Of a stretch of 64,000 bases of DNA, positions 1 through 64,000 are shown piece by piece. The stretch lies in contig CALUPD010000039.1 of the NCBI GenBank assembly GCA_944322605.1, positions 1 to 64,000 on the forward strand. The letters are read 5' to 3'. This stretch comes from an uncultured Bacteroidales bacterium. Its GTDB lineage: Bacteria > Bacteroidota > Bacteroidia > Bacteroidales > UBA932. The number at the start of each line of letters is the position of its first letter. The stretch's first letter is position 1. Made by a program: the position numbers and the translations under genes. Below the pieces are notes generated by a model. The model did no database searches. It was not told the origin of the DNA and saw only the letters and a list, made by a program, of their open reading frames with translations.

Positions 1-46
1 AGTCGAGAATTGGAATCTGAGCAAGTTGGACCTTGATAGTTTTTAG
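1..46 (+). CDS. C-terminal end of an upstream gene (partial, tentative)
   Basis: One forward frame is open from base 2 to a TAG at 44-46 and reads about 14 residues ending in LDLDSF. The stop lies 3 bases before the next start, which is the tight spacing seen in the rest of this capsule operon. Too little is present to name a product; a glycosyltransferase or other capsule enzyme would fit the context. The other two forward frames also hit stops in this stretch, so the call rests only on spacing. Confidence 0.3.
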   Translation, partial: VENWNLSKLDLDSF

Positions 47-49
47 TTT

Positions 50-937
50 ATGAGAGAGATTCTTGCAAAAATCCTATACTTGTTTTACTATTTTAAAGTT
101 CATCAGGAGTCAAAAAGAACGGATTCCGTTCTGTCTATTTACGGGCATGACATATCCAGGAAAAATTTTGAAGAATTGGTAAAATGGCTGCTGAAAAGAA
201 ATTATAAGTTTATAACCCCATACGAATTGGAGGATTACCTTTGCGGAAAGCTTCCATGCAATAAAAAATATGTGTGGATGAGTTTTGATGACGGATGGAG
301 AAGCAATTATGAGAATGTCTTTCCTGTGTTAAAGAAGTATGCCGTTCCGGCAACAATATTCGTTGCTACAAAAGGAATAGAGGACGGATATTTTTGGTTT
401 GATAAGGCATTTGAAAACCGTGACTCCCAATATTATGATGAAATTCAAGAATTATGGGAAATGCAGAACAGCAAAAGAGTTGAGATAATCAGCAAGTTGC
501 CTTATGAAATGACGGTTCGTAAAACAATGATTCCTGCGGAATTAAAAGAAATGACGGAATCGGGGTTGGTGTATTGGGGAAACCATACGGATGATCATGT
601 AATGAGCGATAACTGTACTGACGAAGAACTTGCTACGGAAATCATGATTTGTCAGGAAAAAATGAAAAGGTGGACAGGCGTAGACTGCAACTTTATATAT
701 TCGTATCCCAATGGGAATATCGATGACCGTTCGGAAAAAACAATAAAGAATTTGGGATTCAAGATGGCAACGACTACTGAGCTGAATAGGATATGTCCTG
801 ACACTGACATATTCCGGATTCCGAGAATGGAATTCAAAGATGTTTCTTTGACAGAAAATATCTTGCATATCTATGGAATATGGACTCCGTTTTTTAACAG
901 GATAAAGCGGATGTTAGGAATAAAAAATAAAAAATAG
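50..937 (+). CDS. Polysaccharide deacetylase (NodB-like) family protein
   Basis: A 295-residue carbohydrate esterase 4 type protein expected to remove N- or O-acetyl groups from a polysaccharide or a lipid-linked sugar. Visible motifs are SFDDG (residues about 79-83, catalytic Asp and metal-binding Asp), HTDDH (about 178-182, the two metal-binding His) and a YPNG motif near residue 222 in place of the family's RPPYG. There is no clear cleaved signal peptide; the N-terminus (ILAKILYLFYYF) is hydrophobic but short. It opens a run of tightly packed capsule genes. The natural substrate cannot be read from the sequence. Confidence 0.85.
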   Translation: MREILAKILYLFYYFKVHQESKRTDSVLSIYGHDISRKNFEELVKWLLKRNYKFITPYELEDYLCGKLPCNKKYVWMSFDDGWRSNYENVFPVLKKYAVPATIFVATKGIEDGYFWFDKAFENRDSQYYDEIQELWEMQNSKRVEIISKLPYEMTVRKTMIPAELKEMTESGLVYWGNHTDDHVMSDNCTDEELATEIMICQEKMKRWTGVDCNFIYSYPNGNIDDRSEKTIKNLGFKMATTTELNRICPDTDIFRIPRMEFKDVSLTENILHIYGIWTPFFNRIKRMLGIKNKK

Positions 938-958
938 GAGTTGTTATTGATAATAAGT

Positions 959-2002
959 ATGAAAAGAATATTGATAGTAGGAGCTTATGGGTATTTCGGC
1001 AACCATCTTGACGGTCAGACAGTCAAGACGAGGAATGTCCATAAGTTGATTGAAGGTCGTTTTGACGGAAAGGTATGCGGCTTCGATACTTTGAAAGTAA
1101 GACGAAACCCGTTATTGCTGTTTGTACTTTTATGGCAGCTAATTAGATGCAATACGCTTATTCTTGTTCCGTGCCTTAACAATCTGACATATGTTTTTCC
1201 GCTTGCTTACTATTTGTCGAAAATTTTCGGATACGACATAATCGAAATCTGCATAGGCGGATGGCAGGTGGAGTATTTCAAAGGCAATGAACGTTTCAAG
1301 CCTCACAGGCTACAAATGAATTTGAGCAAGAAGATAAGAGTATTCCTTCCTGAGATGAAAGAAGTAGACTGTAGACTCAAATCGGAGCTTGGGTTCAAGA
1401 ATTCGGAATATTTTCCGAATTTCAGGTTTTTTGATCCTGATATGCCATTGGGCAATAATAATTCAAATGAATTCCGTCTGGTTTTCATGGCGAGGGTCAA
1501 CAAGAAAAAGGGATATGATACGATTTTCGAATTTGCCAATCATATAAGAGGTAGATTCAATGACATAAAAATTGATTTCTTCGGACCTATAGAAGAGGGT
1601 GACAAAGAAGAGTTCATGTCATTGATTGATTTGAATAAAGATATCGTATCTTATAAAGGTGTACTGCAACCGGAAAATATCCATAAGACATTATGTATGT
1701 ATGATCTGATGTTGTTTCCTACTACCTACTATACAGAAGGTTTTCCTGGCAGCATACTTGATGCATATATTTCGGGCATTCCTGTAATCGCTACGGAATG
1801 GATGCATTCGCATGAATTCATAGATGACGGGCAGACCGGATATATAGTCCCTTTCGGGAATTGCCAGGAAGAGTTTGAAAGAAAGATATTGGAGTTGTAT
1901 AGGGATAGGGAAAAATTGGATTGCATGAAGCGTGCTGCGCATGAAAAATGCAGATTGTATTCGGCAGATGCGGCATGGAACGTGCTTTCGAAATATTTAT
2001 AA
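959..2002 (+). CDS. Glycosyltransferase family 4-like protein
   Basis: GT-B fold glycosyltransferase of 347 residues, probably adding one sugar to the lipid-linked repeat unit in the cytoplasm. The C-terminal half carries the family pattern: LVFMARVNKKKGYD (start of the donor-binding domain), FGP, and the EGFPGSILDAYISGIPVIAT block with the EGFP segment that binds the nucleotide-sugar. I chose the ATG at 959, giving MKRILIVGAYGYFG; a TTG at 941 is in frame but adds six residues not expected in the fold. The gene end overlaps nothing and the next start is 3 bases downstream, so the two are co-transcribed. Confidence 0.85.
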   Translation: MKRILIVGAYGYFGNHLDGQTVKTRNVHKLIEGRFDGKVCGFDTLKVRRNPLLLFVLLWQLIRCNTLILVPCLNNLTYVFPLAYYLSKIFGYDIIEICIGGWQVEYFKGNERFKPHRLQMNLSKKIRVFLPEMKEVDCRLKSELGFKNSEYFPNFRFFDPDMPLGNNNSNEFRLVFMARVNKKKGYDTIFEFANHIRGRFNDIKIDFFGPIEEGDKEEFMSLIDLNKDIVSYKGVLQPENIHKTLCMYDLMLFPTTYYTEGFPGSILDAYISGIPVIATEWMHSHEFIDDGQTGYIVPFGNCQEEFERKILELYRDREKLDCMKRAAHEKCRLYSADAAWNVLSKYL

Positions 2003-2004
2003 CC

Positions 2005-3027
2005 ATGCTTAGAATCACAGGCGACATAAATTTTACTGACGGTTTCTTTGATACTGGTTTCGGTGTCGGATCTTCGATAAAAAGCGGAGCGGATCCGTTT
2101 GTGAACCTTGACCGCAAGGATTCGGATTTCTGGTTTGGAAACTTTGAGTGCGTATGTTCTTCCGTTTCCGACAAGGAGGGGATTTACAGGAAGCAATTCA
2201 TAATTTCTCCCGAGAACATGTCCCATATCCGTCATTTCGACATTTACGGGGTGGCCAACAACCATGTTATGCAGCATGGATGCGCGGCCTATGATAACAT
2301 GCTGGAGTACTTGAAACAAAGCGGATGCATGTATGTCGGGAGCAAGGACCGAAAATCAGTTGTGATTGAACATCAGGGCAAAAAGATTGGAATAATCGCA
2401 TTCAGCCTCCGTCCCGAGAATTTCTCTGATACGCCGTTATACTGGTCCATGCCTGAATATTCCGAAATTGAAGACGAGATCGGTAAATTATCAGGATGCG
2501 ATTTCCGGATTGCATACGTGCATTGGGGTAACGAATTTATAAATTACCCTTACGTAGATCAAAAGAACTTCGCCCATTTGATGATAGACAAAGGCGCGGA
2601 TATGATCATAGGCATGCATCCGCATGTGTTGCAAGGATTCGAGGTGTATAAAGGCAAATATATTTTTTATTCGTTGGGTAATTTCGTGTTCAATATGCCG
2701 TGGACACCGACAAAATATGCAGCTATCGTGAATGTGGATTTTGGTGGCTGCCAGCCTGTAGTATCATGGAATTATACGAAAATTGGAATTGACTGTTTTC
2801 CGCGCCTCTTGGATGAAAATCAAGTTCCTGAAGAATTTCGTTTTGATTATCTCAACTCTTTGGTCAAAAAGGCGGATGAAAACGAGCGTTATTATTCCAA
2901 TGTCTTTGCTTGCATGAAAAAGTATCGCAAGTCGAATTATTTGGATATATTGCATAATGTTACTAAATTCAAATTTTCTGATTTGGCTGAGATTACGGGT
3001 GATTTTATAAAACGCAGGATAAAGTAA
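2005..3027 (+). CDS. CapA family protein (metallophosphatase fold)
   Basis: A 340-residue CapA/PgsA-like protein of the calcineurin-like phosphatase superfamily. These proteins accompany capsule or poly-gamma-glutamate genes; their exact reaction is not settled. Motifs seen: GDINFTDGF at the N-terminus, NFEC, GVANNHVMQHG, YVHWGNE, GADMIIGMHPHVLQG and YSLGNFVFN, which is the usual order of metal-ligand motifs. The start at 2005 (MLRITGDINF) is preferred because upstream in-frame codons lie inside the preceding gene. There is no signal peptide or N-terminal membrane anchor, unlike many CapA proteins, so it may act in the cytoplasm. Confidence 0.85.
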   Translation: MLRITGDINFTDGFFDTGFGVGSSIKSGADPFVNLDRKDSDFWFGNFECVCSSVSDKEGIYRKQFIISPENMSHIRHFDIYGVANNHVMQHGCAAYDNMLEYLKQSGCMYVGSKDRKSVVIEHQGKKIGIIAFSLRPENFSDTPLYWSMPEYSEIEDEIGKLSGCDFRIAYVHWGNEFINYPYVDQKNFAHLMIDKGADMIIGMHPHVLQGFEVYKGKYIFYSLGNFVFNMPWTPTKYAAIVNVDFGGCQPVVSWNYTKIGIDCFPRLLDENQVPEEFRFDYLNSLVKKADENERYYSNVFACMKKYRKSNYLDILHNVTKFKFSDLAEITGDFIKRRIK

Positions 3028-3033
3028 AATTGT

Positions 3034-4323
3034 ATGTTCCATAAACTGATATATACAGCTGGGGTCAAGAGGCGTAATCCGTCTTTGATGCGATATTTTG
3101 ATTTTCTGATGAAATCAGACAAGTGGAGTATCGGGCAATTGCACGATTATCAGTTTGGAAAGTGCAAGGACTTGCTTGAATTCGCACAAAAATATTCTCC
3201 GTTTTACAAGGAGCATTTTGAAAAATGCGGATTCGAGCCGTCTAAGATGGAGTCGTTGGATGAACTGAAAAAGATACCTCCTATAGATAAGCAAGTTTTG
3301 CTTTCCCGGAATAAGGACATACAGTCTTCTTTCAAGTTCGACAAACTGTTCTTTTCCGAGACATCCGGCACTTCCGGGCAGGTTCTTAAATTCTACAGGA
3401 ATGAAGAATGGGATTCATGCAACCGTGCGGCCATGTTCAGAGGATATAAATGGTACGGAGTTAATCCTTGGGAAAGAAACGGATATTTTTGGGGCTATAA
3501 CATAGATAAGAAACAAAGGCTCAAAACCGCGATTCTGGATGAATTGCAGAATCGTTTCAGGATTTTCTCTTACGATGAGGACCATATACGCAGGTTTGCG
3601 GAAAAACTGCGGAAAGCTGCATATGTGGGAGGATATTCTTCTATGATTTACGAAGTCGCAAAGATTGTGAACCGTTTGGAAATAAATAATGATTTTCATT
3701 TGAAAATGGTAAAGGGAACTTCGGAAAAGATCTATGATTCCTATCAGAACGAAGTAAAAAAAGCGTTCGGACAAAAAATGATAAGCGAATATGGTTCTGC
3801 CGAGTCAGGGCTTATCGCATTCGAGTGTCCGGAAGGCGGGCATATGCATATTAACATGGAAAATGTGATAGTTGAGGAAGAAAACGGGGAAATCATAGTT
3901 ACAAACCTGCTTTCAAGGTCGTTTCCGATAATTCGTTACAAGTTGGGAGATTTCGTCAGATTGGCTTCGTCAGATTTCAAGTGCAGTTGCGGCAGGGCTC
4001 ATCCTGTCATTTTGGATGTCTTGGGAAGGGTTGGGAAGAATGTGCTTGGGAAAAAATCGATTTATCCGAGCCTTACATTTTATTATGTGTTCAAGAATTT
4101 GGCATTAAGCGGCATAACGTTGAATTACCAAGCGGTGCAGAATGAAAGGGGAAAGGTGGTCTTGAAAATCGAACAGAATGTTCCCGAGCATTCCGAGGCC
4201 TTGAATGCGGAATTGGATAAATATTTTCATGGAGACATTGATTTTGAAGTCAAGTGGGGTGAAAAGCTTCATGCCATGAACGGGAAATTAAAGGATTTTA
4301 TAACAACGCTGGACAGTCAGTAG
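3034..4323 (+). CDS. CapK/PaaK-like AMP-dependent ligase (phenylacetate-CoA ligase family)
   Basis: A 429-residue adenylate-forming enzyme of the CapK/phenylacetate-CoA ligase branch. The P-loop-like core motif reads SETSGTSGQ (residues about 108-116), and SEYGSAESG (about 250-258) is the second nucleotide-binding motif. A LGDFV stretch and a C-terminal MNGKLKDF with a Lys at the expected catalytic position follow. Family members in capsule loci are thought to activate an acyl or amino-acid group for transfer to a sugar, but no substrate is proven. The gene follows the CapA-like gene by 6 bases and ends the first block of the capsule operon; a 209-base AT-rich gap then separates it from the defence-like genes. 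Confidence 0.8.
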   Translation: MFHKLIYTAGVKRRNPSLMRYFDFLMKSDKWSIGQLHDYQFGKCKDLLEFAQKYSPFYKEHFEKCGFEPSKMESLDELKKIPPIDKQVLLSRNKDIQSSFKFDKLFFSETSGTSGQVLKFYRNEEWDSCNRAAMFRGYKWYGVNPWERNGYFWGYNIDKKQRLKTAILDELQNRFRIFSYDEDHIRRFAEKLRKAAYVGGYSSMIYEVAKIVNRLEINNDFHLKMVKGTSEKIYDSYQNEVKKAFGQKMISEYGSAESGLIAFECPEGGHMHINMENVIVEEENGEIIVTNLLSRSFPIIRYKLGDFVRLASSDFKCSCGRAHPVILDVLGRVGKNVLGKKSIYPSLTFYYVFKNLALSGITLNYQAVQNERGKVVLKIEQNVPEHSEALNAELDKYFHGDIDFEVKWGEKLHAMNGKLKDFITTLDSQ

Positions 4324-4493
4324 CGGCTAAATCATGATGAATTTCTATACGCCTGAGTTCCTGATGCAGCTTGGAAAAACTGTTGAATTGCCTATTTCGA
4401 GAAAATAAACCGAATCTCGTCTGTTTTATATTAAGATTTTGTAATTTTATTACGAAATCTGTGTTTATAATTATTTTTTAAAAATTTTGTTTA

Positions 4494-4501
4494 TACATTT
4501 G
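4494..4501 (+). promoter_or_regulatory. Candidate -7 element (TACATTTG)
   Basis: An exact match to the Bacteroidetes -7 consensus TAnnTTTG, 31 bases before the ATG of the ATPase gene. No convincing TTTG -33 element lies at the right distance, only T-rich sequence, so support is partial. A separate promoter would fit the change from capsule to defence-like genes. Confidence 0.4.
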
Positions 4502-4532
4502 TCCTGAGTGACGAGTTAAATGTATAACGATT

Positions 4533-5831
4533 ATGATAGCAGAATTTGCCGTTGAGAATTTTTTCTCTATAAAAGAGGTTCAGAGAATCAGTTTTGAGCC
4601 AACATCGGATGCTTTCATGTCTGATGAATATACATGCGAGGTAAAGGAAGGGACAAGGTTGTTGAAAATCGGAATCATATATGGCGCAAATGCTTCCGGT
4701 AAAAGCAATGTGTTGAATGCCATAGACTTCTTTAGGAGTTTGGTGCTGAGGATGCCTAAGAACCGCAACGAAGAGACAGGGGTTGTCCCTTTCATGCTGG
4801 ATGATGTATCAAGGAATGAAAAGACAAGGCTGTCGATGGCGTTCTATATCAATCAGTCGAAATATGTACTTGGTTTCGAACTGGATGAGAAATATATATA
4901 TTCCGAGACATTGATTGTTTATGATTCCATTCGTCCTGCTAAATTGTATAGCCGCAGTTACGATGCTTCAACTGATTCGACATCCATAGAGTTTGGCGCA
5001 AATCTGAAAATGGCGAAGAAGAGCCAGGATGTGATTTCCGGCAATACTATCAATAATTGCAGCGTGCTTGCAGCATTCGGCAAGAGCAATGTGGAGCGTA
5101 CCAAATTGAACGATGTATATGATTATTTCGCGAATCAGGTGAAAAAGGTATTGTTCCCGAGGATGTCACTTTTGAGATATGTCAAATCAAAATTGGAAAA
5201 TGACAAGAATGGCGATTTGAAAAAATTCATTCTGAATTTCCTGAAAGCGTCTGATTTTAATATAGAGGATTTTTCTTTGCATGAAGATGAAAGGTTGATT
5301 ACTTCTGAAATGGAACGGTTGATACAAAACGCTCCTATCGGAGAACAGGCCAAATCCGAGATGCTTGGGAGGGGGAAAATCACAAATATGGAATTGACTT
5401 TCACCCATAAGGCAGGAACAGGGTTGTATGAATTGCCTGAAGAGTTCGAATCAAACGGGACAATGAGATTTTTGGGAATGGCCGTGATTTTGAATTTTCT
5501 GCTAAAGACAAACCGTTTCATGCCGATAGATGAAATTGAAACGAGCATTCATTATGAGCTGCTGGCTTATTTCCTGAAGGTGTTTTTGGCAAGCAGCACC
5601 GGTACATCCCAGATGTTGTTGACAACGCATGACATTAATCTTCTCAATGAGGATTTCATTCGCCGTGATACGATTTGGTTCACCGACAAGGATGAATGCG
5701 GGCAGACCAAAATCGTGCGGCTTTCTTCTTTGGGACTGCATAAAAATCTTTCGCCGTACAATGCATACAGGCAAGGAAAATTAGTCAAGCTGCCTTTCCT
5801 CGAAAGTCAATATATTAATTTGGATGATTGA
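4533..5831 (+). CDS. AAA family ATPase, RloA/AbiLi-like (first subunit of ATPase + RloB pair)
   Basis: A 432-residue SMC/OLD-type ATPase. Walker A is YGANASGKSN (residues about 50-59). The C-terminal half holds a signature-like stretch ending in SNGTMRFLG, the Walker B PIDEIETSIHYEL (Asp-Glu) and LLTTHDINLL (D-loop/H-loop His). This is the composition of ATPases of the OLD/abortive-infection class, which partner with a nuclease-like Toprim protein. The gene is 3 bases from an RloB homologue, and RloA-RloB/AbiL pairs are known from restriction-modification and phage-defence loci. It sits inside a capsule locus, which suggests insertion as cargo. The defence function is inferred from the family and not shown here. 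Confidence 0.85.
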   Translation: MIAEFAVENFFSIKEVQRISFEPTSDAFMSDEYTCEVKEGTRLLKIGIIYGANASGKSNVLNAIDFFRSLVLRMPKNRNEETGVVPFMLDDVSRNEKTRLSMAFYINQSKYVLGFELDEKYIYSETLIVYDSIRPAKLYSRSYDASTDSTSIEFGANLKMAKKSQDVISGNTINNCSVLAAFGKSNVERTKLNDVYDYFANQVKKVLFPRMSLLRYVKSKLENDKNGDLKKFILNFLKASDFNIEDFSLHEDERLITSEMERLIQNAPIGEQAKSEMLGRGKITNMELTFTHKAGTGLYELPEEFESNGTMRFLGMAVILNFLLKTNRFMPIDEIETSIHYELLAYFLKVFLASSTGTSQMLLTTHDINLLNEDFIRRDTIWFTDKDECGQTKIVRLSSLGLHKNLSPYNAYRQGKLVKLPFLESQYINLDD

Positions 5832-5834
5832 CCT

Positions 5835-6476
5835 ATGGAAAGGACAGTGACTAAAAGTATTGCGATCATTGGCGAAGGTGAAACCGAATGGTTTTATTTT
5901 GATTCGTTGAGGATAGCCCGCCGTTATCCCTTTAAAGTAGCGCCAAGTTTTCCGCAGCATAGCGATGTCAGGCATATTTTAAAGTTGCTTGAATCCTATT
6001 TGGATAAGCAATATGATGTTATAGTTTGCCTGTTTGATATGGACAGGTTATTGCAGATTCCAACTGAAATGGAGTTGTATCAGAGTTGGAAGAGAAAGTA
6101 CAGTGCAAAGAAATATGCCGGAAGGGTGATGTTCATAGAAACGAATCCGTGTACGGAATTTTGGTTTTTATTGCATTTCCTTCCAAATGCGGTTTGCAGG
6201 AGATATGAGAATTATGAGAAACTGCTTCCCGAATTGCAAAAGCATATGCCCGGATATGAAAAGACAAAGCGATATTTCATACGTACTAATTTATATAAAT
6301 TTTTGATAGAGAACGGGGACTTGGAAAGGGCCATGGCGAATTCAGAGAAACTGTGCAAATTATCCAAGGAATCGCCGGAAGATTGGAATGCATATTCGGA
6401 GATCCATAAAGTAATAAAATTGTTGGATGATATTTGTTGCGAGAGGAGTTTGGAACAATTGAAATACTGCCGATAA
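5835..6476 (+). CDS. rloB: RloB-like Toprim-type protein (partner of the ATPase upstream)
   Basis: A 213-residue RloB/AbiLii family protein. The N-terminal GEGETEWFYF motif supplies the conserved Glu of a Toprim-like fold, and VCLFDMDR (about residues 60-67) supplies the acidic DxD pair. The ETNPCTEFWFLLHF segment is typical of the family. Toprim folds of this kind cut nucleic acid or act as effectors in OLD-like systems. It starts 3 bases after the ATPase stop, implying translation as a two-gene unit. Length is ordinary for RloB and no key residue appears missing. Confidence 0.85.
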   Translation: MERTVTKSIAIIGEGETEWFYFDSLRIARRYPFKVAPSFPQHSDVRHILKLLESYLDKQYDVIVCLFDMDRLLQIPTEMELYQSWKRKYSAKKYAGRVMFIETNPCTEFWFLLHFLPNAVCRRYENYEKLLPELQKHMPGYEKTKRYFIRTNLYKFLIENGDLERAMANSEKLCKLSKESPEDWNAYSEIHKVIKLLDDICCERSLEQLKYCR

Positions 6477-6489
6477 CTTTTTATCTTTG
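6459..6489 (+). promoter_or_regulatory. Bacteroidetes-type promoter for the second ATPase/Toprim pair
   Basis: TTG at 6459-6461, a 20-base spacer and TATCTTTG at 6482-6489, an exact TAnnTTTG match. Transcription would start near 6496, just before the ATG at 6507. The element overlaps the end of rloB, so the second pair can be expressed on its own. Confidence 0.65.
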
Positions 6490-6506
6490 CATCAAAATAC
6501 GTGGAT

Positions 6507-7574
6507 ATGGGATTTGCTGAAATAGGAATCGAGAATTTCAGGGGTATCAGGCATCTTGCCCTAAAAAATATCAAGCAAATAAACTTGCTTGTCGGGAAGA
6601 ATAATTGCGGAAAATCTTCGGTGCTTGATGCAATATTTTTATTGTCTGGATTTTCGAATCCTTTGCTGAATGTCAGGATAAACCAGTTCCGGGATTATGA
6701 CAAACTTGACGAGGACGATCTTGTCCTGAATTTTTATAACATGCTTCCTGAAAATCATATCCATATACACGGTAGCATGATGGGCGGTGCGGTCAGGGAT
6801 TTGAAAATAGTGCCGCTTGCTTCTGAATCCAAGCATGTGCTTCCAAAGGATAACGTTTCCGCTCAGTCATTGTCTAACAAAGAGGCCAATATCAGTAATG
6901 GCTTGGCAATGAACTTCAGTTATGTGACCGGTAGCGGAGAGAAGAAAAACGGCAGTTCTGCAATTGTCATAACTAATCAGGATAATGTAAAGATAAGGTC
7001 TCAAAAGGACTATGAGGAAACGCTGTCCGGGGTTTACATCAATTCCAAGTTCGCATTCAGCATAGCGGCGGATTATCTGACTAACATCATACAGGAAAAG
7101 CAGGAACATGTAATCGTTGAGATTCTAAGGCAGATAGACCCGAAGATAAAGTCCATATCCGTTTTAAAATCCGGAGTAAACGTTGACATAGGCCTGTCGA
7201 GGCTCGTTCCAATCAACATGCTTGGGGACGGTGTCAGGAAAATGTTGGCGATAATAACGTCTTTGCATGCTTGCAAAGACGGGGTTATTTTTATCGACGA
7301 GATAGATAACGGGCTGCATTTTTCATCATTGTCTTCTTTGTGGAAAGCAATTATCAAGACATCGGAATTATTGAATGTCCAGGTATTTGCAACTACGCAC
7401 AATATCGAGTCGTTGCAATCATTGAACAAAGTGCTTGGCGATGATTGCCCGGCATCGCGTGACAAGATAATGTGTTATTCTCTCAGGCACATGGATACAG
7501 ATGAATTGAAAGCTTACGAGTATCCTTATGAAAAGTTCAATTATGTTATTAATCAAGAGATAGAGATACGATGA
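6507..7574 (+). CDS. AAA family ATPase (OLD-like), first gene of second defence-like pair
   Basis: A 355-residue ATPase with the N-terminal signature of RecF/OLD proteins: IENFRGIRHLAL, followed by Walker A VGKNNCGKSS. The C-terminal part has GDGVRKMLAI (signature-like), Walker B VIFIDEIDNGLHFSSL, and the H-loop VFATTHNIES. It is short for a full OLD protein because the nuclease half is encoded by the next gene. I chose the ATG at 6507 rather than the GTG at 6501 because of the promoter placement. It overlaps the next gene by 4 bases (ATGA). Not close in sequence to the ATPase at 4533, so this is a second system and not a recent duplicate. Confidence 0.85.
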   Translation: MGFAEIGIENFRGIRHLALKNIKQINLLVGKNNCGKSSVLDAIFLLSGFSNPLLNVRINQFRDYDKLDEDDLVLNFYNMLPENHIHIHGSMMGGAVRDLKIVPLASESKHVLPKDNVSAQSLSNKEANISNGLAMNFSYVTGSGEKKNGSSAIVITNQDNVKIRSQKDYEETLSGVYINSKFAFSIAADYLTNIIQEKQEHVIVEILRQIDPKIKSISVLKSGVNVDIGLSRLVPINMLGDGVRKMLAIITSLHACKDGVIFIDEIDNGLHFSSLSSLWKAIIKTSELLNVQVFATTHNIESLQSLNKVLGDDCPASRDKIMCYSLRHMDTDELKAYEYPYEKFNYVINQEIEIR

Positions 7575-8176
7575 CCAGGATATTCGTAGAAGGGCGCGAG
7601 GCGGATTTTATTGATAAATATCTCATGTTTCTTATTGGAGCAAACGCTGGAAAGTGGGAGGTCGTATCTACAGGCGGGTATTCCAATCTCTCTATGATTG
7701 ATCAGAAATTTAAAGAGAACAGCGACAACGGTGGCAATAATCTGGTGATTTTCGATGCTGATTTACCGGAAACAGATGGCGGATTCAAGGCTCGCAAAAA
7801 GCATTTAGAAGAAAAAATGAAAGAATTGTCGGTATCAGGGCAAGTGTTTCTTTTTCCAAACAATAAAGACGACGGCGACTTTGAATCGATGCTGGAAAAT
7901 ATTGTTAATGAAGAACACCGCTGCCTTTTAGAGTGTTTTGAAAGGTATGAGGGCTGCATCGGCAGGCATTGCGATGATCAAGGCAATCCCAAGTATGTTA
8001 CCCCTAACAGGAAAGCCAAGATATATGCTTACGTAGAGTCTTTTAAGAAATCGAATTCTGAAAAAGAGAAATTCAAGAACAAGAAAGATTTCTTTTTTGA
8101 TAATCCTGATTATTGGAATTTGGATTCTGTGTATCTGACGCCATTGAAAGAATTTCTGCTGGAAAATGTGAAATAG
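7571..8176 (+). CDS. DUF3226/Toprim-like protein, partner of the OLD-like ATPase
   Basis: A 201-residue protein beginning IFVEGREADFI, the conserved Glu motif of Toprim/DUF3226 proteins, followed by LVIFDADLP (acidic DxD) near residue 58 and FLFPNNKDDGDFESML. These match the catalytic acidic positions of Toprim nucleases. Its start codon overlaps the ATPase stop, a sign of coupled translation and a fixed stoichiometry. The split ATPase + Toprim layout corresponds to an OLD-like system in two chains. The C-terminal third (KKSNSEKEKFKNKK) is Lys-rich and may contact nucleic acid, which is inference. Confidence 0.75.
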   Translation: MTRIFVEGREADFIDKYLMFLIGANAGKWEVVSTGGYSNLSMIDQKFKENSDNGGNNLVIFDADLPETDGGFKARKKHLEEKMKELSVSGQVFLFPNNKDDGDFESMLENIVNEEHRCLLECFERYEGCIGRHCDDQGNPKYVTPNRKAKIYAYVESFKKSNSEKEKFKNKKDFFFDNPDYWNLDSVYLTPLKEFLLENVK

Positions 8177-8248
8177 CAGGAGAAGGAATGCCGTAGGGTT
8201 TTTGCCGTATATAGAAAAAAAGTACAAATTTGTTGATGTTTTGTAGTT

Positions 8249-9247
8249 ATGATTACAGTCATCTGTCCTATATATAACGAAGAAAAGTACATCGCAAGGT
8301 GCATCGAGTCCATTATGGAGCAGGATTATCCGAAAGAGGATATGGAAGTGCTGTTCGTGGACGGGATGAGCACCGACAGGACGAGGGAGATAATCGGGGA
8401 ATATCTGCCTCGCTGTCCTTACCTGCGAGTGCTTGATAATCCGCAGAGGATAGTTCCGTATGCGATGAATAAGGGGATTGAGGCGGCCAAGGGCGAAGTG
8501 ATAATAAGGATAGACGCGCATACTTCTTATGAGAGAAATTATTTTTCCGCTTTGGTGCGCCGCCTGTACGAGCTTGAAGCCGACGATGTCGGTGCGGTTT
8601 GCAAGACCGATGTCCTTAACAAGACTCCGAAAACATTGGCGATCAGGGAAGTCCTTAGCAACAAGTTCGGTGTTGGCAATTCTGTATTCAGGACAGGGGT
8701 GGACAAGGTGATGGAGGTGGATACTGTGCCGTTCGGCTGCTGGAGGCGCGAGGTGTTCGACAAGTACGGCCTTTATGATACGCGACTTGTCAGGAATCAG
8801 GACATAGAACTAAGCAAGCGCATTTTAAGGGGAGGCGGAAAGATATTCATTGTACCGGATACGTTCTGCACTTATTATGCTCGTGAGACATATCGCGCCT
8901 TGTCAAGGAACAATTATCAGAACGGCAAATGGAATATCCTGACTGTTTATTATACGAAGCAATTCAGTTCTTTGTCGTTAAGGCATTTTGTTCCTATGGT
9001 GTTTGTACTTTCTCTTGTCCTGCCGCCACTCGCTTCGATAATATGGCTCCCGCTGGTATGGATAGCGGTCGCCTCGATTTTGGCATATTTGCTGGCTTTG
9101 ACTGCGGTGAGTGTCAGGTTAGCTATGGATAAAAAATTGAATGTATTTTATTTGCTGTGTAGTTTTTTTGTCTTGCATTTTTCTTACGGCTGCGGCTCGT
9201 TGGCAGGATGTTTTGCCGTTCTTAAAATGAAATTGCAAGGGAAATAA
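8249..9247 (+). CDS. Glycosyltransferase family 2 with C-terminal membrane segments
   Basis: A 332-residue GT-A enzyme. The N-terminus VICPIYNEEKYIARCIESI is the classic GT2 start. RIDAHTSY contains the DxH metal-binding motif, and RNQDIELSKRI supplies the catalytic base and Q/RxxRW-like region seen in ExoA-like enzymes. Residues about 245-320 form two to three hydrophobic helices, so the enzyme is membrane-anchored with the catalytic domain in the cytoplasm. It resumes the capsule operon after the defence-like block and lies 20 bases before the initiating sugar transferase. Confidence 0.88.
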   Translation: MITVICPIYNEEKYIARCIESIMEQDYPKEDMEVLFVDGMSTDRTREIIGEYLPRCPYLRVLDNPQRIVPYAMNKGIEAAKGEVIIRIDAHTSYERNYFSALVRRLYELEADDVGAVCKTDVLNKTPKTLAIREVLSNKFGVGNSVFRTGVDKVMEVDTVPFGCWRREVFDKYGLYDTRLVRNQDIELSKRILRGGGKIFIVPDTFCTYYARETYRALSRNNYQNGKWNILTVYYTKQFSSLSLRHFVPMVFVLSLVLPPLASIIWLPLVWIAVASILAYLLALTAVSVRLAMDKKLNVFYLLCSFFVLHFSYGCGSLAGCFAVLKMKLQGK

Positions 9248-9267
9248 GAATAACAAATTCGGAATCT

Positions 9268-9876
9268 ATGTTATTAAAGAATATATTTGATCGCACGGCA
9301 TCGTTTTTCGGGCTTTTATTCTTGTGGCCGGTTTTGGCAGTGGTGGCTGTTATGATTAAGGTCAAGATGCCGGGAGGACCTGTCCTGTTCAAACAGAAAA
9401 GAGTAGGCAAGGCTGGTAAGTTGTTTACCATGTATAAATTCAGGAGCATGACAGTTGGACATGGCGGATCTTCTGTTTCTGTTGCCGGAGAAAGCAGGAT
9501 AACTCCGCTTGGGGCAAAATTGCGCAAGTACAAATTGGACGAGTTGCCGGAGTTATGGAATGTGCTTATAGGGAATATGAGTTTCGTAGGCCCGAGGCCT
9601 GATGTCCCGGGATATGCCGACAAGTTGCAAGGCGAAGACAGGCGGGTTCTTGAACTCAAACCGGGCATTACAGGCCCGGCGAGCTTGAAATACCGTAGCG
9701 AGGAAGAATTGCTTGCCACTGTCGATGACCCTAAGCGTTACAATGACGAAGTTATTTTCCCCGATAAGGTTCGCATTAATCTTAATTATCTGAAACATTG
9801 GAATTTTTGGTTAGATATAAAAATAATCATATATACTATTCTTGGCAAGGATTTGGAGGAGAATTATTTAAAATAA
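9268..9876 (+). CDS. Initiating sugar-phosphate transferase (polyprenol phosphate glycosyl-1-phosphate transferase)
   Basis: A 202-residue small monotopic phosphoglycosyl transferase of the PglC/WcaJ-C family, which loads the first sugar phosphate onto undecaprenyl phosphate. Features are an N-terminal re-entrant helix (FGLLFLWPVLAVVAVMI), FKQKRVGKAGKLFTMYKFRSM, LDELPELWNVL (catalytic Asp-Glu dyad) and MSFVGPRP near residue 110. The short length without the extra N-terminal domain is PglC-like. Paired with the downstream PglE-like aminotransferase, the first sugar may be a diacetylated bacillosamine-type or related amino sugar; that is inference. Confidence 0.9.
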   Translation: MLLKNIFDRTASFFGLLFLWPVLAVVAVMIKVKMPGGPVLFKQKRVGKAGKLFTMYKFRSMTVGHGGSSVSVAGESRITPLGAKLRKYKLDELPELWNVLIGNMSFVGPRPDVPGYADKLQGEDRRVLELKPGITGPASLKYRSEEELLATVDDPKRYNDEVIFPDKVRINLNYLKHWNFWLDIKIIIYTILGKDLEENYLK

Positions 9877-9931
9877 ACTGCAAGCCGAGAGCAGTGTCGG
9901 AACTTGTTCAGGCAATGCCGAGGCGCAGCGT
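9872..9931 (+). repeat. Dispersed intergenic repeat, copy A
   Basis: The stretch begins at the stop codon of the sugar transferase. Its first 22 bases are identical to those around the hydrogenase stop at 40681-40702, and both copies end their shared part with GCCGAGGCGCAGCG. The middle differs. The copy is followed by about 50 bases of AT-rich sequence before the next gene, with a weak TAGCTTTG at 9971-9978 too close to the ATG to be a normal promoter. Confidence 0.6.
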
Positions 9932-9981
9932 GATTGTAAACGAAGTTTAAAATAAATCGAAAATAATATTAGCTTTGTAAA

Positions 9982-11124
9982 ATGAATAAGAGAATTTATC
10001 TATGCCTTGCTCATATGAGCGGCAATGAACAGAAGTATATCCAGGAGGCTTTCGATACTAATTGGGTCGTTCCTCTTGGACCTAACGTGAATGCGTTCGA
10101 AGAAGATTTGGAGAACTTTTTCGGAGAAAACAATAAAGTCGTGGCCTTGTCGGCAGGGACTGCCGCTCTGCACCTCGGCTTGGTAATGCTTGGCGTGAAG
10201 CCGGGCGACGAGGTGATTTGCCAAAGCTTCACTTTTTGCGCTTCGGCCAACCCTGTGACATATGTCGGGGCAAAGCCTGTTTTCGTAGACAGCGAGGAAG
10301 ATACATGGAACATGGATCCTGCGCTTTTGGAAGAAGCGATAAAGGATCGTATCTCCAAGACCGGCAGAAAACCAAAAGCCATTATACCAGTACACCTTTA
10401 TGGAATGCCTGCCAGGATGGACGAAATAATGGCTATTGCCGAAAAGTATGAGATTCCTGTTTTGGAAGATGCCGCAGAGGCTTTGGGTTCTGAATACAAA
10501 GGCCGCAAATGCGGTACTTTCGGTCGTTTCGGCGCAATGAGCTTCAATGGAAACAAAATGATAACTACATCAGGCGGCGGGGCTTTGGTTGTCCCTGATG
10601 CGGATGCGAAAAAGAAGACGATGTTTTATGCGACCCAGGCTCGCGAGCCGTTCCCGTATTACCAGCATGAGGAAATCGGTTATAATTACCGCATGAGCAA
10701 CATCTGCGCTGGAATCGGTCGCGGACAGATGACCGTGCTGGACGAACATATCGAGCATCACAGGCATGTGCATGGATTGTATGAAAAGGCGTTTGCAGGA
10801 ATTGACGGCATAGAGCTAAAATGCAATCCGAATAGCGATTTCAACGCTAATTTTTGGCTTTGCACGATTCTAATTGATAAGGAAAAGACCGGTTTCGATT
10901 ACGAGCAATTGCGCGTGGCTCTCGATGCGAAAGGTATTGAAAGCCGTCCGTTATGGAAGCCTATGCATATGCAGCCTGTCTATAAGGATGCCCCTTGTTA
11001 TATAAACGGTACTTCCGAGAGACTGTTCGGCAAAGGGCTATGCCTGCCTGCTGGTCCGTATGTGTCTGATTCGGATGTGGAATACATAGTTTCTGAAATC
11101 AAGAAGATGTGTGTTTCTAAGTAA
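9982..11124 (+). CDS. DegT/DnrJ/EryC1 aminotransferase, PglE-like (UDP-4-amino sugar synthesis)
   Basis: A 380-residue PLP enzyme that transfers an amino group to a nucleotide-linked 4-keto sugar. The opening (LAHMSGNEQKYIQEAFDTNWV) and GPNVNAFE match the PglE/LegC branch that makes UDP-4-amino-4,6-dideoxy-GlcNAc. The PLP Lys lies in SFNGNKMITTSGGG (about residue 193), and EDAAEALGS holds the Asp that contacts the pyridine nitrogen. No dehydratase or acetyltransferase partner is in this window, so the ketosugar supply must be encoded elsewhere. Confidence 0.88.
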   Translation: MNKRIYLCLAHMSGNEQKYIQEAFDTNWVVPLGPNVNAFEEDLENFFGENNKVVALSAGTAALHLGLVMLGVKPGDEVICQSFTFCASANPVTYVGAKPVFVDSEEDTWNMDPALLEEAIKDRISKTGRKPKAIIPVHLYGMPARMDEIMAIAEKYEIPVLEDAAEALGSEYKGRKCGTFGRFGAMSFNGNKMITTSGGGALVVPDADAKKKTMFYATQAREPFPYYQHEEIGYNYRMSNICAGIGRGQMTVLDEHIEHHRHVHGLYEKAFAGIDGIELKCNPNSDFNANFWLCTILIDKEKTGFDYEQLRVALDAKGIESRPLWKPMHMQPVYKDAPCYINGTSERLFGKGLCLPAGPYVSDSDVEYIVSEIKKMCVSK

Positions 11125-11172
11125 CGCAGACATAAAAATTGAATTATTGATAATAACAAATAAACCAAACAA

Positions 11173-12021
11173 ATGCAAACTAAGAACCTGATACTATTTC
11201 TTTCCTTGTTGCCGTTTCTGATGACTTCTTGCGCGACGACGAAGTACATATCCTATTTCCAGGATGTGCAGTCGGCTGACGGCGGACAGATTGCCGCTGC
11301 CGCTCCTTCCGAAATCAAGATAAGGCCCAAGGATAAGATTTCCATTGTCATAAGCAGCAAGGACCCGAAGCTTGCGGACTTGTTCAACCTGCCGATATAT
11401 TCGCATCGCGTAGGCTATACTTCCGAATATGTCAACGGCAATAACAATACGAATAATCAGATTTCAGCATATACCGTAGACAGCGACGGGACGATAGATT
11501 TTCCTGTGCTTGGCCGCATACGCATTGCCGGATTGAGCAGGGAAGAAGTTGCTGATTACGTGAAGTCCGAATTGGTGACCAAGAACCTGATAAACGACCC
11601 TGTCGTGACGGTCGAGTTCATGAACCTCTGCGTTTCGGTCCTCGGAGAAGTCAACAAGCCGGGACGGTTCAGGATAGACAGGGATTACATAACTATCCTT
11701 GATGCGATAAGCATGGCGGGCGACCTTACGATTTACGGCGAGCGCGAAGACATCAAGGTGCTCCGTACCGTGAACGGGCAGCAGAAGATGTACACGGTGA
11801 ACCTCTGTTCCGCCGAGCAGGTCTATGCTTCGCCAGTATTTTATTTGCAGCAGGACGATGTGATCTATGTCGAACCTAACAAGATGAGAGCGCGCCAGTC
11901 CACTGTCAACGGCAATAATGTACGTTCGGCTTCGTTCTGGATTTCCATAGCTTCATTCTTGGCTTCGGTGGCCTCGATTGTTACAACCGGCATATATTAT
12001 AATGGTTTGATAAATAAATAA
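11173..12021 (+). CDS. Polysaccharide export outer-membrane lipoprotein (Wza/BexD-like)
   Basis: A 282-residue outer-membrane exporter subunit. It has a lipoprotein signal with Cys at residue 20 (LLPFLMTSC). A poly-export domain follows (IKIRPKDKISIVISSKDP), then an SLBB-type domain (VSVLGEVNKPGRFRI), and a hydrophobic C-terminal helix (FWISIASFLASVASIVTTGIYY) typical of Bacteroidetes Wza-like proteins. It forms the secretion channel together with the downstream Wzc-like protein. Confidence 0.92.
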   Translation: MQTKNLILFLSLLPFLMTSCATTKYISYFQDVQSADGGQIAAAAPSEIKIRPKDKISIVISSKDPKLADLFNLPIYSHRVGYTSEYVNGNNNTNNQISAYTVDSDGTIDFPVLGRIRIAGLSREEVADYVKSELVTKNLINDPVVTVEFMNLCVSVLGEVNKPGRFRIDRDYITILDAISMAGDLTIYGEREDIKVLRTVNGQQKMYTVNLCSAEQVYASPVFYLQQDDVIYVEPNKMRARQSTVNGNNVRSASFWISIASFLASVASIVTTGIYYNGLINK

Positions 12022-12119
12022 TATTCGACATTTATAATGGCGATAAGAAAACCGCTGTGGTTATGTTTGGCCGGTGATAATTCTGCCGAACGGAATATCA
12101 AATTTAATCCTAAATAATA

Positions 12120-14522
12120 ATGACACAGGAAATAAACAATAATATGAAAAATAACGGCGAGGAAATGTTTTCGTTGAGGAATATCTTCTCGATGTGCCTT
12201 GCCAACTGGTACTGGATTGCCGGGTGCGTAGTTATCGCATTGGCGGTAGCGGTGCTGTATGTCAAATCGGCCCAGCCTGTTTACACGAGGTCGAGCTCCT
12301 TGATAATAAAGCAGGACGCGAGGGGCAGGAGCATTTCGTCGGAGACGGACAAATTCGCCGAAATGGGCTTGTTCAGGAACAATACCAATGTCAACAACGA
12401 GATTTACGTGCTGAAATCGCCGATGCTTATGTCGGAAGTTGTCAAAAGCCTGAATCTCACGACTAATTATACGACAAAGTCAGGATTGAGAAAGAAAGTC
12501 CTTTACGGTACAGGACGCCCGTTCAACGTTCATTTCGAGTCGCTTTCCGACAACGAGTCGGCAGCCCTGATGGTCCGGATGATAAATGACAGCCTTTTCG
12601 TGCTTTACGATTTCAAGAAAGGACTGTCGGAATACGACAAGGAGGTCAGAGGCCATTTCGGCGACACCATCTCGACTCCTGTCGGAAATGTAGTAGTGAC
12701 GAAAACGGTATTTTACGACGACATAGAACTTCCGAATCCTGTCGAGGTCGTGAAGGCTACGAATTATGCGGCGACCATGGCGTATTCGGGCAAATTGTCC
12801 GTAACGCTTGCAGATGAAGAAGCCACAGTCGTGAATCTCGAATGCCGGGATTATTCGGTCAACAGGGCGGACGACATATTGAACACTCTCGTGAACGTGT
12901 ATAACGAGAACTGGATAAAGAACAAGAACGAGATTTCGGTCATGACTTCGAGGTTCATAAACGAAAGGCTCGCAGTGATAGAGAGCGAACTGGGAGCCGT
13001 GGACGAGGATATTTCTTCGTTCCGAAGCCGGAACCTGCTGCCTGACTTGCAGACGGCCTCGAATACGTACTTCACACAGGCCAACGAGACGAACGCGAAG
13101 ATAATCGAGCTGAACAACCAGCTCTATATGACGAAGTACGTGAGGGATTACATATTGGACGGCAAGAACAGGTTCCAGCTCTTGCCTGTGAATTCCGGAA
13201 TCGAAAGTTCCAACATCGAAGGGCAGATCGACAGCTACAATACCATGATGCTCGAACGCAATGCTTTGGTAAGCAACAGCAGCGTGAACAACCCGTTGGT
13301 GGTAGACCTTGACAATTCACTGGAGGCCATGCGCAATGCAATCATCAATTCAATAGACAACCTTGAGCTTACGTTGAACACGCAGATCGAAAACCTCCAA
13401 CAGACCGAGAAGCAGACGACTTCGAAAATGGCTGCGAATCCCAACCAGGCAAAATACCTGCTTTCGGTAGAGAGGCAGCAGAAAGTGAAAGAAGCCCTCT
13501 ATCTTTTCCTTTTGCAGAAAAGGGAGGAAAACGAGCTTACCCAAACTTTCACGGCGTATAATTCGCAGGTCGTTTCCGAGCCTAACGGACCGCTTTCTCC
13601 TTCTTCTCCGAGAACGATGATAATTTACCTGCTGGCGGTAGTTTTGGGTTTTGCCGTTCCTGTGGCATGCATTTTCTTCGCAGAATCAATGAATACGAAG
13701 ATTCGTGGCAGAAAGGATTTGGAGTGGCTTACGATTCCGTTTGCCGGAGAGATTCCTTCGAGCAGCCCTGCGAAGAAAGTCAGGGTTCCTTTCCTTAAAA
13801 AGAACAAGAATGTCGATACGCAGCTTTTGGTTAAGGAAGGCAACAGGAACATGATAAACGAGGCATTCCGCGTGGTGAGGACGAATTTCGAATTCATGAC
13901 GGGTTCTGACAAGAAAGTCGCGATGATTACTTCGGTGAATATCGGCAGCGGGAAGACTTTCACATCTGCCAACCTTGCAATGAGCCTTGCCATCAAAAAG
14001 AAGAAGACCATCGTCGTAGACCTTGATATGAGAAAGGCTTCGCTGAGCAAGTTCGTCGGGTCTCCGGAGCGCGGCGTTTCCGATTATCTTGGCGACAGGA
14101 TAGAGTCGTATGAGGATGTTATCGTAAAAGGCGGCCTGCATCCGTTCCTCGATGTGATTCCTGTAGGCGCGGTTCCTCCTAATCCGGCAGAGCTTCTTTT
14201 CAGCGCAAGGCTGAAGAAGATGATCGGAGAACTGAGGGAACGTTATGACTATGTGATCATCGACTGTCCTCCGGTGGAAGTGGTTGCCGATGCTTCTATA
14301 ATAGGAAGCCTTGCCGACATGACATTGTTTGTCGTGAGAGCCGGTCTTTTGGACAGGGCATTCTTGCCTGAGATAGAAAATTATTACCGCAGCGGCAAAT
14401 ACAAGAACATGTCTGTTGTCCTTAACGGTACGGAAGTGGTTACCGGCCAGTACGGTTATGGCCGCTACGGATACGGGTACGGTTATGGCTACGGATACGG
14501 CTACGGTTATCAGGACAAATAG
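12120..14522 (+). CDS. Wzc-like polysaccharide co-polymerase and tyrosine autokinase
   Basis: An 800-residue inner-membrane protein controlling chain length and export. The N-terminal Wzz domain has a first membrane helix at about residues 31-50 and a periplasmic coiled-coil and GNVR region. A second helix lies at about 500-525. The C-terminal BY-kinase has Walker A NIGSGKT (about residue 605), Walker A' VVDLDMR and Walker B YVIIDCPP. The tail is a Tyr-Gly repeat (14451-14510) with about ten tyrosines, the expected autophosphorylation cluster. The gene follows the Wza-like gene by 98 bases and precedes its CpsB-type phosphatase. Confidence 0.93.
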   Translation: MTQEINNNMKNNGEEMFSLRNIFSMCLANWYWIAGCVVIALAVAVLYVKSAQPVYTRSSSLIIKQDARGRSISSETDKFAEMGLFRNNTNVNNEIYVLKSPMLMSEVVKSLNLTTNYTTKSGLRKKVLYGTGRPFNVHFESLSDNESAALMVRMINDSLFVLYDFKKGLSEYDKEVRGHFGDTISTPVGNVVVTKTVFYDDIELPNPVEVVKATNYAATMAYSGKLSVTLADEEATVVNLECRDYSVNRADDILNTLVNVYNENWIKNKNEISVMTSRFINERLAVIESELGAVDEDISSFRSRNLLPDLQTASNTYFTQANETNAKIIELNNQLYMTKYVRDYILDGKNRFQLLPVNSGIESSNIEGQIDSYNTMMLERNALVSNSSVNNPLVVDLDNSLEAMRNAIINSIDNLELTLNTQIENLQQTEKQTTSKMAANPNQAKYLLSVERQQKVKEALYLFLLQKREENELTQTFTAYNSQVVSEPNGPLSPSSPRTMIIYLLAVVLGFAVPVACIFFAESMNTKIRGRKDLEWLTIPFAGEIPSSSPAKKVRVPFLKKNKNVDTQLLVKEGNRNMINEAFRVVRTNFEFMTGSDKKVAMITSVNIGSGKTFTSANLAMSLAIKKKKTIVVDLDMRKASLSKFVGSPERGVSDYLGDRIESYEDVIVKGGLHPFLDVIPVGAVPPNPAELLFSARLKKMIGELRERYDYVIIDCPPVEVVADASIIGSLADMTLFVVRAGLLDRAFLPEIENYYRSGKYKNMSVVLNGTEVVTGQYGYGRYGYGYGYGYGYGYGYQDK
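14451..14510 (+). repeat. TAC/TAT-GGN codon repeat encoding the Tyr-Gly tail of the tyrosine kinase
   Basis: Alternating Tyr and Gly codons run for about 20 codons at the end of the kinase gene, with one Arg. The near-perfect 6-base period makes slippage-driven variation in tyrosine number plausible. Confidence 0.8.
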
Positions 14523-14562
14523 CGCGTTTGCCGGCGGCGTTACGGAATAAATTTGCGTGATT

Positions 14563-15510
14563 ATGGGCATATTCGATATTTTTCACAAGTCTGTTTCGAT
14601 AAAGGATTCGGGATTGCTTTCCGGATATGCCGATTTTCATTCGCATATATTGCCGGGCGTGGACGACGGCGTTAAGACATTGGATGATTCTTTGAAGATT
14701 CTCTCCTTTTATTCCGAAAACGGTGTCGGGTCGCTGTGGCTTACTCCTCATATAATGGAAGATGTCCCTAATACTCCTGAAAAGCTCCGGGCCGGGTTCG
14801 ATGCGCTTTGTTCGGCCTTTTATGCAGGAAAAGGTAATCCTGAATCTTCATGTGTGGCGAAGGATGCCGGTGTGGAAGCCGGTGCGGGTTCTGAATCCTG
14901 CCGCATAGGCATGCAGGGCAGTTCCGGCGCAGGCGGCAACGCGGGTAGCGGAGACAGCGGCTTTTCCGGCCGGACGGCCGGTTGCGGCCCGGATAATCAA
15001 GGTCGCCGCATCGATGCAGGCGGCCTATGCAATCGTTTCGGCCATGGCGGCAGCCTGAAGCTGCATCTTGCAGCCGAGTACATGCTGGACGGGGCGTTCG
15101 ATTCGTTGCTGGAAAAAGGGGATTTGCTTTCTTATGATCTCGGGTGGAAGCATCTATTGGTCGAGACTTCCTGCTTCAGCCCTCCGGCGGATTTTTACGG
15201 AAAGATCTCAAGAATCAGGGAACGCGGCTATTTTCCGCTGCTCGCCCATCCGGAAAGGTATCTGTACATGTCCGAGGAAGATTATTCGGGACTGAAGGAA
15301 TCGGGCGTGAAATTCCAGCTGAATTTGCCGTCGATAGCCGGCATGTACGGACGGCAGGTGCGTTCGAGGGCGGAATTCCTTCTGCGTAAGGGCTGGTACG
15401 AATTTTCCGGAAGCGATACTCATGGGATGTCCCAGCTGCGAGGCTCTGTCGAGCGGCCTCTCCCGCACAGGACCATTGAACTTTTGCGCCGCCTGGTACA
15501 AGGATCGTGA
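14563..15510 (+). CDS. CpsB/CapC-type tyrosine-protein phosphatase (PHP domain) with internal insertion
   Basis: Manganese-dependent PHP-fold phosphatase that dephosphorylates the Wzc-like kinase. Motifs: YADFHSHILPGVDDG (metal-binding HxH), LWLTPH, LAHPERY and SGSDTHG. The ATG at 14563 (MGIFDIFHK) is chosen over the GTG at 14557. An unusual Gly/Ser/Ala/Cys-rich stretch of about 75 residues (nucleotides about 14827-15051) splits the protein between the first metal motif region and LHLAAEYMLDG, where homologues are expected to have a short loop. This is one of several such stretches in the window. Position after the kinase gene fits the usual kinase-phosphatase pair. Confidence 0.88.
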   Translation: MGIFDIFHKSVSIKDSGLLSGYADFHSHILPGVDDGVKTLDDSLKILSFYSENGVGSLWLTPHIMEDVPNTPEKLRAGFDALCSAFYAGKGNPESSCVAKDAGVEAGAGSESCRIGMQGSSGAGGNAGSGDSGFSGRTAGCGPDNQGRRIDAGGLCNRFGHGGSLKLHLAAEYMLDGAFDSLLEKGDLLSYDLGWKHLLVETSCFSPPADFYGKISRIRERGYFPLLAHPERYLYMSEEDYSGLKESGVKFQLNLPSIAGMYGRQVRSRAEFLLRKGWYEFSGSDTHGMSQLRGSVERPLPHRTIELLRRLVQGS

Positions 15511-15550
15511 CATTGTTTTTTTCGATTATAAAAAAATAGAAAAATATTCC

Positions 15551-15575
15551 AGCATGCTTTGCGGCATGCTTTTTT
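15551..15575 (+). terminator. Intrinsic terminator at end of capsule operon
   Basis: A 7-base perfect stem (AGCATGC / GCATGCT) with a 6-base loop is followed by six T residues, 40 bases after the phosphatase stop. Confidence 0.7.
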
Positions 15576-15732
15576 AATATTTGCCAGCAATCATGGCTTG
15601 CCGCCGCTGCGGCATATGCAAATAATCTAAAAACGGTAATAAATGATAATTATTTCAAGGAGGTGTTGCAGGACGATTTGATAGAAGATAAAAATAATTG
15701 AAAAATAATTCTTTAAATAAGCCGATAAGTAT

Positions 15733-15740
15733 TATCTTTG
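15733..15740 (+). promoter_or_regulatory. Candidate -7 element (TATCTTTG) for the OmpA-family gene
   Basis: Exact TAnnTTTG match 59 bases upstream of the ATG, downstream of the capsule terminator. The -33 region is AT-rich without a clear TTTG. Confidence 0.5.
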
Positions 15741-15798
15741 TATAAAGAATAAGAAAATCATAATATTAAACAAACAATAGCTTAAAACATTTAAAGCA

Positions 15799-17013
15799 AT
15801 GAAAAGAATCTGTCTGGCAACATTGGTGTTGTCGCTTTTTTCCGTAGCTGCGTTATCTGCTGCGGAAACGGACTCGGTGAAAGTCGTGGACAAGTATCCG
15901 AGCTTTAAGGGATTTATGACGAACAAATTCTGGGACAACTGGGAGATTTCGGCAAATGTCGGTACCGGTTCTGCAATGTATAGCAATTATACCTACGGGA
16001 AGCCGGGCGAAACATTCGGATTCTACGGCGAGATTTCAGCTACCAAATGGTTCCATCCTGTGGTAGGTGCGAGAGTAGGCATTATGGGCGGAACATACGG
16101 GACCGTTCATCCCGATTACGGCAAGGTTTCATGGCCGTTCGTCTTTACGCATGTGGACGCTATGGTGAACCTGTCGAACTGGATAGGCGGATATAGGGAA
16201 GACCGCGTATATTATGCTGTTCCGTTCGCAGGAATGGGCCTGTTCGCTTCCAATTTCACAAGCGCGTCGCAGGAAGCTACCCATAACAGCGGTCGCATAG
16301 CGAATTTCGCTTTCACTGCCGGTTTGCTGAACAAGTTCAGGGTTTCTCCGAGCGTGGATATCAACCTTGAATTGAGGGGAATCCTCGGAATGTCCAGCCT
16401 CGATCCTGTTGCAAGCCCTGCAAGGGGAACTTTCCTCGGTACTGCAAACGTGTCCGTAGGCGTAACCTACCGTTTCGGCAAGAGGGATTATGTCAGGGGG
16501 GCTGCCGGTTATTCTTTGGATGACATAGCATGCCTGAAAAAGGCAGTCGAAGACGCCAAGCTCGATGCCAAGGCTACCAAGGAAGACCTGATGGCGCAGC
16601 TTGCCGATACTCAGGCAAAGGCGGATGCTTCCCAGAAGCGTGCTGACGAAGCAGAGCAGAGGCTTGCGCAGATGCAGGCTGAAGCCGAACTGGATGCCGC
16701 TACTCCTGAAACGACGGTATTCTTCGATTACGGAATGGCCGTGCTTTCGAAGACAGACAAGATCCGTCTTGTGGTATTCAGGGATCAGGCTCTTGCAGGT
16801 CCTAAGGATTATGTATATGCCATTACCGGATATGCTGATTTCAAGACAGGCAAGGACAAGAACAATGTCAAGCTTGCTGAAAAGCGCGCACGCGTGGTCT
16901 ATGAATATCTCGTGAGCCTCGGCGTTTCCGAGTCGCAGCTTTCTTACAGCGGAACAGACTCGCAGCAGCAGCCTAATAACGGCGAAGGCAACCAGTTCGT
17001 GACTATACGATAA
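15799..17013 (+). CDS. OmpA family outer-membrane protein
   Basis: A 404-residue protein with a cleavable signal peptide (ATLVLSLFSVAALSAAE) and an N-terminal beta-barrel of about 210 residues with alternating aromatic strands. An Ala/Lys/Glu-rich coiled coil follows (about 235-295), then a C-terminal OmpA-like peptidoglycan-binding domain (VFFDYGMAVLSKTDKIRL, YADFKTGKDKNNVKLAEKRARVVYEYL). It would anchor the outer membrane to the cell wall. It stands alone between a terminator and the small-peptide gene. The capsule phosphatase upstream and the peptide downstream do not obviously share its function. Confidence 0.92.
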   Translation: MKRICLATLVLSLFSVAALSAAETDSVKVVDKYPSFKGFMTNKFWDNWEISANVGTGSAMYSNYTYGKPGETFGFYGEISATKWFHPVVGARVGIMGGTYGTVHPDYGKVSWPFVFTHVDAMVNLSNWIGGYREDRVYYAVPFAGMGLFASNFTSASQEATHNSGRIANFAFTAGLLNKFRVSPSVDINLELRGILGMSSLDPVASPARGTFLGTANVSVGVTYRFGKRDYVRGAAGYSLDDIACLKKAVEDAKLDAKATKEDLMAQLADTQAKADASQKRADEAEQRLAQMQAEAELDAATPETTVFFDYGMAVLSKTDKIRLVVFRDQALAGPKDYVYAITGYADFKTGKDKNNVKLAEKRARVVYEYLVSLGVSESQLSYSGTDSQQQPNNGEGNQFVTIR

Positions 17014-17175
17014 TGGTTGAAAACCGGACCGGTATTGTTTTTGAATGCAAATAGATGCAACTATGCGGCTTTGCCCGGCAGGGCAAAACTTTGGAATTCC
17101 GGCATGCGTGGCGGAAATGGCATGGATGCATAGAAATTATTAGCTAACTAAATTAAAAAAAAGAAGAAAAAAATT

Positions 17176-17316
17176 ATGAAAAAGGAAATTTACATTGCGC
17201 CTACGTGCGAAATAGTAGAATTCCAGTCAGAAGGAATCTTGATGTCCTCTTATCAGTACAACGGAGGTCCTGCTGGAATCACGCCTTTCGAAGACGGCGA
17301 CGACTATGCGTGGTAG
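17176..17316 (+). CDS. 46-residue putative RiPP precursor peptide
   Basis: A short gene beginning MKKEIYIAPT and ending GDDYAW, with an A-rich upstream region of Bacteroidetes style and its own strong terminator. The N-terminal half (Y6-x-x-P9, then E12-I13) resembles the leader of lasso-type precursors, where the YxxP motif is bound by a PqqD-like recognition protein. The C-terminal half is Gly/Pro/acid-rich (GGPAG, EDGDD). One Cys lies in the leader-like half. A PqqD-like protein, a kinase, a peptidase and an exporter follow 2-7 kb downstream. Similar short Bacteroidetes peptides are common and mostly unexplained, so both the precursor role and the link to the operon are inference. Confidence 0.6.
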   Translation: MKKEIYIAPTCEIVEFQSEGILMSSYQYNGGPAGITPFEDGDDYAW

Positions 17317-17347
17317 AGATTAATGTGAAATAGTTTGGTATAAGCAG

Positions 17348-17385
17348 AGACCGGGATGACACGTTGGAAAATCCCGGTCTTTTCT
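17348..17385 (+). terminator. Intrinsic terminator after the small peptide gene
   Basis: Perfect 10-base stem (AGACCGGGAT / ATCCCGGTCT), 13-base loop, then a short T-rich tail, 32 bases after the peptide stop codon. It supports the peptide gene as a distinct transcribed unit. Confidence 0.75.
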
Positions 17386-17707
17386 AAAGCGAAGCGCACT
17401 GAGGCGTGCCAAAAAAGTCGGGCGCGAACCCAACAAAGAGGCTAAGTGCTGCCCGGTAGGGGAAATCAGGCGCGAAACTTTGAGATGCAGCTCAAAGGCA
17501 GGAATTCCGAAACATAAATCGGGCATTCCGGTGGATGCAGGGTCTGCGAATGCATGGTGGCGCGGCAATCGCCATGCGCTTTGTCGTTTATAAAGATATT
17601 CTTGCATTCGCTTGATAATAAACGTCATTATTCCATACGGCATGGAAAGGCATTCCATCCGTACAATTAAACTGTAAAATTCATTAAAAAGAAAAATAAA
17701 CAACACT
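17386..17707. other. Intergenic region with no gene seen
   Basis: 322 bases between the peptide terminator and the fimbrillin-like gene. The first half is GC-rich and contains short runs reminiscent of the dispersed repeats (GAAGCGCACTGAGGCGTG), too degraded to call. The last 60 bases are A-rich. I see no convincing promoter or open frame. Confidence 0.5.
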
Positions 17708-19183
17708 ATGAATAATAAATTCTTACTTGCGGGCGCGGCTCTCGTTATGTTTGCCGCATGTTCCGAAAAAAGTGAAATTCCGGTTACCGGTGATAAGCAA
17801 ACAGTGGTTTTTTCGGCTACGATGTCTTCTCCTTCGACAAAGACCCATCTCGGCGATGATGGATATTCTGTCAATTGGAACCAGGGCGATAAAATCACCG
17901 TATTTACCGATATGGGCGAAAGCGCCACTTTCGATATGACAGCCGGCGGCGATACCCCGAATGCCAATTTCAGCGGAACTATCGGGAAAAGCAATTCGTA
18001 TATGGCCCTCTATCCTGATAATAGCGCAGCTACAAGGATTTCGAACGTTGTGAATACTTCGCTGCCTCGCGAACAGAATCTGTCAGCCAATTCATTCAAT
18101 AACCACTTGAATGTTTCCGTGGCATATACCGAAAACGACCAGTTGTTTTTCAACAATGCAATGGGACTGATTAAATTCAGGACTCAGAATGCCAATGGAA
18201 AAAATCTTACAAGAGTCGCTCTCAGAAGCCAGAGAGGAGTGCTTGCCGCTGACAATATTTCGATAACCATGGACGGCAATTCCATAACAAGCGTTGCAGC
18301 GACTGCCAATACTCATGACAATATCGAACTCGATGCTTTAAGAGGCGAGTACGTATCAGATAATACTACCTATTATTTCGTGGTTATGCCAGGAGTCCTG
18401 AACGGCATAGAGCTGACTTTCTCTAATGCGAGCGGATCTTCTTCGTATATCAAGAAAGGCGAAAGCTCTTTGACGGTCGAATCAGGCAAAATCGCTGATT
18501 TGGGTACTATAGATATCAATGCTATCGAGTCCAACGAAAGCGGTTATGAAATCAGCGAAGACGGAACGACCTACAGGGTTTCCAATGCTGACGGCTTGAT
18601 CGCATGGGCTAACGCGGCAAGGTCCAATACGAGCCTGAACTGCGTTTTGCTTGATAATATCAATATGCAGGATGCCAAATGGACATCTGTCGGTTCGAGC
18701 GAAAATCCGTATAACGGTACTTTCGACGGCGGCGGTTTCACGATTAGCAATTTCACATCGGAAGGCTCTTTCATAGGCTGGTACGAAGGTTCTGCTTCGA
18801 ATTATGAGATCAAGGACCTCACTATTGAAAATGTCACTGTCAACGCTCAGGGAAATACTTTCTGCATCGGTACTTTCGTAGGAGTAATCAAAGGACAAGG
18901 CGGCAATTTGACTAACCTCAAAGCTGTCAATGTGACTTTGAACGGCAATACGAATTCCGTAGGCGGCATCGTCGGTGAAACATCCGGCTTGGAAAATAAT
19001 GTGGTCATTTCCAATTGCAGTTTTGACGGAACCATCACAGGCGGATTGATCGTGGACGGCGAGGCTTACAAGGTCGGCGGTATTATCGGTATTTCTGATA
19101 ATAATTACGTTAAATTAAACGGGAATACGTTCTCGGTTGACGGCGTAGAACTTGAAGCCGGCGTAATGCCTGCTTTGAATTAA
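17708..19183 (+). CDS. Fimbrillin-like lipoprotein with C-terminal GLUG-type repeats
   Basis: A 491-residue surface lipoprotein with Cys at residue 18 (ALVMFAAC). Residues about 25-270 follow the fimbrillin/FimB-Mfa pattern: VVFSATMSSPSTKTHL, the W-x-x-GDKITVF motif, and a hydrophobic AMGLIKFR core strand. The C-terminal 200 residues contain GLUG-like repeats (YNGTFDGGGFTISNF, GTFVGVIKG, SVGGIVGETSG, VGGIIGIS), which form beta-helix stalks. It may be a pilus-associated or adhesive tip protein. It lies between the small peptide gene and the kinase operon, so it might be unrelated to the RiPP-like genes or be a target. No own promoter was recognised. Confidence 0.8.
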   Translation: MNNKFLLAGAALVMFAACSEKSEIPVTGDKQTVVFSATMSSPSTKTHLGDDGYSVNWNQGDKITVFTDMGESATFDMTAGGDTPNANFSGTIGKSNSYMALYPDNSAATRISNVVNTSLPREQNLSANSFNNHLNVSVAYTENDQLFFNNAMGLIKFRTQNANGKNLTRVALRSQRGVLAADNISITMDGNSITSVAATANTHDNIELDALRGEYVSDNTTYYFVVMPGVLNGIELTFSNASGSSSYIKKGESSLTVESGKIADLGTIDINAIESNESGYEISEDGTTYRVSNADGLIAWANAARSNTSLNCVLLDNINMQDAKWTSVGSSENPYNGTFDGGGFTISNFTSEGSFIGWYEGSASNYEIKDLTIENVTVNAQGNTFCIGTFVGVIKGQGGNLTNLKAVNVTLNGNTNSVGGIVGETSGLENNVVISNCSFDGTITGGLIVDGEAYKVGGIIGISDNNYVKLNGNTFSVDGVELEAGVMPALN

Positions 19184-19374
19184 TCGAAGTTTCCGGTCCG
19201 GCCATGGGGCGCACATTGTTCTCCTTTGCCGGACTATGCCAAACAGGCGTTTTGTATAAAATGCCTGGGTAAATAAAGTTTTGAACATGCGGGGATGTTT
19301 CCTTTGGCTTTTCGGCTTTCGGATTCACCCCCGTTTATTTAACTTTTGCTTGTGTCGCTTTCTGAGGTGTTCTT

Positions 19375-20637
19375 ATGGCTTATACTGGAATTTCATGCGT
19401 TGTTGCAGGACATGGTTTCGAAATCAGGTTTCCGGACTGGTTTCCATATAAAGATGTTCTCGGGGAAAAATATTCAGTGTTTTCGGCGACTGACAAAGGC
19501 CGTGTCTTTGCATTGACCTTGCTCGAACCGTGCAAGGCTTATGTTGGCATGGAAATATGCGGATTGCTGGAATTCATAGGAAAATACAACGACGCTTCTC
19601 CATATACGTGGATTTACAGGCTTAAAAAGGATGCTTGTGAAAACAGCATCAATGATATGCTGCGGGAGGCGTCCGGAGACTTTTCGCAAGAGGTTCTTTT
19701 GCCGGACGGATGCGATTATGTGTTCGGCTTTTCCGAATCAGAAGATTCTCCTGAATGCCTGATTTTTACAAGCAGGGATTACAGTCAGGCCGTAATGTAC
19801 TGGACTGAAAGCGCCAAGCAGGCGTGCGGCGGCATTCATTCATTTTCCGGTGCGCCCGTCGGCGATTTCGGCGACGGGTCTTCCCGTAATGCGGGTTTGC
19901 CGGACGGGCAGTGCGGAGCAAGCCATGCTTGCGGGCCGAATGATGCCTTGCTGCGGGATTATTTGTCCCGGAACCGGCGCATATGTTCGAGAATGAGGTT
20001 TCATATTGAAAATTGCCTTATGCTCCTGTATGCATTCAATACGGCTGACAAGGATACGGTGCTTATTCATGCTTCTGCCGTGGAATGGAACGCTCCTGCC
20101 AAGGCGGGCTGCCCGGTCGGGCGAACGGAGCATTCAGGCGGGGATGCGATTCTCCAGCAGGTTTCCGCTCCTGAGGCAGTCAGATCGGAATCGGCCTCTT
20201 GCGGGGCGGTCTTTCTCGGTAAAAGCGGTACCGGAAAAAGCACCCATGCGCGGCTGTGGTTGAAAAATTATCCCGATTGCAGGCTTTTGAATGACGATAA
20301 TCCGGCAATCAGGATTGTCGGAGAAAAGGCCTTCGTTTTCGGCACTCCGTGGAGCGGAAAGACTCCATGTTATAAGGATGCGAAATCGGAGCTGAAAGGC
20401 ATCGTGCGCTTACGGCAGGCCAAGAGCAATAATATTTCCCGAATGGATCCGATAAGGTCCTACGCCTCGTTGATGGGTTCGGTTTCATGCATGCATTGGG
20501 ACAAGAGATTGTCTGACGGAGTGCATGATACGGTAAGCAGGATCATAGGGATATGCCCCTCTTTCATGCTTGAGTGCCTCCCTGACGACGGGGCGGCGAG
20601 GCTTTGCCGTTCGGTTCTCCGCGATAATGCAAGATAA
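19375..20637 (+). CDS. HprK-like serine kinase (RiPP-cluster type) with two insertions
   Basis: A 420-residue protein whose C-terminal third is an HPr kinase-like domain: Walker A GKSGTGKSTHARLW (about 282-295), LLNDDNPAIR (acidic Walker B-like) and FGTPWSGKTPCYKD. Stand-alone kinases of this family occur in lasso peptide clusters, where they phosphorylate the precursor. The N-terminal domain has no assigned function. Two low-complexity Gly/Ala/Ser/Cys-rich segments (about 150-190 and 240-275) interrupt it; the second lies exactly between IHASAVEW and the P-loop strand AVFLGKSG, which are nearly contiguous in related proteins. The next gene starts 4 bases downstream. Confidence 0.75.
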   Translation: MAYTGISCVVAGHGFEIRFPDWFPYKDVLGEKYSVFSATDKGRVFALTLLEPCKAYVGMEICGLLEFIGKYNDASPYTWIYRLKKDACENSINDMLREASGDFSQEVLLPDGCDYVFGFSESEDSPECLIFTSRDYSQAVMYWTESAKQACGGIHSFSGAPVGDFGDGSSRNAGLPDGQCGASHACGPNDALLRDYLSRNRRICSRMRFHIENCLMLLYAFNTADKDTVLIHASAVEWNAPAKAGCPVGRTEHSGGDAILQQVSAPEAVRSESASCGAVFLGKSGTGKSTHARLWLKNYPDCRLLNDDNPAIRIVGEKAFVFGTPWSGKTPCYKDAKSELKGIVRLRQAKSNNISRMDPIRSYASLMGSVSCMHWDKRLSDGVHDTVSRIIGICPSFMLECLPDDGAARLCRSVLRDNAR

Positions 20638-20641
20638 TCGT

Positions 20642-21208
20642 ATGAGCAAGAGTGTTTGTGAATTGCCTGTCGAGGTATTTGCTTCTTCCGTGCAAAGCAT
20701 CATAAAGGAAGGACGTTCAGCCGTAATTACGGCCAAAGGGGCCAGCATGCTTCCTTTCATACACGGCGGAACGGACCGCCTTGTGATTGAAAAGCCTGTT
20801 TCTCCGTCCCAAGGAGATATTTTGTTTTGCAGGGTTTCCGGCGGACGTTATGTCATACATAGGGCCATTGCAGTGAAAGATGGCCGTATCGTTCTTATGG
20901 GGGACGGGAATATTCGCGGCAAGGAGTATTGCGGAGAGGGCGATGTCATAGGCAAAGTGTCGGGCATATTGCGGCCTTGCAGGCGTTCCTCTGCCGTGAA
21001 GTGCCGCCATGCCGGTACTTTTCAGGCTAATGGCGGCGTCTCATGTTTTGACGGAATGTCGAAGGGACGCGGTCCCGATGATTGCGGCCCTGCAAAACTG
21101 ATACGCTGCGATTCGCGGTCGTTCCGCATCAAGTCTTCATTATGGAGGCGCATGCTTCCTGTCAGAAGACTCATGTTGTTTGTTTATAGAAAATTAAATA
21201 ATTATTAA
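20642..21208 (+). CDS. S24/S26 signal peptidase-like protein (Ser/His type)
   Basis: A 188-residue LexA/signal-peptidase-fold protein. The Ser nucleophile lies in KGASMLPFI (Ser35, SMxP motif). The second catalytic motif reads YVIHRAI with His73, as in ER-type Sec11/SipW signal peptidases and not the usual bacterial Lys. MGDGN at about 86-90 is the GDxN box. There is no N-terminal membrane helix; a weak hydrophobic stretch is at the C-terminus (MLFVYRK). Residues about 119-156 form another Gly/Cys-rich insertion-like segment. I chose the ATG at 20642 because an earlier one at 20627 overlaps the kinase. In this context it may cleave the leader of a modified peptide, which is inference. Confidence 0.75.
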   Translation: MSKSVCELPVEVFASSVQSIIKEGRSAVITAKGASMLPFIHGGTDRLVIEKPVSPSQGDILFCRVSGGRYVIHRAIAVKDGRIVLMGDGNIRGKEYCGEGDVIGKVSGILRPCRRSSAVKCRHAGTFQANGGVSCFDGMSKGRGPDDCGPAKLIRCDSRSFRIKSSLWRRMLPVRRLMLFVYRKLNNY

Positions 21209-21245
21209 TTGCGATTCTTAAACTATGTCGCGTGAATTTGGCACA

Positions 21246-21277
21246 TTTGCTTTTTTGATGAAAAAGTGCTAAATTTC
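21246..21277 (+). promoter_or_regulatory. Possible internal promoter before the PqqD-like gene
   Basis: TTTG (21246-21249), 20 bases, then TAAATTTC (21270-21277), one mismatch from the -7 consensus. It lies in the only gap (87 bases) within the operon. Confidence 0.35.
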
Positions 21278-21295
21278 CCTTAAAAAATTTCTGTT

Positions 21296-21565
21296 ATGTA
21301 CAAAATTAAAGACGGTTTTGTTCTTAGAAAAGTAGGCGATGATTATGTTGTCGTCGCTGAAGGTGCGGGCCAGGTCAATTTCAATAGGATGTTGCGGCTT
21401 AATAATTCTGCGGCGTTTCTGTGGAATAAGATCGAAGGCAAGGAATTCGATGTGTCGATGCTGGCTTCGTTGCTTGTGGAGAGGTATGCAATCGAGTTTT
21501 CGGAAGCTAAGAAAGACGCGTCAATGCTCATATCCGTTTGGCAGGAACTTGGTGTTATTGAATGA
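21296..21565 (+). CDS. PqqD family protein (RiPP recognition element)
   Basis: An 89-residue stand-alone PqqD/RRE protein: MYKIKDGFVLRKVGDDYVVV, LNNSAAFLWNKIEG and a C-terminal winged-helix pattern (FDVSMLASLLVERYAI). Such proteins bind the leader of ribosomal peptides and present them to modifying enzymes; in lasso clusters the equivalent is B1, which recognises a YxxP leader. Its stop overlaps the start of the next gene by 4 bases (ATGA). This gene is the strongest single reason to view the operon as peptide-processing, although PqqD proteins also occur in surface-polysaccharide settings. Confidence 0.85.
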   Translation: MYKIKDGFVLRKVGDDYVVVAEGAGQVNFNRMLRLNNSAAFLWNKIEGKEFDVSMLASLLVERYAIEFSEAKKDASMLISVWQELGVIE

Positions 21566-22851
21566 AAGTTTTAGACGACGTTTTGATTGGAATGCTCCGT
21601 ATCGGGATATGGAGCAGGGAAAAATTAAATGATTCGGAATTGTCCGACAAGTCTTCGTCGGACAAATTCAATAATAATTTAGGACGTCTCATTTCCGAAA
21701 GCTGCCTTATGAGCGAAAGGCAATGGAACGCCCTTTTTTCAATGGCATCGAGAAATGCCGTCATAGGAATTGTCGGAAGCGTAGTTTCTTCCATAGGCCG
21801 TTCATTGGAATCTCCTTCGTCTACAGTCAGTTTGCTGCCTGAAACAATTTCCGCGAAATTGAAGGCCTGCATTGACAGGATAAAGGAAAGCCATCTGCTG
21901 TTGAATGTTACTATCGCGCAGGTCAATGATTATTTGTGCGACAGGGGCATCCGCCCGGTTTTGCTCAAAGGGCAGGGCGTGGCTTTGGAGTATCCTTCTC
22001 CGACGATGAGGCAATGCGGGGATATCGATTTGTATGTCCGTCCCGATGATTTTAAAAAGGCTTGTTCGGCGTTGTCTGAAATATGCGAAACCGACGGCGG
22101 CAGCTTGGACGAGTTGTCCCATCATGCTGCGTTTAAGAAAAACGGGATTCCTGTAGAGCTGCATTTCAAATGCGCGGTTTCCGTATTTTCGGAATACGAC
22201 AAGAAGATTGCTGAAATTACCGAACGCTATCTTCATTGTCCTGACGGGAATTTCAGGAAGCATTCTTTCGGCGGAAAGCACGATGTGTTTTTGCCGCCCG
22301 CTGATTTCGATGCCTTTTATCTTTTATATCATCTGATCAGGCATTTCATTTATGAAGGAGTGGGCCTCAGGCATTTTTGCGATTATGCCGTGTTCATGCA
22401 CTCTCATTCCGGCGAAATCGACAAGGCTGCTTTGGTCAGGCATTTCAATGATACCGGCGTTTTGAAGTTCTACGAGGTTTTGAGATGCCTGATGGTGCGT
22501 TATTTCGGGGTCAGCCCTGATACCCTTCCGGCAGCGGGCCCGGAAGACGGCGGCAATGCCCCGGAAAGCGCAGGCGGCAATTTCAGCAGGCGGGTATGGA
22601 GGAAATCGGAAAAAATGCTCGCCTTGGTGATGGAATGCGGAAATTTCGGCTTTTTCATGTTCAAGCCGAGAGGTTTCAATTCCGTCAAATCGGACAGGTT
22701 GAGATATTATCTTCGCAAGGCTGACTCCCTGTCCAGAAAACTCAAATGGCGCATAAGGATATTTTCTCTTTTTCCGGCGTATGTTTCCGGAGAATTTCCG
22801 CGTTTTGTATATTCGCATGTGAAATCCGCTTTGCGCGGCGGGAGGTCTTGA
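21562..22851 (+). CDS. Nucleotidyltransferase family protein (NTP_transf_5 type)
   Basis: A 429-residue protein with the family motif PVLLKGQGVALEYPSPTMRQCGDIDLYV (about 131-158), in which GDIDLYV holds the paired Asp of the nucleotidyltransferase fold. A VELHFK segment near 195 supplies the third acidic position. Members of this family sit beside HprK-like kinases and PqqD proteins in some lasso and lasso-like clusters, where they may add a nucleotide or similar group. A Gly/Ala/Asn-rich stretch (GPEDGGNAPESAGGN, about 322-336) looks like the insertions in neighbouring genes. Translationally coupled to the PqqD-like gene and 15 bases before the ABC transporter. Confidence 0.78.
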   Translation: MKVLDDVLIGMLRIGIWSREKLNDSELSDKSSSDKFNNNLGRLISESCLMSERQWNALFSMASRNAVIGIVGSVVSSIGRSLESPSSTVSLLPETISAKLKACIDRIKESHLLLNVTIAQVNDYLCDRGIRPVLLKGQGVALEYPSPTMRQCGDIDLYVRPDDFKKACSALSEICETDGGSLDELSHHAAFKKNGIPVELHFKCAVSVFSEYDKKIAEITERYLHCPDGNFRKHSFGGKHDVFLPPADFDAFYLLYHLIRHFIYEGVGLRHFCDYAVFMHSHSGEIDKAALVRHFNDTGVLKFYEVLRCLMVRYFGVSPDTLPAAGPEDGGNAPESAGGNFSRRVWRKSEKMLALVMECGNFGFFMFKPRGFNSVKSDRLRYYLRKADSLSRKLKWRIRIFSLFPAYVSGEFPRFVYSHVKSALRGGRS

Positions 22852-22866
22852 ATTCAGGTTGATCCT

Positions 22867-24612
22867 ATGGGGGGAATTTTACGATACTTGCAGTGGTTTT
22901 GGCATAGGGCGTCTGCTGTCCGTGCCGGATTGGCTTTGTGCATTTTTTCAGGTCTGATGCAGGTAGCATGTTCCATGTCCTTTATTTATCTGTGCAAGAC
23001 CATAATCGATTCGGCTACAGGCTATACGGAATATTATTCCGTTCCGGGTCCGGACAGCGGTCCGCCGGATTATGCCGGCGTGCCCGTAGCAACGGATGGC
23101 GCATGCGCGGATGCCGTACCAGGATGGCATGGTTTTGCCTTTTATGCCTTTTTGATAGTTTCATGCACATTATTGCAAATCCTTTTTTCTTCCCTTAGGC
23201 AATATTTCAGGGACAGGAACGACATAATGTTTAAAAGTACCTTGCGCTGCGACCTGTTTTCCCGTTTTATGAACGGCTACTATTATTCAGGCCGCAAGGG
23301 CAGGCATACGGGGGATATATTGAACCGCATGGAAGAGGATGCAAGAGTCGTGTCCGAGACCGTAAGCACTGCTTTTCCCGGAGTCGCGGTGGCTTTGGCG
23401 CAATTCGCCGCAGCATTTGTTTTTATGCTTTTAATGGACTCGTCGCTTGCCGTATTGCTTGTCGTTTTGATACCGGCATGCCTTGTATTCAGCAAATTGT
23501 TTTTGAGGCGGCTCAAGGCCCTGACTTCTGAAATACGGGAAATCGACGGGAAATCGCAGTCTTACATGCAGGAAAGCCTCCAGCATATAGTTCTTTTGCA
23601 GACTTTGGATGGGGGAAGGAATGCTTCCGATAAGCTGAATTCCATGATGAAGGAGATGTATTCCAAGGTAGTAAGGCGCAGCCGGATTTCCATATTGTCC
23701 AGAGTGGTCGCGGTCTCGTCCGTGGCTATTGGCTATGTGGCCGCTTTCCTGTGGTGCGCTCACGGACTTGCCGACGGCTCGGTGTCGTTCGGGATGATGG
23801 CTGCATTCTTGCAGCTTGTCAACAGGGTCCAGGCGCCGGCTTCGGAAATCATGCGTTACCTTCCGTCATTCGTTCATGCTTCTGCTTCAGCCGACCGCAT
23901 TATCGAGATTGAAAGCGAGACTTCGGCGGAAGAATCGGACAGGCATGTCGTAGTGCCTTATCCTGCGGGCATGCTTGTAAGCAACGTGACATTTTCATAT
24001 CCTGACGGAAAGAGGCTCATCCTGAAAGATTTTTCACATGATTTCAAACCGGGTTCCCGTACTGCCATAGTAGGGGAGACAGGGGCCGGGAAGAGCACGT
24101 TGATTCGCCTTATGCTGGCTTTGCTCCGTCCGGCGAGCGGGAGCATAACCCTATATTCAGGCGTGTCCGGTTTCAGTGCCGCAGCTTCCGCTTCTACAAG
24201 GTGCAATTTCGTGTATGTGCCGCAAGGAAACAATATGATGAGCGGGACAATCAGGGAAAACCTGCTTGTCGCCGATCCTTCCGCTACCGAGGACGATATG
24301 TACAGGGTGTTGGGAATCGCTGCCGCCGAATTCGTAAGGGACTTGCCGGACGGGCTGGATACCCAATGTTCGGAATATGGCGGCGGCTTGAGCGAAGGCC
24401 AGGTGCAGCGCATATCGATAGCGAGGTCTTTGCTCCGCAAGGGCAGCATTTTGCTGTTCGACGAGTTCAGTTCCGCGTTGGATGATGAAACGGAAGACAG
24501 GCTCATGAGGAATCTTACTGAAAGTCTTCCCGACAGGACCATGATTTTCATAACGCACAGGGACAGGGTCGCGGATTATTGCGATCATGTCGTTAGGCTG
24601 ATTCGCCTGTAG
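22867..24612 (+). CDS. ABC transporter, fused permease and ATPase (exporter type)
   Basis: A 581-residue half-transporter. About six membrane helices occupy residues 20-320, followed by the ATPase: Walker A GETGAGKST, Q-loop VPQGNNM, signature LSEGQ, Walker B ILLFDEFSS and H-loop ITHRD. It has no N-terminal C39 peptidase domain, so leader cleavage must be done by another protein, possibly the S26-type peptidase. Residues about 57-87, in the first extracytoplasmic loop, are a Gly/Pro/Ala/Asp-rich insertion. As the last gene of the operon, before a strong terminator, it fits a peptide exporter with immunity function. Confidence 0.9.
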   Translation: MGGILRYLQWFWHRASAVRAGLALCIFSGLMQVACSMSFIYLCKTIIDSATGYTEYYSVPGPDSGPPDYAGVPVATDGACADAVPGWHGFAFYAFLIVSCTLLQILFSSLRQYFRDRNDIMFKSTLRCDLFSRFMNGYYYSGRKGRHTGDILNRMEEDARVVSETVSTAFPGVAVALAQFAAAFVFMLLMDSSLAVLLVVLIPACLVFSKLFLRRLKALTSEIREIDGKSQSYMQESLQHIVLLQTLDGGRNASDKLNSMMKEMYSKVVRRSRISILSRVVAVSSVAIGYVAAFLWCAHGLADGSVSFGMMAAFLQLVNRVQAPASEIMRYLPSFVHASASADRIIEIESETSAEESDRHVVVPYPAGMLVSNVTFSYPDGKRLILKDFSHDFKPGSRTAIVGETGAGKSTLIRLMLALLRPASGSITLYSGVSGFSAAASASTRCNFVYVPQGNNMMSGTIRENLLVADPSATEDDMYRVLGIAAAEFVRDLPDGLDTQCSEYGGGLSEGQVQRISIARSLLRKGSILLFDEFSSALDDETEDRLMRNLTESLPDRTMIFITHRDRVADYCDHVVRLIRL

Positions 24613-24642
24613 GCTTTTCACAATCTGGCCGCAAAACATAGG

Positions 24643-24680
24643 ACGGCATGGCATGTTTTCATGTTCCATGCCGTTTTTTT
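24643..24680 (+). terminator. Intrinsic terminator after the ABC exporter
   Basis: Perfect 9-base stem (ACGGCATGG / CCATGCCGT) with an inner CATG / CATG extension and a TTTT loop, followed by a seven-T run. It marks the 3' end of the RiPP-like operon. Confidence 0.85.
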
Positions 24681-24843
24681 GTGTCCTGCTGATACGGATA
24701 AAATTAAATTATTAGTATTTTTGCGAAATTATATGCAGTTTTGCAAGATTGCATGGCGGCATTCGCGCGGTAACGGTACGTTCCTCTGCATGCTGCGGAA
24801 AATCATGGAAAGAGTTTGGTTGTGTGTAAATATATAATTGAAA

Positions 24844-25440
24844 ATGAAAGTCATATTGGATAACGGGCATGGAGTTGATACTCATGGGAAGCGTTCTCCC
24901 GACGGGATGTTCTTGGAGTATGCCTATACGCGGAAGATAACGAAGCTCGTCTTGACGAAGTTGAAGAGGAAAGGGATAGAGGCCGTGCGCCTTGTCCCGG
25001 AAGAAAATGATATTCTGCTTCGCGACAGGGTAAAGCGTGCCAATGATATATGCAAGTCCGGCGGCAAGGGGACGATTCTGGTTTCGATTCATTGCAACGC
25101 CATGGGAGACGGCGAGGAATGGATGCCCGCGCGCGGCTGGAGCGTATATGTGGCCAAAACGGCTTCCGAGCAAAGCTGCCGTCTTGCCACGTGCCTTGCG
25201 AAAAGGGCAATATCGAAAAACGTGATCGTAAGGTACGAGTCGTCCAACCAATTGTATTGGAAATCGAATCTGTATATATGCAAGAAGACCGAGTGCCCGG
25301 CTGTCCTTGTCGAGAATTTCTTCATGGACAACAGGGAGGATGTGGATTTCATGCTTTCCCAGGAAGGGATGGACTGTTCCACTGAAATAATAGTCGAAGG
25401 CATAATGGATTATATTAATACGCCTGACACGGGAAAATGA
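24844..25440 (+). CDS. N-acetylmuramoyl-L-alanine amidase (Amidase_3 type), no signal peptide
   Basis: A 198-residue zinc amidase that cuts the bond between N-acetylmuramic acid and the stem peptide. Motifs are ILDNGHG (first zinc His), the Glu in LEYAYT, SIHCNA (third zinc ligand) and VENFF with the catalytic Glu. It is only the catalytic domain, without a signal peptide or binding domain, a form seen in Bacteroidales chromosomes and in prophages. No other phage genes are nearby. The ATG at 24844 is used; a TTG at 24838 is two codons upstream. A possible -7 element (TATTTTTG, 24716-24723) lies upstream. Confidence 0.85.
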   Translation: MKVILDNGHGVDTHGKRSPDGMFLEYAYTRKITKLVLTKLKRKGIEAVRLVPEENDILLRDRVKRANDICKSGGKGTILVSIHCNAMGDGEEWMPARGWSVYVAKTASEQSCRLATCLAKRAISKNVIVRYESSNQLYWKSNLYICKKTECPAVLVENFFMDNREDVDFMLSQEGMDCSTEIIVEGIMDYINTPDTGK

Positions 25441-25464
25441 TCGTTGTCCGGGTTTCCGGCATAA

Positions 25465-26475
<1,011 letters not shown>

Positions 26476-26508
26476 CGGTTTTGCTTCACGGCTGCAAGTT
26501 TTTTTGCT

Positions 26509-27801
26509 ATGGGCGATATTAAAATGGTTGATCTTGTCGCGCAATATGCGGCATTGAAGAACGAGATTGATGACGGAATGAGATCCGTTATCGAAAGCGG
26601 CTGTTTCATTAACGGCCCGCAGGTCAGGGAGTTCGCAGGGCATCTTGCTTCGTTTGCAGGTTCGGATTATGTGATTCCGTGCGCCAACGGCACGGACGCC
26701 TTGCAGATCGCGTTCATGTCTCTCGGGCTTGAACGAGGGGACGAGGTCATAGTTCCTGCATTTACATACGTGGCTACGGCAGAGGTGGTGGCCTTGCTCG
26801 GGCTTGTTCCGGTCATGGTCGATGCCGATTACGATACTTTCAATATAGACATCGATTCGATGAAGGCGGCTCTTACGCCAAGGACGAGGGCGGTTGTTCC
26901 TGTCCATCTGTTCGGGCAGCCGTCCGAAATGGAGGAACTGTTGTCCTGGGCCAGGTCCAACGGCTTGTATGTCATAGAGGACAATGCGCAGGCCATGGGG
27001 GCTTCGTATTTTTTCAGGGACGGGTCGTCAGCCATGACCGGCACGATGGGCGACATCGGGTGTACTTCGTTCTTCCCTTCGAAGAACCTCGGCTGTTACG
27101 GGGACGGGGGCGCAATATTCACAAATGATCCGGTGCTGGCTGAAAGATGCCGGATGATCGCCAATCACGGACAGAGGGAAAAGTACCATCATTCAGTCAT
27201 AGGCTGCAATTCGCGGCTCGATACATTGCAGGCTGCCGTGCTTGACGTGAAACTGAGGCATCTTTCGGAGTTCAACCGCAAGCGCAATGCGGCTGCCGCG
27301 TATTATACGGAGGCTTTGCGCGGGATAGACGGCATAATATGCCCGGTAGATTCGCAGGCGGCAAAGAATGCGGCAGGCGGGCCGTCAATCAATGCTGGTG
27401 CGGGGTACGGCTGTTCCGGGACCGGTTGCGGAACAGCCTCTGCAATCACGGATTCAGGGCAAGTGACGGCGGAGCATGGATGCGGCTATGGGGACAATTA
27501 TTCCGCCGGAGGTCCTATGACTCATGTATATCACCAATATACATTGAAAATCCCTGGAGGACAGAGGGATGCCTTGAAGGATTTCCTGAGAGGCAAGGGA
27601 ATCCCTTCGATGATTTACTATCCTCTTCCTTTGCAGGAGCAGGAGGCTTTCAAGGGAATATCGCGCGCCGCCGGCAGCCTCGGCGTGTCGTCCGAACTTT
27701 CATCGTCCGTCCTTTCACTGCCGGTATATCCTGAAATAACGCATGAGATACAGGATCGCGTGATCGATGCGGTTTGCGGTTTTTTCAGGAAAGGCTGCTG
27801 A
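26509..27801 (+). CDS. DegT-type aminotransferase, WbpE/WlbC-like, with insertion
   Basis: A PLP aminotransferase acting on the 3-keto uronic acid made by the upstream enzyme. MVDLVAQYAALKNEID at the start, CANGTDALQIA, VIEDNAQAMGA and FFPSKNLGCYGDGGA (PLP Lys192) match the WbpE branch. At 430 residues it is longer than the roughly 360-375 expected. The excess is a Gly/Ala/Ser/Cys-rich stretch at about 281-337 (nucleotides about 27349-27519), inserted just before the conserved HVYHQYTL strand. The core fold and catalytic residues look intact. It lies 33 bases after the dehydrogenase gene, in one operon. Confidence 0.87.
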   Translation: MGDIKMVDLVAQYAALKNEIDDGMRSVIESGCFINGPQVREFAGHLASFAGSDYVIPCANGTDALQIAFMSLGLERGDEVIVPAFTYVATAEVVALLGLVPVMVDADYDTFNIDIDSMKAALTPRTRAVVPVHLFGQPSEMEELLSWARSNGLYVIEDNAQAMGASYFFRDGSSAMTGTMGDIGCTSFFPSKNLGCYGDGGAIFTNDPVLAERCRMIANHGQREKYHHSVIGCNSRLDTLQAAVLDVKLRHLSEFNRKRNAAAAYYTEALRGIDGIICPVDSQAAKNAAGGPSINAGAGYGCSGTGCGTASAITDSGQVTAEHGCGYGDNYSAGGPMTHVYHQYTLKIPGGQRDALKDFLRGKGIPSMIYYPLPLQEQEAFKGISRAAGSLGVSSELSSSVLSLPVYPEITHEIQDRVIDAVCGFFRKGC

Positions 27802-27876
27802 TTAAGGCCTGGCATATGCTTGACTGGCCGGGCCGCTCATAATGCTCGAAATGCTTTCATAAATGGATTATTTGGT

Positions 27877-27884
27877 TAAATTTG
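27877..27884 (+). promoter_or_regulatory. Candidate -7 element (TAAATTTG) for the ExbB operon
   Basis: Exact TAnnTTTG match 17 bases before the ATG. The -33 region has only TTTC at 27855-27858 (18-base spacer). Confidence 0.45.
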
Positions 27885-27900
27885 CAAAAAAAAAATAAAA

Positions 27901-28596
27901 ATGTTGTCTGTGTTTTTAGCAAATGCGGAAGCTGCTGTGGCGGCAGAGGCTGTTCCTGTTCAGGAAGAAATTTCTTTTTCGTTGATCGACATGGCCATAA
28001 AGGGCGGTTGGCTCATGATACCGCTTGTGCTCCTGTCTATTTTGGCCATATATATAATAGGCGAGCGTTGGTGGACGATAAGAAAGGCTGCCAAGGTGGA
28101 CGAGAATTTCATGAAGGACATAAGGGATTATATCCATGAAGGGAAAATTAAGGCGGCGATAGTGCTTTGCCAAAACAACGACACTCCTATCTCAAGGCTC
28201 ATAGAAAAGGGCATCGAGAGGATAGGAAGGCCTTTGAACGATATACAGGCGGCTGTCGAGAATACCGGCAACGTGGAGGTCGCAAGGCTTGAAAAAAGGC
28301 TTCCGATACTCGCTTCCATTGCTGGCGGCGCGCCGATGATAGGATTCCTCGGCACCGTGATGGGGATGATCCAGGCGTTTTTCAATATGTCCCAGGCTGG
28401 CAATAACATAGACATAACCCTTTTGTCCGGCGGCATATATACTGCGATGGTCACAACGGTGGCCGGCCTTATTGTCGGAATCATCGCGTATTTCGGGTAT
28501 AACTATCTTACTGCCAAAATCGACGACCTGGTTTTCATTATGGAATCGAATACGATCGAGTTCATGGATTTGCTCCATGAGCCTTCAAAGGAGTGA
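27901..28596 (+). CDS. exbB: MotA/TolQ/ExbB proton channel protein
   Basis: A 231-residue inner-membrane protein with three predicted membrane helices (about 36-55, 138-165 and 175-200), the usual ExbB layout with a large cytoplasmic loop. It forms the proton channel that energises TonB. The motifs LPILASIAGGAPMIGFLGTVMGMIQAF and AMVTTVAGLIVGIIAYFGYNYL are family signatures. An Ala-rich N-terminal leader precedes the first helix. The exbD and tonB genes follow, forming a complete energy-transduction operon. Confidence 0.92.
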   Translation: MLSVFLANAEAAVAAEAVPVQEEISFSLIDMAIKGGWLMIPLVLLSILAIYIIGERWWTIRKAAKVDENFMKDIRDYIHEGKIKAAIVLCQNNDTPISRLIEKGIERIGRPLNDIQAAVENTGNVEVARLEKRLPILASIAGGAPMIGFLGTVMGMIQAFFNMSQAGNNIDITLLSGGIYTAMVTTVAGLIVGIIAYFGYNYLTAKIDDLVFIMESNTIEFMDLLHEPSKE

Positions 28597-28731
28597 TGAA
28601 ATGGTTATCCGGCTCTCCTGCATCATGCGAGGCGGGCATGAATCGGATAATCGGATTATGTTGAATGAGTCCTGTCCCAAGGATGCCTCAGCCATCTTTC
28701 CGCAGGACTGGCAAATAGGGAAATATATAAA

Positions 28732-29145
28732 ATGGCAATTAAGAGAAGAACCAAGGCTGAAGCCGCTTTCAGCATGTCGTCTATGACGGACATAGTCTTT
28801 TTGTTGTTGATATTCTTTTTGGTGACGTCCACCCTTGTCAATCCTAACGCTTTGAAGCTTCTGCTTCCGAAAAGCAGCAACCAGGTTTCAGCCAAGCCGA
28901 CTCTTAGCGTTTCGATCAAGCATCATACGGATAGCAACACGTTTTCGTATCATGTGAACGGAGACGAAAATCCGGTGCCTTTCAGCAGTTTGGAAGCAAT
29001 CATAGCAGATGAATTGAAGGATGCGGAAGATCCTACCTTTTCGATTTACGCGGACAGGACGGTGCCTATTGAAAAGGTGGTCGATCTGATGAACATAGCA
29101 AAAAGGAACAAGTTCAAGGTAATATTGGCCACGTCGCCGGAGTAG
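28732..29145 (+). CDS. exbD: ExbD/TolR biopolymer transport protein
   Basis: A 137-residue protein with one N-terminal membrane helix (IVFLLLIFFLVTSTLV) containing the expected SMTDIVF motif, in which Asp carries protons, and a small periplasmic domain (DRTVPIEKVVDLMNIAKRNKFKVILAT). It pairs with ExbB upstream; the 135-base gap between them holds no gene and no obvious terminator. Confidence 0.9.
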   Translation: MAIKRRTKAEAAFSMSSMTDIVFLLLIFFLVTSTLVNPNALKLLLPKSSNQVSAKPTLSVSIKHHTDSNTFSYHVNGDENPVPFSSLEAIIADELKDAEDPTFSIYADRTVPIEKVVDLMNIAKRNKFKVILATSPE

Positions 29146-29177
29146 CGGCAGCGGAGTGCCATTAAAAGTATTGAAGA

Positions 29178-29957
29178 ATGCGAAACGACAGGCTTGATAG
29201 GAACGGGAGGAAAGCGAAGGCAACCGGAGCGGTTATGACGGTTGTCTTTCATTTGCTTTTGCTGGCCGTTTTTTTTACGTCAGGGCTGAAAGCCGTTTAT
29301 CCTCCGCCTCCGGAGCAGGGAATTTTAATCGAGTTCGAAGAACCCGGGCCCGAGCCGATAGAGGTGGAGATAGGAGTAGAGCCGAAGCAGCCGGATCCCG
29401 AGCCTGAAGAAGACATTCGCCTTGTGCAGAAGTCGGAAGCCGCCCTTGCTGGAAGCGAAGCGGTTTCAGGCGCGGAAACGACGCTCGGGGAAGACGGAGA
29501 CGTGGAAACATATGAAGCTCCGCGCGAGAAGCCTATAGACATGAGGGCTATTTTCCCGTCGGCGAACAATGCCCGCGACACACTTGCCGCGCAGACTGCC
29601 GAAGTTATAACAGAGGCCCTGAAAGCAGGCGACCCTAAGGGAAATACGGAGGCAGGCAGCACGGACGGAAAGCCTTCAGCGAAGCTTGAAGGGCGAAGCA
29701 GCGTAGGAAGCCTGCCATTGCCGGAATATGCCGTAAAAAACAAATCCGGGAAAGTGGTTGTCAAGATACTTGTGGACCAGTACGGGACAGTGACAAATGC
29801 AATACCAGGCGTGGAAGGCACGACTGTCCAGGACAAGGTGCTATGGGATGCCGCAAAGGAAGCTGCAATGAAGGCGAAGTTCAATGTGAGCTCTTCAGCT
29901 CCTCTTATGCAGGAAGGCACCATAACTTATATTTTTGAATTCAACAAAGGCAGGTAG
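29178..29957 (+). CDS. TonB-like energy transducer
   Basis: A 259-residue protein with an N-terminal membrane anchor (VMTVVFHLLLLAVFFT) and an acidic Pro/Glu-rich periplasmic spacer (FEEPGPEPIEVEIG, PKQPDPEPEED). The C-terminal domain has the TonB-type pattern VVVKILVDQYGTVTNAIPG followed by AAKEAAMKAKFN. It would couple the proton gradient to outer-membrane transporters. The spacer uses Glu where enteric TonB uses Lys, a common Bacteroidetes variation. It lies 32 bases after exbD. Confidence 0.85.
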   Translation: MRNDRLDRNGRKAKATGAVMTVVFHLLLLAVFFTSGLKAVYPPPPEQGILIEFEEPGPEPIEVEIGVEPKQPDPEPEEDIRLVQKSEAALAGSEAVSGAETTLGEDGDVETYEAPREKPIDMRAIFPSANNARDTLAAQTAEVITEALKAGDPKGNTEAGSTDGKPSAKLEGRSSVGSLPLPEYAVKNKSGKVVVKILVDQYGTVTNAIPGVEGTTVQDKVLWDAAKEAAMKAKFNVSSSAPLMQEGTITYIFEFNKGR

Positions 29958-30045
29958 GTCCTGCTTTTTGGAAACTGCGGAAAAGGCAGTCCCGTCCCGT
30001 GATGGCGGTCCGGACCGCAGTAATAATGTTTGTTAATCAGCTGAT

Positions 30046-32079
30046 ATGAAAAATGACCGATACAGAAGTCTTTCTGAAGACGAAATCGTCTTGCTTCGCT
30101 CCAACGGATGCAGTGCGGAGGATTGGGGCGACGTGCTTGTCAAGGACGGCTTTAATGCGGAACATATATCCGGTTGCAGGTTTTCAGGGCATATAAGAAT
30201 AGGAATATTCGGAAACCCTGTAGTTTCCGCATGCGGCGGAAAGCGGCGTTCGGGAATATACGATGCCGTCCTGCACGATGTTTCCGTAGGGGACGGATGC
30301 TTTATCGAAAACATACGTGGCGGCATATCGTCGTATGACATAGGCGAGAATGTACGCATATCGGATATAGGCAGGATTTATGTCGACGGGGAAACTTCGT
30401 TCGGCAACGGGCATGAAGTCAATGTCCTCGATGAAACAGGCAGCAGGAGCGTAAGGATATTTTCCGGCATGTCGGCGCAATATGCCTATGTAGCGGCAAT
30501 GTGCAGGTTCAGGCCTGCTGCGGCTGGGAAGATAGAAGAATTCGCATTGGCGGTTGCCGAAAAGGCAAGGTCCCGCAGGGGAATGATCGGCAGCGGGGCG
30601 ACGATAACAGGAGCAGGCCTTATACGCAATGTGAAAATCGGGGAGCATGCCGTAATCGAAGGCTGTGCCGTTCTTGAAAACGGGACGATCGACAGCAGCC
30701 GCGAGTCTGCGGCCTATGTCGGGCACGGGGTCATATGCAGGGATTTTATAATTTCTTCCGGGGCGAGAGTCTATGACGGGGCTTCTGTTTCAGGTTGCTT
30801 CATAGGCCAGGCTTCCCATGTCGGCAAAGGTTTTTCTGCGACGGATTCGCTGTTTTTCAGCAATGTGCAGATGGAGAACGGCGAGGCGTGCTCGGTGTTC
30901 GCAGGTCCTTTTACAGTGTCGCATCACAAGTCTACTTTGCTTATAGGAGGGATGTTTTCCTTCATGAACGCAGGTTCGGGAACCAACCAAAGCAACCATA
31001 TGTACAAGTCCGGACCGGTGCATCACGGGCTTGTCGAACGCGGCTCGAAAACAGGCTCCGGCTCGTATATGATGTTTCCGGCGCATGTGGGAGCTTTTTC
31101 TTTTGTCAGCGGGCATCATTCGCTCCATATCGATTCTTCCGATTTCCCTTTTTCGTATGTCATTGAAAAGAACGGGGCCACGTTGCTTCTTCCTGCCGTG
31201 AACCTGAAGACGGCAGGGACTTTCAGGGATGTTTCCAAATGGCCGGCGAGGGACAAGAGGACAGGATTGAGGACGGACAGGATAATTTATGATTTTCCCG
31301 GACCGTACCTTGTCCGCAAGATGTTGTCGGGAAGAAAGATATTGGAGGACCTTTTGCATGGCCCGGCGGATATGTCCGGAAATTATGCCTGTAAGGGCAT
31401 GCTTATACCGGAGAGGGCTGCAAGCAAAGGACTGGCCCTTTATGGCATGGCTATAGATAAGTTCTTGGGGGATAGCTTGATAAAGTGGTTTGCCGCAGCT
31501 GGCTGCTTGAAAGGCTTCATGGAGGAGCTTTCGAACAGCGCGGGTTCTTTGTCAGAAGATGATTTTTCCGGCGGGATTGCAGGCTGGACCGATTTGGCCG
31601 GACTTGCCGCTCCGGTGGCGGAAGCGGACGGATTGTTGGACAGGATAGAGAACGGCGATATATCGTCTGTAGGCGATTTGGAAAATCGTTTTTCTGAAAT
31701 CGCAGGAAATTACGACAAGGACGCGCGTATGTGGACCTGCGGGCTCATAATGAGATTTTACGGGAAGGAAGGATTTTCCTATAAGGGAATTATGGAAATC
31801 ATCGGCAAGTGGAAAGAGGCTGCGCGGTCTTTGTTCATGATGGTCATGGATGATTCCAAAAAGGAATATTCTGGCGAGTTTGCGGTTTCCGCATGTCCTG
31901 ACCGGGGTGACGAGGTGAGAAATGCGGATTTCAGGCAGGCAAGGGGGGATTTCGATTCTTCGTCATTGGCCGAGTCTTTGAAAAGCAGTTTCGGGCAGGC
32001 TCTCGCCGATGGGGAGGCGTTGGAGTCGGCTGTTGCGGAAGCGTGCAGGGAAGCTGGCGCGTGCGGGAACAGGAAATAG
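30046..32079 (+). CDS. DUF4954 family protein (hexapeptide-repeat, left-handed beta-helix)
   Basis: A 677-residue protein common in Bacteroidales and of unknown reaction. It shows many turns of hexapeptide-like repeats from about residue 60 to 300 (for example GVICRDFIISSGARVYDGASVSGCFIGQASHVG), the pattern of a left-handed beta-helix used by nucleotide-sugar acyltransferases and pyrophosphorylases. SHHKSTLLIGG and TNQSNHMYKSGPVHHG around 285-330 are family blocks. A nucleotide-sugar related role is inferred from the fold. The C-terminal end (ACPDRGDEVRN, AGACGNRK) is low in complexity. It starts 88 bases after the tonB-like gene. Confidence 0.8.
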   Translation: MKNDRYRSLSEDEIVLLRSNGCSAEDWGDVLVKDGFNAEHISGCRFSGHIRIGIFGNPVVSACGGKRRSGIYDAVLHDVSVGDGCFIENIRGGISSYDIGENVRISDIGRIYVDGETSFGNGHEVNVLDETGSRSVRIFSGMSAQYAYVAAMCRFRPAAAGKIEEFALAVAEKARSRRGMIGSGATITGAGLIRNVKIGEHAVIEGCAVLENGTIDSSRESAAYVGHGVICRDFIISSGARVYDGASVSGCFIGQASHVGKGFSATDSLFFSNVQMENGEACSVFAGPFTVSHHKSTLLIGGMFSFMNAGSGTNQSNHMYKSGPVHHGLVERGSKTGSGSYMMFPAHVGAFSFVSGHHSLHIDSSDFPFSYVIEKNGATLLLPAVNLKTAGTFRDVSKWPARDKRTGLRTDRIIYDFPGPYLVRKMLSGRKILEDLLHGPADMSGNYACKGMLIPERAASKGLALYGMAIDKFLGDSLIKWFAAAGCLKGFMEELSNSAGSLSEDDFSGGIAGWTDLAGLAAPVAEADGLLDRIENGDISSVGDLENRFSEIAGNYDKDARMWTCGLIMRFYGKEGFSYKGIMEIIGKWKEAARSLFMMVMDDSKKEYSGEFAVSACPDRGDEVRNADFRQARGDFDSSSLAESLKSSFGQALADGEALESAVAEACREAGACGNRK

Positions 32080-32303
32080 GCCGTGCGGACCGTCCTTGCC
32101 GATTCGCAGGCATAACATAATGGAATACGGCGGAACAGGATATAATCCGAATGAACCAGTCTGCCGGAAAAGTTGGACCGTTCGCATTGCTGTAGACGGG
32201 ATGGGTGTCAACCCCGTAGCAAATACGGTTCGCAAACAAAAAATTGCAGGCAATTATATATAGTAAGTAATAATGTGTTTAAGTTTAATGTGTAATTTGT
32301 AAA

Positions 32304-35075
32304 ATGAAAAAAGTTTTGGATTTGAAGGCAACATGGATTTTGCCTTTTGCTTTGGCGATTCCTTTTTCGTCTTGTACCAAGATGGAGGAGGTCTCCGTGC
32401 CCGATGACAGCACGCCTGTCGTCAAGCCTGTGGAACCGTCCCAAGTGCGGACAGATGTGGTCAGGGTCAAATTGAATGCCCAGTATGCGGAAAAGTTGGA
32501 AAACATGGCTGAAAAGTCAGGCGTGGTGCTTTCGACGAAGTCCGACATGCTGTTCGGAGTGCCTGGAGTGAAGTATATGAGGAGGACGTTCCCTTATTCG
32601 GGCAAGTTCGAGGCGAGGACGAGGGCTGCCGGGCTGCATTTGTGGTACGATGTCTATCTTGACCAGGAACAGACGGCGGTGACGAAGGCACAGACCGGCT
32701 TTATTTCTTCAGAAGGCGTGGAAACGGTGGAATTGCTGCCCAAGTTGAGGCGCGACGGCAAGGTCGTTCCCGTGTCGGCAGCGAAACTCGCTTCTGTTAA
32801 AAGTTCGGAAGACGCTCCTTTCAACGACCCTCTTTTCAGCGAACAGTGGCATTACCTGAATGACGGCACAAAGCCTAATGCTGTGGCCGGGGCCGATATA
32901 AATGTCGTTCCGGTATGGAAGGAGTTCACTACCGGCAAGGCAAAGGCAGAAGGGCGCGAAGTCATAGTTGCTGTGATAGACGGAGGCGTGGACGTGAATC
33001 ATGAAGACCTCAAGGCGAACATGTGGGTAAACGAGGCCGAATTGAACGGCACTCCCGGCGTAGATGATGACGGGAACGGTTATGTTGATGACGTGTACGG
33101 CTACAATTTCATAGATTATAATGACAATATCGAGCCGGACGACCACGGGACTCATGTAGCAGGTGTCGTCGCAGCCGTGAATAACAATGGCATAGGAGTG
33201 TGCGGCATCGCGGGCGGAGATTACGCGCAGGGCATAGAAGGCGCGAAAATAATGACTTGCGAGCTTTTCGACTATGACAATAATTTCGGGAACTTCGCGG
33301 CGGCCATAAAATACGCGGCTGACAACGGCGCGGTCATAGCGCAGAACAGCTGGTCGCATTCTTACGCCCTTCCTGATTCTGAACGTGCGGCCATGGAATA
33401 TTTTATCAAGAATGCAGGATGCGACGAGGAAGGCAACCAGACAGGCCCTATGAAAGGCGGCATAATATTCTTTGCTGCGGCAAACGATAATACGGAAATG
33501 GAGTACTGGCCTTCCGCATACGAATCCGTGATCGCGGTATCCTCGATGGCGAACAGTTTCAAGAAGTCGTCTTTCTCCAATTACGGGGATTGGGTGGATG
33601 TCGCGGCTCCGGGCGGAGAGGATCCTGCCGGAGACGGTGAATATGTGTTCAGCACGATACGCACGGTCAACGGAGGTTACGGCGAAATGTCTGGAACTTC
33701 GATGGCGTGTCCTCATGTTTCAGGACTTGCGGCATTGCTTGCGGCATGGCATAGCGACGAGGACGGCTTTACTCCTGACAAGATGAGGAGCATAATAGAG
33801 AATACCGGCACGAATATTTACGGATATAATGACGAGATGTACCGTGGAAAGCTCGGCAAGCTGATTAACGCATACAATGCCTTTACCCGTTCGGAAAGCG
33901 AGCAGGCTCCTCTTGCGGTTGACGACCTTGAGGTTTCGACCAATTCCAATTTCGTCACTGCCGGGTGGACGGTTACGGCTGACAATGACGAGCCGGATGG
34001 CCGCGCGGCAGGATTCATGTTCTGTTACAGCACCCAGCAGTTCGATTCTTCCGTCGATGTGTACGATCTTCCTGAATCAATCGCTACGATAATGTTTGAA
34101 AACGCCGATTATAAGGTCGGGGAAAAGGTTTCCGAGACTGCCGGGCATTTCGAGTTCGATACTGAATATTATTTCGGAATATATGCGTATGATTTTTCAG
34201 GCAACCGTTCTGCAATGTCGAATGTGGTATGCGTTCCGACGGGAAGCAATACCGCTCCTGTAATCGATCCGGAATCCATCGACATCGTCCTTGAACCTGG
34301 CGAGAAAAAGACGTTGACTTTCAAATTCAGCGATCCTGACGGGCATTCCGTGTCGTGGTCTGTAATGAGGGCTTCGTCGGCAGTGACTTCTACCGAGATC
34401 AGCGAGAACGAGGTGGAAATAGTGTTCGACGCCTCGAAGGCTTCTCCGAAAGCATATGAAGGCAGGCTTACCGTTACTGACGAGTTCGGCCTTTCGACAC
34501 AGGCTCCGTTGCTTTATACTATCAAGGGACTGCATGCTCCGCAGGTATCCGTTCCTTTCGATGATATAACTTTGAAACCGGGCGGAGAATCGGTGATTTT
34601 CCATCTTGACGAGCATTTTTCAGATGAAGACGGCGAATATCTTACATATTCCGTTGCAGTTTCCGAAGAAAATATAGTAAATTTGGAGCTTGATGAAGAA
34701 TTGCTTACGATCACGTCTGTCGGGGAGGGGTCGGTCATTGTTTCAGTGACAGCCCATGACACGTCAGGCGAGAGCGTTACGGCGGAATTCAATGTGAGCG
34801 TGGGCGACGGTTCGGCTCCTGTGACAGGCGACGGCGAATTCGCTTCGGTTTACCCTAACGTGGTGACTGATTCGTTCGAGCTTACGCTGGCTGTAGATGC
34901 AGTTGCCGAATTGAGGCTGATCAATCCTTTGGGGCATGTGGTGATGAATGAGAGCGTGCAGCTTTCGCAGGGCGTTCCTTATGAAATCGATATGGAAGGA
35001 AGGGCGGCCGGAACGTATGTCCTTGAAGTGAAAGCCGCAGGCCAGACAGCCAAGATGCGGATTGTGAAATTGTAA
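32304..35075 (+). CDS. S8 family serine peptidase (subtilase), lipoprotein with type IX secretion C-terminal domain
   Basis: A 923-residue secreted protease. It has a lipoprotein-type signal with Cys24 (ALAIPFSSC) and a prodomain-like region to about 180. The S8 catalytic triad is VIDGGVDVNHEDL (Asp, about 224), DDHGTHVAGV (His, about 282) and SGTSMACPHVSG (Ser, about 465). Fn3/cadherin-like beta domains occupy about 530-840. The last 75 residues (SVYPNVVTDSFEL to the KMRIVKL end) have the form of a type A type IX secretion sorting domain. Carrying both a lipobox and a type IX tail is unusual. The next gene encodes a PorV-like barrel. Confidence 0.9.
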   Translation: MKKVLDLKATWILPFALAIPFSSCTKMEEVSVPDDSTPVVKPVEPSQVRTDVVRVKLNAQYAEKLENMAEKSGVVLSTKSDMLFGVPGVKYMRRTFPYSGKFEARTRAAGLHLWYDVYLDQEQTAVTKAQTGFISSEGVETVELLPKLRRDGKVVPVSAAKLASVKSSEDAPFNDPLFSEQWHYLNDGTKPNAVAGADINVVPVWKEFTTGKAKAEGREVIVAVIDGGVDVNHEDLKANMWVNEAELNGTPGVDDDGNGYVDDVYGYNFIDYNDNIEPDDHGTHVAGVVAAVNNNGIGVCGIAGGDYAQGIEGAKIMTCELFDYDNNFGNFAAAIKYAADNGAVIAQNSWSHSYALPDSERAAMEYFIKNAGCDEEGNQTGPMKGGIIFFAAANDNTEMEYWPSAYESVIAVSSMANSFKKSSFSNYGDWVDVAAPGGEDPAGDGEYVFSTIRTVNGGYGEMSGTSMACPHVSGLAALLAAWHSDEDGFTPDKMRSIIENTGTNIYGYNDEMYRGKLGKLINAYNAFTRSESEQAPLAVDDLEVSTNSNFVTAGWTVTADNDEPDGRAAGFMFCYSTQQFDSSVDVYDLPESIATIMFENADYKVGEKVSETAGHFEFDTEYYFGIYAYDFSGNRSAMSNVVCVPTGSNTAPVIDPESIDIVLEPGEKKTLTFKFSDPDGHSVSWSVMRASSAVTSTEISENEVEIVFDASKASPKAYEGRLTVTDEFGLSTQAPLLYTIKGLHAPQVSVPFDDITLKPGGESVIFHLDEHFSDEDGEYLTYSVAVSEENIVNLELDEELLTITSVGEGSVIVSVTAHDTSGESVTAEFNVSVGDGSAPVTGDGEFASVYPNVVTDSFELTLAVDAVAELRLINPLGHVVMNESVQLSQGVPYEIDMEGRAAGTYVLEVKAAGQTAKMRIVKL

Positions 35076-35114
35076 TTAAAGGTAAATATCGAATAATATT
35101 AAATTTAATTGAAT

Positions 35115-36056
35115 ATGAAATTGAAAAATAGAATCGTGGCTCTTGCCGCTTTCATGTTGTGCGGCGCAGGCGCGTTTGCGCAGGTTCCTGCGAGTTTGAC
35201 TATCAATGCCGATGCTTCGTCTATGGCTATGGGCGGCGCGGGGCTGGCTATGGATGCCAATGCCTTTACTGCTTCCGAGACTGGTAATGCGGCTGCCATT
35301 ACATTGACAGACAAGACAATGTCGGCTGGTGTCAATTACATGATGTATCTTCCGTCAGACCGAATGGGCAATTTTGCCGGCGCAGGGGCTTTTTACAGGA
35401 TAAACGACCGTTGGGGGGTTGCCTTGAGCGGAAGGTATCTCGGCGACAGGTCCATGAACATGGATAATGTCGACGGCATGTTTTCTCCTTCGGATTTCTC
35501 GGTGTCAGCCGGTGTCTCTTTCAAGATCCTCGAAGGATTTTCCGTGGGCGCCAATTTGAAATATGTCGGGTATAATCCGGTCAAGGGCACCATGGTTTCA
35601 GCTTTCTCCGCAGACATATCGCTCATGTACAAGTATGAGGGGTTGAGGCTGGCTTTGGCTGCTACCAATTTCGGGACCGGAATAAAGACCCCTCTTCCTG
35701 AAGGCGGCCATAGCGAGTACGACCTTCCTTCTATGGCAAAGTTGGGCATAGGATATGATTTCGATTTTTGCAACGACCACAGGATTACTGCAAGCTTTGA
35801 AAGCGATTATCTCTTCCTTCAGAACCAGGCCGGTTTCGGAATAGGTGCAGAGTACTGCTATGACGACATGGTTTTCGTGCGCGGAGGTTATCATTTTGCA
35901 GGAGAGCAGTGTTACAGCATGATGCCTTCATACGGTTCTGTCGGAGTCGGACTCAAGTTCTTCAATGTGTTCCTTAATGCTGCGTATCTGATTTCGGCAA
36001 GCGAAAATTCATTCCTTACCAACACGTTCAATATTTCGATAGGATACGAGTTTTAG
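35115..36056 (+). CDS. PorV/PorQ-like outer-membrane beta-barrel protein
   Basis: A 313-residue FadL-type barrel with a signal peptide ending near AGAFAQ. The N-terminal DASSMAMGGAGLAMDANAF block resembles the PorV/PorQ family, which shuttles or retains type IX secretion substrates at the outer membrane. The rest is alternating amphipathic strands ending in NTFNISIGYEF with the terminal Phe expected for barrel insertion. It follows the subtilase by 39 bases, so it may help secrete or attach that protease. The TTG at 35109 is rejected in favour of the ATG at 35115. Confidence 0.8.
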   Translation: MKLKNRIVALAAFMLCGAGAFAQVPASLTINADASSMAMGGAGLAMDANAFTASETGNAAAITLTDKTMSAGVNYMMYLPSDRMGNFAGAGAFYRINDRWGVALSGRYLGDRSMNMDNVDGMFSPSDFSVSAGVSFKILEGFSVGANLKYVGYNPVKGTMVSAFSADISLMYKYEGLRLALAATNFGTGIKTPLPEGGHSEYDLPSMAKLGIGYDFDFCNDHRITASFESDYLFLQNQAGFGIGAEYCYDDMVFVRGGYHFAGEQCYSMMPSYGSVGVGLKFFNVFLNAAYLISASENSFLTNTFNISIGYEF

Positions 36057-36177
36057 TCGGGCCGTTTGCGGCTTGCGCTCATTAGACTGCCCGTGCGGGG
36101 GAGTAACATGCGTGAGCCGGTTTATAAGGGCGCATGCCTTTTGACGGCTTAATATATTATATTATAGGTATACGGAA

Positions 36178-36205
36178 AGGTCCGGCGGTCTGCCGGGCCT
36201 TTTTT
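36178..36205 (+). terminator. Intrinsic terminator after the PorV-like gene
   Basis: Nine-pair stem (AGGTCCGGC / GCCGGGCCT, one G-T pair) followed by a T run. Confidence 0.75.
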
Positions 36206-36221
36206 ATGCTTGCCAGCATGC

Positions 36222-36257
36222 TTTTTGTCCAGCCGAAATGGAAAATGATTATATTTG
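36222..36257 (+). promoter_or_regulatory. Bacteroidetes-type promoter for galE
   Basis: TTTTTG at 36222-36227, a 22-base spacer, TATATTTG at 36250-36257. Start of transcription would be near 36264, about 30 bases before the ATG. Confidence 0.6.
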
Positions 36258-36293
36258 CGAATAGCTTAAATATTTAAACTAAAAGAAAAACAT

Positions 36294-37331
36294 ATGTCAA
36301 AAGGAAGAATATTGGTTACCGGAGGAACCGGTTATATCGGCTCGCATACGATTGTAGAGTTGTCCGAGGCCGGTTACGACGTGGTCGCAGTGGATAATTT
36401 TTCCAATTCGAATCCGGATGTCCTTCAGGGAATAGAGAAGATAATAGGCAGGAAGGTCGATTTCATGGAGGCCGATTGCACGGACGAGCATGCTTTCGGC
36501 AAGGTATTCTGCAAATATTCAGATATAAGGGCCGCAATCCATTTCGCTGCCAGCAAGGCTGTGGGGGAGAGCGTGGAAAATCCTTTGAAATATTATAATA
36601 ACAATCTGAGGTCGCTTGTCAATCTGACAGCCTTGATGAAGGCGCAAAAGGAGGCTTCGATTGTTTTTTCTTCGTCCTGCACAGTCTACGGGCAACCGGA
36701 CAAAGAACATTTGCCTGTGTCGGAGTCGGCACCGTTGCAGCCTGCCGAATCTCCCTACGGGCGTACCAAGCAGATGTGCGAAGACATTTTGAGAGATTGC
36801 GTAAAGGCTTACGGGAACTTGAAAGTCACGGCGTTGAGGTATTTCAACCCTATAGGGGCGCACAAGTCCGCTCTTATTGGAGAGCTTCCGATAGGCGTGC
36901 CTGCCAATCTTGTGCCTTATATAACGCAGACGGCGGCCGGAATAAGGGAGAAGCTGTCTGTTTTCGGGGATGATTATGATACGCCGGACGGGTCGTGCAT
37001 AAGGGACTATATTTATGTTTCGGATTTGGCGAAAGCCCATGTGGCGGCAGTGGACAGGATGCTCGGAAACAGGAATTCAGACAGGTACGAGGTGTTCAAT
37101 CTCGGTACGGGCAAAGGGATGTCCGTGCTTGAACTTGTCAATGCTTTCATGAGGGCCACAGGCGTGAATGTGCCGTATGTCATTGCAGGACGCAGGGCAG
37201 GAGACATAGAACAGGTATGGGCTGATCCTTCCAAGGCGAACAGGGAGCTCGGGTGGAAGGCCGATACTCCTATCGAGGATGTCCTTCTGTCTGCATGGAA
37301 TTGGCAGAAACGCATTTCGGGGATAAAATAA
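36294..37331 (+). CDS. galE: UDP-glucose 4-epimerase
   Basis: A 345-residue extended short-chain dehydrogenase that interconverts UDP-glucose and UDP-galactose (or the N-acetyl forms). It shows the NAD-binding motif VTGGTGYIGSH, VDNFSNSNP, SSSCTVYGQP and the catalytic YGRTK (Tyr-x3-Lys), then RYFNPIGAH and RRAGDIEQVWADPSKA. Length and motifs are standard. It is flanked by its own promoter and a preceding terminator, so it is probably transcribed separately. It supplies sugar nucleotides to the polysaccharide genes of this region. Confidence 0.95.
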   Translation: MSKGRILVTGGTGYIGSHTIVELSEAGYDVVAVDNFSNSNPDVLQGIEKIIGRKVDFMEADCTDEHAFGKVFCKYSDIRAAIHFAASKAVGESVENPLKYYNNNLRSLVNLTALMKAQKEASIVFSSSCTVYGQPDKEHLPVSESAPLQPAESPYGRTKQMCEDILRDCVKAYGNLKVTALRYFNPIGAHKSALIGELPIGVPANLVPYITQTAAGIREKLSVFGDDYDTPDGSCIRDYIYVSDLAKAHVAAVDRMLGNRNSDRYEVFNLGTGKGMSVLELVNAFMRATGVNVPYVIAGRRAGDIEQVWADPSKANRELGWKADTPIEDVLLSAWNWQKRISGIK

Positions 37332-37400
37332 GCTGCAAGTTCGGGACAGGACCGCAGCTCGCGTAGAAGTTATGCCTCAGGCGCGGCGTTTATTGCCGCA
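37332..37400 (+). repeat. Dispersed intergenic repeat, diverged copy C
   Basis: Begins at the galE stop with AGCTGCAAG and contains GCCTCAGGCGCGGCGTTTATTGCCGC, close to the shared block in the array at 40724-40980. The middle is unrelated. This is the most diverged of the three places where I see the family. Confidence 0.5.
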
Positions 37401-37447
37401 AAACGGAATTTTGCTGCAAGGAAATTATTAAAATATACACGGTTGTT

Positions 37448-38359
37448 ATGGAACAGGTCAGGCAGAAGCGTTATTGGATGAAGACGATAGCTTCGTTTCT
37501 TTTGGTATTGTGCATGATGCCGCTCGGGCATGCGCTTATGATCATAATGGAAAAGACAATGGCTCCTGAGGCGATGCATTATTCGGCGTTCGCAATGGGG
37601 GCAGTAGGGCTGGCGTTGGCCGTATGGGGCGTTTTCGTCAAAGGCGACGCGAAACAGACCTTGCTCGGCCTTGCAGGCGGGCTTCTTTTCTGGACAGGCT
37701 GGGTAGAGTTCATATTCATGTATTATGCGAACAGGTACGGGGTGCAACCTCAGATAGTAGACGGTGAAATCGTGACAAAGCCGGAATATCTTATCATGCC
37801 TGTCACTTTCGGAATATGGGTAATGATAATGACACTTTACGTATTCAATGCGCGGACAGGTTGCTATTTCATAACGTGGATACAGAAACGCCTGTTCGGC
37901 AAGAGGAGGGACGAGATTGTCAGGCATTCGATGACAAGGCATTCGTCATTGGTTACCTTCATGGAACTGAACATGATGATGTGGTCGTGCTATCTTCTGC
38001 TGATGTTCTGCTACGATGACAATTTTCTCGGGGATCGTCATCCGGTGACATTTCTTGTCGGGCTCGGATGCTTGGTCGGCGCAGTGTTCATGTTTTTGAA
38101 AGAAAGCAAGATAGGGGCGTGGGGCGCAAATATGAGGATGGCCGTGGCTACTGTTGTCGTGTTCTGGACGCCCGTAGAGATAATGGGGCGCATAAACCTG
38201 TTCGAAGAGATATGGGTCGCGCCTGCCGAGCATAAGACGGAAATGTTCATCATACTTGCGGTATTTGTTCTTCTTATAGCATATTCCGTGTATTCCATTG
38301 CTAAGAAGCCGTCTTCTGATGGCAATCATGGGAGCGGACGCTTGCAGGGCCGTGACTGA
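37448..38359 (+). CDS. Uncharacterised multi-pass membrane protein
   Basis: A 303-residue protein that I do not recognise. It has about seven hydrophobic segments (residues about 14-38, 45-62, 75-97, 115-140, 172-192, 198-218, 235-255, 268-285). A cytoplasmic basic loop follows ARTGCYFITWIQKRLFGKRRDE. The short motif HSMTRHSSLVTFMELNMMMWSCY is His/Met-rich and may be functional, but no known family comes to mind. Its neighbours (galE and a convergent DNA glycosylase) do not suggest a role. The C-terminal tail (PSSDGNHGSGRLQG) is low in complexity. Confidence 0.7.
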   Translation: MEQVRQKRYWMKTIASFLLVLCMMPLGHALMIIMEKTMAPEAMHYSAFAMGAVGLALAVWGVFVKGDAKQTLLGLAGGLLFWTGWVEFIFMYYANRYGVQPQIVDGEIVTKPEYLIMPVTFGIWVMIMTLYVFNARTGCYFITWIQKRLFGKRRDEIVRHSMTRHSSLVTFMELNMMMWSCYLLLMFCYDDNFLGDRHPVTFLVGLGCLVGAVFMFLKESKIGAWGANMRMAVATVVVFWTPVEIMGRINLFEEIWVAPAEHKTEMFIILAVFVLLIAYSVYSIAKKPSSDGNHGSGRLQGRD

Positions 38360-38542
38360 ACTGTCGAAGTGACTGCCATTTCTTTGCGGAATACGGTCCT
38401 TGGCTGATACGTTGCAAGAGGTCAGTGCGAAGCAGTCGGCGGCAACCTTGATGCTGACGTGACATCGGTACGCAGCGTCAAGAGGTTGGTTCAGGCTATG
38501 TCAATAAGCCTGTGCCGTTTTGCAGAGTAGGTGTCCGGCATG

Positions 38543-39169
38543 TCAAAGGATTCCGGTTTCCTTCAGCATCTTCGAATACATGGCCGCCTTTTCTTCGAAT
38601 TTCATCGGGTATGCCCTTGATGTCGATGGCATGCGGTATAGTTCGATATGTCTTTCTCCTATGATTAAGGATGTCTTTGCACCGGCTTCCGGAATGCATG
38701 CGGCCTGCAGGGACGGCGTTCCGTCTTGTTGTCCCGCATTTGCGGAATTGCAGTATCCTACTATGGTTTCTGCCGATTTTTGTCCGGTTGCCGCTACCGT
38801 TTTGCAGAGGGGTATTTTTTCGAGCAATGCCGCAAGGTCGGTCCGCTCCTCGATTTTCAGGAAATTGTCGGACGCATTGTCTTTCATCCGTATGATTTTG
38901 CACGCGCTGTCGTACAGGGCTATGCCTTCGGATATGCAGAACCAGGTTATTTTTTCCCTGTCGAAGCGTTTTTCTCCCGAAATTATGAAATACGACCTGT
39001 CATTGAAGAATATATGTCCCATTATCCTCCAGAAATCGTTTATGAAATTAGGATAAAAGAAGTCCATCGACCATTTTTCTTTTTTCGGAGGGAAACTGCC
39101 TAAAAACAGTATTCCGGCATTCGCCGGCAGAAACGGTTCGAGAGGATGTCTTTCGGCTGTCGTTGTCAT
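38543..39169 (-). CDS. Uracil-DNA glycosylase family protein (MUG/TDG-like)
   Basis: A 208-residue base-excision enzyme of the G/U mismatch or deoxyinosine glycosylase branch. The N-terminus is RHPLEPFLP, then ILFLGSFPPKKEKWSMDFFYPNF (the active-site region), FWRIMG, and a C-terminal MPSTSRAY motif in place of LPSTSP. The start at 39169 is chosen because the 18 codons upstream in frame look non-coding. A segment at about 140-170 (NSANAGQQDGTPSLQ to EAGAK) is a Gly/Ala/Gln-rich insertion before GERHIELYRMPSTS. Divergent from the hydrogenase gene; it lies convergent with the membrane protein gene. Confidence 0.82.
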   Translation of the reverse strand: MTTTAERHPLEPFLPANAGILFLGSFPPKKEKWSMDFFYPNFINDFWRIMGHIFFNDRSYFIISGEKRFDREKITWFCISEGIALYDSACKIIRMKDNASDNFLKIEERTDLAALLEKIPLCKTVAATGQKSAETIVGYCNSANAGQQDGTPSLQAACIPEAGAKTSLIIGERHIELYRMPSTSRAYPMKFEEKAAMYSKMLKETGIL

Positions 39170-39214
39170 GTTCTTGAATTGTACTCGCCAATCGGCGTGC
39201 GAATATATAATTTT

Positions 39215-39245
39215 TTTGCACAATACCTATTTCTAATTAAATTTG
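39215..39245 (+). promoter_or_regulatory. Strong Bacteroidetes-type promoter for the [FeFe] hydrogenase
   Basis: TTTG at 39215-39218, a 19-base spacer and TAAATTTG at 39238-39245. The predicted transcript starts about 17 bases before the ATG at 39268, which supports that start over the TTG at 39256. Confidence 0.75.
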
Positions 39246-39267
39246 TCGCAAATTATTGTTAAGAGAT

Positions 39268-40686
39268 ATGTTTAATCAGGCTACAGAAATACGAAGACTA
39301 TTATTAGAAAAGGTCGCTAAGCTTCTTTATGAAGGAAAGCTTATGGAACAGATTGACAGGATTCCCTTGGAAATCAGGCCGAGAGGTTCTGCTGTGACCC
39401 GTTGTTGCATTCATAAGGACAGGGCTGTGCTCAAATATAAAATCATGGCGATATTGGGCTTCAATATCGAGGATGAGACAGACGAGCTGACGACGTTGTC
39501 CCAGTATGCAAAGATGTCCTGGGATCGCAAGGACTTTACGGACACCATGTTGACGGTTGTCGATGAAGCGTGCAGCTCGTGCGTGAAATTCAATTATACC
39601 GTTACGAACATGTGCCGTGCCTGCGTGGGACGTCCTTGTACGTATGCTTGCAACAAAGGCGCGATTACTGTGACCAACAAGGCTGAAATCGACCATTCGA
39701 AGTGCATAAGCTGCGGCAGGTGCTTGCAGGTGTGTCCTTTCCATGCGATAGTATATACCCCGGTGCCGTGCGAGGAAGCATGTCCGGTAGGGGCGATTAC
39801 CAAAAACAGCATGGGAATCGAGCACATAGACGAAAGCAAGTGCATCCATTGCGGAAAGTGCAAGGAAGCATGTCCTTTCGGAGCAATAATGGAGAAATCG
39901 TATCTTGTGCAGATAATCAAGGAAATATTAGGTGAAAAGAAACTGATTGCCATGGTCGCTCCTGCGATTGCCGGCCAGTATTCGATTCCGTTCCCTAAAC
40001 TTCTCGACGCTGTCAAGAAGTGCGGATTCGACGATGTCGTGGAAGTGGCTTTGGGAGCGAACGTCACTTCGGCAAACGAAGCCCATGAATTCGAAGAAAG
40101 GGTTATCGAAGGAGGCCAGCCGTTCATGACGACATCCTGCTGTCCTGCATATACGCGCTGGGCAAGGATACATAATCCTAATTTGACCAAATATATATCC
40201 GATACCAAGACTCCGGCTGCATATACTGCCGAGATTGTCAAGAAAGAACATCCTGATGCCCTTACCGTGTTTGTAGGGCCGTGCCTTGCGAAGAGGATCG
40301 AAGGCTACCATGATCCGAATATCGATTTCGTGATGACTTTCGAAGAACTCGACGCGATGATCAAGGCGAAAGGAATTTCGTTCGACGACTGTGCTGAAAT
40401 AGCTCTCGATCCTAAGGTGGAAAAGAGCGGACGCCAGTATGCGCGTACTACTGGAGTGGCTTCATCGGTAGTTTTGTATGCCAAGAATCCTGACAAGGTC
40501 AAGCCTCATGTGATAAGCGGGTTGGACAAGGAAGCGATGAGATTCCTCAAGGCTGCGGCAGCTACCGGAAAATGCGAGGAAAACCTTATCGAAGTCATGA
40601 TGTGCGAAGGCGGTTGCGTGAACGGTCCGGATACCATAACTAACTGCAAGGTTGCGACACGGCAGCTGATGCAGCTTGACAAATAA
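39268..40686 (+). CDS. [FeFe] hydrogenase, group B-like
   Basis: A 472-residue iron-sulfur enzyme that reversibly makes hydrogen, probably from reduced ferredoxin. The N-terminal half has several Cys motifs: a CSSCVKF / CRACVGRPCTYAC block, then two ferredoxin-type 4Fe-4S motifs (CISCGRCLQVCPF and CIHCGKCKEACPF). The H-cluster motifs read TSCCPAY (about 289-295), GPCLAKRIEG (about 338) and MCEGGCVNGP (about 448). These deviations from the classical TSCCPxW / MPCxxKxxE / MACxxGCxxGGG fit the group B hydrogenases of anaerobic gut bacteria. The Tyr in L1 and Gly-Pro in L2 and L3 are the group B marks. Maturases HydEFG are not in the window. Confidence 0.88.
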   Translation: MFNQATEIRRLLLEKVAKLLYEGKLMEQIDRIPLEIRPRGSAVTRCCIHKDRAVLKYKIMAILGFNIEDETDELTTLSQYAKMSWDRKDFTDTMLTVVDEACSSCVKFNYTVTNMCRACVGRPCTYACNKGAITVTNKAEIDHSKCISCGRCLQVCPFHAIVYTPVPCEEACPVGAITKNSMGIEHIDESKCIHCGKCKEACPFGAIMEKSYLVQIIKEILGEKKLIAMVAPAIAGQYSIPFPKLLDAVKKCGFDDVVEVALGANVTSANEAHEFEERVIEGGQPFMTTSCCPAYTRWARIHNPNLTKYISDTKTPAAYTAEIVKKEHPDALTVFVGPCLAKRIEGYHDPNIDFVMTFEELDAMIKAKGISFDDCAEIALDPKVEKSGRQYARTTGVASSVVLYAKNPDKVKPHVISGLDKEAMRFLKAAAATGKCEENLIEVMMCEGGCVNGPDTITNCKVATRQLMQLDK

Positions 40687-40700
40687 ACTGCAAGCCGAGA

Positions 40701-40729
40701 GCAAAACCCAAGCTTGCTTGGGGTTTTGC
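40701..40729 (+). terminator. Hairpin directly after the hydrogenase gene
   Basis: GCAAAACCCAAGC / GCTTGGGGTTTTGC with a 2-base loop and one bulged G, 15 bases after the stop codon. It has an internal T run, so it can act as a terminator on either strand. Confidence 0.55.
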
Positions 40730-40785
40730 CGAGGCGCAGCGTTTATTGCCGCGAGCGACAGCGAAGCGGAAATGACTGCAAGCCG

Positions 40786-40816
40786 AATCCGCAGGAGAAA
40801 TCCTGCGGATTTTTTT
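40786..40816 (+). terminator. Intrinsic terminator inside repeat unit 1
   Basis: Perfect 11-base stem (AATCCGCAGGA / TCCTGCGGATT), GAAA loop, seven-T run. Confidence 0.8.
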
Positions 40817-40904
40817 ATCCGTCCGCCAAGCAAGCTTGTGATTTTGCCTCAGGCGCAGCGTTTATTGCCGCGAGCGGCAGCGAAGCGGAAATGACTGCAA
40901 GCCG

Positions 40905-40936
40905 AATCCGCAGGAGGAGTCCTGCGGATTTTTTTT
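40905..40936 (+). terminator. Intrinsic terminator inside repeat unit 2
   Basis: Same 11-base stem as in unit 1 with a GGAG loop and eight T residues. Confidence 0.8.
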
Positions 40937-41150
40937 ATCCGTCCGCCAAGCTTGCTTGGGGTTTCGCCTCAGGCGCAGCGTTTCGCGGCTTCGTGGCATA
41001 GTTTTGGCTATTTTCCAAGCAGCATGCGTTGCTTCATGGATAAGCTGCCTGTCTTCATTCATCGCAAGGCATGGAAGCGGCCGATATTAGGTTTTGCCGT
41101 ATCGCCGCGCTTGAGAGGACCAAGTTGTAAAACCATATTTACCGGATTTA

Positions 41151-42089
41151 ATGATGAAACGGATGTTTTTGACAATCGCGGCAATTGCATCGGCGGCAGG
41201 AATATGCGGCGCGCAGGAACTGGAAATGCTGCCGTATGGGGATTTCGAGAACTGGACTGTAAGGGTCATAAAAGAGTCGGCGGTTGTCGGCGGCGATAGC
41301 GTTGAGGTCTATGCAATAGACAAGGACCAGGTCATAAGGGGGAACAAGCCGTACTTGAGCGAGACTTCGCCGTGGTCTACGTCTAACACGTATGCCATAG
41401 TGTCGGGTGTCACAAAGGTCAATGTCAATACCCGTCCAGGCGAGCATGACGGAGGAAAATGCGTCGTGATGTCCACCGAAATGATGAGTTTCCGCGTGTT
41501 GGGGGCTTTGAAAATCGAGGTCCTTACAGCCGGGGCTATATATCTCGGGCGAATTCACGAGCCTATAAGAGGCATGGACGATGCCTATTCTTATATCGAC
41601 ATGGGCATTCCTTTTACCAAGAAGCCGAAATCATTGGTGATGGACTATTCGGCCAAAATAGGGAATTCAGGGACGGTGAGCAAGATTTCGGGCGTCAAAA
41701 AGAAAACATTCGATGGCTATGACAAGGCTCAGATTTTCGTGAAGCTTCAGAGGCGATGGGAAGAGAACGGGAAAATATATGCAGAGAGGGTGGCGACGGC
41801 GGAAATGCTGATAGACAGCACGACTGACTGGGTGGAAGGCTACAGGCTCGACTTAGAGTACGGCAAGCCTGAAGACGAGGAGAAATATACGGAGTATTCA
41901 AGGCTGAACGATATATACTATGCTATGAATTCCGAGGGCGAGATGGTGAACATAGAAGAGGTCGGGTGGGCCGAGGAAGGCACAGAGCCTACGCATCTTG
42001 TGATTTACATGGCCTCAGGATGCCTCGGGGTATATTGCGGGGAACTCGGCAACGAGCTTAGGGTCGATAACCTGTATTTTGAATATTGA
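41151..42089 (+). CDS. PCMD domain protein (putative carbohydrate metabolism domain)
   Basis: A 312-residue exported protein with a signal peptide (LTIAAIASAAGICGAQE). The body starts LPYGDFENWTVR, continues through KPKSLVMDYSAKIG and ends ELRVDNLYFEY, which are the start, core and end marks of the PCMD domain of Bacteroidetes. The domain is a beta-sandwich thought to bind carbohydrate at the cell surface, with no proven activity. No glycan-utilisation genes adjoin it, so it may be a stand-alone surface protein. Confidence 0.75.
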   Translation: MMKRMFLTIAAIASAAGICGAQELEMLPYGDFENWTVRVIKESAVVGGDSVEVYAIDKDQVIRGNKPYLSETSPWSTSNTYAIVSGVTKVNVNTRPGEHDGGKCVVMSTEMMSFRVLGALKIEVLTAGAIYLGRIHEPIRGMDDAYSYIDMGIPFTKKPKSLVMDYSAKIGNSGTVSKISGVKKKTFDGYDKAQIFVKLQRRWEENGKIYAERVATAEMLIDSTTDWVEGYRLDLEYGKPEDEEKYTEYSRLNDIYYAMNSEGEMVNIEEVGWAEEGTEPTHLVIYMASGCLGVYCGELGNELRVDNLYFEY

Positions 42090-42169
42090 GCATCGTAATA
42101 ATGCCTGTTCACTTTGTCGGCGGGAGTGCCTGTTGCACTTGTCCGTTGACTTTTCACTTCGTGTTGCAT

Positions 42170-42206
42170 TTGCTCGTTGACTCTGCCCTTGCTCGTTGAC
42201 TCTGCC
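42170..42206 (+). repeat. Short direct repeat, two copies of an 18-base unit
   Basis: TTGCTCGTTGACTCTGCC occurs at 42170-42187 and 42189-42206, just before the -33 element of the steroid operon. A diverged GTCCGTTGAC lies upstream. Confidence 0.6.
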
Positions 42207-42210
42207 GCCG

Positions 42211-42243
42211 TTTTTGCTCTCATCGAAATTTTGAGTAGTTTTG
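42211..42243 (+). promoter_or_regulatory. Bacteroidetes-type promoter for the steroid-reductase operon
   Basis: TTTTTG at 42211-42216, a 19-base spacer and TAGTTTTG at 42236-42243. Transcription would start near 42250, 14 bases before the ATG at 42264. The direct repeat ending 4 bases upstream could be a regulator site. Confidence 0.7.
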
Positions 42244-42263
42244 CGGATTATTAAATTTTGGAG

Positions 42264-43055
42264 ATGCATTATTTGATCGGTTTCATAGAAAACAAGTTCG
42301 ACGAGATCCTTATAGGAATGTCGATATTGGCCATATTTGTTTTCATAGCCTTGTTTTTCGTAAAGGCCGGGTACGGCAGGTTCGTAAGCAGGAAATGGGG
42401 AGCCTTGGTAAACAACAAGCTCGGCTGGGTGCTCATGGAAGCCCCGGTTTTTATTCTCATGCTGATGCTGTGGCTGTCTTCCGACAGGGTTTGTTCATGG
42501 CCTCATATTATTTTGCTGCTTCTTTTCGAAGTGCATTATCTGCAAAGGGCGTTCATTTTTCCGTTCCTTATCAGGGGCAAAGGGAAGATGTCGGTGCTGA
42601 TAATACTTATGGGTTTCATTTTCAATTCGGTGAATGCCATAATGCAGGGCGGCTGGATTTTCTATGTTTCTCCTGAAGACTACTATACGTTTTCATGGCT
42701 GTATTCCCCGCAATTCATAATCGGGACGGTCATGTTCGTTTTCGGCATGGTTGTCAATATGAACTCGGACTATATCATCAGGCATTTGAGAAAGCCCGGC
42801 GACACTTCCCACAGGCATTATATACCTAAAGGCGGAATGTTCAGATATGTCTCGTCGGCCAATTATTTCGGCGAGTTCATAGAGTGGGCCGGGTTCGCGG
42901 TTCTTACATGGTCGCTTTCAGGCGCAGTGTTCGCGTTGTGGACTTTCGCCAACCTTGCCCCGAGGGCGGATGCCATATACAAGTCTTACGAGGACGAATT
43001 CGGCGATGAATTCAAAAGGCTCAAGTTGAAAAGGATATTGCCGTTTATTTGGTAA
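42264..43055 (+). CDS. Steroid 5-alpha-reductase family protein (DUF1295/SRD5A-like)
   Basis: A 263-residue membrane protein with six or seven helices. The C-terminal NADPH-binding region matches SRD5A enzymes: IPKGGMFRYVSSANYFGEFIEW corresponds to IPxGGLFxYVSCxNYxGExxEW. NLAPRADAIYKSYEDEF with RILPFIW corresponds to the N-x-x-PRA-x-x-HHxWY end. The family reduces the C4-C5 double bond of 3-oxo-4-ene steroids to the 5-alpha product. It is the first of four genes, with an OYE homologue and two dehydrogenases, an arrangement known for bile acid and steroid conversion in Odoribacteraceae and Parabacteroides. Substrate is inferred. Confidence 0.85.
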   Translation: MHYLIGFIENKFDEILIGMSILAIFVFIALFFVKAGYGRFVSRKWGALVNNKLGWVLMEAPVFILMLMLWLSSDRVCSWPHIILLLLFEVHYLQRAFIFPFLIRGKGKMSVLIILMGFIFNSVNAIMQGGWIFYVSPEDYYTFSWLYSPQFIIGTVMFVFGMVVNMNSDYIIRHLRKPGDTSHRHYIPKGGMFRYVSSANYFGEFIEWAGFAVLTWSLSGAVFALWTFANLAPRADAIYKSYEDEFGDEFKRLKLKRILPFIW

Positions 43056-43082
43056 AGGGATAGGATTCAGAAAAATATCTAT

Positions 43083-44297
43083 ATGGAAAACGAATCTATG
43101 ATTTTTACTCCGGCCCGTCTCGGAAAACTGGAGTTGAGGAACAGGACCATAAGGTCTGCCGCGTTCGAAGGGATGGCCGTAAACAACAGGCCGTCGGAAA
43201 TGCTCAAGAATTACCATGTATCGGTCGCCAAAGGCGGAGTCGGCATGACTACGCTTGCATATGCGTCGGTGAACCGGAGCGGGCTGTCTTTCAAAACGCA
43301 GTTGTGCATGGAGGATTCCAATGTCCCGTATCTTTCCGATATAACCGATGCGGTCCATAAGGAGGGGGCTGCCGTTTCCGTGCAGATCGGGCATTGCGGG
43401 AACATGACCCATTACAGCACGGCGGGACAGATGCCTGTCGCTCCTGGCAACGGGTTCAACCTCTATTCTCCTACATTCCACAGAAAACTGACTGAAAAGG
43501 AATTGGTCCAGTTCGCCCATGATTTCGGGCATGCGGTAGAGATAGCGCACAAGTCCGGTTTCGATGCTGTCGAAGTCCATGCAGGGCACGGTTATCTGAT
43601 AAGCCAGTTCCTGTCGCCATATACGAATCATCGCAAGGACAATTTCGGCGGAAGCCTTGACAACAGGATGAGGTTCATGCGCATGTGCCTGTCTGAAGTG
43701 ATGGAAAAGGCCCGCAAGCACGGGTTGTCCGTCCTTGTCAAGACGAACATGCGCGACGGTTTCAAAGGCGGCCTTGAGATAGACGACTGCATCACGGTAG
43801 CAAAGGAAATAGAATCGTTCGGCGTGGACGGGATAGTGCTTAGCGGCGGTTTTGTGAGCCGCGCCCCGATGTATGTCATGAGGGGAGCCATGCCGATAAA
43901 GTCCCTTACGGAGTATATGTCGCCGTGGTGGCTCAAGTACGGTGTCAAGATGTTCGGAGGAATGATGATAAGGCCGGTGCCGTTCAAGGAAGCGTATTTC
44001 CTCGAAGACGCCCTGAAATTCAGGAAGGAGTTGAAATGCAACTTGGTGTATGTAGGAGGGCTTGTCCGCAAATCAGTCATAGAAGACGTCCTTTCCAAGG
44101 GTTTCGAGTTTGTCCAGATGGGCAGGGCCCTTATAAATACTCCTGATTTCGTGAACAGGATGAAAAACGGTTGCGAGAAATGCGATTGCGACCATAAGAA
44201 TTATTGCATAGCCCGCATGTACAGCATAGAAATGGAATGCTGCAAGCATATCAGGGACGAACTTCCTGCAAAATTGCGCAAGGAATTGTCGATATGA
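43083..44297 (+). CDS. NADH:flavin oxidoreductase (Old Yellow Enzyme family), 5-beta-reductase-like
   Basis: A 404-residue FMN enzyme. The barrel starts PARLGKLELRNRTIRSA, with HGYLISQFLSPYTNHRKDNFGGSLDNRMRF as the family's substrate/FMN block, GIVLSGG, and QMGRAL at the phosphate site. The C-terminal cysteines (CEKCDCDHKNYC and ECC) look like an iron-sulfur site, as in BaiCD/BaiH-type enzymes, but the FAD/NAD domain that makes those proteins about 640 residues is absent. Related single-domain enzymes reduce 3-oxo-4-ene steroids to 5-beta products. The ATGA overlap with the next gene shows coupling. Confidence 0.85.
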   Translation: MENESMIFTPARLGKLELRNRTIRSAAFEGMAVNNRPSEMLKNYHVSVAKGGVGMTTLAYASVNRSGLSFKTQLCMEDSNVPYLSDITDAVHKEGAAVSVQIGHCGNMTHYSTAGQMPVAPGNGFNLYSPTFHRKLTEKELVQFAHDFGHAVEIAHKSGFDAVEVHAGHGYLISQFLSPYTNHRKDNFGGSLDNRMRFMRMCLSEVMEKARKHGLSVLVKTNMRDGFKGGLEIDDCITVAKEIESFGVDGIVLSGGFVSRAPMYVMRGAMPIKSLTEYMSPWWLKYGVKMFGGMMIRPVPFKEAYFLEDALKFRKELKCNLVYVGGLVRKSVIEDVLSKGFEFVQMGRALINTPDFVNRMKNGCEKCDCDHKNYCIARMYSIEMECCKHIRDELPAKLRKELSI

Positions 44298-45118
44298 TTG
44301 GCATGGGAGGACATCAGCCGCGAGGAAAGTTCGCGATAGTTACCGGTGCCTGTTCGGGAATGGGCTACAGGTACGCCTGCAAGCTGGCTTCTGAAGGATA
44401 TGATATAATTGCGGTAAGCAACAGGAAGAAGGAAATAGAGGAAGCTGCCGGAAAAATAAGTTCCTCATACGGGGTGAAGGCGGTGCATCTATGCATGGAC
44501 CTGTCCGAAAAGGATTCCGCTGAAAGGCTGTACGGATTCTGCACGGAGAACGGGATATGCCCTGAGGTGATAGTCAACAACGCAGGGATATTTTCCCATT
44601 CGGATCTTGAGGATAGCGGCATGCCGTTCATAGATACGATAATGGATCTCCATATGGAGACTCCTACAAGGATCATGTTTTATTTCGCTCCCTACATGGC
44701 AAGGAACAGAGGCGGCCATATCCTGAACATGTCTTCGCTTGCCGGTTACATATCTTTCCCGGGGATTGCCATGTATTGTTCGACCAAGTCATACCTGATG
44801 AAACTTTCGAAGGCCCTTTGGTACGAATTTGAAAAATACGGAGTAAGCGTGACGGCGGTTTGCCCAGGCGCGGTGGCGACGGATTTGTACGGATTGCCGC
44901 CGAGATACCAGAAATTAGGCATCAGGCTCGGAATCATAGCGCGTCCTGAAAAAGTCGTGGACAAGGCTTTGAAGGCCATGTTCAGGCGTAAAAGGGTAGT
45001 TGTCCCGTATGGCGCGATGAACAGGTTTTTCGGGTTTCTTATAAATTCCCTGCCGCCTGTCGCAGTGAAGCGTGCATATGGATTGCTGAAGCCGTTGAGA
45101 AAAGCTGCGGGAAAATGA
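44294..45118 (+). CDS. Short-chain dehydrogenase/reductase (hydroxysteroid dehydrogenase-like), first copy
   Basis: A 274-residue classical SDR with VTGACSGMGYRYA (cofactor Gly motif), NNAGIF, NMSSLAGY (catalytic Ser) and YCSTK (Tyr-x3-Lys). The C-terminus has a hydrophobic stretch and a basic tail (GLLKPLRKAAGK), suggesting membrane association. The start overlaps the OYE stop (ATGA). In the operon context it may be a 3-alpha/3-beta- or 17-beta-hydroxysteroid dehydrogenase; the position acted on cannot be told from sequence by eye. Confidence 0.85.
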   Translation: MIGMGGHQPRGKFAIVTGACSGMGYRYACKLASEGYDIIAVSNRKKEIEEAAGKISSSYGVKAVHLCMDLSEKDSAERLYGFCTENGICPEVIVNNAGIFSHSDLEDSGMPFIDTIMDLHMETPTRIMFYFAPYMARNRGGHILNMSSLAGYISFPGIAMYCSTKSYLMKLSKALWYEFEKYGVSVTAVCPGAVATDLYGLPPRYQKLGIRLGIIARPEKVVDKALKAMFRRKRVVVPYGAMNRFFGFLINSLPPVAVKRAYGLLKPLRKAAGK

Positions 45119-45148
45119 TATCCAGCCAAGGTTAATGTTTTTACAGAT

Positions 45149-46000
45149 ATGGAAAATGCAAAAGACGCGATCATAGTTACAGGCGCTACAGGCGGGCTCG
45201 GCCATGCCGTTTCGGTATTCATGGCCGGGGAGGCGAAAAAGAACGGGGCATGCCTTGTCCTGAGCTTCAGGAATCCTGAAAAGGCGGAGGAATTGAAGAA
45301 AAAAGTGCTGGCGACCGGGATAGAAGAAGGGAATTTGTTCCTTGAGCGGTTGAACCTGTCGGACTTCCTTTCCATAGATTCGTTTGTGCGCAGGATTGCC
45401 GGTTACGGTTTCAGGGTGAAAACGATAGTAAACAATGCCGGTTCGATGTATAAGTACTATACCGTCAACCATCAGGGATATGAGATGAACATGCTTACTA
45501 ATTTCATCGGTCCTGCCGTGCTGTCCCTGAAACTTTCCGGATATATGGAAAAAGGAGGGTCTGTCATAAACGTGCTGTCCCTGACGAGGAATTATGTGGA
45601 TCTTGACGATTCGCTGTGGAAAGGCTCGCAGTCCACTTATTCGAGGCTTGTCAATTATTCCAAATCGAAAGCGGCCCTTACCGTTTTCACATCGGCTATG
45701 GCTGAAAGCTTTCCGGACCTTTATGTCAACGGGGTGGACCCAGGAGTGATGAATACCGCCATGCTGAAAATGGACAAATGGTTCGATCCATTGACTAATA
45801 TCTTTTTCAGGCCGTTCACCTACAAGCCGGAAAAATCGCTTGAAGCCGTCAAGTCCGCATACATTAATGAAGGCAGGAATTCAGGGTATATTTTTTCAGT
45901 CAAGAGAAAGATTCCGATAGAAAAGAAATTTTCGGCCCATAAATTGAAAACTGCTATCTTTGCAAAGATAAAGGAATTGGCATGGGGAGCGGCCGATTAG
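45149..46000 (+). CDS. Short-chain dehydrogenase/reductase, second copy
   Basis: A 283-residue SDR of the retinol dehydrogenase-like type: VTGATGGLGHAV, NNAGSMY, VLSLTRNYV (catalytic Ser) and NYSKSK (Tyr-x3-Lys). It differs clearly from the first dehydrogenase, so it likely acts on another position or with the opposite stereochemistry. It lies 30 bases downstream in the same direction and ends the operon. No terminator is obvious before the next gene, 146 bases on. Confidence 0.83.
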   Translation: MENAKDAIIVTGATGGLGHAVSVFMAGEAKKNGACLVLSFRNPEKAEELKKKVLATGIEEGNLFLERLNLSDFLSIDSFVRRIAGYGFRVKTIVNNAGSMYKYYTVNHQGYEMNMLTNFIGPAVLSLKLSGYMEKGGSVINVLSLTRNYVDLDDSLWKGSQSTYSRLVNYSKSKAALTVFTSAMAESFPDLYVNGVDPGVMNTAMLKMDKWFDPLTNIFFRPFTYKPEKSLEAVKSAYINEGRNSGYIFSVKRKIPIEKKFSAHKLKTAIFAKIKELAWGAAD

Positions 46001-46146
46001 CTTACTGATGCAGGAGTCCGCAGCTTCGGAGAGCGGGATGCGTGGCGGGACAGGCCGTGAATCGAAGGCCGTGGCCGCGGGATTTCCTGCGTGAATTGAT
46101 ACGTTCCATGCGGTTCCGATAAGTTTAACCGGTTATCGAGTGGAAT

Positions 46147-47496
46147 ATGAGAAAGTCGTTTCTTGTTTTGTTTCTTGTTTTGCTGTCTTCTGCATGCCTG
46201 AGCGGCGCAAGGACATACAATCTTCCGTCTAATATATCCGAAAATGCCGAATTCCATATACTTACGTGTTCTCCTGGCAAGGAGGTGTATTCTCTTTTCG
46301 GCCATACGGCCATAAGGCTGCATGATCCGGCAAGCCGTACTGACATAGTGTTCAATTACGGCACTTTCGATTTCAATACCGATCGTTTTTATTTCAAGTT
46401 CGCAAAGGGCATTCTTCCTTACCAGCTTTCGATAAGCAGCTATTACGGATTCCTCATGGCGTACAAGGAAGAAGGGCGTTCGATATATTCCCAAAAGCTG
46501 AATCTGGATTACGGTGCAAAGGCGGAGCTTTACGCCTTGCTTGCCGAGAACTACAAGCCGGAGAACAGGACTTACCAGTATGATTTCCTTTATGACAACT
46601 GTTCTTCGAGGGTGAGGGACATAGTCGTCCGGGCGGTGGGCGGAAACGTGCGTTTTTTCGATGAGGATTCGGGAGATCCTCTTTTCGAGGGGCTTTTCCC
46701 TTTGGACGGCAAATCATACTGGGACATGCTCGATGAATATATCGGGGACCATGCGTGGGTGCATTGGGGAATACATACGATTCTCGGTTATCCTGCATCC
46801 GGGAAAACGGACGTGTTTTCTTCGATGTTCCTGCCGGATTATCTGATGGCGGCGTTTTCGACGGCGCGTTATGCGGCGGGCTGCGGCAATGCCGGTGATG
46901 AATCCGGAGAACTTGCCGGCGGCCATGGGCAGGACCTCGAAAAGACTGAAACGTGCTCCGGAAACGATGGCTACATGCCTTTGGCCTTCCCCTATGTAGT
47001 CGAGCATTACGCGGAAAATGCCGTGAAGAAGACTCCTTTCCTGTTTTCCCCGGCATTCGTTTTCCTTTTGACGGCCATTGTGGCGTTCCTTCTCCTGTTT
47101 GTCTTGAGGATAAGGTACGTGTCGTGGTTCAGGAAGGCGGTGGTCGTTTTCTTTTTTGCAGTGACAGGGCTTATAGGATGCCTTCTCGTTTTCCTCGGCT
47201 TCTTCACGCTTCATCCTACGACAGCTCCGAATTTCAATATGGTATGGGCGAACCCTCTCAATCTTATAGCCTTGTTTTTCCTGTTTGCAAAGTCCGCAAG
47301 GATTGCTTCTTTCATGAAGTGGTACATGATTGCATATATGGCCGTGCTGGCTGCGGCGTTCGTGCTTTGGCCGTTTGCAGGGCCGTCTGTGGCAGTGTCC
47401 AATATGAGCTGGATCGCGATAAGCTTCATGTCCGCCCTTGCCTGCAAGTTAGAAGTGTCCAAAGTCGCAAGGCGTTCCCGGATGCTCAGGGATTAG
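46147..47496 (+). CDS. DUF4105 domain membrane protein with insertion
   Basis: A 449-residue protein with a signal peptide (LFLVLLSSACLSGA). A periplasmic DUF4105 domain follows (ILTCSPGKEVYSLFGHTAIRLHD, YGTFDFNTDRFYFKFAKG, YQYDFLYDNCSSRVRD), a papain-like fold with Cys and His in reasonable positions. After it come about four C-terminal membrane helices (about 300-440). Function is unknown; a lipid- or peptidoglycan-related hydrolase is possible. A Gly/Asp/Glu-rich segment at about 243-276 interrupts the linker to the C-terminal part and resembles the insertions in other genes here. Confidence 0.8.
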   Translation: MRKSFLVLFLVLLSSACLSGARTYNLPSNISENAEFHILTCSPGKEVYSLFGHTAIRLHDPASRTDIVFNYGTFDFNTDRFYFKFAKGILPYQLSISSYYGFLMAYKEEGRSIYSQKLNLDYGAKAELYALLAENYKPENRTYQYDFLYDNCSSRVRDIVVRAVGGNVRFFDEDSGDPLFEGLFPLDGKSYWDMLDEYIGDHAWVHWGIHTILGYPASGKTDVFSSMFLPDYLMAAFSTARYAAGCGNAGDESGELAGGHGQDLEKTETCSGNDGYMPLAFPYVVEHYAENAVKKTPFLFSPAFVFLLTAIVAFLLLFVLRIRYVSWFRKAVVVFFFAVTGLIGCLLVFLGFFTLHPTTAPNFNMVWANPLNLIALFFLFAKSARIASFMKWYMIAYMAVLAAAFVLWPFAGPSVAVSNMSWIAISFMSALACKLEVSKVARRSRMLRD

Positions 47497-47692
47497 CCGC
47501 TATGCGTGCTTGAAAGAGGCTGTCCAATCTCTTCATCCCGTCCCGGCTTTCAGATTGGCTGTTATGCGTGATTGAGTGCCCTTGCTGGCAAAATACGCAG
47601 TAAGGATTTACCGTGCGCAGGCGAGGAGAACGGTAAACTGGCGGAGCAAGCTCACGGCAGGCATGGGAGATTCCCGCGATTGCGAATACCCG

Positions 47693-48334
47693 CTAAACGT
47701 ACTTGAATGCGCTCATGTTCTTGCCTTCGGCTTCCGCATTGCGTATCATGGTCGACGAGACTTCGATTACTGGAGCGTCTATTATTGAAATCCCTTTTAT
47801 TCCTTTTGCTGAATATGTGACCATATGGCTGCCTTCCGTTTTCATGAAAGGAACATTGCCGTACTGATCATGCACGCCTGCCGCTGCGCAGATCAGTTCA
47901 TGTATGCTGGCCTGCATGTTGTAACCGAGCCTCGGGTAAACCCATATTCCGTAGTTTTCAAGAATCTCCTCATATCTGTGCCAGCGGCTGAACGAGGCGA
48001 TGTTGTCCGCGCCCATCATGATGACGAATTCCTTTTCCGGATGCAGGGATGAAATCCTCTTTAGGGTGTTTATAGTATAATAAGGCGGATTCATTCCTGA
48101 TTCGATGTCGGAAACTGTAATTTTCAGGCCGCTTTTGGCTACTGACGCCCTCAGGCTCTGGATTCTTTCGCCGTAATTGGCAAGCAGGCTTTTGTCCGAT
48201 TCCTTGAACGGGCTTTGCGGGGTCGCGATAAATACGGCTTCGTCTGCCCCGCAGAATTCGATGGCGTAATTGGCGATTGCCATATGTCCTATGTGCAGGG
48301 GATTGAATGAACCGAAATAAAGTGCTGTCGGCAT
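47693..48334 (-). CDS. nadD: Nicotinate-nucleotide adenylyltransferase
   Basis: A 213-residue enzyme joining nicotinate mononucleotide and ATP in NAD synthesis. GSFNPLHIGH is the nucleotidyltransferase HIGH-type motif, FVIMMGADN holds the substrate loop, and VSSTMIR is the ISSTxIR motif for phosphate binding. Standard length. It is transcribed with gmk upstream (169-base gap), a pairing common in Bacteroidales. Confidence 0.95.
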   Translation of the reverse strand: MPTALYFGSFNPLHIGHMAIANYAIEFCGADEAVFIATPQSPFKESDKSLLANYGERIQSLRASVAKSGLKITVSDIESGMNPPYYTINTLKRISSLHPEKEFVIMMGADNIASFSRWHRYEEILENYGIWVYPRLGYNMQASIHELICAAAGVHDQYGNVPFMKTEGSHMVTYSAKGIKGISIIDAPVIEVSSTMIRNAEAEGKNMSAFKYV

Positions 48335-48503
48335 TGGTGTTCAGTATTAGAAAGTTATGTGCTGGAAAACCGGTTTTCGCGTGCATGTTTTCACTCTTGC
48401 CGCAGGATGGCCGTCGAGTGTCTGCCTTTCTTTTCTGCAATGCAGAGGGCCCGGCGTGCGCTCCTGCTTTTACCGCCGTTTTTGCGGCGGCAAGGACGGT
48501 TTT

Positions 48504-49091
48504 CTAAAGGGTCTTTGCCGGTTTGCTGCCTGCGAGGAATGCGTCTATCAGCCGCCGGGTGTCTTTCACGGCTGTTTCCAGGTCGTCGTTTACGACTACA
48601 TGGTCGAATTTTGCGCGGTATTCCATTTCTTCCTTGGCCCTGGCAAGGCGTTTTTCAATGGATTCGGCAGAGTCCGTCCCTCTCGATTCGAGCCTTTTCT
48701 TCAGGGTTTCCATGTCTGGCGGCATTATGAATACGGACATTGCCGTATCGCCGTACAAGGATTTCAGGTTTACCCCTCCTTTGACATCTATGTCGAATAT
48801 TATGGCGTGGCCTTTTGCCCATATCCGTTCAACTTCGGATTTCAGGGTCCCGTAATACGATCCTTCGTATACTTCTTCGTATTCCACGAATTCTCCGTTC
48901 CTTATTTTGTTTTCGAATTCTTCGCGTGTGAAGAAATAATATTCCCTGCCGTCGGTTTCATTTCCTCTCGGTGCCCTCGACGTGGCCGATATTGAAAATT
49001 CGAGATTAGGGTAGTCGGCAAGCAGCCTGCCCACTATCGTGCTTTTTCCTGAACCGGACGGGGCCGAGAAAATGATTACTTTGTTGCTCAT
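48504..49091 (-). CDS. gmk: Guanylate kinase
   Basis: A 195-residue enzyme phosphorylating GMP to GDP. P-loop SAPSGSGKST, ISATSRAPRGNE (GMP binding), EYEEVYEGSYYGT and DIDVKGG. The start at 49091 (MSNKVIIFSAP) is chosen; an upstream in-frame start at 49118 would lie at or before the -7 element. The next gene in the same direction is nadD. Confidence 0.95.
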   Translation of the reverse strand: MSNKVIIFSAPSGSGKSTIVGRLLADYPNLEFSISATSRAPRGNETDGREYYFFTREEFENKIRNGEFVEYEEVYEGSYYGTLKSEVERIWAKGHAIIFDIDVKGGVNLKSLYGDTAMSVFIMPPDMETLKKRLESRGTDSAESIEKRLARAKEEMEYRAKFDHVVVNDDLETAVKDTRRLIDAFLAGSKPAKTL

Positions 49092-49115
49092 AATTAAAAA
49101 ATCGATAATTAAGTG

Positions 49116-49123
49116 CAAAAATA
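49116..49123 (-). promoter_or_regulatory. Candidate -7 element (TATTTTTG, reverse strand) for gmk
   Basis: Exact TAnnTTTG match on the reverse strand 25 bases before the gmk ATG. No clear -33 element. Confidence 0.45.
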
Positions 49124-49186
49124 AAAATATAAACCTTACCTTAGTAGCATTATTTAAAACAGAACTAACTATTTAATATTTAAATT

Positions 49187-50149
49187 ATGATTTCATACAA
49201 GGATTTAGGATTAGTGAATTCAAGGGAATTGTTCGCTAAGGCAGTAAAAGGCGGGTATGCTATCCCTGCTTTCAACTTCAACAACATGGAACAGATGCAG
49301 GCCATAATAATGGCATGCGTGGAAACCAAGTCTCCTGTCATCCTTCAGGTTTCGAGTGGCGCAAGGAAATATGCCAATCAGACCATATTGAGGTACATGG
49401 CCCAGGGCGCAGTGGAATATGCGAAGGAACTCGGATGCAATATTCCTATCGTGCTTCATCTCGACCATGGCGACAGTTTCGAACTTTGCCGCTCTTGCAT
49501 CGAATACGGTTTTTCATCAGTGATGATAGACGGTTCCCATCTTCCTTACGACGAAAATGTGGCATTGACTAAGAAAGTGGTTGAATATGCCCATAAATAC
49601 GATGTCACTGTCGAAGGCGAACTCGGTGTCCTTGCCGGGATAGAAGACGAAGTTTCGGCTGAACGCCACACATATACCAGGCCGGAAGAAGTCCAGGACT
49701 TCGTTGCCAAGACAGGCGTGGATTCCCTTGCGATTTCAGTAGGGACTTCGCACGGAGCATACAAGTTCAAGCCGGGGCAGAAACATGAAATCAGGCTGGA
49801 CATACTTGCTGAAATAGAAAAAAGAATACCGGGATTCCCTATCGTCCTTCACGGATCTTCGAGCGTTCCTCAGGACATAGTAGCTGAAATCAACCATTTC
49901 GGCGGCAATATCAAGGATTCGGCCGGCATTCCTGAAGACCAGTTGAGGCTGGCAGCCAAGTCGGCAGTCTGCAAGATCAATATCGACAGCGACGGAAGGC
50001 TTGCCATGACTGCTGCCGTAAGAAGGGTGCTTTGCGAACATCCTGAAGAATTCGACCCGAGAAAATATCTTGGCCCTGCAAGGGAAAAACTCAAGGAACT
50101 TTACAAGCACAAAGTCGTCAACGTGCTCGGTAGCGATAACAAAATCTGA
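49187..50149 (+). CDS. fba: Class II fructose-bisphosphate aldolase
   Basis: A 320-residue zinc aldolase of glycolysis. LHLDHGDSFE carries the catalytic Asp and zinc His, SSVMIDGSHLPYDEN is the family block, EGELGVLAGIEDEV follows, and ISVGTSHGAYKF and LHGSSSVP hold the other zinc ligands. Divergent from gmk across a 95-base gap. Length and motifs are standard for the Bacteroidales enzyme. Confidence 0.95.
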   Translation: MISYKDLGLVNSRELFAKAVKGGYAIPAFNFNNMEQMQAIIMACVETKSPVILQVSSGARKYANQTILRYMAQGAVEYAKELGCNIPIVLHLDHGDSFELCRSCIEYGFSSVMIDGSHLPYDENVALTKKVVEYAHKYDVTVEGELGVLAGIEDEVSAERHTYTRPEEVQDFVAKTGVDSLAISVGTSHGAYKFKPGQKHEIRLDILAEIEKRIPGFPIVLHGSSSVPQDIVAEINHFGGNIKDSAGIPEDQLRLAAKSAVCKINIDSDGRLAMTAAVRRVLCEHPEEFDPRKYLGPAREKLKELYKHKVVNVLGSDNKI

Positions 50150-50196
50150 GTTCCGTGTTTTACAGCGACGTCTCCTTAGCGGAGATCGGTTTATGC

Positions 50197-50234
50197 GGGC
50201 TGCATCGGTTTGCCGGTGCGGCCCGTTGTTTTTT
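50197..50234 (+). terminator. Intrinsic terminator after the aldolase gene
   Basis: A 12-pair GC-rich stem with G-T pairs (GGGCTGCATCGG / CCGGTGCGGCCC), TTTG loop and a six-T run four bases later. Confidence 0.7.
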
Positions 50235-50354
50235 CAGCGTCGTTTCCGGCTGGATGCCGTTTTGCCGTTATTTGCGCGGACTGTCATTTTGGCTGCGGGA
50301 CGTTTTGGCAAATAATTTGTCATAATGGTTTTAATCGTTTCGAGTGATTTTGAT

Positions 50355-51047
50355 ATGAAAAATAAAAAGGTAAAAAAGAATATGGATACTAACAGCAATG
50401 CAATTCATGACGAAAAGTCAGTAAACGCTTCTTCGTCCGGAACCGGCAGCGGCGAACCTGTCAAGGAAAGCCGTCAGGATGCCGCCGCTGAAAAACAGGT
50501 GCAGGATCAGAAGGCAGCGGATGAAGCGCCGGCCGTGGAAAATGAAGCCGGAAGCGGGGCTGTGGAATGCAGCAATGCCGAAACGGAGGCATGCAAGAAG
50601 GAACTTGAGAAGCTGACGAAGGAAATAGAGGAGTCGAAAGACAAATACCTCAGGCTCGTCGCCGAATTCGATAATTTCAGGAGGCGTACCTCGAAAGAAC
50701 GCCTCGATTTGGTCCAGACCGCAGGCGAGGACATAATCAAAGGGCTTTTGCCTGTGCTGGATGATTGCGAAAGGGCCATGAAGGCGCTTGCCGAATCAGT
50801 GGACAGCGAAGCGGCGAAAGAAGGGACAAACCTTATTTACAGCAAGCTGCTGAAATATTTGAAAAGCCGTGGCGTTGAATCGATAAAAGCGATAGGGGAA
50901 AATCTCGATACCGATTTCCATGAAGCGGTGGCGAAATTCCCTGTAGAGGACAAGGAAAAGAAAGGCAAGGTCATCGATGTTGTCGAACAGGGATATACCC
51001 TGAACGGCAAAGTCATAAGATTTGCAAAAGTTGTTGTCGGTGATTGA
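50355..51047 (+). CDS. grpE: GrpE nucleotide exchange factor
   Basis: A 230-residue DnaK cofactor. An acidic, low-complexity N-terminus (Ser/Gly/Ala/Glu to about residue 75) precedes a coiled coil (KKELEKLTKEIEESKDKYLRLVAEFDNFRRRT). The C-terminal beta-domain has GLLPVLDDCERAM, FHEAVAKFP and VEQGYTLNGKVIRFAKVVV. The start at 50355 (MKNKKVKK) is preferred over 50325; 50382 is also possible. dnaJ follows 15 bases on. Confidence 0.93.
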   Translation: MKNKKVKKNMDTNSNAIHDEKSVNASSSGTGSGEPVKESRQDAAAEKQVQDQKAADEAPAVENEAGSGAVECSNAETEACKKELEKLTKEIEESKDKYLRLVAEFDNFRRRTSKERLDLVQTAGEDIIKGLLPVLDDCERAMKALAESVDSEAAKEGTNLIYSKLLKYLKSRGVESIKAIGENLDTDFHEAVAKFPVEDKEKKGKVIDVVEQGYTLNGKVIRFAKVVVGD

Positions 51048-51065
51048 TAGAGAAAGGAGGCGATG

Positions 51066-52220
51066 ATGGCAAAACGCGATTATTACGAAGTCCTGGGCGT
51101 TTCCAGGAATGCGACTGAAGAAGAAATAAAAAAGGCATACAGGAAACTCGCGATAAAATATCATCCGGACAAGAATCCGGGCGACAAGGAAGCCGAAGAA
51201 AAATTCAAGGAGGCTGCCGAGGCTTATGACGTGCTCAGCAAGCCTGACAAGAGGGCGCGTTATGACCAGTTCGGGCATGCGGGCATGGGCGGCGCTTCCG
51301 GAGCAGGCGGATTCGGCGGCGGTTTTTCGATGGACGACATATTCAGCCAGTTCGGAGACATATTCGGAGGACATTTCGGCGGGTTCGGAGGATTCGGAGG
51401 CGGCAGCGCGAGAAGCGGCAGGCGTGTCAACAGAGGTTCCGACATACGTATCCGCGTGAAGCTTTCCCTTAAAGACATAATGCACGGGGTGGAAAAGACC
51501 GTGAAGATAAACAAGCTTGTCACGTGCGACCGGTGCCACGGGCGCGGGGCCGAATCGGAGGCTGATATAAAGACATGCGACACGTGCAGGGGAACAGGCG
51601 TGGTGACGAGGGTGACGCGTACCATACTCGGGCAGATGCAGACACAGTCCCCTTGCCCTCATTGCGGAGGAAGCGGCAAGATCATTTCCGTTCCATGCGG
51701 CAAATGCGGAGGCGAGGGAGTTGTCAAGGCAAGCGAGGAAATAACTTTCAAGGTTCCGGCAGGCGTTGTCGAAGGAATGCAGCTTACGGTGCAGGGCAAA
51801 GGCAATGCTGCCCGGCTCGGAGGGGTCAACGGCGATTTGCTCGTCCTGATAGAAGAGGAAAAGTCCGGGGAGTTGCAGAGGGACGGCAATGATTTGATAT
51901 ATACTCTGTTCATAAGCGTTCCTGATGCCGTGCTCGGCTGCGATGCCGAAATACCGTCCGTGGATGGCAAGCTGAAAATTAAGATAGAGCCTGGAGTCCA
52001 GTCAGGCAAGATATTGAGGCTGAGGGGCAAAGGGATTCCGGACGTGAACGGTTACGGTTCAGGCGACCTGTTGGTCTATGTTCAGGTATGGACTCCGGCA
52101 AGGATAGACAGAAAGGAAAAGGAAATGATGGAGGCGTTGCGTTCGAGCGACAATTTCAAGCCTAAGCCGGATCATAACGACAGGAATTTCTTCGACAGGA
52201 TAAAGAAGATGTTCAGTTAG
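51066..52220 (+). CDS. dnaJ: Chaperone DnaJ
   Basis: A 384-residue type I DnaJ. The J domain has YHPDKN with the HPD motif. A Gly/Phe region (about 75-120) precedes four zinc-finger motifs ([32 protein letters not shown]), then the C-terminal substrate-binding domains. It works with DnaK and GrpE in protein folding. A second Met one codon upstream (51063) is possible. Transcribed with grpE. Confidence 0.96.
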
Positions 52221-52235
52221 GCTTTTTTGAGGGAT

Positions 52236-54092
52236 ATGAAAAAATTTTTGATATTGATTATAGGTGTATTTTCAATGGGCGGGTTATCTGTTTCGGGTAA
52301 TCCGCTTTTTGAATATGCGCATGCGGAGAATCATGCCGCGAACTATGCGGCAGAAGACCTGCCCTGCGGTCCGGACGGCAGGCCTGTGCTGCGGCCCGGA
52401 CAGGACATGGAATACCGCTATCCTCTTGATTTGGACGTATCGTTTTCCGGCACATACGGCGAGTTGAGGACTGATCACTTCCATACAGGCTTGGACATGA
52501 GGGTAGGAGGGGTGACCGGGGCCGAAGTCCATGCTGCCGCCGACGGATACGTGTCGAGGATTTCCATATCTCCTACAGGATACGGCAATGCGTTGTATAT
52601 AACCCATCCGAACGGGCAGATTACGGTTTACGGGCATTTGCTCAGGTTCGCCGGCGGATTGCAGGAGTATGCCGTAGGCAAGCAGCATGAGGCATGTTCT
52701 TTTGCCGTGGAACTTTTTCCGCAAAAGGAAGAATTCCCTGTAAAAAAAGGCCAGGTGATAGCATATGCCGGAAATTCAGGATCATCAGGCGGACCTCATC
52801 TGCATTTCGAAGTCCGTGATTCCGCTTCGTCGGTTGCATTGAATTCAATAAAAAGGGGATATGTCAAAGTGCATGATGACATTCCTCCTTATTTCAAAGG
52901 CATAAATTTCTATTCATATGACAGCCTGTCCTTGTCTGTCATGGAACTGCATGCGTTCGGAAATCCATTTCCGGAAGAGACGCTGGAGTTGCCGGAATAT
53001 TTTTATGTGGCTGCCGACGTGTACGACAAGCAGAATAATACTTTTTCAAAGCTCGGGATAGACAGCCTTGTCGTCACGTTCGACGGAGAGCCTTTCTATG
53101 TTTATGTCAATAACGAATATCCTTTCCAGGACGGGAAATACATTAATTCGTTCATAGAGTACCATGCTTTTGAAGAGCACGGGCGGTCTTATCTGAAGAC
53201 CATGCGTGATCCGGGAAACAGGCTCTCCGGGCATTGCTATTACAAGAATGACGGAATCATGAGAATCCGCGATACTTTGGTCCATGATCTCGTGCTTACG
53301 GCAATCGACGAGCACGGGAACAGGTCGTCGGCGGCTTTCCGGGTCAGAAAAGGAGAAGGCCTCTTTCAGGATGCCCGTTCCGCAGCGGATGCCGTCCGGG
53401 GAGAAACAGTGAGCCGGAGGTACATGGATTGGTCTGTGTCCTCCCTTGTGCTGTCCGATTCGCTGAAGCTGTTCCTTCCTGAAAACGCGTTGTACAATTC
53501 AATAATATGCACGGTGAAAAAAATAAGCATGCCTGACATAAGCGGTTATGAGATGAATGACGGGATTGCGGCAGATGCCGCAGGCGGAAGCAGGTTCCTT
53601 TCGTCAGCGTATTCCGTCCATGACTCGCATACGGCTTTGAACAGGATGCCGGACCTTGCCATTGCGGCAAACGCGGACGGCAGCGTCGAGGAAGGCAAAC
53701 TGATGCTGGCGCGGATAGATACCGTAGGAAGAAAAATCGCGGGCGTTGCCGGTTGCTATTACAGGAACGGCTTCGTGTACGGGCGGATACCCTCTTTCGG
53801 CGTGTATGCCGTCATGGCAGATACCTGCCCTCCTTTGATACAGGGAGGCTTTTCGGACAATCCTTCCCGCAGTGCCGCTTTCAGGATTACGGACGATACC
53901 GGAATAAGTTCCTACAAGGCCGAAGTGGACGGGGAATGGGCCTTGGCTTCCTATGATGCAAAAAACGACATGCTGACAGTCGATTTCTCATATTTGAGGA
54001 CAGGCAGGGAAAACAAAAGGCATGTGCTTGTGATTACGGTGAGCGATTTGGCGGGCAATGTCTCTGAGTGCACGGGCGAATTCTATTATTGA
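52236..54092 (+). CDS. M23 family metallopeptidase (LytM domain), exported
   Basis: A 618-residue protein with a signal peptide (ILIIGVFSMGGLSVSG). The LytM domain spans about 65-210: HFHTGLDMR (zinc His and Asp) and GGPHLHFEV (HxH). It would cut peptidoglycan cross-links. The C-terminal 400 residues form beta-rich domains without a recognised name. Two Ala/Asp/Gly-rich spots, near the N-terminus (HAENHAANYAAEDLPCG) and at about 445 (NDGIAADAAGGSR), recall the insertions elsewhere. The ATG at 52236 is used, not the TTG at 52227. It begins 15 bases after dnaJ. Confidence 0.85.
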   Translation: MKKFLILIIGVFSMGGLSVSGNPLFEYAHAENHAANYAAEDLPCGPDGRPVLRPGQDMEYRYPLDLDVSFSGTYGELRTDHFHTGLDMRVGGVTGAEVHAAADGYVSRISISPTGYGNALYITHPNGQITVYGHLLRFAGGLQEYAVGKQHEACSFAVELFPQKEEFPVKKGQVIAYAGNSGSSGGPHLHFEVRDSASSVALNSIKRGYVKVHDDIPPYFKGINFYSYDSLSLSVMELHAFGNPFPEETLELPEYFYVAADVYDKQNNTFSKLGIDSLVVTFDGEPFYVYVNNEYPFQDGKYINSFIEYHAFEEHGRSYLKTMRDPGNRLSGHCYYKNDGIMRIRDTLVHDLVLTAIDEHGNRSSAAFRVRKGEGLFQDARSAADAVRGETVSRRYMDWSVSSLVLSDSLKLFLPENALYNSIICTVKKISMPDISGYEMNDGIAADAAGGSRFLSSAYSVHDSHTALNRMPDLAIAANADGSVEEGKLMLARIDTVGRKIAGVAGCYYRNGFVYGRIPSFGVYAVMADTCPPLIQGGFSDNPSRSAAFRITDDTGISSYKAEVDGEWALASYDAKNDMLTVDFSYLRTGRENKRHVLVITVSDLAGNVSECTGEFYY

Positions 54093-54163
54093 GGAATGCA
54101 TGCTGCGCAAGGGTGATTTTGCAGGCAGGCATTTTAAAAAATAACCTGCTTTTGCCGATTTTA

Positions 54164-54194
54164 TTTGCAGATTGAAAATATATGTATATCTTTG
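54164..54194 (+). promoter_or_regulatory. Bacteroidetes-type promoter for rplS and the tRNAs
   Basis: TTTG at 54164-54167, 19 bases, TATCTTTG at 54187-54194. The transcript would begin near 54201 with a leader of about 70 bases, which could carry ribosomal-protein control. Confidence 0.75.
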
Positions 54195-54270
54195 CAGTCC
54201 CAAAAGGTAATAGCAACCTCTTACATAGGGAATTTGATCGGTAATGTTGCATTAGTTAAATTTGAAAGAG

Positions 54271-54642
54271 ATGGATTTAATAAAGATTGCTGAAAACGCA
54301 TTTGCTCAGGAACAGAAGAATTTTCCTGAATTCAATGCAGGTGACACGATTACTGTCACATACAAAATCAAAGAAGAAAACAAGGAAAGGCTTCAGAAAT
54401 TCCGTGGGGTAGTTATCCAGAAACGCGGTTCGGGCACGACAAAGACCTTTACGATCCGCAAAATGTCGAACGGCGTTGGAGTTGAAAGGATATTCCCTTT
54501 GTATTCGCCTTTTATTGAAAACATCGAACTCGAAAAGCAGGGCAAGGTTCGTAGGGCAAGAATCTACTATTTGAGGAATCTTACCGGCAAAAAGGCCCGC
54601 ATAAAGGAAAAGAGAGTCGTAAGGACGGAAGAAGCTCAATAG
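54271..54642 (+). CDS. rplS: 50S ribosomal protein L19
   Basis: A 123-residue ribosomal protein at the subunit interface. FNAGDTITVTYKIKE, KFRGVVIQKRGSGTTKTFTIRKMSNGVGVERIFPLYSP and RRARIYYLRNLTGKKARIKE are the usual L19 blocks. The ATG at 54271 (MDLIKIAENAF) matches relatives; the in-frame TTG at 54262 is rejected. Confidence 0.96.
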   Translation: MDLIKIAENAFAQEQKNFPEFNAGDTITVTYKIKEENKERLQKFRGVVIQKRGSGTTKTFTIRKMSNGVGVERIFPLYSPFIENIELEKQGKVRRARIYYLRNLTGKKARIKEKRVVRTEEAQ

Positions 54643-54665
54643 CAGGCAATAATTTTGCAATAATA

Positions 54666-54739
54666 GGCCCCATAGCTTAACTGAATAGAGCATCTGACTA
54701 CGGATCAGAAGGTTACAGGTTTGAATCCTGTTGGGGTCA
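54666..54739 (+). tRNA. tRNA-Arg (anticodon ACG)
   Basis: Cloverleaf of 74 bases. The acceptor stem GGCCCCA / TGGGGTC has one G-T pair, the anticodon stem TCTGA / TCAGA encloses the loop CTACGGA, and the T arm is ACAGG TTTGAAT CCTGT. The ACG anticodon reads CGN arginine codons. CCA is not encoded. It lies 23 bases after rplS. Confidence 0.95.
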
Positions 54740-54754
54740 CTTCTTTTCAAGCAT

Positions 54755-54825
54755 GGTACCATGGCCGAGAGGTTAGGCAGCGGTCTGCAAAACCGCGCAC
54801 AGCAGTTCGACTCTGCTTGGTACCT
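54755..54825 (+). tRNA. tRNA-Cys (anticodon GCA)
   Basis: Cloverleaf of 71 bases. Acceptor GGTACCA / TGGTACC, anticodon loop CTGCAAA within the stem GCGGT / ACCGC, T arm AGCAG TTCGACT CTGCT. It is 15 bases after tRNA-Arg and probably in the same transcript. Confidence 0.95.
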
Positions 54826-54886
54826 CTGAATTCGACAGTTGTCATTAGGACAAGTTCCTCTATGATGACTGTTTTTTTATGTGCAT

Positions 54887-56056
54887 ATGAAAGTAGTTAT
54901 CGCATCCGATTCGTTCAAGGGGTCGTTGTCCTCTATGGACGTGGCCGGCGCAGCCGCTCAAGGAATAGCCGATGTCTTTCCTGACTGCGAAATTGTCAAA
55001 GTCCCTGTCGCGGACGGCGGCGAGGGGAGCGTGGATTCTTTGGTCAGCGCGACGAGCGGCAAAAAAATAAGCGCGGCTTCCTATGATCCGCTCATGCGCA
55101 GCATGGAGGCGGGTTACGGAGTATTGGGTGACGGCAGGACCGCCGTTATAGAAATAGCTGCCGCAAGCGGGCTTGCGCTGCTTGATGAGAGCGAGCGTAA
55201 TCCGATGGCGGCCAGCACGTATGGCACCGGAGTCCTCATATCGGACGCTCTCGGGAGGGGCTACCGGAATTTCATTATCGCTCTTGGTGGCAGCGCGACA
55301 AACGATGGCGGCATAGGGATTTTGTCCGCATTGGGCGCAAGGTTTCTTGACGGAAAGGGCAACGAACTGTATCCTTGCGGGGAAAGCCTTTCTCGAATAA
55401 GGTCGATGGATGTTTCGGGCCTTGCCAAGGATGTTTCAGCTTCGTTTTTCAATATAGCCGTGGATGTTGACAATGTCATATGCGGCGAAAACGGGGCGGC
55501 ATATGTTTTTGCGCCTCAGAAGGGAGCCGATCCTCATATGGTTGGCCTGCTGGATTCAGGGCTTGATAACCTTTGCGCCGTTTTGGAAAAAGAAACAGGC
55601 CGCCATTTAAGGGAGTTGAAAGGCGGCGGGGCTGCCGGCGGGGCGTGTGCAGGCCTGTTTTCCGTTTTGCCGTCAAAAATCGCAAGGGGAGCGGAGCTTG
55701 TTCTTGAAGCGGCAGGCTTCGACAGCCTTTTGGAAGATGCCGATTTCGTGGTAACCGGGGAGGGCAGGGTCGACATGCAGACCGGCATGGGCAAAACCCC
55801 GGCAGCAGTGGCGGCTGCCGCTGAGCGGAGAGGCGTTCCTGTCATATGCATGGCAGGGCAGGTCTCGGATGATTTTCATGGGATGGGCGATCCTTCGATG
55901 CCTTGCAGCGGCCACGGAGTTCCGGTATTCTGCATACAGTCCGGCATCGTTTCCCTTGAGCAGGCAATGGACCGTGACAATGCATTCCGCAATGTGAGAA
56001 GGACTGCAAGGCAGATATTCTCGGTCGTAAAGGAAGCCTCCGCGTTACGGCGTTGA
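54887..56056 (+). CDS. Glycerate kinase (GlxK/GarK family)
   Basis: A 389-residue enzyme phosphorylating D-glycerate, probably to 2-phosphoglycerate. IASDSFKGSLSS, VPVADGGEGSVDSL, EIAAASGLALL, IIALGGSATNDGG and VTGEGRVDMQTGMGKTP are family motifs. A short Gly/Ser/Cys/His-rich loop (DDFHGMGDPSMPCSGHG) near the end exceeds the length expected for the family. The ATG at 54887 is chosen over the GTG at 54881. Convergent with the threonine aldolase gene. Confidence 0.92.
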   Translation: MKVVIASDSFKGSLSSMDVAGAAAQGIADVFPDCEIVKVPVADGGEGSVDSLVSATSGKKISAASYDPLMRSMEAGYGVLGDGRTAVIEIAAASGLALLDESERNPMAASTYGTGVLISDALGRGYRNFIIALGGSATNDGGIGILSALGARFLDGKGNELYPCGESLSRIRSMDVSGLAKDVSASFFNIAVDVDNVICGENGAAYVFAPQKGADPHMVGLLDSGLDNLCAVLEKETGRHLRELKGGGAAGGACAGLFSVLPSKIARGAELVLEAAGFDSLLEDADFVVTGEGRVDMQTGMGKTPAAVAAAAERRGVPVICMAGQVSDDFHGMGDPSMPCSGHGVPVFCIQSGIVSLEQAMDRDNAFRNVRRTARQIFSVVKEASALRR

Positions 56057-56103
56057 AATGAATTCCCGCGCCGTCGCTATTCGTTGGAGTGTCAGGACCG
56101 GCG

Positions 56104-57135
56104 TTATAGCTTGGAAATGAATTCGTCTATGTCTTCTTCTTTCGTGGCCCAGCTCGTTGCGAACCTTACGGTGCTTTCCTGCTTTCCTCTCGGGCCCCAA
56201 TACTCGAATGTCGCGAATCTTTTCAGCCTGTCTATTTCGCTGTTGGGAATGCGGAAAAACTGAAGGTTGGTCGGAGAGTCGATGACCTGCCGGTATCCTT
56301 TGGACAGCATGGCACTCTTTAATTTGCCGGCCATTTCTACTGCATGCCGCGCGATTCTGAAATATAGCCCGTCGGCGAAGAGGGTCTGGAATTGCAGTCC
56401 GAGAACCCTGCCTTTCGCGAGCAATGCCCCATGCTGCTTGACAAGAGGGAAAAAGTGTTTCAGGATGCGGTCGTTCGTTATTACCACTGCTTCCCCGAAT
56501 AATGCCCCGACCTTGGTCCCGCCTATATAAAAGACGTCGCTAAGCCTTGCTATGTCGTTCAACGTGACATCCGTGCCGTCCGCCATTATTCCGTAGCCGA
56601 GCCTTGCCCCGTCAATATACAGCGGAATGCCCTTTTCCTTGCATGCCTTGCTTATCGCTTCGAGTTCATTCAATGAGTAGAGTGTGCCGTATTCTGTCGG
56701 ATGGGATATGTAGGCCATGCCCGGCGCGACCATATGGCCGAAAGTGTCGTCCTTGTAGAAATCGTCTATGTACGAGGCAAGGTCTCCGGCCCTTATTTTT
56801 CCGTCGTGCTGGGGTAGGACCAGTACTTTATGCCCGGATGCCTCTATCGCTCCGGATTCGTGGACGTTTATGTGGCCGCTTTCGGCGCATAGCACTCCCT
56901 CGTGCCTGTCAAGTATGCCGTCTATGACCGTCGAGTTGGTCTGAGTTCCGCCTACAAGGAACATCACCCTTGCGTTTTCCAATCCGCATGCTTTCAGTAT
57001 GAGTTCTTTCGCCTTGGCGGTATAAGAGTCTTCCCCGTATCCGGGGGTCTGTTCGAAATTGGTGTCTGCGAGGCGTTTGAGTATTTCAGGATGCGCGCCT
57101 TCCATGTAATCGCAATCGAAATGTACCATATGCAT
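56104..57135 (-). CDS. ltaE: Low-specificity L-threonine aldolase
   Basis: A 343-residue PLP enzyme splitting threonine or allo-threonine to glycine and acetaldehyde. GYGEDSYTAKAKELI, VGGTQTNSTVIDGIL, ESGHINVHESGA, YIDGARLGYG and IGGTKVGALFGEAVV (PLP Lys) are in order. A Met two codons in (57129) could also be the start. Convergent with glycerate kinase across 47 bases. Confidence 0.92.
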   Translation of the reverse strand: MHMVHFDCDYMEGAHPEILKRLADTNFEQTPGYGEDSYTAKAKELILKACGLENARVMFLVGGTQTNSTVIDGILDRHEGVLCAESGHINVHESGAIEASGHKVLVLPQHDGKIRAGDLASYIDDFYKDDTFGHMVAPGMAYISHPTEYGTLYSLNELEAISKACKEKGIPLYIDGARLGYGIMADGTDVTLNDIARLSDVFYIGGTKVGALFGEAVVITNDRILKHFFPLVKQHGALLAKGRVLGLQFQTLFADGLYFRIARHAVEMAGKLKSAMLSKGYRQVIDSPTNLQFFRIPNSEIDRLKRFATFEYWGPRGKQESTVRFATSWATKEEDIDEFISKL

Positions 57136-57171
57136 GTTTTTGCGGATAACCGTTTTTTATTAATAGATGCG

Positions 57172-57179
57172 CAAATATA
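57172..57179 (-). promoter_or_regulatory. Candidate -7 element (TATATTTG, reverse strand) for threonine aldolase
   Basis: Exact TAnnTTTG match on the reverse strand about 37 bases before the start codon. No good -33 element. Confidence 0.4.
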
Positions 57180-57249
57180 CAAATCGATTCTTATGATTGT
57201 CCGAATGGAGTATATTTATTAATTTCACGTGTTTTATAAAACGGACGAT

Positions 57250-58284
57250 ATGGGCGTAAGCATCAGGAAAACGATAAGGAGCATCAATCCTTTTTCTTCA
57301 GGAAAGGCGGAATGCCTTCCCGAACCGCTGGAAATCAATACTTCTCAGAAGTTGGTGAAGGTTTATGTCGAGGGCTACGAGGATGTGGCGTTCTGGAGGT
57401 GCATATTCGATAATTTCACGAATCCGTATGTCAGGTTCGAGATTTCTGTCCCGAACAGGGAGGACCTGCCAAAAGGGAAAAGCGTTCTTATGGCAATGAC
57501 TTCGCGGCCTAGAGAGGATGTCATCATGTGCGTGGATTCCGACTTCGACTATCTGTTCGACGGGGCGACCGAGCAGTCCGCAAAATTGCTCTCATGCAAG
57601 AACATGTTCCATACCCATACCTATGCGACGGAAAATTACCTGTGCTATGCGCCCTCCCTGCATAACGTTTGCGTGAAAGCGACCAAGAACGATACGAAAA
57701 TCTTCGATTTCGAGGTATTCCTGTCGGAATATTCGAAAATAATTTATCCGATTTTCCTATGGTATAGCTTCTCGGCCATGAAGGGAGAAATACATATGCT
57801 GCCATTGGCCGATTTCAGGAACGCCGTGAAGATAAATTATCTCGAAATAGAGGATAACGGCCTGCCTACGCTTAACTGGCTTAAACGCAATGTGGACCGC
57901 AAGGTCCATGGTTTGAAGAACAGGTATCCGTTTTATGCGGACGAGGTGAGGGCTTTCGGCGAGAAAATAATGAAGTCCGGCATGACTGCGGAAAATACCT
58001 ATCTTTTCATGCACGGGCATACGCTTATGGACAATGTCGTGATGGTTCTGCTCGAAACCGTATGCGACAAGCTGAGGCGCATGACGATAAACAAGATTTC
58101 TTCTTCGAGCAAAAAAGGCACTGCCCTGAAGAATGAAATGGCCAATTACAAGAATACCCTGAGGCCGGTCAGGGACGTCCTGCTCGACAACGACAATTAT
58201 ACCGATTGTTTCCTGTTCAAAAAACTGAGCGAGGACATAAGGAGCTATATAGTGAAAGAGGTGAGCGGGGAAAGCCGTGAATGA
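57250..58284 (+). CDS. DUF4435 domain protein (Toprim-like)
   Basis: A 344-residue protein with VYVEGYEDVAFWR (conserved Glu of the Toprim-like start) and MCVDSDFDYLFDG (acidic DxDxD) followed by HTHTYATENYL, the marks of DUF4435. The family occurs with OLD-like ATPases in defence settings or alone. No ATPase gene lies beside it here. It sits divergent from threonine aldolase with a 114-base gap. The ATG at 57250 is preferred over the GTG at 57229. Confidence 0.78.
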   Translation: MGVSIRKTIRSINPFSSGKAECLPEPLEINTSQKLVKVYVEGYEDVAFWRCIFDNFTNPYVRFEISVPNREDLPKGKSVLMAMTSRPREDVIMCVDSDFDYLFDGATEQSAKLLSCKNMFHTHTYATENYLCYAPSLHNVCVKATKNDTKIFDFEVFLSEYSKIIYPIFLWYSFSAMKGEIHMLPLADFRNAVKINYLEIEDNGLPTLNWLKRNVDRKVHGLKNRYPFYADEVRAFGEKIMKSGMTAENTYLFMHGHTLMDNVVMVLLETVCDKLRRMTINKISSSSKKGTALKNEMANYKNTLRPVRDVLLDNDNYTDCFLFKKLSEDIRSYIVKEVSGESRE

Positions 58285-58461
58285 GCAGCTCTCCGGCCGC
58301 GCGTTGCCGTGCTCATGATTATTATGGGCGTGCATGGCACCGCAATCGGTTCAAGACGGGTACCCGATTATGGCAATTATACCATTATTATTGTGCGCGA
58401 ATGGATAATTCCTTAAAGCTTCCGTATGTCATGGACGGAAGGGTTTGCTGCGGCTGAAAAT

Positions 58462-58494
58462 GTAAAAAGCGGCCCTTTTGAGCCGCTGTTTTAC
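58462..58494 (-). terminator. Inverted repeat, terminator-like on the reverse strand
   Basis: Arms GTAAAA-A-GCGGC and GCCGC-TG-TTTTAC around a short loop. On the reverse strand the stem is followed by five T residues, so it looks like an intrinsic terminator for a reverse-strand transcript. The remainder of the 426-base gap (58285-58710) has no gene; the plus-strand promoter at 58658 lies at its end. Confidence 0.5.
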
Positions 58495-58657
58495 AAACTA
58501 ATAACCTAAAACTAAAAACCATATTACTTTCATTATGCTTATATTGCAAGCAACGTGCCAAAGTCGAATGCGGCCGTTTGCGAAAGGTCGCGGCCTGCAC
58601 TCGTTTTCGCGCAGATGCGGACAATCATTAAAAGCAATGATAAACATGGCCGCCTGA

Positions 58658-58689
58658 TTTGCGTTGCATCTTACTTTTGCGTACCTTTG
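58658..58689 (+). promoter_or_regulatory. Bacteroidetes-type promoter for the TlpA-like gene
   Basis: TTTG at 58658-58661, 20 bases, TACCTTTG at 58682-58689. It overlaps an in-frame ATG at 58690 and so fixes the true start as the ATG at 58711. Confidence 0.72.
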
Positions 58690-58710
58690 ATGTATAAAAC
58701 ATTAAAATCC

Positions 58711-59802
58711 ATGGACAGGTTTGCTATATTTTCTGTTGCGGCTTCCATTTTGTGTCTTGCTTCGTGCGGCGAAGGAGGCCATGATTACGGATATTCGATA
58801 AAAGGACATGCCGATTGCCTGAAAGACGGAGATCCGGTCTATATTTCCTTTATGGCCGACGGGGGCGACGGTTATGTAAACGACACTGCAGTGGTTTCTG
58901 GCGGCAGTTTCGTTTTCGAGGGCAAGAAGAAAACTCCTGAAATCGCTTATGTCTCATACAGGGGGATGACGGGCATATCAGGCTTTATAGTCGAACCGGG
59001 AAACATACGGATAGACATTTCGGAAGGGAAGGTGACCGGCGTAAAAGGCACGGAGAATAATGCAATCTACCGCGAATATGAAAGCAGCCGGCCGGTGAGG
59101 GAGTATTACGATTATGTAGCCGGCGTGCGCAGGGGAATCATAAAAGACATAGATACGGCAAGGCTCATGGGCCTGTACGATTCGTTCATGGACGAAAGCA
59201 TGGATTTCATGAAGGAAAATGCCGAGAATCCCGCCGGAACGGCTTTGCTGAAATATCTTTTCTATAACCTTTCCGTGGCCCAGGTGGATACGATACTCGA
59301 CCTTGTCCCGGATGAGACGAAAATAAGCGATGTTCTTATTAAAAGGATAAAATATATGAATGATACGAAAAAGAAAACTGATGTCGGGGCCAGATTCGTG
59401 GATTTCAAGCTAAAGGATCTTGAAGGCAATGCGGTCAGGCTGTCCGACTATGCAGGCAAGGGAAGTCCGGTGCTGATAGATTTCTGGGCGAGCTGGTGCG
59501 TGTATTGCATAAAGGAAATGCCTGACATCAAAAAACTTTACGACAAGTACAAAGACAGGAATTTCGAGATTGTCGGAGTGTCTTTGGACAATGACCATGA
59601 CGCATGGGAAAACAGTGTAAGAAAGCATGAAATGGACTGGCCGCAAATGTCCGACCTGGAAGGGTGGGCGTGCGAGGCCGCGAAGCTATACGGGATAGAA
59701 TCCATTCCCCATACAGTCCTTATCGATGCGGACGGGAAGATTGCCGCAAGGGGAATGTCGGTGGCGGAACTCGACAGGATTCTTTCGGAAATGCTGGACT
59801 AA
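58711..59802 (+). CDS. TlpA-like thiol-disulfide oxidoreductase lipoprotein with DUF4369-type N-terminus
   Basis: A 363-residue lipoprotein with Cys19 after AASILCLAS. The N-terminal domain (GYSIKGHADCLKDGDPVYISF, VNDTAVVSGGSFVFEGK) is DUF4369-like. The C-terminal thioredoxin domain is of the AhpC/TSA-Redoxin type with FWASWCVYCIKEMP (CxxC active site) and IESIPHTVLID (cis-Pro). It probably reduces disulfides in the periplasm. Longer N-terminal versions are excluded because the promoter overlaps them. Confidence 0.88.
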   Translation: MDRFAIFSVAASILCLASCGEGGHDYGYSIKGHADCLKDGDPVYISFMADGGDGYVNDTAVVSGGSFVFEGKKKTPEIAYVSYRGMTGISGFIVEPGNIRIDISEGKVTGVKGTENNAIYREYESSRPVREYYDYVAGVRRGIIKDIDTARLMGLYDSFMDESMDFMKENAENPAGTALLKYLFYNLSVAQVDTILDLVPDETKISDVLIKRIKYMNDTKKKTDVGARFVDFKLKDLEGNAVRLSDYAGKGSPVLIDFWASWCVYCIKEMPDIKKLYDKYKDRNFEIVGVSLDNDHDAWENSVRKHEMDWPQMSDLEGWACEAAKLYGIESIPHTVLIDADGKIAARGMSVAELDRILSEMLD

Positions 59803-59845
59803 TGCGCTGGCATTATAATTGCGGCGTTCGATTTGTTAAAAAATA

Positions 59846-59876
59846 TTTGCCAAGTCGCAAAATAGAATTAATTTTA
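59846..59876 (+). promoter_or_regulatory. Possible promoter for the Fn3 lipoprotein gene
   Basis: TTTG at 59846-59849, 19 bases, TAATTTTA at 59869-59876, one mismatch at the last base of the -7 consensus. Confidence 0.4.
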
Positions 59877-59923
59877 TCGTCATAAATACATATAAACATA
59901 TAATCAATTAAATTCTGAATAAC

Positions 59924-61210
59924 ATGAAGAAGGTATTTAATTTAATGCTGATTTCTTTAGCCGGCTTGTTGCTGGCAGTTTCATGTACGCCGGAAGAAAA
60001 GCAGAATAGCGGCAGCGACGGCGTAAAAACACCTGCCAATCTGAATGCGGAAATAGACGGTTTGTCTTTCGTCCTGACTTGGGACGCTGTTGAAAATGCT
60101 GTCAATTATACTGTGGATTTCGGCGGCAAAGAACAGAATGTTCCTGAAAATTCATTTTCGGCGACTGTCGAGAGCCCGGGCAATTATAATGTAAGGGTAA
60201 AGGCTAATGCTGAAGACGGGACTTCTTCGGAATATGCTTCTTATACGATAAGCATAAAATCTCTTGGCAAGCTTGCTGCGCCGGAAACTCTGTATATAGA
60301 TGAAGTAGGCGATACTTACATATCGGTTTCATGGGATCCTGTTGAAAATGCAGAAAGCTACACTTATTATTTTACAAATGCTGTCGATGGTTCGATCATA
60401 TCACAGGATGTTGTTACAGAACCAAAGGCCTCGTTTACTGATTTGACTCCTGCTTCTTTGTTTAATTTCGAACTCCAAGCTACATCTTCAAATGTTTTGT
60501 ATGAATCGTCGGAATTTGTTGCTATGACTTTGGCTACTCCTAATTCCGAATTTTACGGAACATGGGAAGTAAATGCAGATCAAACCCTGCTTTATGAATT
60601 AGAAGGTGATAATGTCGTAGTGTCAAGAAGCGAGACTCCTAAGACTTTCAATATTACGATAGAACCTTATGAAGAGGAAGGTGCAATACCTGGATTATAT
60701 CATATTACTGGCTTGAGCAGCGTTGATCCTTCATATTATACGGTAGCTGAACCGAGTGGAGAACCTAATGTTTTGGCCGTGTATGCTTTGCCGGAAATTG
60801 GCACTGGCCCTCAAGGTCTGCCACTGTCATGGTGTACGATAATTGAGTATAATGGACAATTTGCTCCTGTTAGCGGAGGCGGATATTCAATGCTTCTTAG
60901 GTTGAATGACAATGGAACTATTTCTGCGGAAAGCATTCCTATCCAATTGACAGTCGGCGGAGAATTCGAATCTGTATCAGCTGAAGTATTAGAGATTGAC
61001 AGTGCATCAGGCTATGTTTATTTCCAGTATACAGATGAACAGTATCCAGTTAACCATTGGGCTCTTGATATGAGCATGACAAAATCGTCTTCTTCAGAAG
61101 GTTCAAATGCTGCTTCGATATTCTCATTCGATAATGTTCAGGACAACTTCCAGTTCGGCGTTTGGAATAAGAAAGAAAATCTCCATGAACTTCTTACAAT
61201 AGCTCGTTAA
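59924..61210 (+). CDS. Lipoprotein with two fibronectin type III domains
   Basis: A 428-residue protein with Cys21 (AGLLLAVSC). Two Fn3 modules follow (LTWDAVENAVNYTVDF and VSWDPVENAESYTYYF), then a C-terminal domain starting FYGTWEV with PGLYHITGLSS. The same order occurs in the gene at the right end of the window, so the two are paralogues. The C-terminal domain is not one I can name. Likely on the cell surface. A terminator follows at 61230. Confidence 0.78.
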   Translation: MKKVFNLMLISLAGLLLAVSCTPEEKQNSGSDGVKTPANLNAEIDGLSFVLTWDAVENAVNYTVDFGGKEQNVPENSFSATVESPGNYNVRVKANAEDGTSSEYASYTISIKSLGKLAAPETLYIDEVGDTYISVSWDPVENAESYTYYFTNAVDGSIISQDVVTEPKASFTDLTPASLFNFELQATSSNVLYESSEFVAMTLATPNSEFYGTWEVNADQTLLYELEGDNVVVSRSETPKTFNITIEPYEEEGAIPGLYHITGLSSVDPSYYTVAEPSGEPNVLAVYALPEIGTGPQGLPLSWCTIIEYNGQFAPVSGGGYSMLLRLNDNGTISAESIPIQLTVGGEFESVSAEVLEIDSASGYVYFQYTDEQYPVNHWALDMSMTKSSSSEGSNAASIFSFDNVQDNFQFGVWNKKENLHELLTIAR

Positions 61211-61229
61211 TTATATTGTAGATAATATT

Positions 61230-61273
61230 AAGACTGCATCAAATGGCAATTTGCCATCCGGTGCAGTCTTTTT
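61230..61273 (+). terminator. Intrinsic terminator after the Fn3 lipoprotein
   Basis: Outer 9-base stem AAGACTGCA / TGCAGTCTT with an inner ATGGCAA / TTGCCAT stem, then a T run. Confidence 0.85.
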
Positions 61274-61299
61274 ATGTCTCATCGGTTAGGGTGCTGCCT

Positions 61300-61674
61300 A
61301 TGAAAAAAGGGTTGAAAGTCATATGCATTATATCGGGGACGGTGTTCCTTGCCATAGGTGTGGCCGGAATCTTTCTGCCCCTTGTCCCGACTACTCCTTT
61401 TCTGCTTCTTACGGCGGCCTTGTATCTTCGCGGTTCGGGGAGGCTGTACCGCCGGCTTGTTTCGCATAAGGTTCTCGGGCCGTATATCCTGAATTACAGG
61501 GAAAAGAAAATAATACCTTTAAGGGCGAAGGTGGCTACGTTGTCGATTATGTGGGTTTCGATGATTGCCTGCATCCTGTTTTTCATTCCAGTGGTTTGGG
61601 GCAAGGTCCTTTTGGCCTTGGTCGGGGCAGGCGTTACTGTGCACATAATGTCATTCAAAAGCGGTGTGTCGTAA
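61300..61674 (+). CDS. DUF454 (YbaN) family inner-membrane protein
   Basis: A 124-residue protein with an N-terminal helix (VICIISGTVFLAIGVAGIF) and the family signature PLVPTTPFLLLTAALYLRGS. A basic loop (NYREKKIIPLRAK) and two further helices follow. Function is unknown. The start at 61300 is chosen because an earlier in-frame start at 61243 falls inside the preceding terminator. Confidence 0.88.
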   Translation: MKKGLKVICIISGTVFLAIGVAGIFLPLVPTTPFLLLTAALYLRGSGRLYRRLVSHKVLGPYILNYREKKIIPLRAKVATLSIMWVSMIACILFFIPVVWGKVLLALVGAGVTVHIMSFKSGVS

Positions 61675-61757
61675 TTGCAAGCTGCTGCGTTATTGTCGGA
61701 TTCGGGCTAAATTTTGCCAACTGATTTTGGCAATTATACCTATACTTAGCGAAAACC

Positions 61758-61789
61758 TTTTGCATTCCGCTCGATTTTTCCTACCTTTG
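61758..61789 (+). promoter_or_regulatory. Bacteroidetes-type promoter ahead of the paired small lipoproteins
   Basis: TTTTG at 61758-61762, 19 bases, TACCTTTG at 61782-61789. The transcript would begin near 61796, giving a leader of about 210 bases before the ATG at 62007. The gap 61675-62006 holds no other gene apart from a possible small frame. Confidence 0.62.
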
Positions 61790-61811
61790 AAACGAAGCAA
61801 ACGGAAAGCGC

Positions 61812-61889
61812 ATGTATTTCCATATCTACAAAATACTTACACGCCTGTTTATTATAGGCAAAAACGCTTTTGACACAATCGCCGGTTGA
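61812..61889 (+). CDS. Possible 25-residue small protein in the leader
   Basis: An ATG frame of 25 codons (MYFHIYKILTRLFIIG, then KNAFDTIAG) begins about 16 bases after the predicted transcription start. It is hydrophobic with basic residues. There is no homology evidence, and such a frame could arise by chance. Confidence 0.2.
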   Translation: MYFHIYKILTRLFIIGKNAFDTIAG

Positions 61890-62006
61890 AATCCGCAATC
61901 GGCAAATTCATTATTACCACCTATCGAGTCTTAATTGACGGCAGCGTGATTTCTTCCGACATATCATTTCTTGTATTCGCCAATAACTAAAATTAAAATC
62001 GATATT

Positions 62007-62482
62007 ATGAAAAATAATTCATCATTCCTTATAATGGCAATATGCCTGTTTTGCTTCAAGGATGCACCATTGATTATGCAAATGCGGTCGATATAACGCT
62101 TAAAAACAATCTTGATTCCCCGATTACCGTCGTCATCCAAAACAGGGATCTCGCTTCTCAGTACGACATAGCCATTATTGACCGGAAATGCGAGCATCGG
62201 ATTGTTCATAGCGGATACATGTCAGGTTCACCTGATATAGAACACAATGACATGTTTTGGGATTCGGAGGCAAGAATGCTTCTGCCGCTAAGCATCGAAG
62301 TCATATACGCAGACGGAAACAGGCACATTTATAGCAGTGCCGACACGGACGCAAGCCGCAATCCTTGCATATTCGACGAGGAATATTTCACCCGGACATA
62401 TTCAGGCGGAACAGTCACTTACGAATTCGCTTTCGACGAAAAGGATTACGCGCTTGCGGCTGACGACAATAATAACCAATAA
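62007..62482 (+). pseudogene. Small lipoprotein with frameshifted signal peptide (paralogue of the next gene)
   Basis: The ATG at 62007 starts a good lipoprotein signal (KNNSSFLIMAICL). The body of the protein, from the lipobox PVLLQGC onward, is in another frame from about 62042. One extra base near 62040 would join them into a plausible signal MKNNSSFLIMA-x-MPVLLQGC. The body matches the next gene along its length (GCTIDYANAV and GCTAQISGIYDA; NNLDSPITVVI and NQFSTPIVLAI; IEVIYADGNRHIY and VEITYADGRSYAY). It may be a true mutation, a sequencing error, or phase variation. Starting at 62042 alone would give an unexported 146-residue protein. Confidence 0.65.
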
Positions 62483-62490
62483 CCCACGCC

Positions 62491-63054
62491 ATGAAAACAA
62501 ACAAAGCATACTGCATAATCACTGCGGCAGGCAAACTTGCAAAAAGTCTTGCCGCGCCTCTTAAAAAGGCCGCATTGTCCTCCATGCTGCCTGTTGCAAC
62601 GGCTGCCATGTTAATGACAGGTTGCACCGCACAGATAAGCGGAATCTACGATGCCGAAATTGTTTATGAAAACCAGTTCAGCACCCCGATTGTGCTTGCG
62701 ATATGGATGAACGCTGAAGACGAAGTGCCGGCAGCACTGGCCGAAATAGAAGCAGGAGGAGAATTCGTATTCTTTTCAGAAAGGGTAAAAACGCAGGAAT
62801 TTGACGCCACGCCCGCCATAGCCGAAATGATAAAAGGCGAGTTCCCTGGAAAAGTGGAAATAACCTACGCTGACGGCAGAAGCTATGCCTACCTGCCGCG
62901 ACAGACGGATTTGGAAAAGAATCCGTGCCTTATGGATTCATACACTTGCTACCACAGTTACAAAACTAAGATCACGGCCTGCCGGTTCACCTACACTTTC
63001 ACGTATCGCGATTACGCCTTGGCACGTAATTCAGGCGGTACCTCCGGCGAATAG
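62491..63054 (+). CDS. Small lipoprotein of unknown function (second of tandem pair)
   Basis: A 187-residue protein with the lipobox Cys at residue 45 (AAMLMTGC) after a long basic N-terminus; a later Met (residue 32) would give a more usual signal of 14 residues. The mature part is a small acidic beta-rich domain with ENQFSTPIVLAIWM, ITYADGRSYAYLPR and CRFTYTFTYRDYAL. It is a paralogue of the gene 8 bases upstream. No named family is recognised. Confidence 0.7.
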   Translation: MKTNKAYCIITAAGKLAKSLAAPLKKAALSSMLPVATAAMLMTGCTAQISGIYDAEIVYENQFSTPIVLAIWMNAEDEVPAALAEIEAGGEFVFFSERVKTQEFDATPAIAEMIKGEFPGKVEITYADGRSYAYLPRQTDLEKNPCLMDSYTCYHSYKTKITACRFTYTFTYRDYALARNSGGTSGE

Positions 63055-63126
63055 CAGGCTAAAAAACACAATTTTAGAGTAGTAATACCAGTTACCATCA
63101 CTTGCAATTAGTATAATTGCCATTAA

Positions 63127-63171
63127 AAACTAAGGCCTGCCAAATTGAACAAATTTGGCAGGCCTTAGTTT
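63127..63171. terminator. Bidirectional terminator between convergent lipoprotein genes
   Basis: Perfect 20-base inverted repeat (arms 63127-63146 and 63152-63171) with a 5-base loop, TTT at one end and AAA at the other. It serves both the + strand pair and the reverse-strand Fn3 gene. Confidence 0.88.
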
Positions 63172-63194
63172 ATTGTCAAGCAGGATCAGCCCGA

Positions 63195-64000
63195 TTATTT
63201 TTTGACAAGGGTGAATTCCCCGGCCCTAAGCGTTATAGGGTCTCCTTCATGGGATCCTTCAGGATAATAGAATCCAATTGCATTTGTGCTTTGGAAGCCG
63301 AAAACATCGAATGCATGGATTGTTATGTTAGGCTCTTTGACATACGAACTTGTGGCATTGCCTCCAGTCTCATCAAGGGTGAGAGTGCATACCGGGGCAT
63401 TTCCTGGTACAGGTTGCCAATGTTTGCTGCCATCTGTATTTTGAACTTCAGCGAATGCAAGCCATGTAGGAGTGAAACCGTTTGATGGGCTGCCGCATGA
63501 TACTTCGTTGTAGATATCGATAGAGTTGGCTGCTCCTGTCGTCATTATGGCGACGGCGAGCATTTCATCAGGCTTGAAGATGGCTGACAGCCCGCTTATG
63601 AGATACCTTCCTGGAACGGTCGTGTCTTCGGTTATTTCCAGTTCGGCGGTGACAGGATTATTACTAAATTCAGTGCTTGTGATTGCACCGTCACTTATCA
63701 TGACTGTAAGTGTCTGAGGCCATGTGGCGGTCCATGTGCCTACCCATCTTTGGTCCATTATGGCGAAAGACCTTGTTGCCCAAGATGATTCCTTGAATGC
63801 TTCATCGGTTGTCAGAGCCTGCACTTCTATAGTGTAGGAATTCCCCATGAGAAGGTCCGTGAATTCCAGTCTTGTTTCTTCCGTGGTGAGTTCTTCGCCT
63901 TCGTTGAAGATGTATTTGTAGCTTGTGGCGTTTTCAACTGCTTCCCAAGTGACTACTGCCGAAGTTTCGCCTTTTTCAATAGTAAGGACCGGAGTGGCGA
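63195..64000 (-). CDS. Fn3-containing surface protein (partial, continues beyond the window)
   Basis: The C-terminal 268 residues are present; the start lies past base 64000. An Fn3 module is visible (VVTWEAVENATSYKYIF to LMGNSYTIEVQA), followed by a WVGTWTATWPQTL domain with PGRYLISGLSA. The same arrangement ends the lipoprotein at 59924, so a lipoprotein signal is expected upstream of the window. Transcribed toward the bidirectional terminator. Confidence 0.78.
   Translation of the reverse strand, partial: ATPVLTIEKGETSAVVTWEAVENATSYKYIFNEGEELTTEETRLEFTDLLMGNSYTIEVQALTTDEAFKESSWATRSFAIMDQRWVGTWTATWPQTLTVMISDGAITSTEFSNNPVTAELEITEDTTVPGRYLISGLSAIFKPDEMLAVAIMTTGAANSIDIYNEVSCGSPSNGFTPTWLAFAEVQNTDGSKHWQPVPGNAPVCTLTLDETGGNATSSYVKEPNITIHAFDVFGFQSTNAIGFYYPEGSHEGDPITLRAGEFTLVKK

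Follow-up and report, generated by a model that had tools for sequence, protein, structure and literature searches.

A probable linear phosphopeptide-type RiPP pathway in Bacteroidota whose dispersed precursors are paired with surface proteins

Introduction

Linear polyphosphorylated peptides (LPP), described from the lppAKBSDN genes of Paenibacillus alginolyticus (Popov et al., Nat Commun, May 2026; PMC13381572), are the closest described relatives of the locus presented here. The LPP gene set, of which an HprK-like kinase is the defining enzyme, has been shown by experiment to yield phosphorylated linear peptides in Bacillota, and the class was reported to be restricted to that phylum, with one to three precursors inside the cluster and a role that is unknown (PMC13381572). 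The peptide is the substrate; its leader reads YxxPxVLxHQxIxFETxxS, is cut before AQS by a peptidase with residues S29/H68/D93, and Ser3 is phosphorylated (PMC13381572). At the place equivalent to the Ser conserved in the family described below, the kinase LppK accepts only Ser (PMC13381572).

Two other systems share features with this locus. Phosphorylated lasso peptides (paeninodin, Bsf, pseudomycoidin) likewise have a B1-type RRE, a YxxP/WxxP leader, an HprK-like kinase, a nucleotidyltransferase (NTase) and an ABC exporter, but they also have a macrolactam cyclase and a transglutaminase-like B2 protease, both of which are missing here, where the leader peptidase is S26-type. Prochlorosins, as the peptides described here, combine one maturation enzyme set (ProcM) with many unlinked precursors of conserved leader and variable core; their enzymes and chemistry are unrelated, however, and their precursors have no known surface-protein partner.

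Results

Gene content of the locus

The locus lies in a stretch of 64,000 nucleotides (the window) from an uncultured Bacteroidales bacterium. The source bacterium is gut-type. The initial annotation of the window had named a YxxP peptide, an HprK-like kinase, an S26 peptidase, a PqqD protein, an NTase and an ABC exporter, and we find every one of these in place, all on the + strand. The YxxP-leader precursor peptide of 46 aa (17176-17316; MKKEIYIAPTCEIVEFQSEGILMSSYQYNGGPAGITPFEDGDDYAW) has no name in Pfam, NCBIfam or PHROGs and is the sole family member found in its own genome. Just 3' of its gene, a stem-loop followed by TTTT (17346-17384; -24.7 kcal/mol, z -4.4, 0 shuffles as good) is likely a terminator or attenuator between the peptide gene and that of its partner, a surface lipoprotein (17708-19183; lipobox MNNKFLLAGAALVMFAAC). 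Because the lipoprotein starts 391 bp past the peptide, on the far side of this terminator-like hairpin, simple co-transcription of the two genes is unlikely; upstream of the window peptide, a search for the promoter pattern TTTG-n-TAnnTTTG gave nothing.

The next gene encodes a kinase of HprK/PEPCK fold (420 aa; 19375-20637) with the Walker A motif GKSGTGKS, an invariant H232, NDD and PWSGK. Searches of curated Pfam and NCBIfam, and of PHROGs, with this ORF returned sub-threshold or non-informative matches only, and its AlphaFold model (pLDDT 75) matches HprK/P and PEPCK structures with a Foldseek probability of 1.0 and E about 1e-4. It is followed by an S26 (archaeal/Sec11-type) signal-peptidase-like protein, the putative leader peptidase (20627-21208), whose profile matches SPase I and Sec11C weakly and TIGR02228 at 25.8 bits, and which bears an insertion specific to the window protein. 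Its Ser40, His78 and Asp93 are invariant across 15 homologues; the first two are the previously annotated Ser35 and His73, which had been counted from an alternative ATG at 20642.

A PqqD-type discrete RRE of the B1-like kind (21296-21565; PF05402, E=1e-12) comes next. Searched against solved structures, its profile matches best the B1 protein TfuB1 (E=1.5e-6), which binds lasso leaders. The invariant N36 and D74 align with N45 and D82 of TfuB1, at the 37-residue spacing that N33-D70 has in LppB, which suggests that the pair corresponds to the YxxP-binding Asn and Asp of LppB; the PDB matches of this search did not include the LppB structure 9X8Z. The run ends with an NTP_transf_5 protein (21562-22851; PF14907, E=3e-39), a putative nucleotidyl- or glycosyl-transferring tailoring enzyme, and an MsbA-like ABC exporter without a C39 domain (22867-24612; ABC_membrane/ABC_tran matches). 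Most of 96 kinase loci contain the kinase-S26-PqqD core, and at three of them kinase and S26 lie within one ORF. NTP_transf_5 is an accessory, found at 33 of the 96, about a third, and the exporter is found at 60; both are missing from many kinase loci.

The precursor family and its association with the kinase

The family motif is Y-x2-P-x2-E-[VI]-x-E followed by Ser at Tyr+19, and Y6, P9, E12, I13, E15, E19 and S25 of the window peptide agree with it. Ser occurs at Tyr+17 to +21 in 85 of 86 distinct peptides, exactly at +19 in 66, and Ala or Cys occupies Tyr+17 in 62; the consensus around the presumed cut is E-x-h-h-[AC]-x-S. With a median net charge of -4 the cores are acidic, and they are almost Cys-free. 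Since 13 of 85 cores, counted past the conserved Ser, contain neither Ser nor Thr, a kinase acting on core Ser/Thr in general is disfavoured.

Co-occurrence of peptide and kinase across genomes had been set beforehand as the test of the reading, its absence to count as refutation, and it was found. In 294 Bacteroidales genomes the peptide is present in 12 of 20 kinase-positive genomes and in 3 of the 274 others (Fisher p=7.6e-14; p=1.4e-10 once the genomes used to build the profile were removed), and the relatives sample gives p=2.6e-8. In a sample of 296 genomes of the phylum, only one further genome, G329, has a kinase at E < 1e-60, and it alone also adds peptides, four in number and each followed by a lipoprotein; the third kinase match, in G439, stands at 6e-22. 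Eight of the 20 kinase-positive Bacteroidales genomes had no peptide at the search threshold, and two or three peptide-positive ones are without a close kinase. Given that the two families co-occur across genomes, the link between them exceeds chance.

A search within 10 kb had been proposed for this association. Eight of 46 peptides lie within 10 kb of a kinase against 0.45 expected, but most precursors are far from the operon, and a 10-kb window understates the link: a genome has up to 17 precursors, dispersed, and usually a single kinase operon.

The surface-protein partner

A lipoprotein follows within 150 bp downstream of 51 of 91 precursors, while among background genes the figure is 24 of 561 (p=1.8e-32), as scored by a strict lipobox test that replaced a looser signal-peptide classifier, dropped because its background was too high. 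In many loci the order is reversed and the peptide gene lies downstream of the surface-protein gene. Partner proteins are long, at about 280-2200 aa, and their repeats are of adhesin type (LRR, GLUG, Ig-like and InlB among them). That of the window, a single-copy gene homologous to lipoproteins adjoining other family peptides, is all-beta and fimbrillin-like in its N-terminal half and repetitive and GLUG-like in its C-terminal half; its model is of low quality (pLDDT 56) and resembles Bacteroides cell-adhesion proteins only weakly, and Pfam, NCBIfam and PHROGs gave sub-threshold or non-informative matches only. The fimbrillin-like gene between peptide and kinase had been regarded as the weak point of the locus. 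Because most precursors directly adjoin a surface-protein gene, it is no interloper; it belongs to a recurrent pair of peptide and surface protein. With the fimbrillin-superfamily and BspA-like surface lipoproteins of Bacteroidales the partners share lipoboxes, beta-rich N-terminal domains and LRR, GLUG, Ig-like or Mfa-like domains; the literature that we found on those proteins gives no link to a RiPP-like peptide gene, unlike here.

Discussion

The window and LPP have in common an SpI-type Ser/His/Asp peptidase of the archaeal/SipW kind instead of a cysteine leader peptidase, a discrete RRE of the lasso-B1 kind with Asn and Asp (their equivalence to those of LppB being suggested by spacing), an HprK-like kinase, an NTP transferase and an MsbA-like exporter in the cluster, and no macrolactam cyclase. 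In both, the leader is YxxP and a Ser is conserved, at Tyr+18 in LPP and at Tyr+19 here, and the AQS of the LppA core is here often AQS or CQS. The gene set thus matches that of LPP, and we therefore read the locus, with good though not full confidence, as an LPP-type maturation pathway in Bacteroidota. The earlier view that it belongs to a class without a known core enzyme must be given up, since the HprK-like kinase is the known one (PMC13381572). What had been proposed of the product, a phosphorylated, leader-cleaved and exported peptide, gains support from the co-occurrence, the TfuB1 match and the LPP gene set, with modification and cleavage as its inferred parts.

Differences from LPP are nevertheless clear. 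Precursors here are dispersed, and as a rule each has a surface lipoprotein or secreted protein for a partner, whereas LPP has no surface partner; the leader motif is EVIE...E.G, and the core ends are acidic or aromatic. The leader end F-x-[T/A] of LPP is absent, a hydrophobic I/F/L replacing the Thr that precedes the cut in LppA; the cleavage site is for this reason uncertain, and the Bacteroidota system is a variant that works like LPP and not a full member of it.

How might the pathway operate? The PqqD protein would bind the YxxP leader, as homology to the TfuB1 profile and the invariant residues suggest, and the kinase, by analogy with LppK, would phosphorylate the near-invariant Ser at Tyr+19. 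The cytosolic S26 peptidase would then cut off the leader, with a site immediately before [A/C]-x-Ser the most likely and one after the Ser the alternative. The NTase, where present, might conceivably add a further group to the phosphate, and the MsbA-like protein would export the acidic core of about 20 residues. A single operon would serve one to many dispersed precursors in trans. Given the statistical pairing, binding or display of the mature peptide on the cell surface is the probable task of the surface lipoprotein or secreted partner. A bolder version, which we hold only tentatively, is that one phosphopeptide operon supplies many dispersed two-gene modules, each of a small acidic RiPP and a surface lipoprotein or adhesin of its own, and that the mature phosphopeptide serves that protein specifically, as a ligand, a cofactor or an element of its assembly. 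If true, this would be a surface-decoration system, no antibiotic, and would for the first time hint at what LPP-type RiPPs do.

Some lantibiotic immunity proteins are lipoproteins, and diverse cores, a cognate neighbour gene and a dedicated exporter would also suit a toxin-immunity array, in which the peptide is an exported bacteriocin and the adjoining lipoprotein its immunity protein. We consider this improbable, as the partners are large proteins with adhesin-type repeats and the acidic, nearly Cys-free cores differ from typical bacteriocins. Slightly less probable still is that the kinase, S26 and PqqD proteins act on the lipoproteins, as constant a neighbour as the peptide, which would then be an adaptor or activator and not the product: RRE proteins bind leader peptides, the S26-like cut motif and the conserved Ser are found in the peptide itself, lipoproteins are presumably processed by Lgt and LspA, and in LPP the substrate is the peptide (PMC13381572). 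The position beside surface-protein genes and the hairpin in the window might also indicate small regulatory or translational leader ORFs, unconnected with the operon; this is quite unlikely given the genome-wide co-occurrence with the kinase, the excess of peptides near the operon, a leader conserved in amino acids with fixed Tyr-Ser spacing, and the many loci where the surface gene comes first, the peptide following downstream, and an upstream-leader role is impossible. Least credible of all is a lasso cluster whose cyclase and B2 protease were lost or lie elsewhere: PqqD does resemble lasso B1, the leader is YxxP, and lasso clusters are known to include a kinase and an NTase as accessories (PMC8498205), yet, as had been noted from the start, cyclase and B2 are both absent (the only PF00733 match in the genome, 4% of which is missing, is a weak one of 29 bits on another contig; PF13471 has no match in the genome and none over cut-off among 17 relatives checked), an S26 peptidase fills the protease role in most loci, the leader -2 residue is not Thr and the cores have no consistent lasso ring acceptor, so that lasso membership is rejected.

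On the LPP-type reading, the LPP class grows, as its enzyme set and matching precursors are spread over Bacteroidales and occur once in a further order of Bacteroidota, and precursors must be sought genome-wide, not just beside the cluster. The pairing makes a role testable, in that one can ask whether the phosphopeptide acts on its partner at the cell surface by binding, assembly or regulation. A capsule or exopolysaccharide (EPS) context, hinted at by the window and G329, is not a rule, since a recognised EPS gene occurs at only 5 of the 96 kinase loci. Some loci do lie near capsule genes in LPP, and likewise here this window and both operons of G329.

Operon and precursor in the window

The open reading frames of the initial annotation were all found, every one on the + strand of the window. 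They encode a 46-residue YxxP precursor peptide (17176-17316), a fimbrillin-like lipoprotein (17708-19183), an HprK-like kinase (19375-20637) that has no family match but resembles HPr kinase and PEPCK in its predicted structure, an S26-type peptidase (20627-21208), and three proteins identified by Pfam: PqqD (21296-21565), an NTP_transf_5 protein (NTase, 21562-22851) and an ABC exporter (22867-24612), in which Pfam detected no C39 peptidase domain. Ser40, His78 and Asp93 of the peptidase are invariant in 15 homologues; the catalytic pair first reported as Ser35/His73 was numbered from an alternative ATG at 20642. The peptidase of the window also carries an insertion of ~45 residues (20990-21140), absent from its homologues, after the catalytic domain and before a conserved C-terminal amphipathic segment. 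The source genome (1.87 Mb, 40 contigs) holds one PqqD, one strong kinase, one YxxP-family peptide and one lipoprotein of the partner family, all inside the window. That the lasso enzymes are missing is borne out: in this genome the B2 protease family PF13471 has zero matches and the cyclase family PF00733 a single one, of 29 bits, on a different contig.

Scanning the kinase alignment against one genome per species yielded at least 539 related loci, and the best 80 of these all come from Bacteroidales or from gut metagenome bins with similar labels. Kinase, S26 peptidase and PqqD occur together in most of 96 kinase loci, while the exporter (60/96) and the NTase (33/96) are variable. In three loci kinase and peptidase form a single ORF (L019, 8458-9969; L057; L099), supporting a putative coupling of phosphorylation and cleavage. 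At another locus (L025, 10590-12767) an IspG-like protein lies upstream in frame with the kinase in a 725-aa ORF, either a fusion or read-through.

The peptide tracks the kinase

A profile of the YxxP peptides has 28 members in kinase loci and none in reversed sequences. Fifteen of 60 relatives carry a strong kinase, and these include 12 of the 14 peptide-positive genomes (p=2.6e-8). Across the order (294 Bacteroidales genomes) the peptide is present in 12/20 kinase-positive genomes vs 3/274 others (p=7.6e-14; p=1.4e-10 without the genomes used to build the profile), the co-occurrence expected if the RiPP system first proposed exists. At E <= 1e-20, a 296-genome phylum sample has three kinase-positive genomes: the source genome, G329 with two copies (E < 1e-60), and G439 with a distant one (6e-22). 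Apart from the source genome, G329 is the only peptide-positive genome of that sample. There are exceptions: at the threshold used, eight kinase-positive Bacteroidales genomes yielded no peptide, and a close kinase is missing from two or three that do have the peptide. One of the latter is 89% complete and has a kinase-positive congener. Many sampled genomes are metagenome bins. This distribution ties the peptide to the operon.

A distant kinase branch (E 1e-10 to 1e-30) occurs in ~23/294 Bacteroidales genomes, including G046 and G060-G063, mostly with no recognised peptide. The one locus examined (L034) has PqqD, NTase and ABC genes alongside. This branch may represent a sister system that uses different precursors.

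Precursor anatomy and a proposed pathway

The leader consensus of 86 distinct peptides is Y-x2-P-x2-E-[VI]-[IV]-E-h ... E-x-h-h-[AC]-x-S, the Ser standing at exactly Y+19 in 66 of them and between Y+17 and +21 in 85. In the part past this Ser (median 19 residues) G, D and E are abundant and Cys is almost absent; an aromatic residue stands among the last eight positions in 71/85 peptides. Because 13/85 of these remainders have neither Ser nor Thr, the invariant Ser is the likeliest universal kinase target. Prevotella-like precursors (loci L207-L216 and L217-L219; genomes G141 and G299) have a second conserved motif, C-terminal, [YS]R-x-S-x-W-x-[DE]-[DFY]-E, which hints at a shared site for recognition or modification within the core. 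Precursors of a further subgroup (L060, L061, L082, L105) have D-[DE]-K-x-L-A or a variant of it (KHLA, KPLA, NRLA, DHLA) at their very end, resembling a C-terminal tag; several of these adjoin large secreted proteins and an NTase gene.

From the observed gene content, motif conservation, co-occurrence and pairing, and from structure prediction, the simplest reading is a pathway of the linear polyphosphorylated peptide (LPP) type in Bacteroidota. PqqD would capture the YxxP leader, the conserved Ser would be phosphorylated, the S26 peptidase would cut, probably immediately ahead of [A/C]-x-Ser, and the ABC protein would export the product, with optional tailoring by the NTase. A cut after the Ser would also satisfy the (-3,-1) rule for signal peptidases. 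The cut before [A/C]-x-Ser is favoured because the LPP precursor LppA, which has the same A-x-S, is cut before it.

A YxxP precursor and the same set of five proteins have been demonstrated to act together in Paenibacillus alginolyticus (PMC13381572). There the kinase LppK phosphorylates core Ser3, not Thr or Tyr, the peptidase LppS (S29/H68/D93) makes an RRE-aided cut ahead of A-Q-S, and D70 and N33 of the RRE protein LppB contact the YxxP Tyr and Pro (PMC13381572). The corresponding PqqD residues D74 and N36 are invariant and spaced just as in LppB; their aligned counterparts in the lasso leader-binding protein TfuB1 are D82 and N45. The Tyr-to-Ser distance is 18 residues in LppA and 19 in the Bacteroidota family. 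Capsule loci adjoin Bacillota LPPs. Likewise, in the window Wza, Wzc and CpsB/CapC-type genes for capsule or exopolysaccharide (11173-15510) lie just upstream of the peptide, and Wzc-type genes adjoin both G329 operons (L228, L229); seen at 5/96 kinase loci, this neighbourhood is not general. LPPs were described as restricted to Bacillota; the precursor search there reached <=5 kb from the cluster, and that paper makes no mention of a lipoprotein or adhesin (PMC13381572). The proposed Bacteroidota pathway differs in its host phylum, in precursors dispersed in trans, in their pairing with surface proteins, and in the residues ahead of the presumed cut, which are hydrophobic whereas those of LPPs are Thr.

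Dispersed precursors pair with surface proteins

Among the relatives, 8/46 precursors lie <10 kb from the operon (expected 0.45) and the majority are distant; the highest count noted in the order-wide sample is 17 in one genome. The layout, as read from these assemblies, is a single operon with many precursors in trans. That a fimbrillin-like gene separates the peptide from the kinase had been regarded as the weak point of the proposal, a concern that recedes since the same kind of neighbour recurs at dispersed peptides elsewhere. Typically a lipoprotein gene follows directly downstream on the same strand, or, in genomes of Prevotella-like type, the peptide has a large secreted protein immediately next to it. 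By a strict lipobox test, a lipoprotein starts <=150 bp downstream of 51/91 peptides vs 24/561 other genes of the same loci (p=1.8e-32), and for 72/91 peptides one of the flanking genes is of the secreted type. The partners have a beta-rich N-terminal region in common and differ in their C-terminal ends, which bear adhesin-like repeats (e.g. LRR, GLUG, Ig-like, InlB, Mfa-like domains). Such a partner may display or bind the peptide.

In the sister species G001 a homologous peptide-lipoprotein pair is on a 37-kb contig and the operon on another, so the pair is its own unit. In the window the lipoprotein starts 391 bp past the peptide, and this gap, with its strong hairpin and T run, makes separate transcripts likely. 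At one locus of G005 (L181, 654-13273) related lipoproteins form a tandem array with near-identical precursors interspersed (core ...PDYGDGGELTQMYNPKPDKNKLIG), which suggests duplicated peptide-lipoprotein modules.
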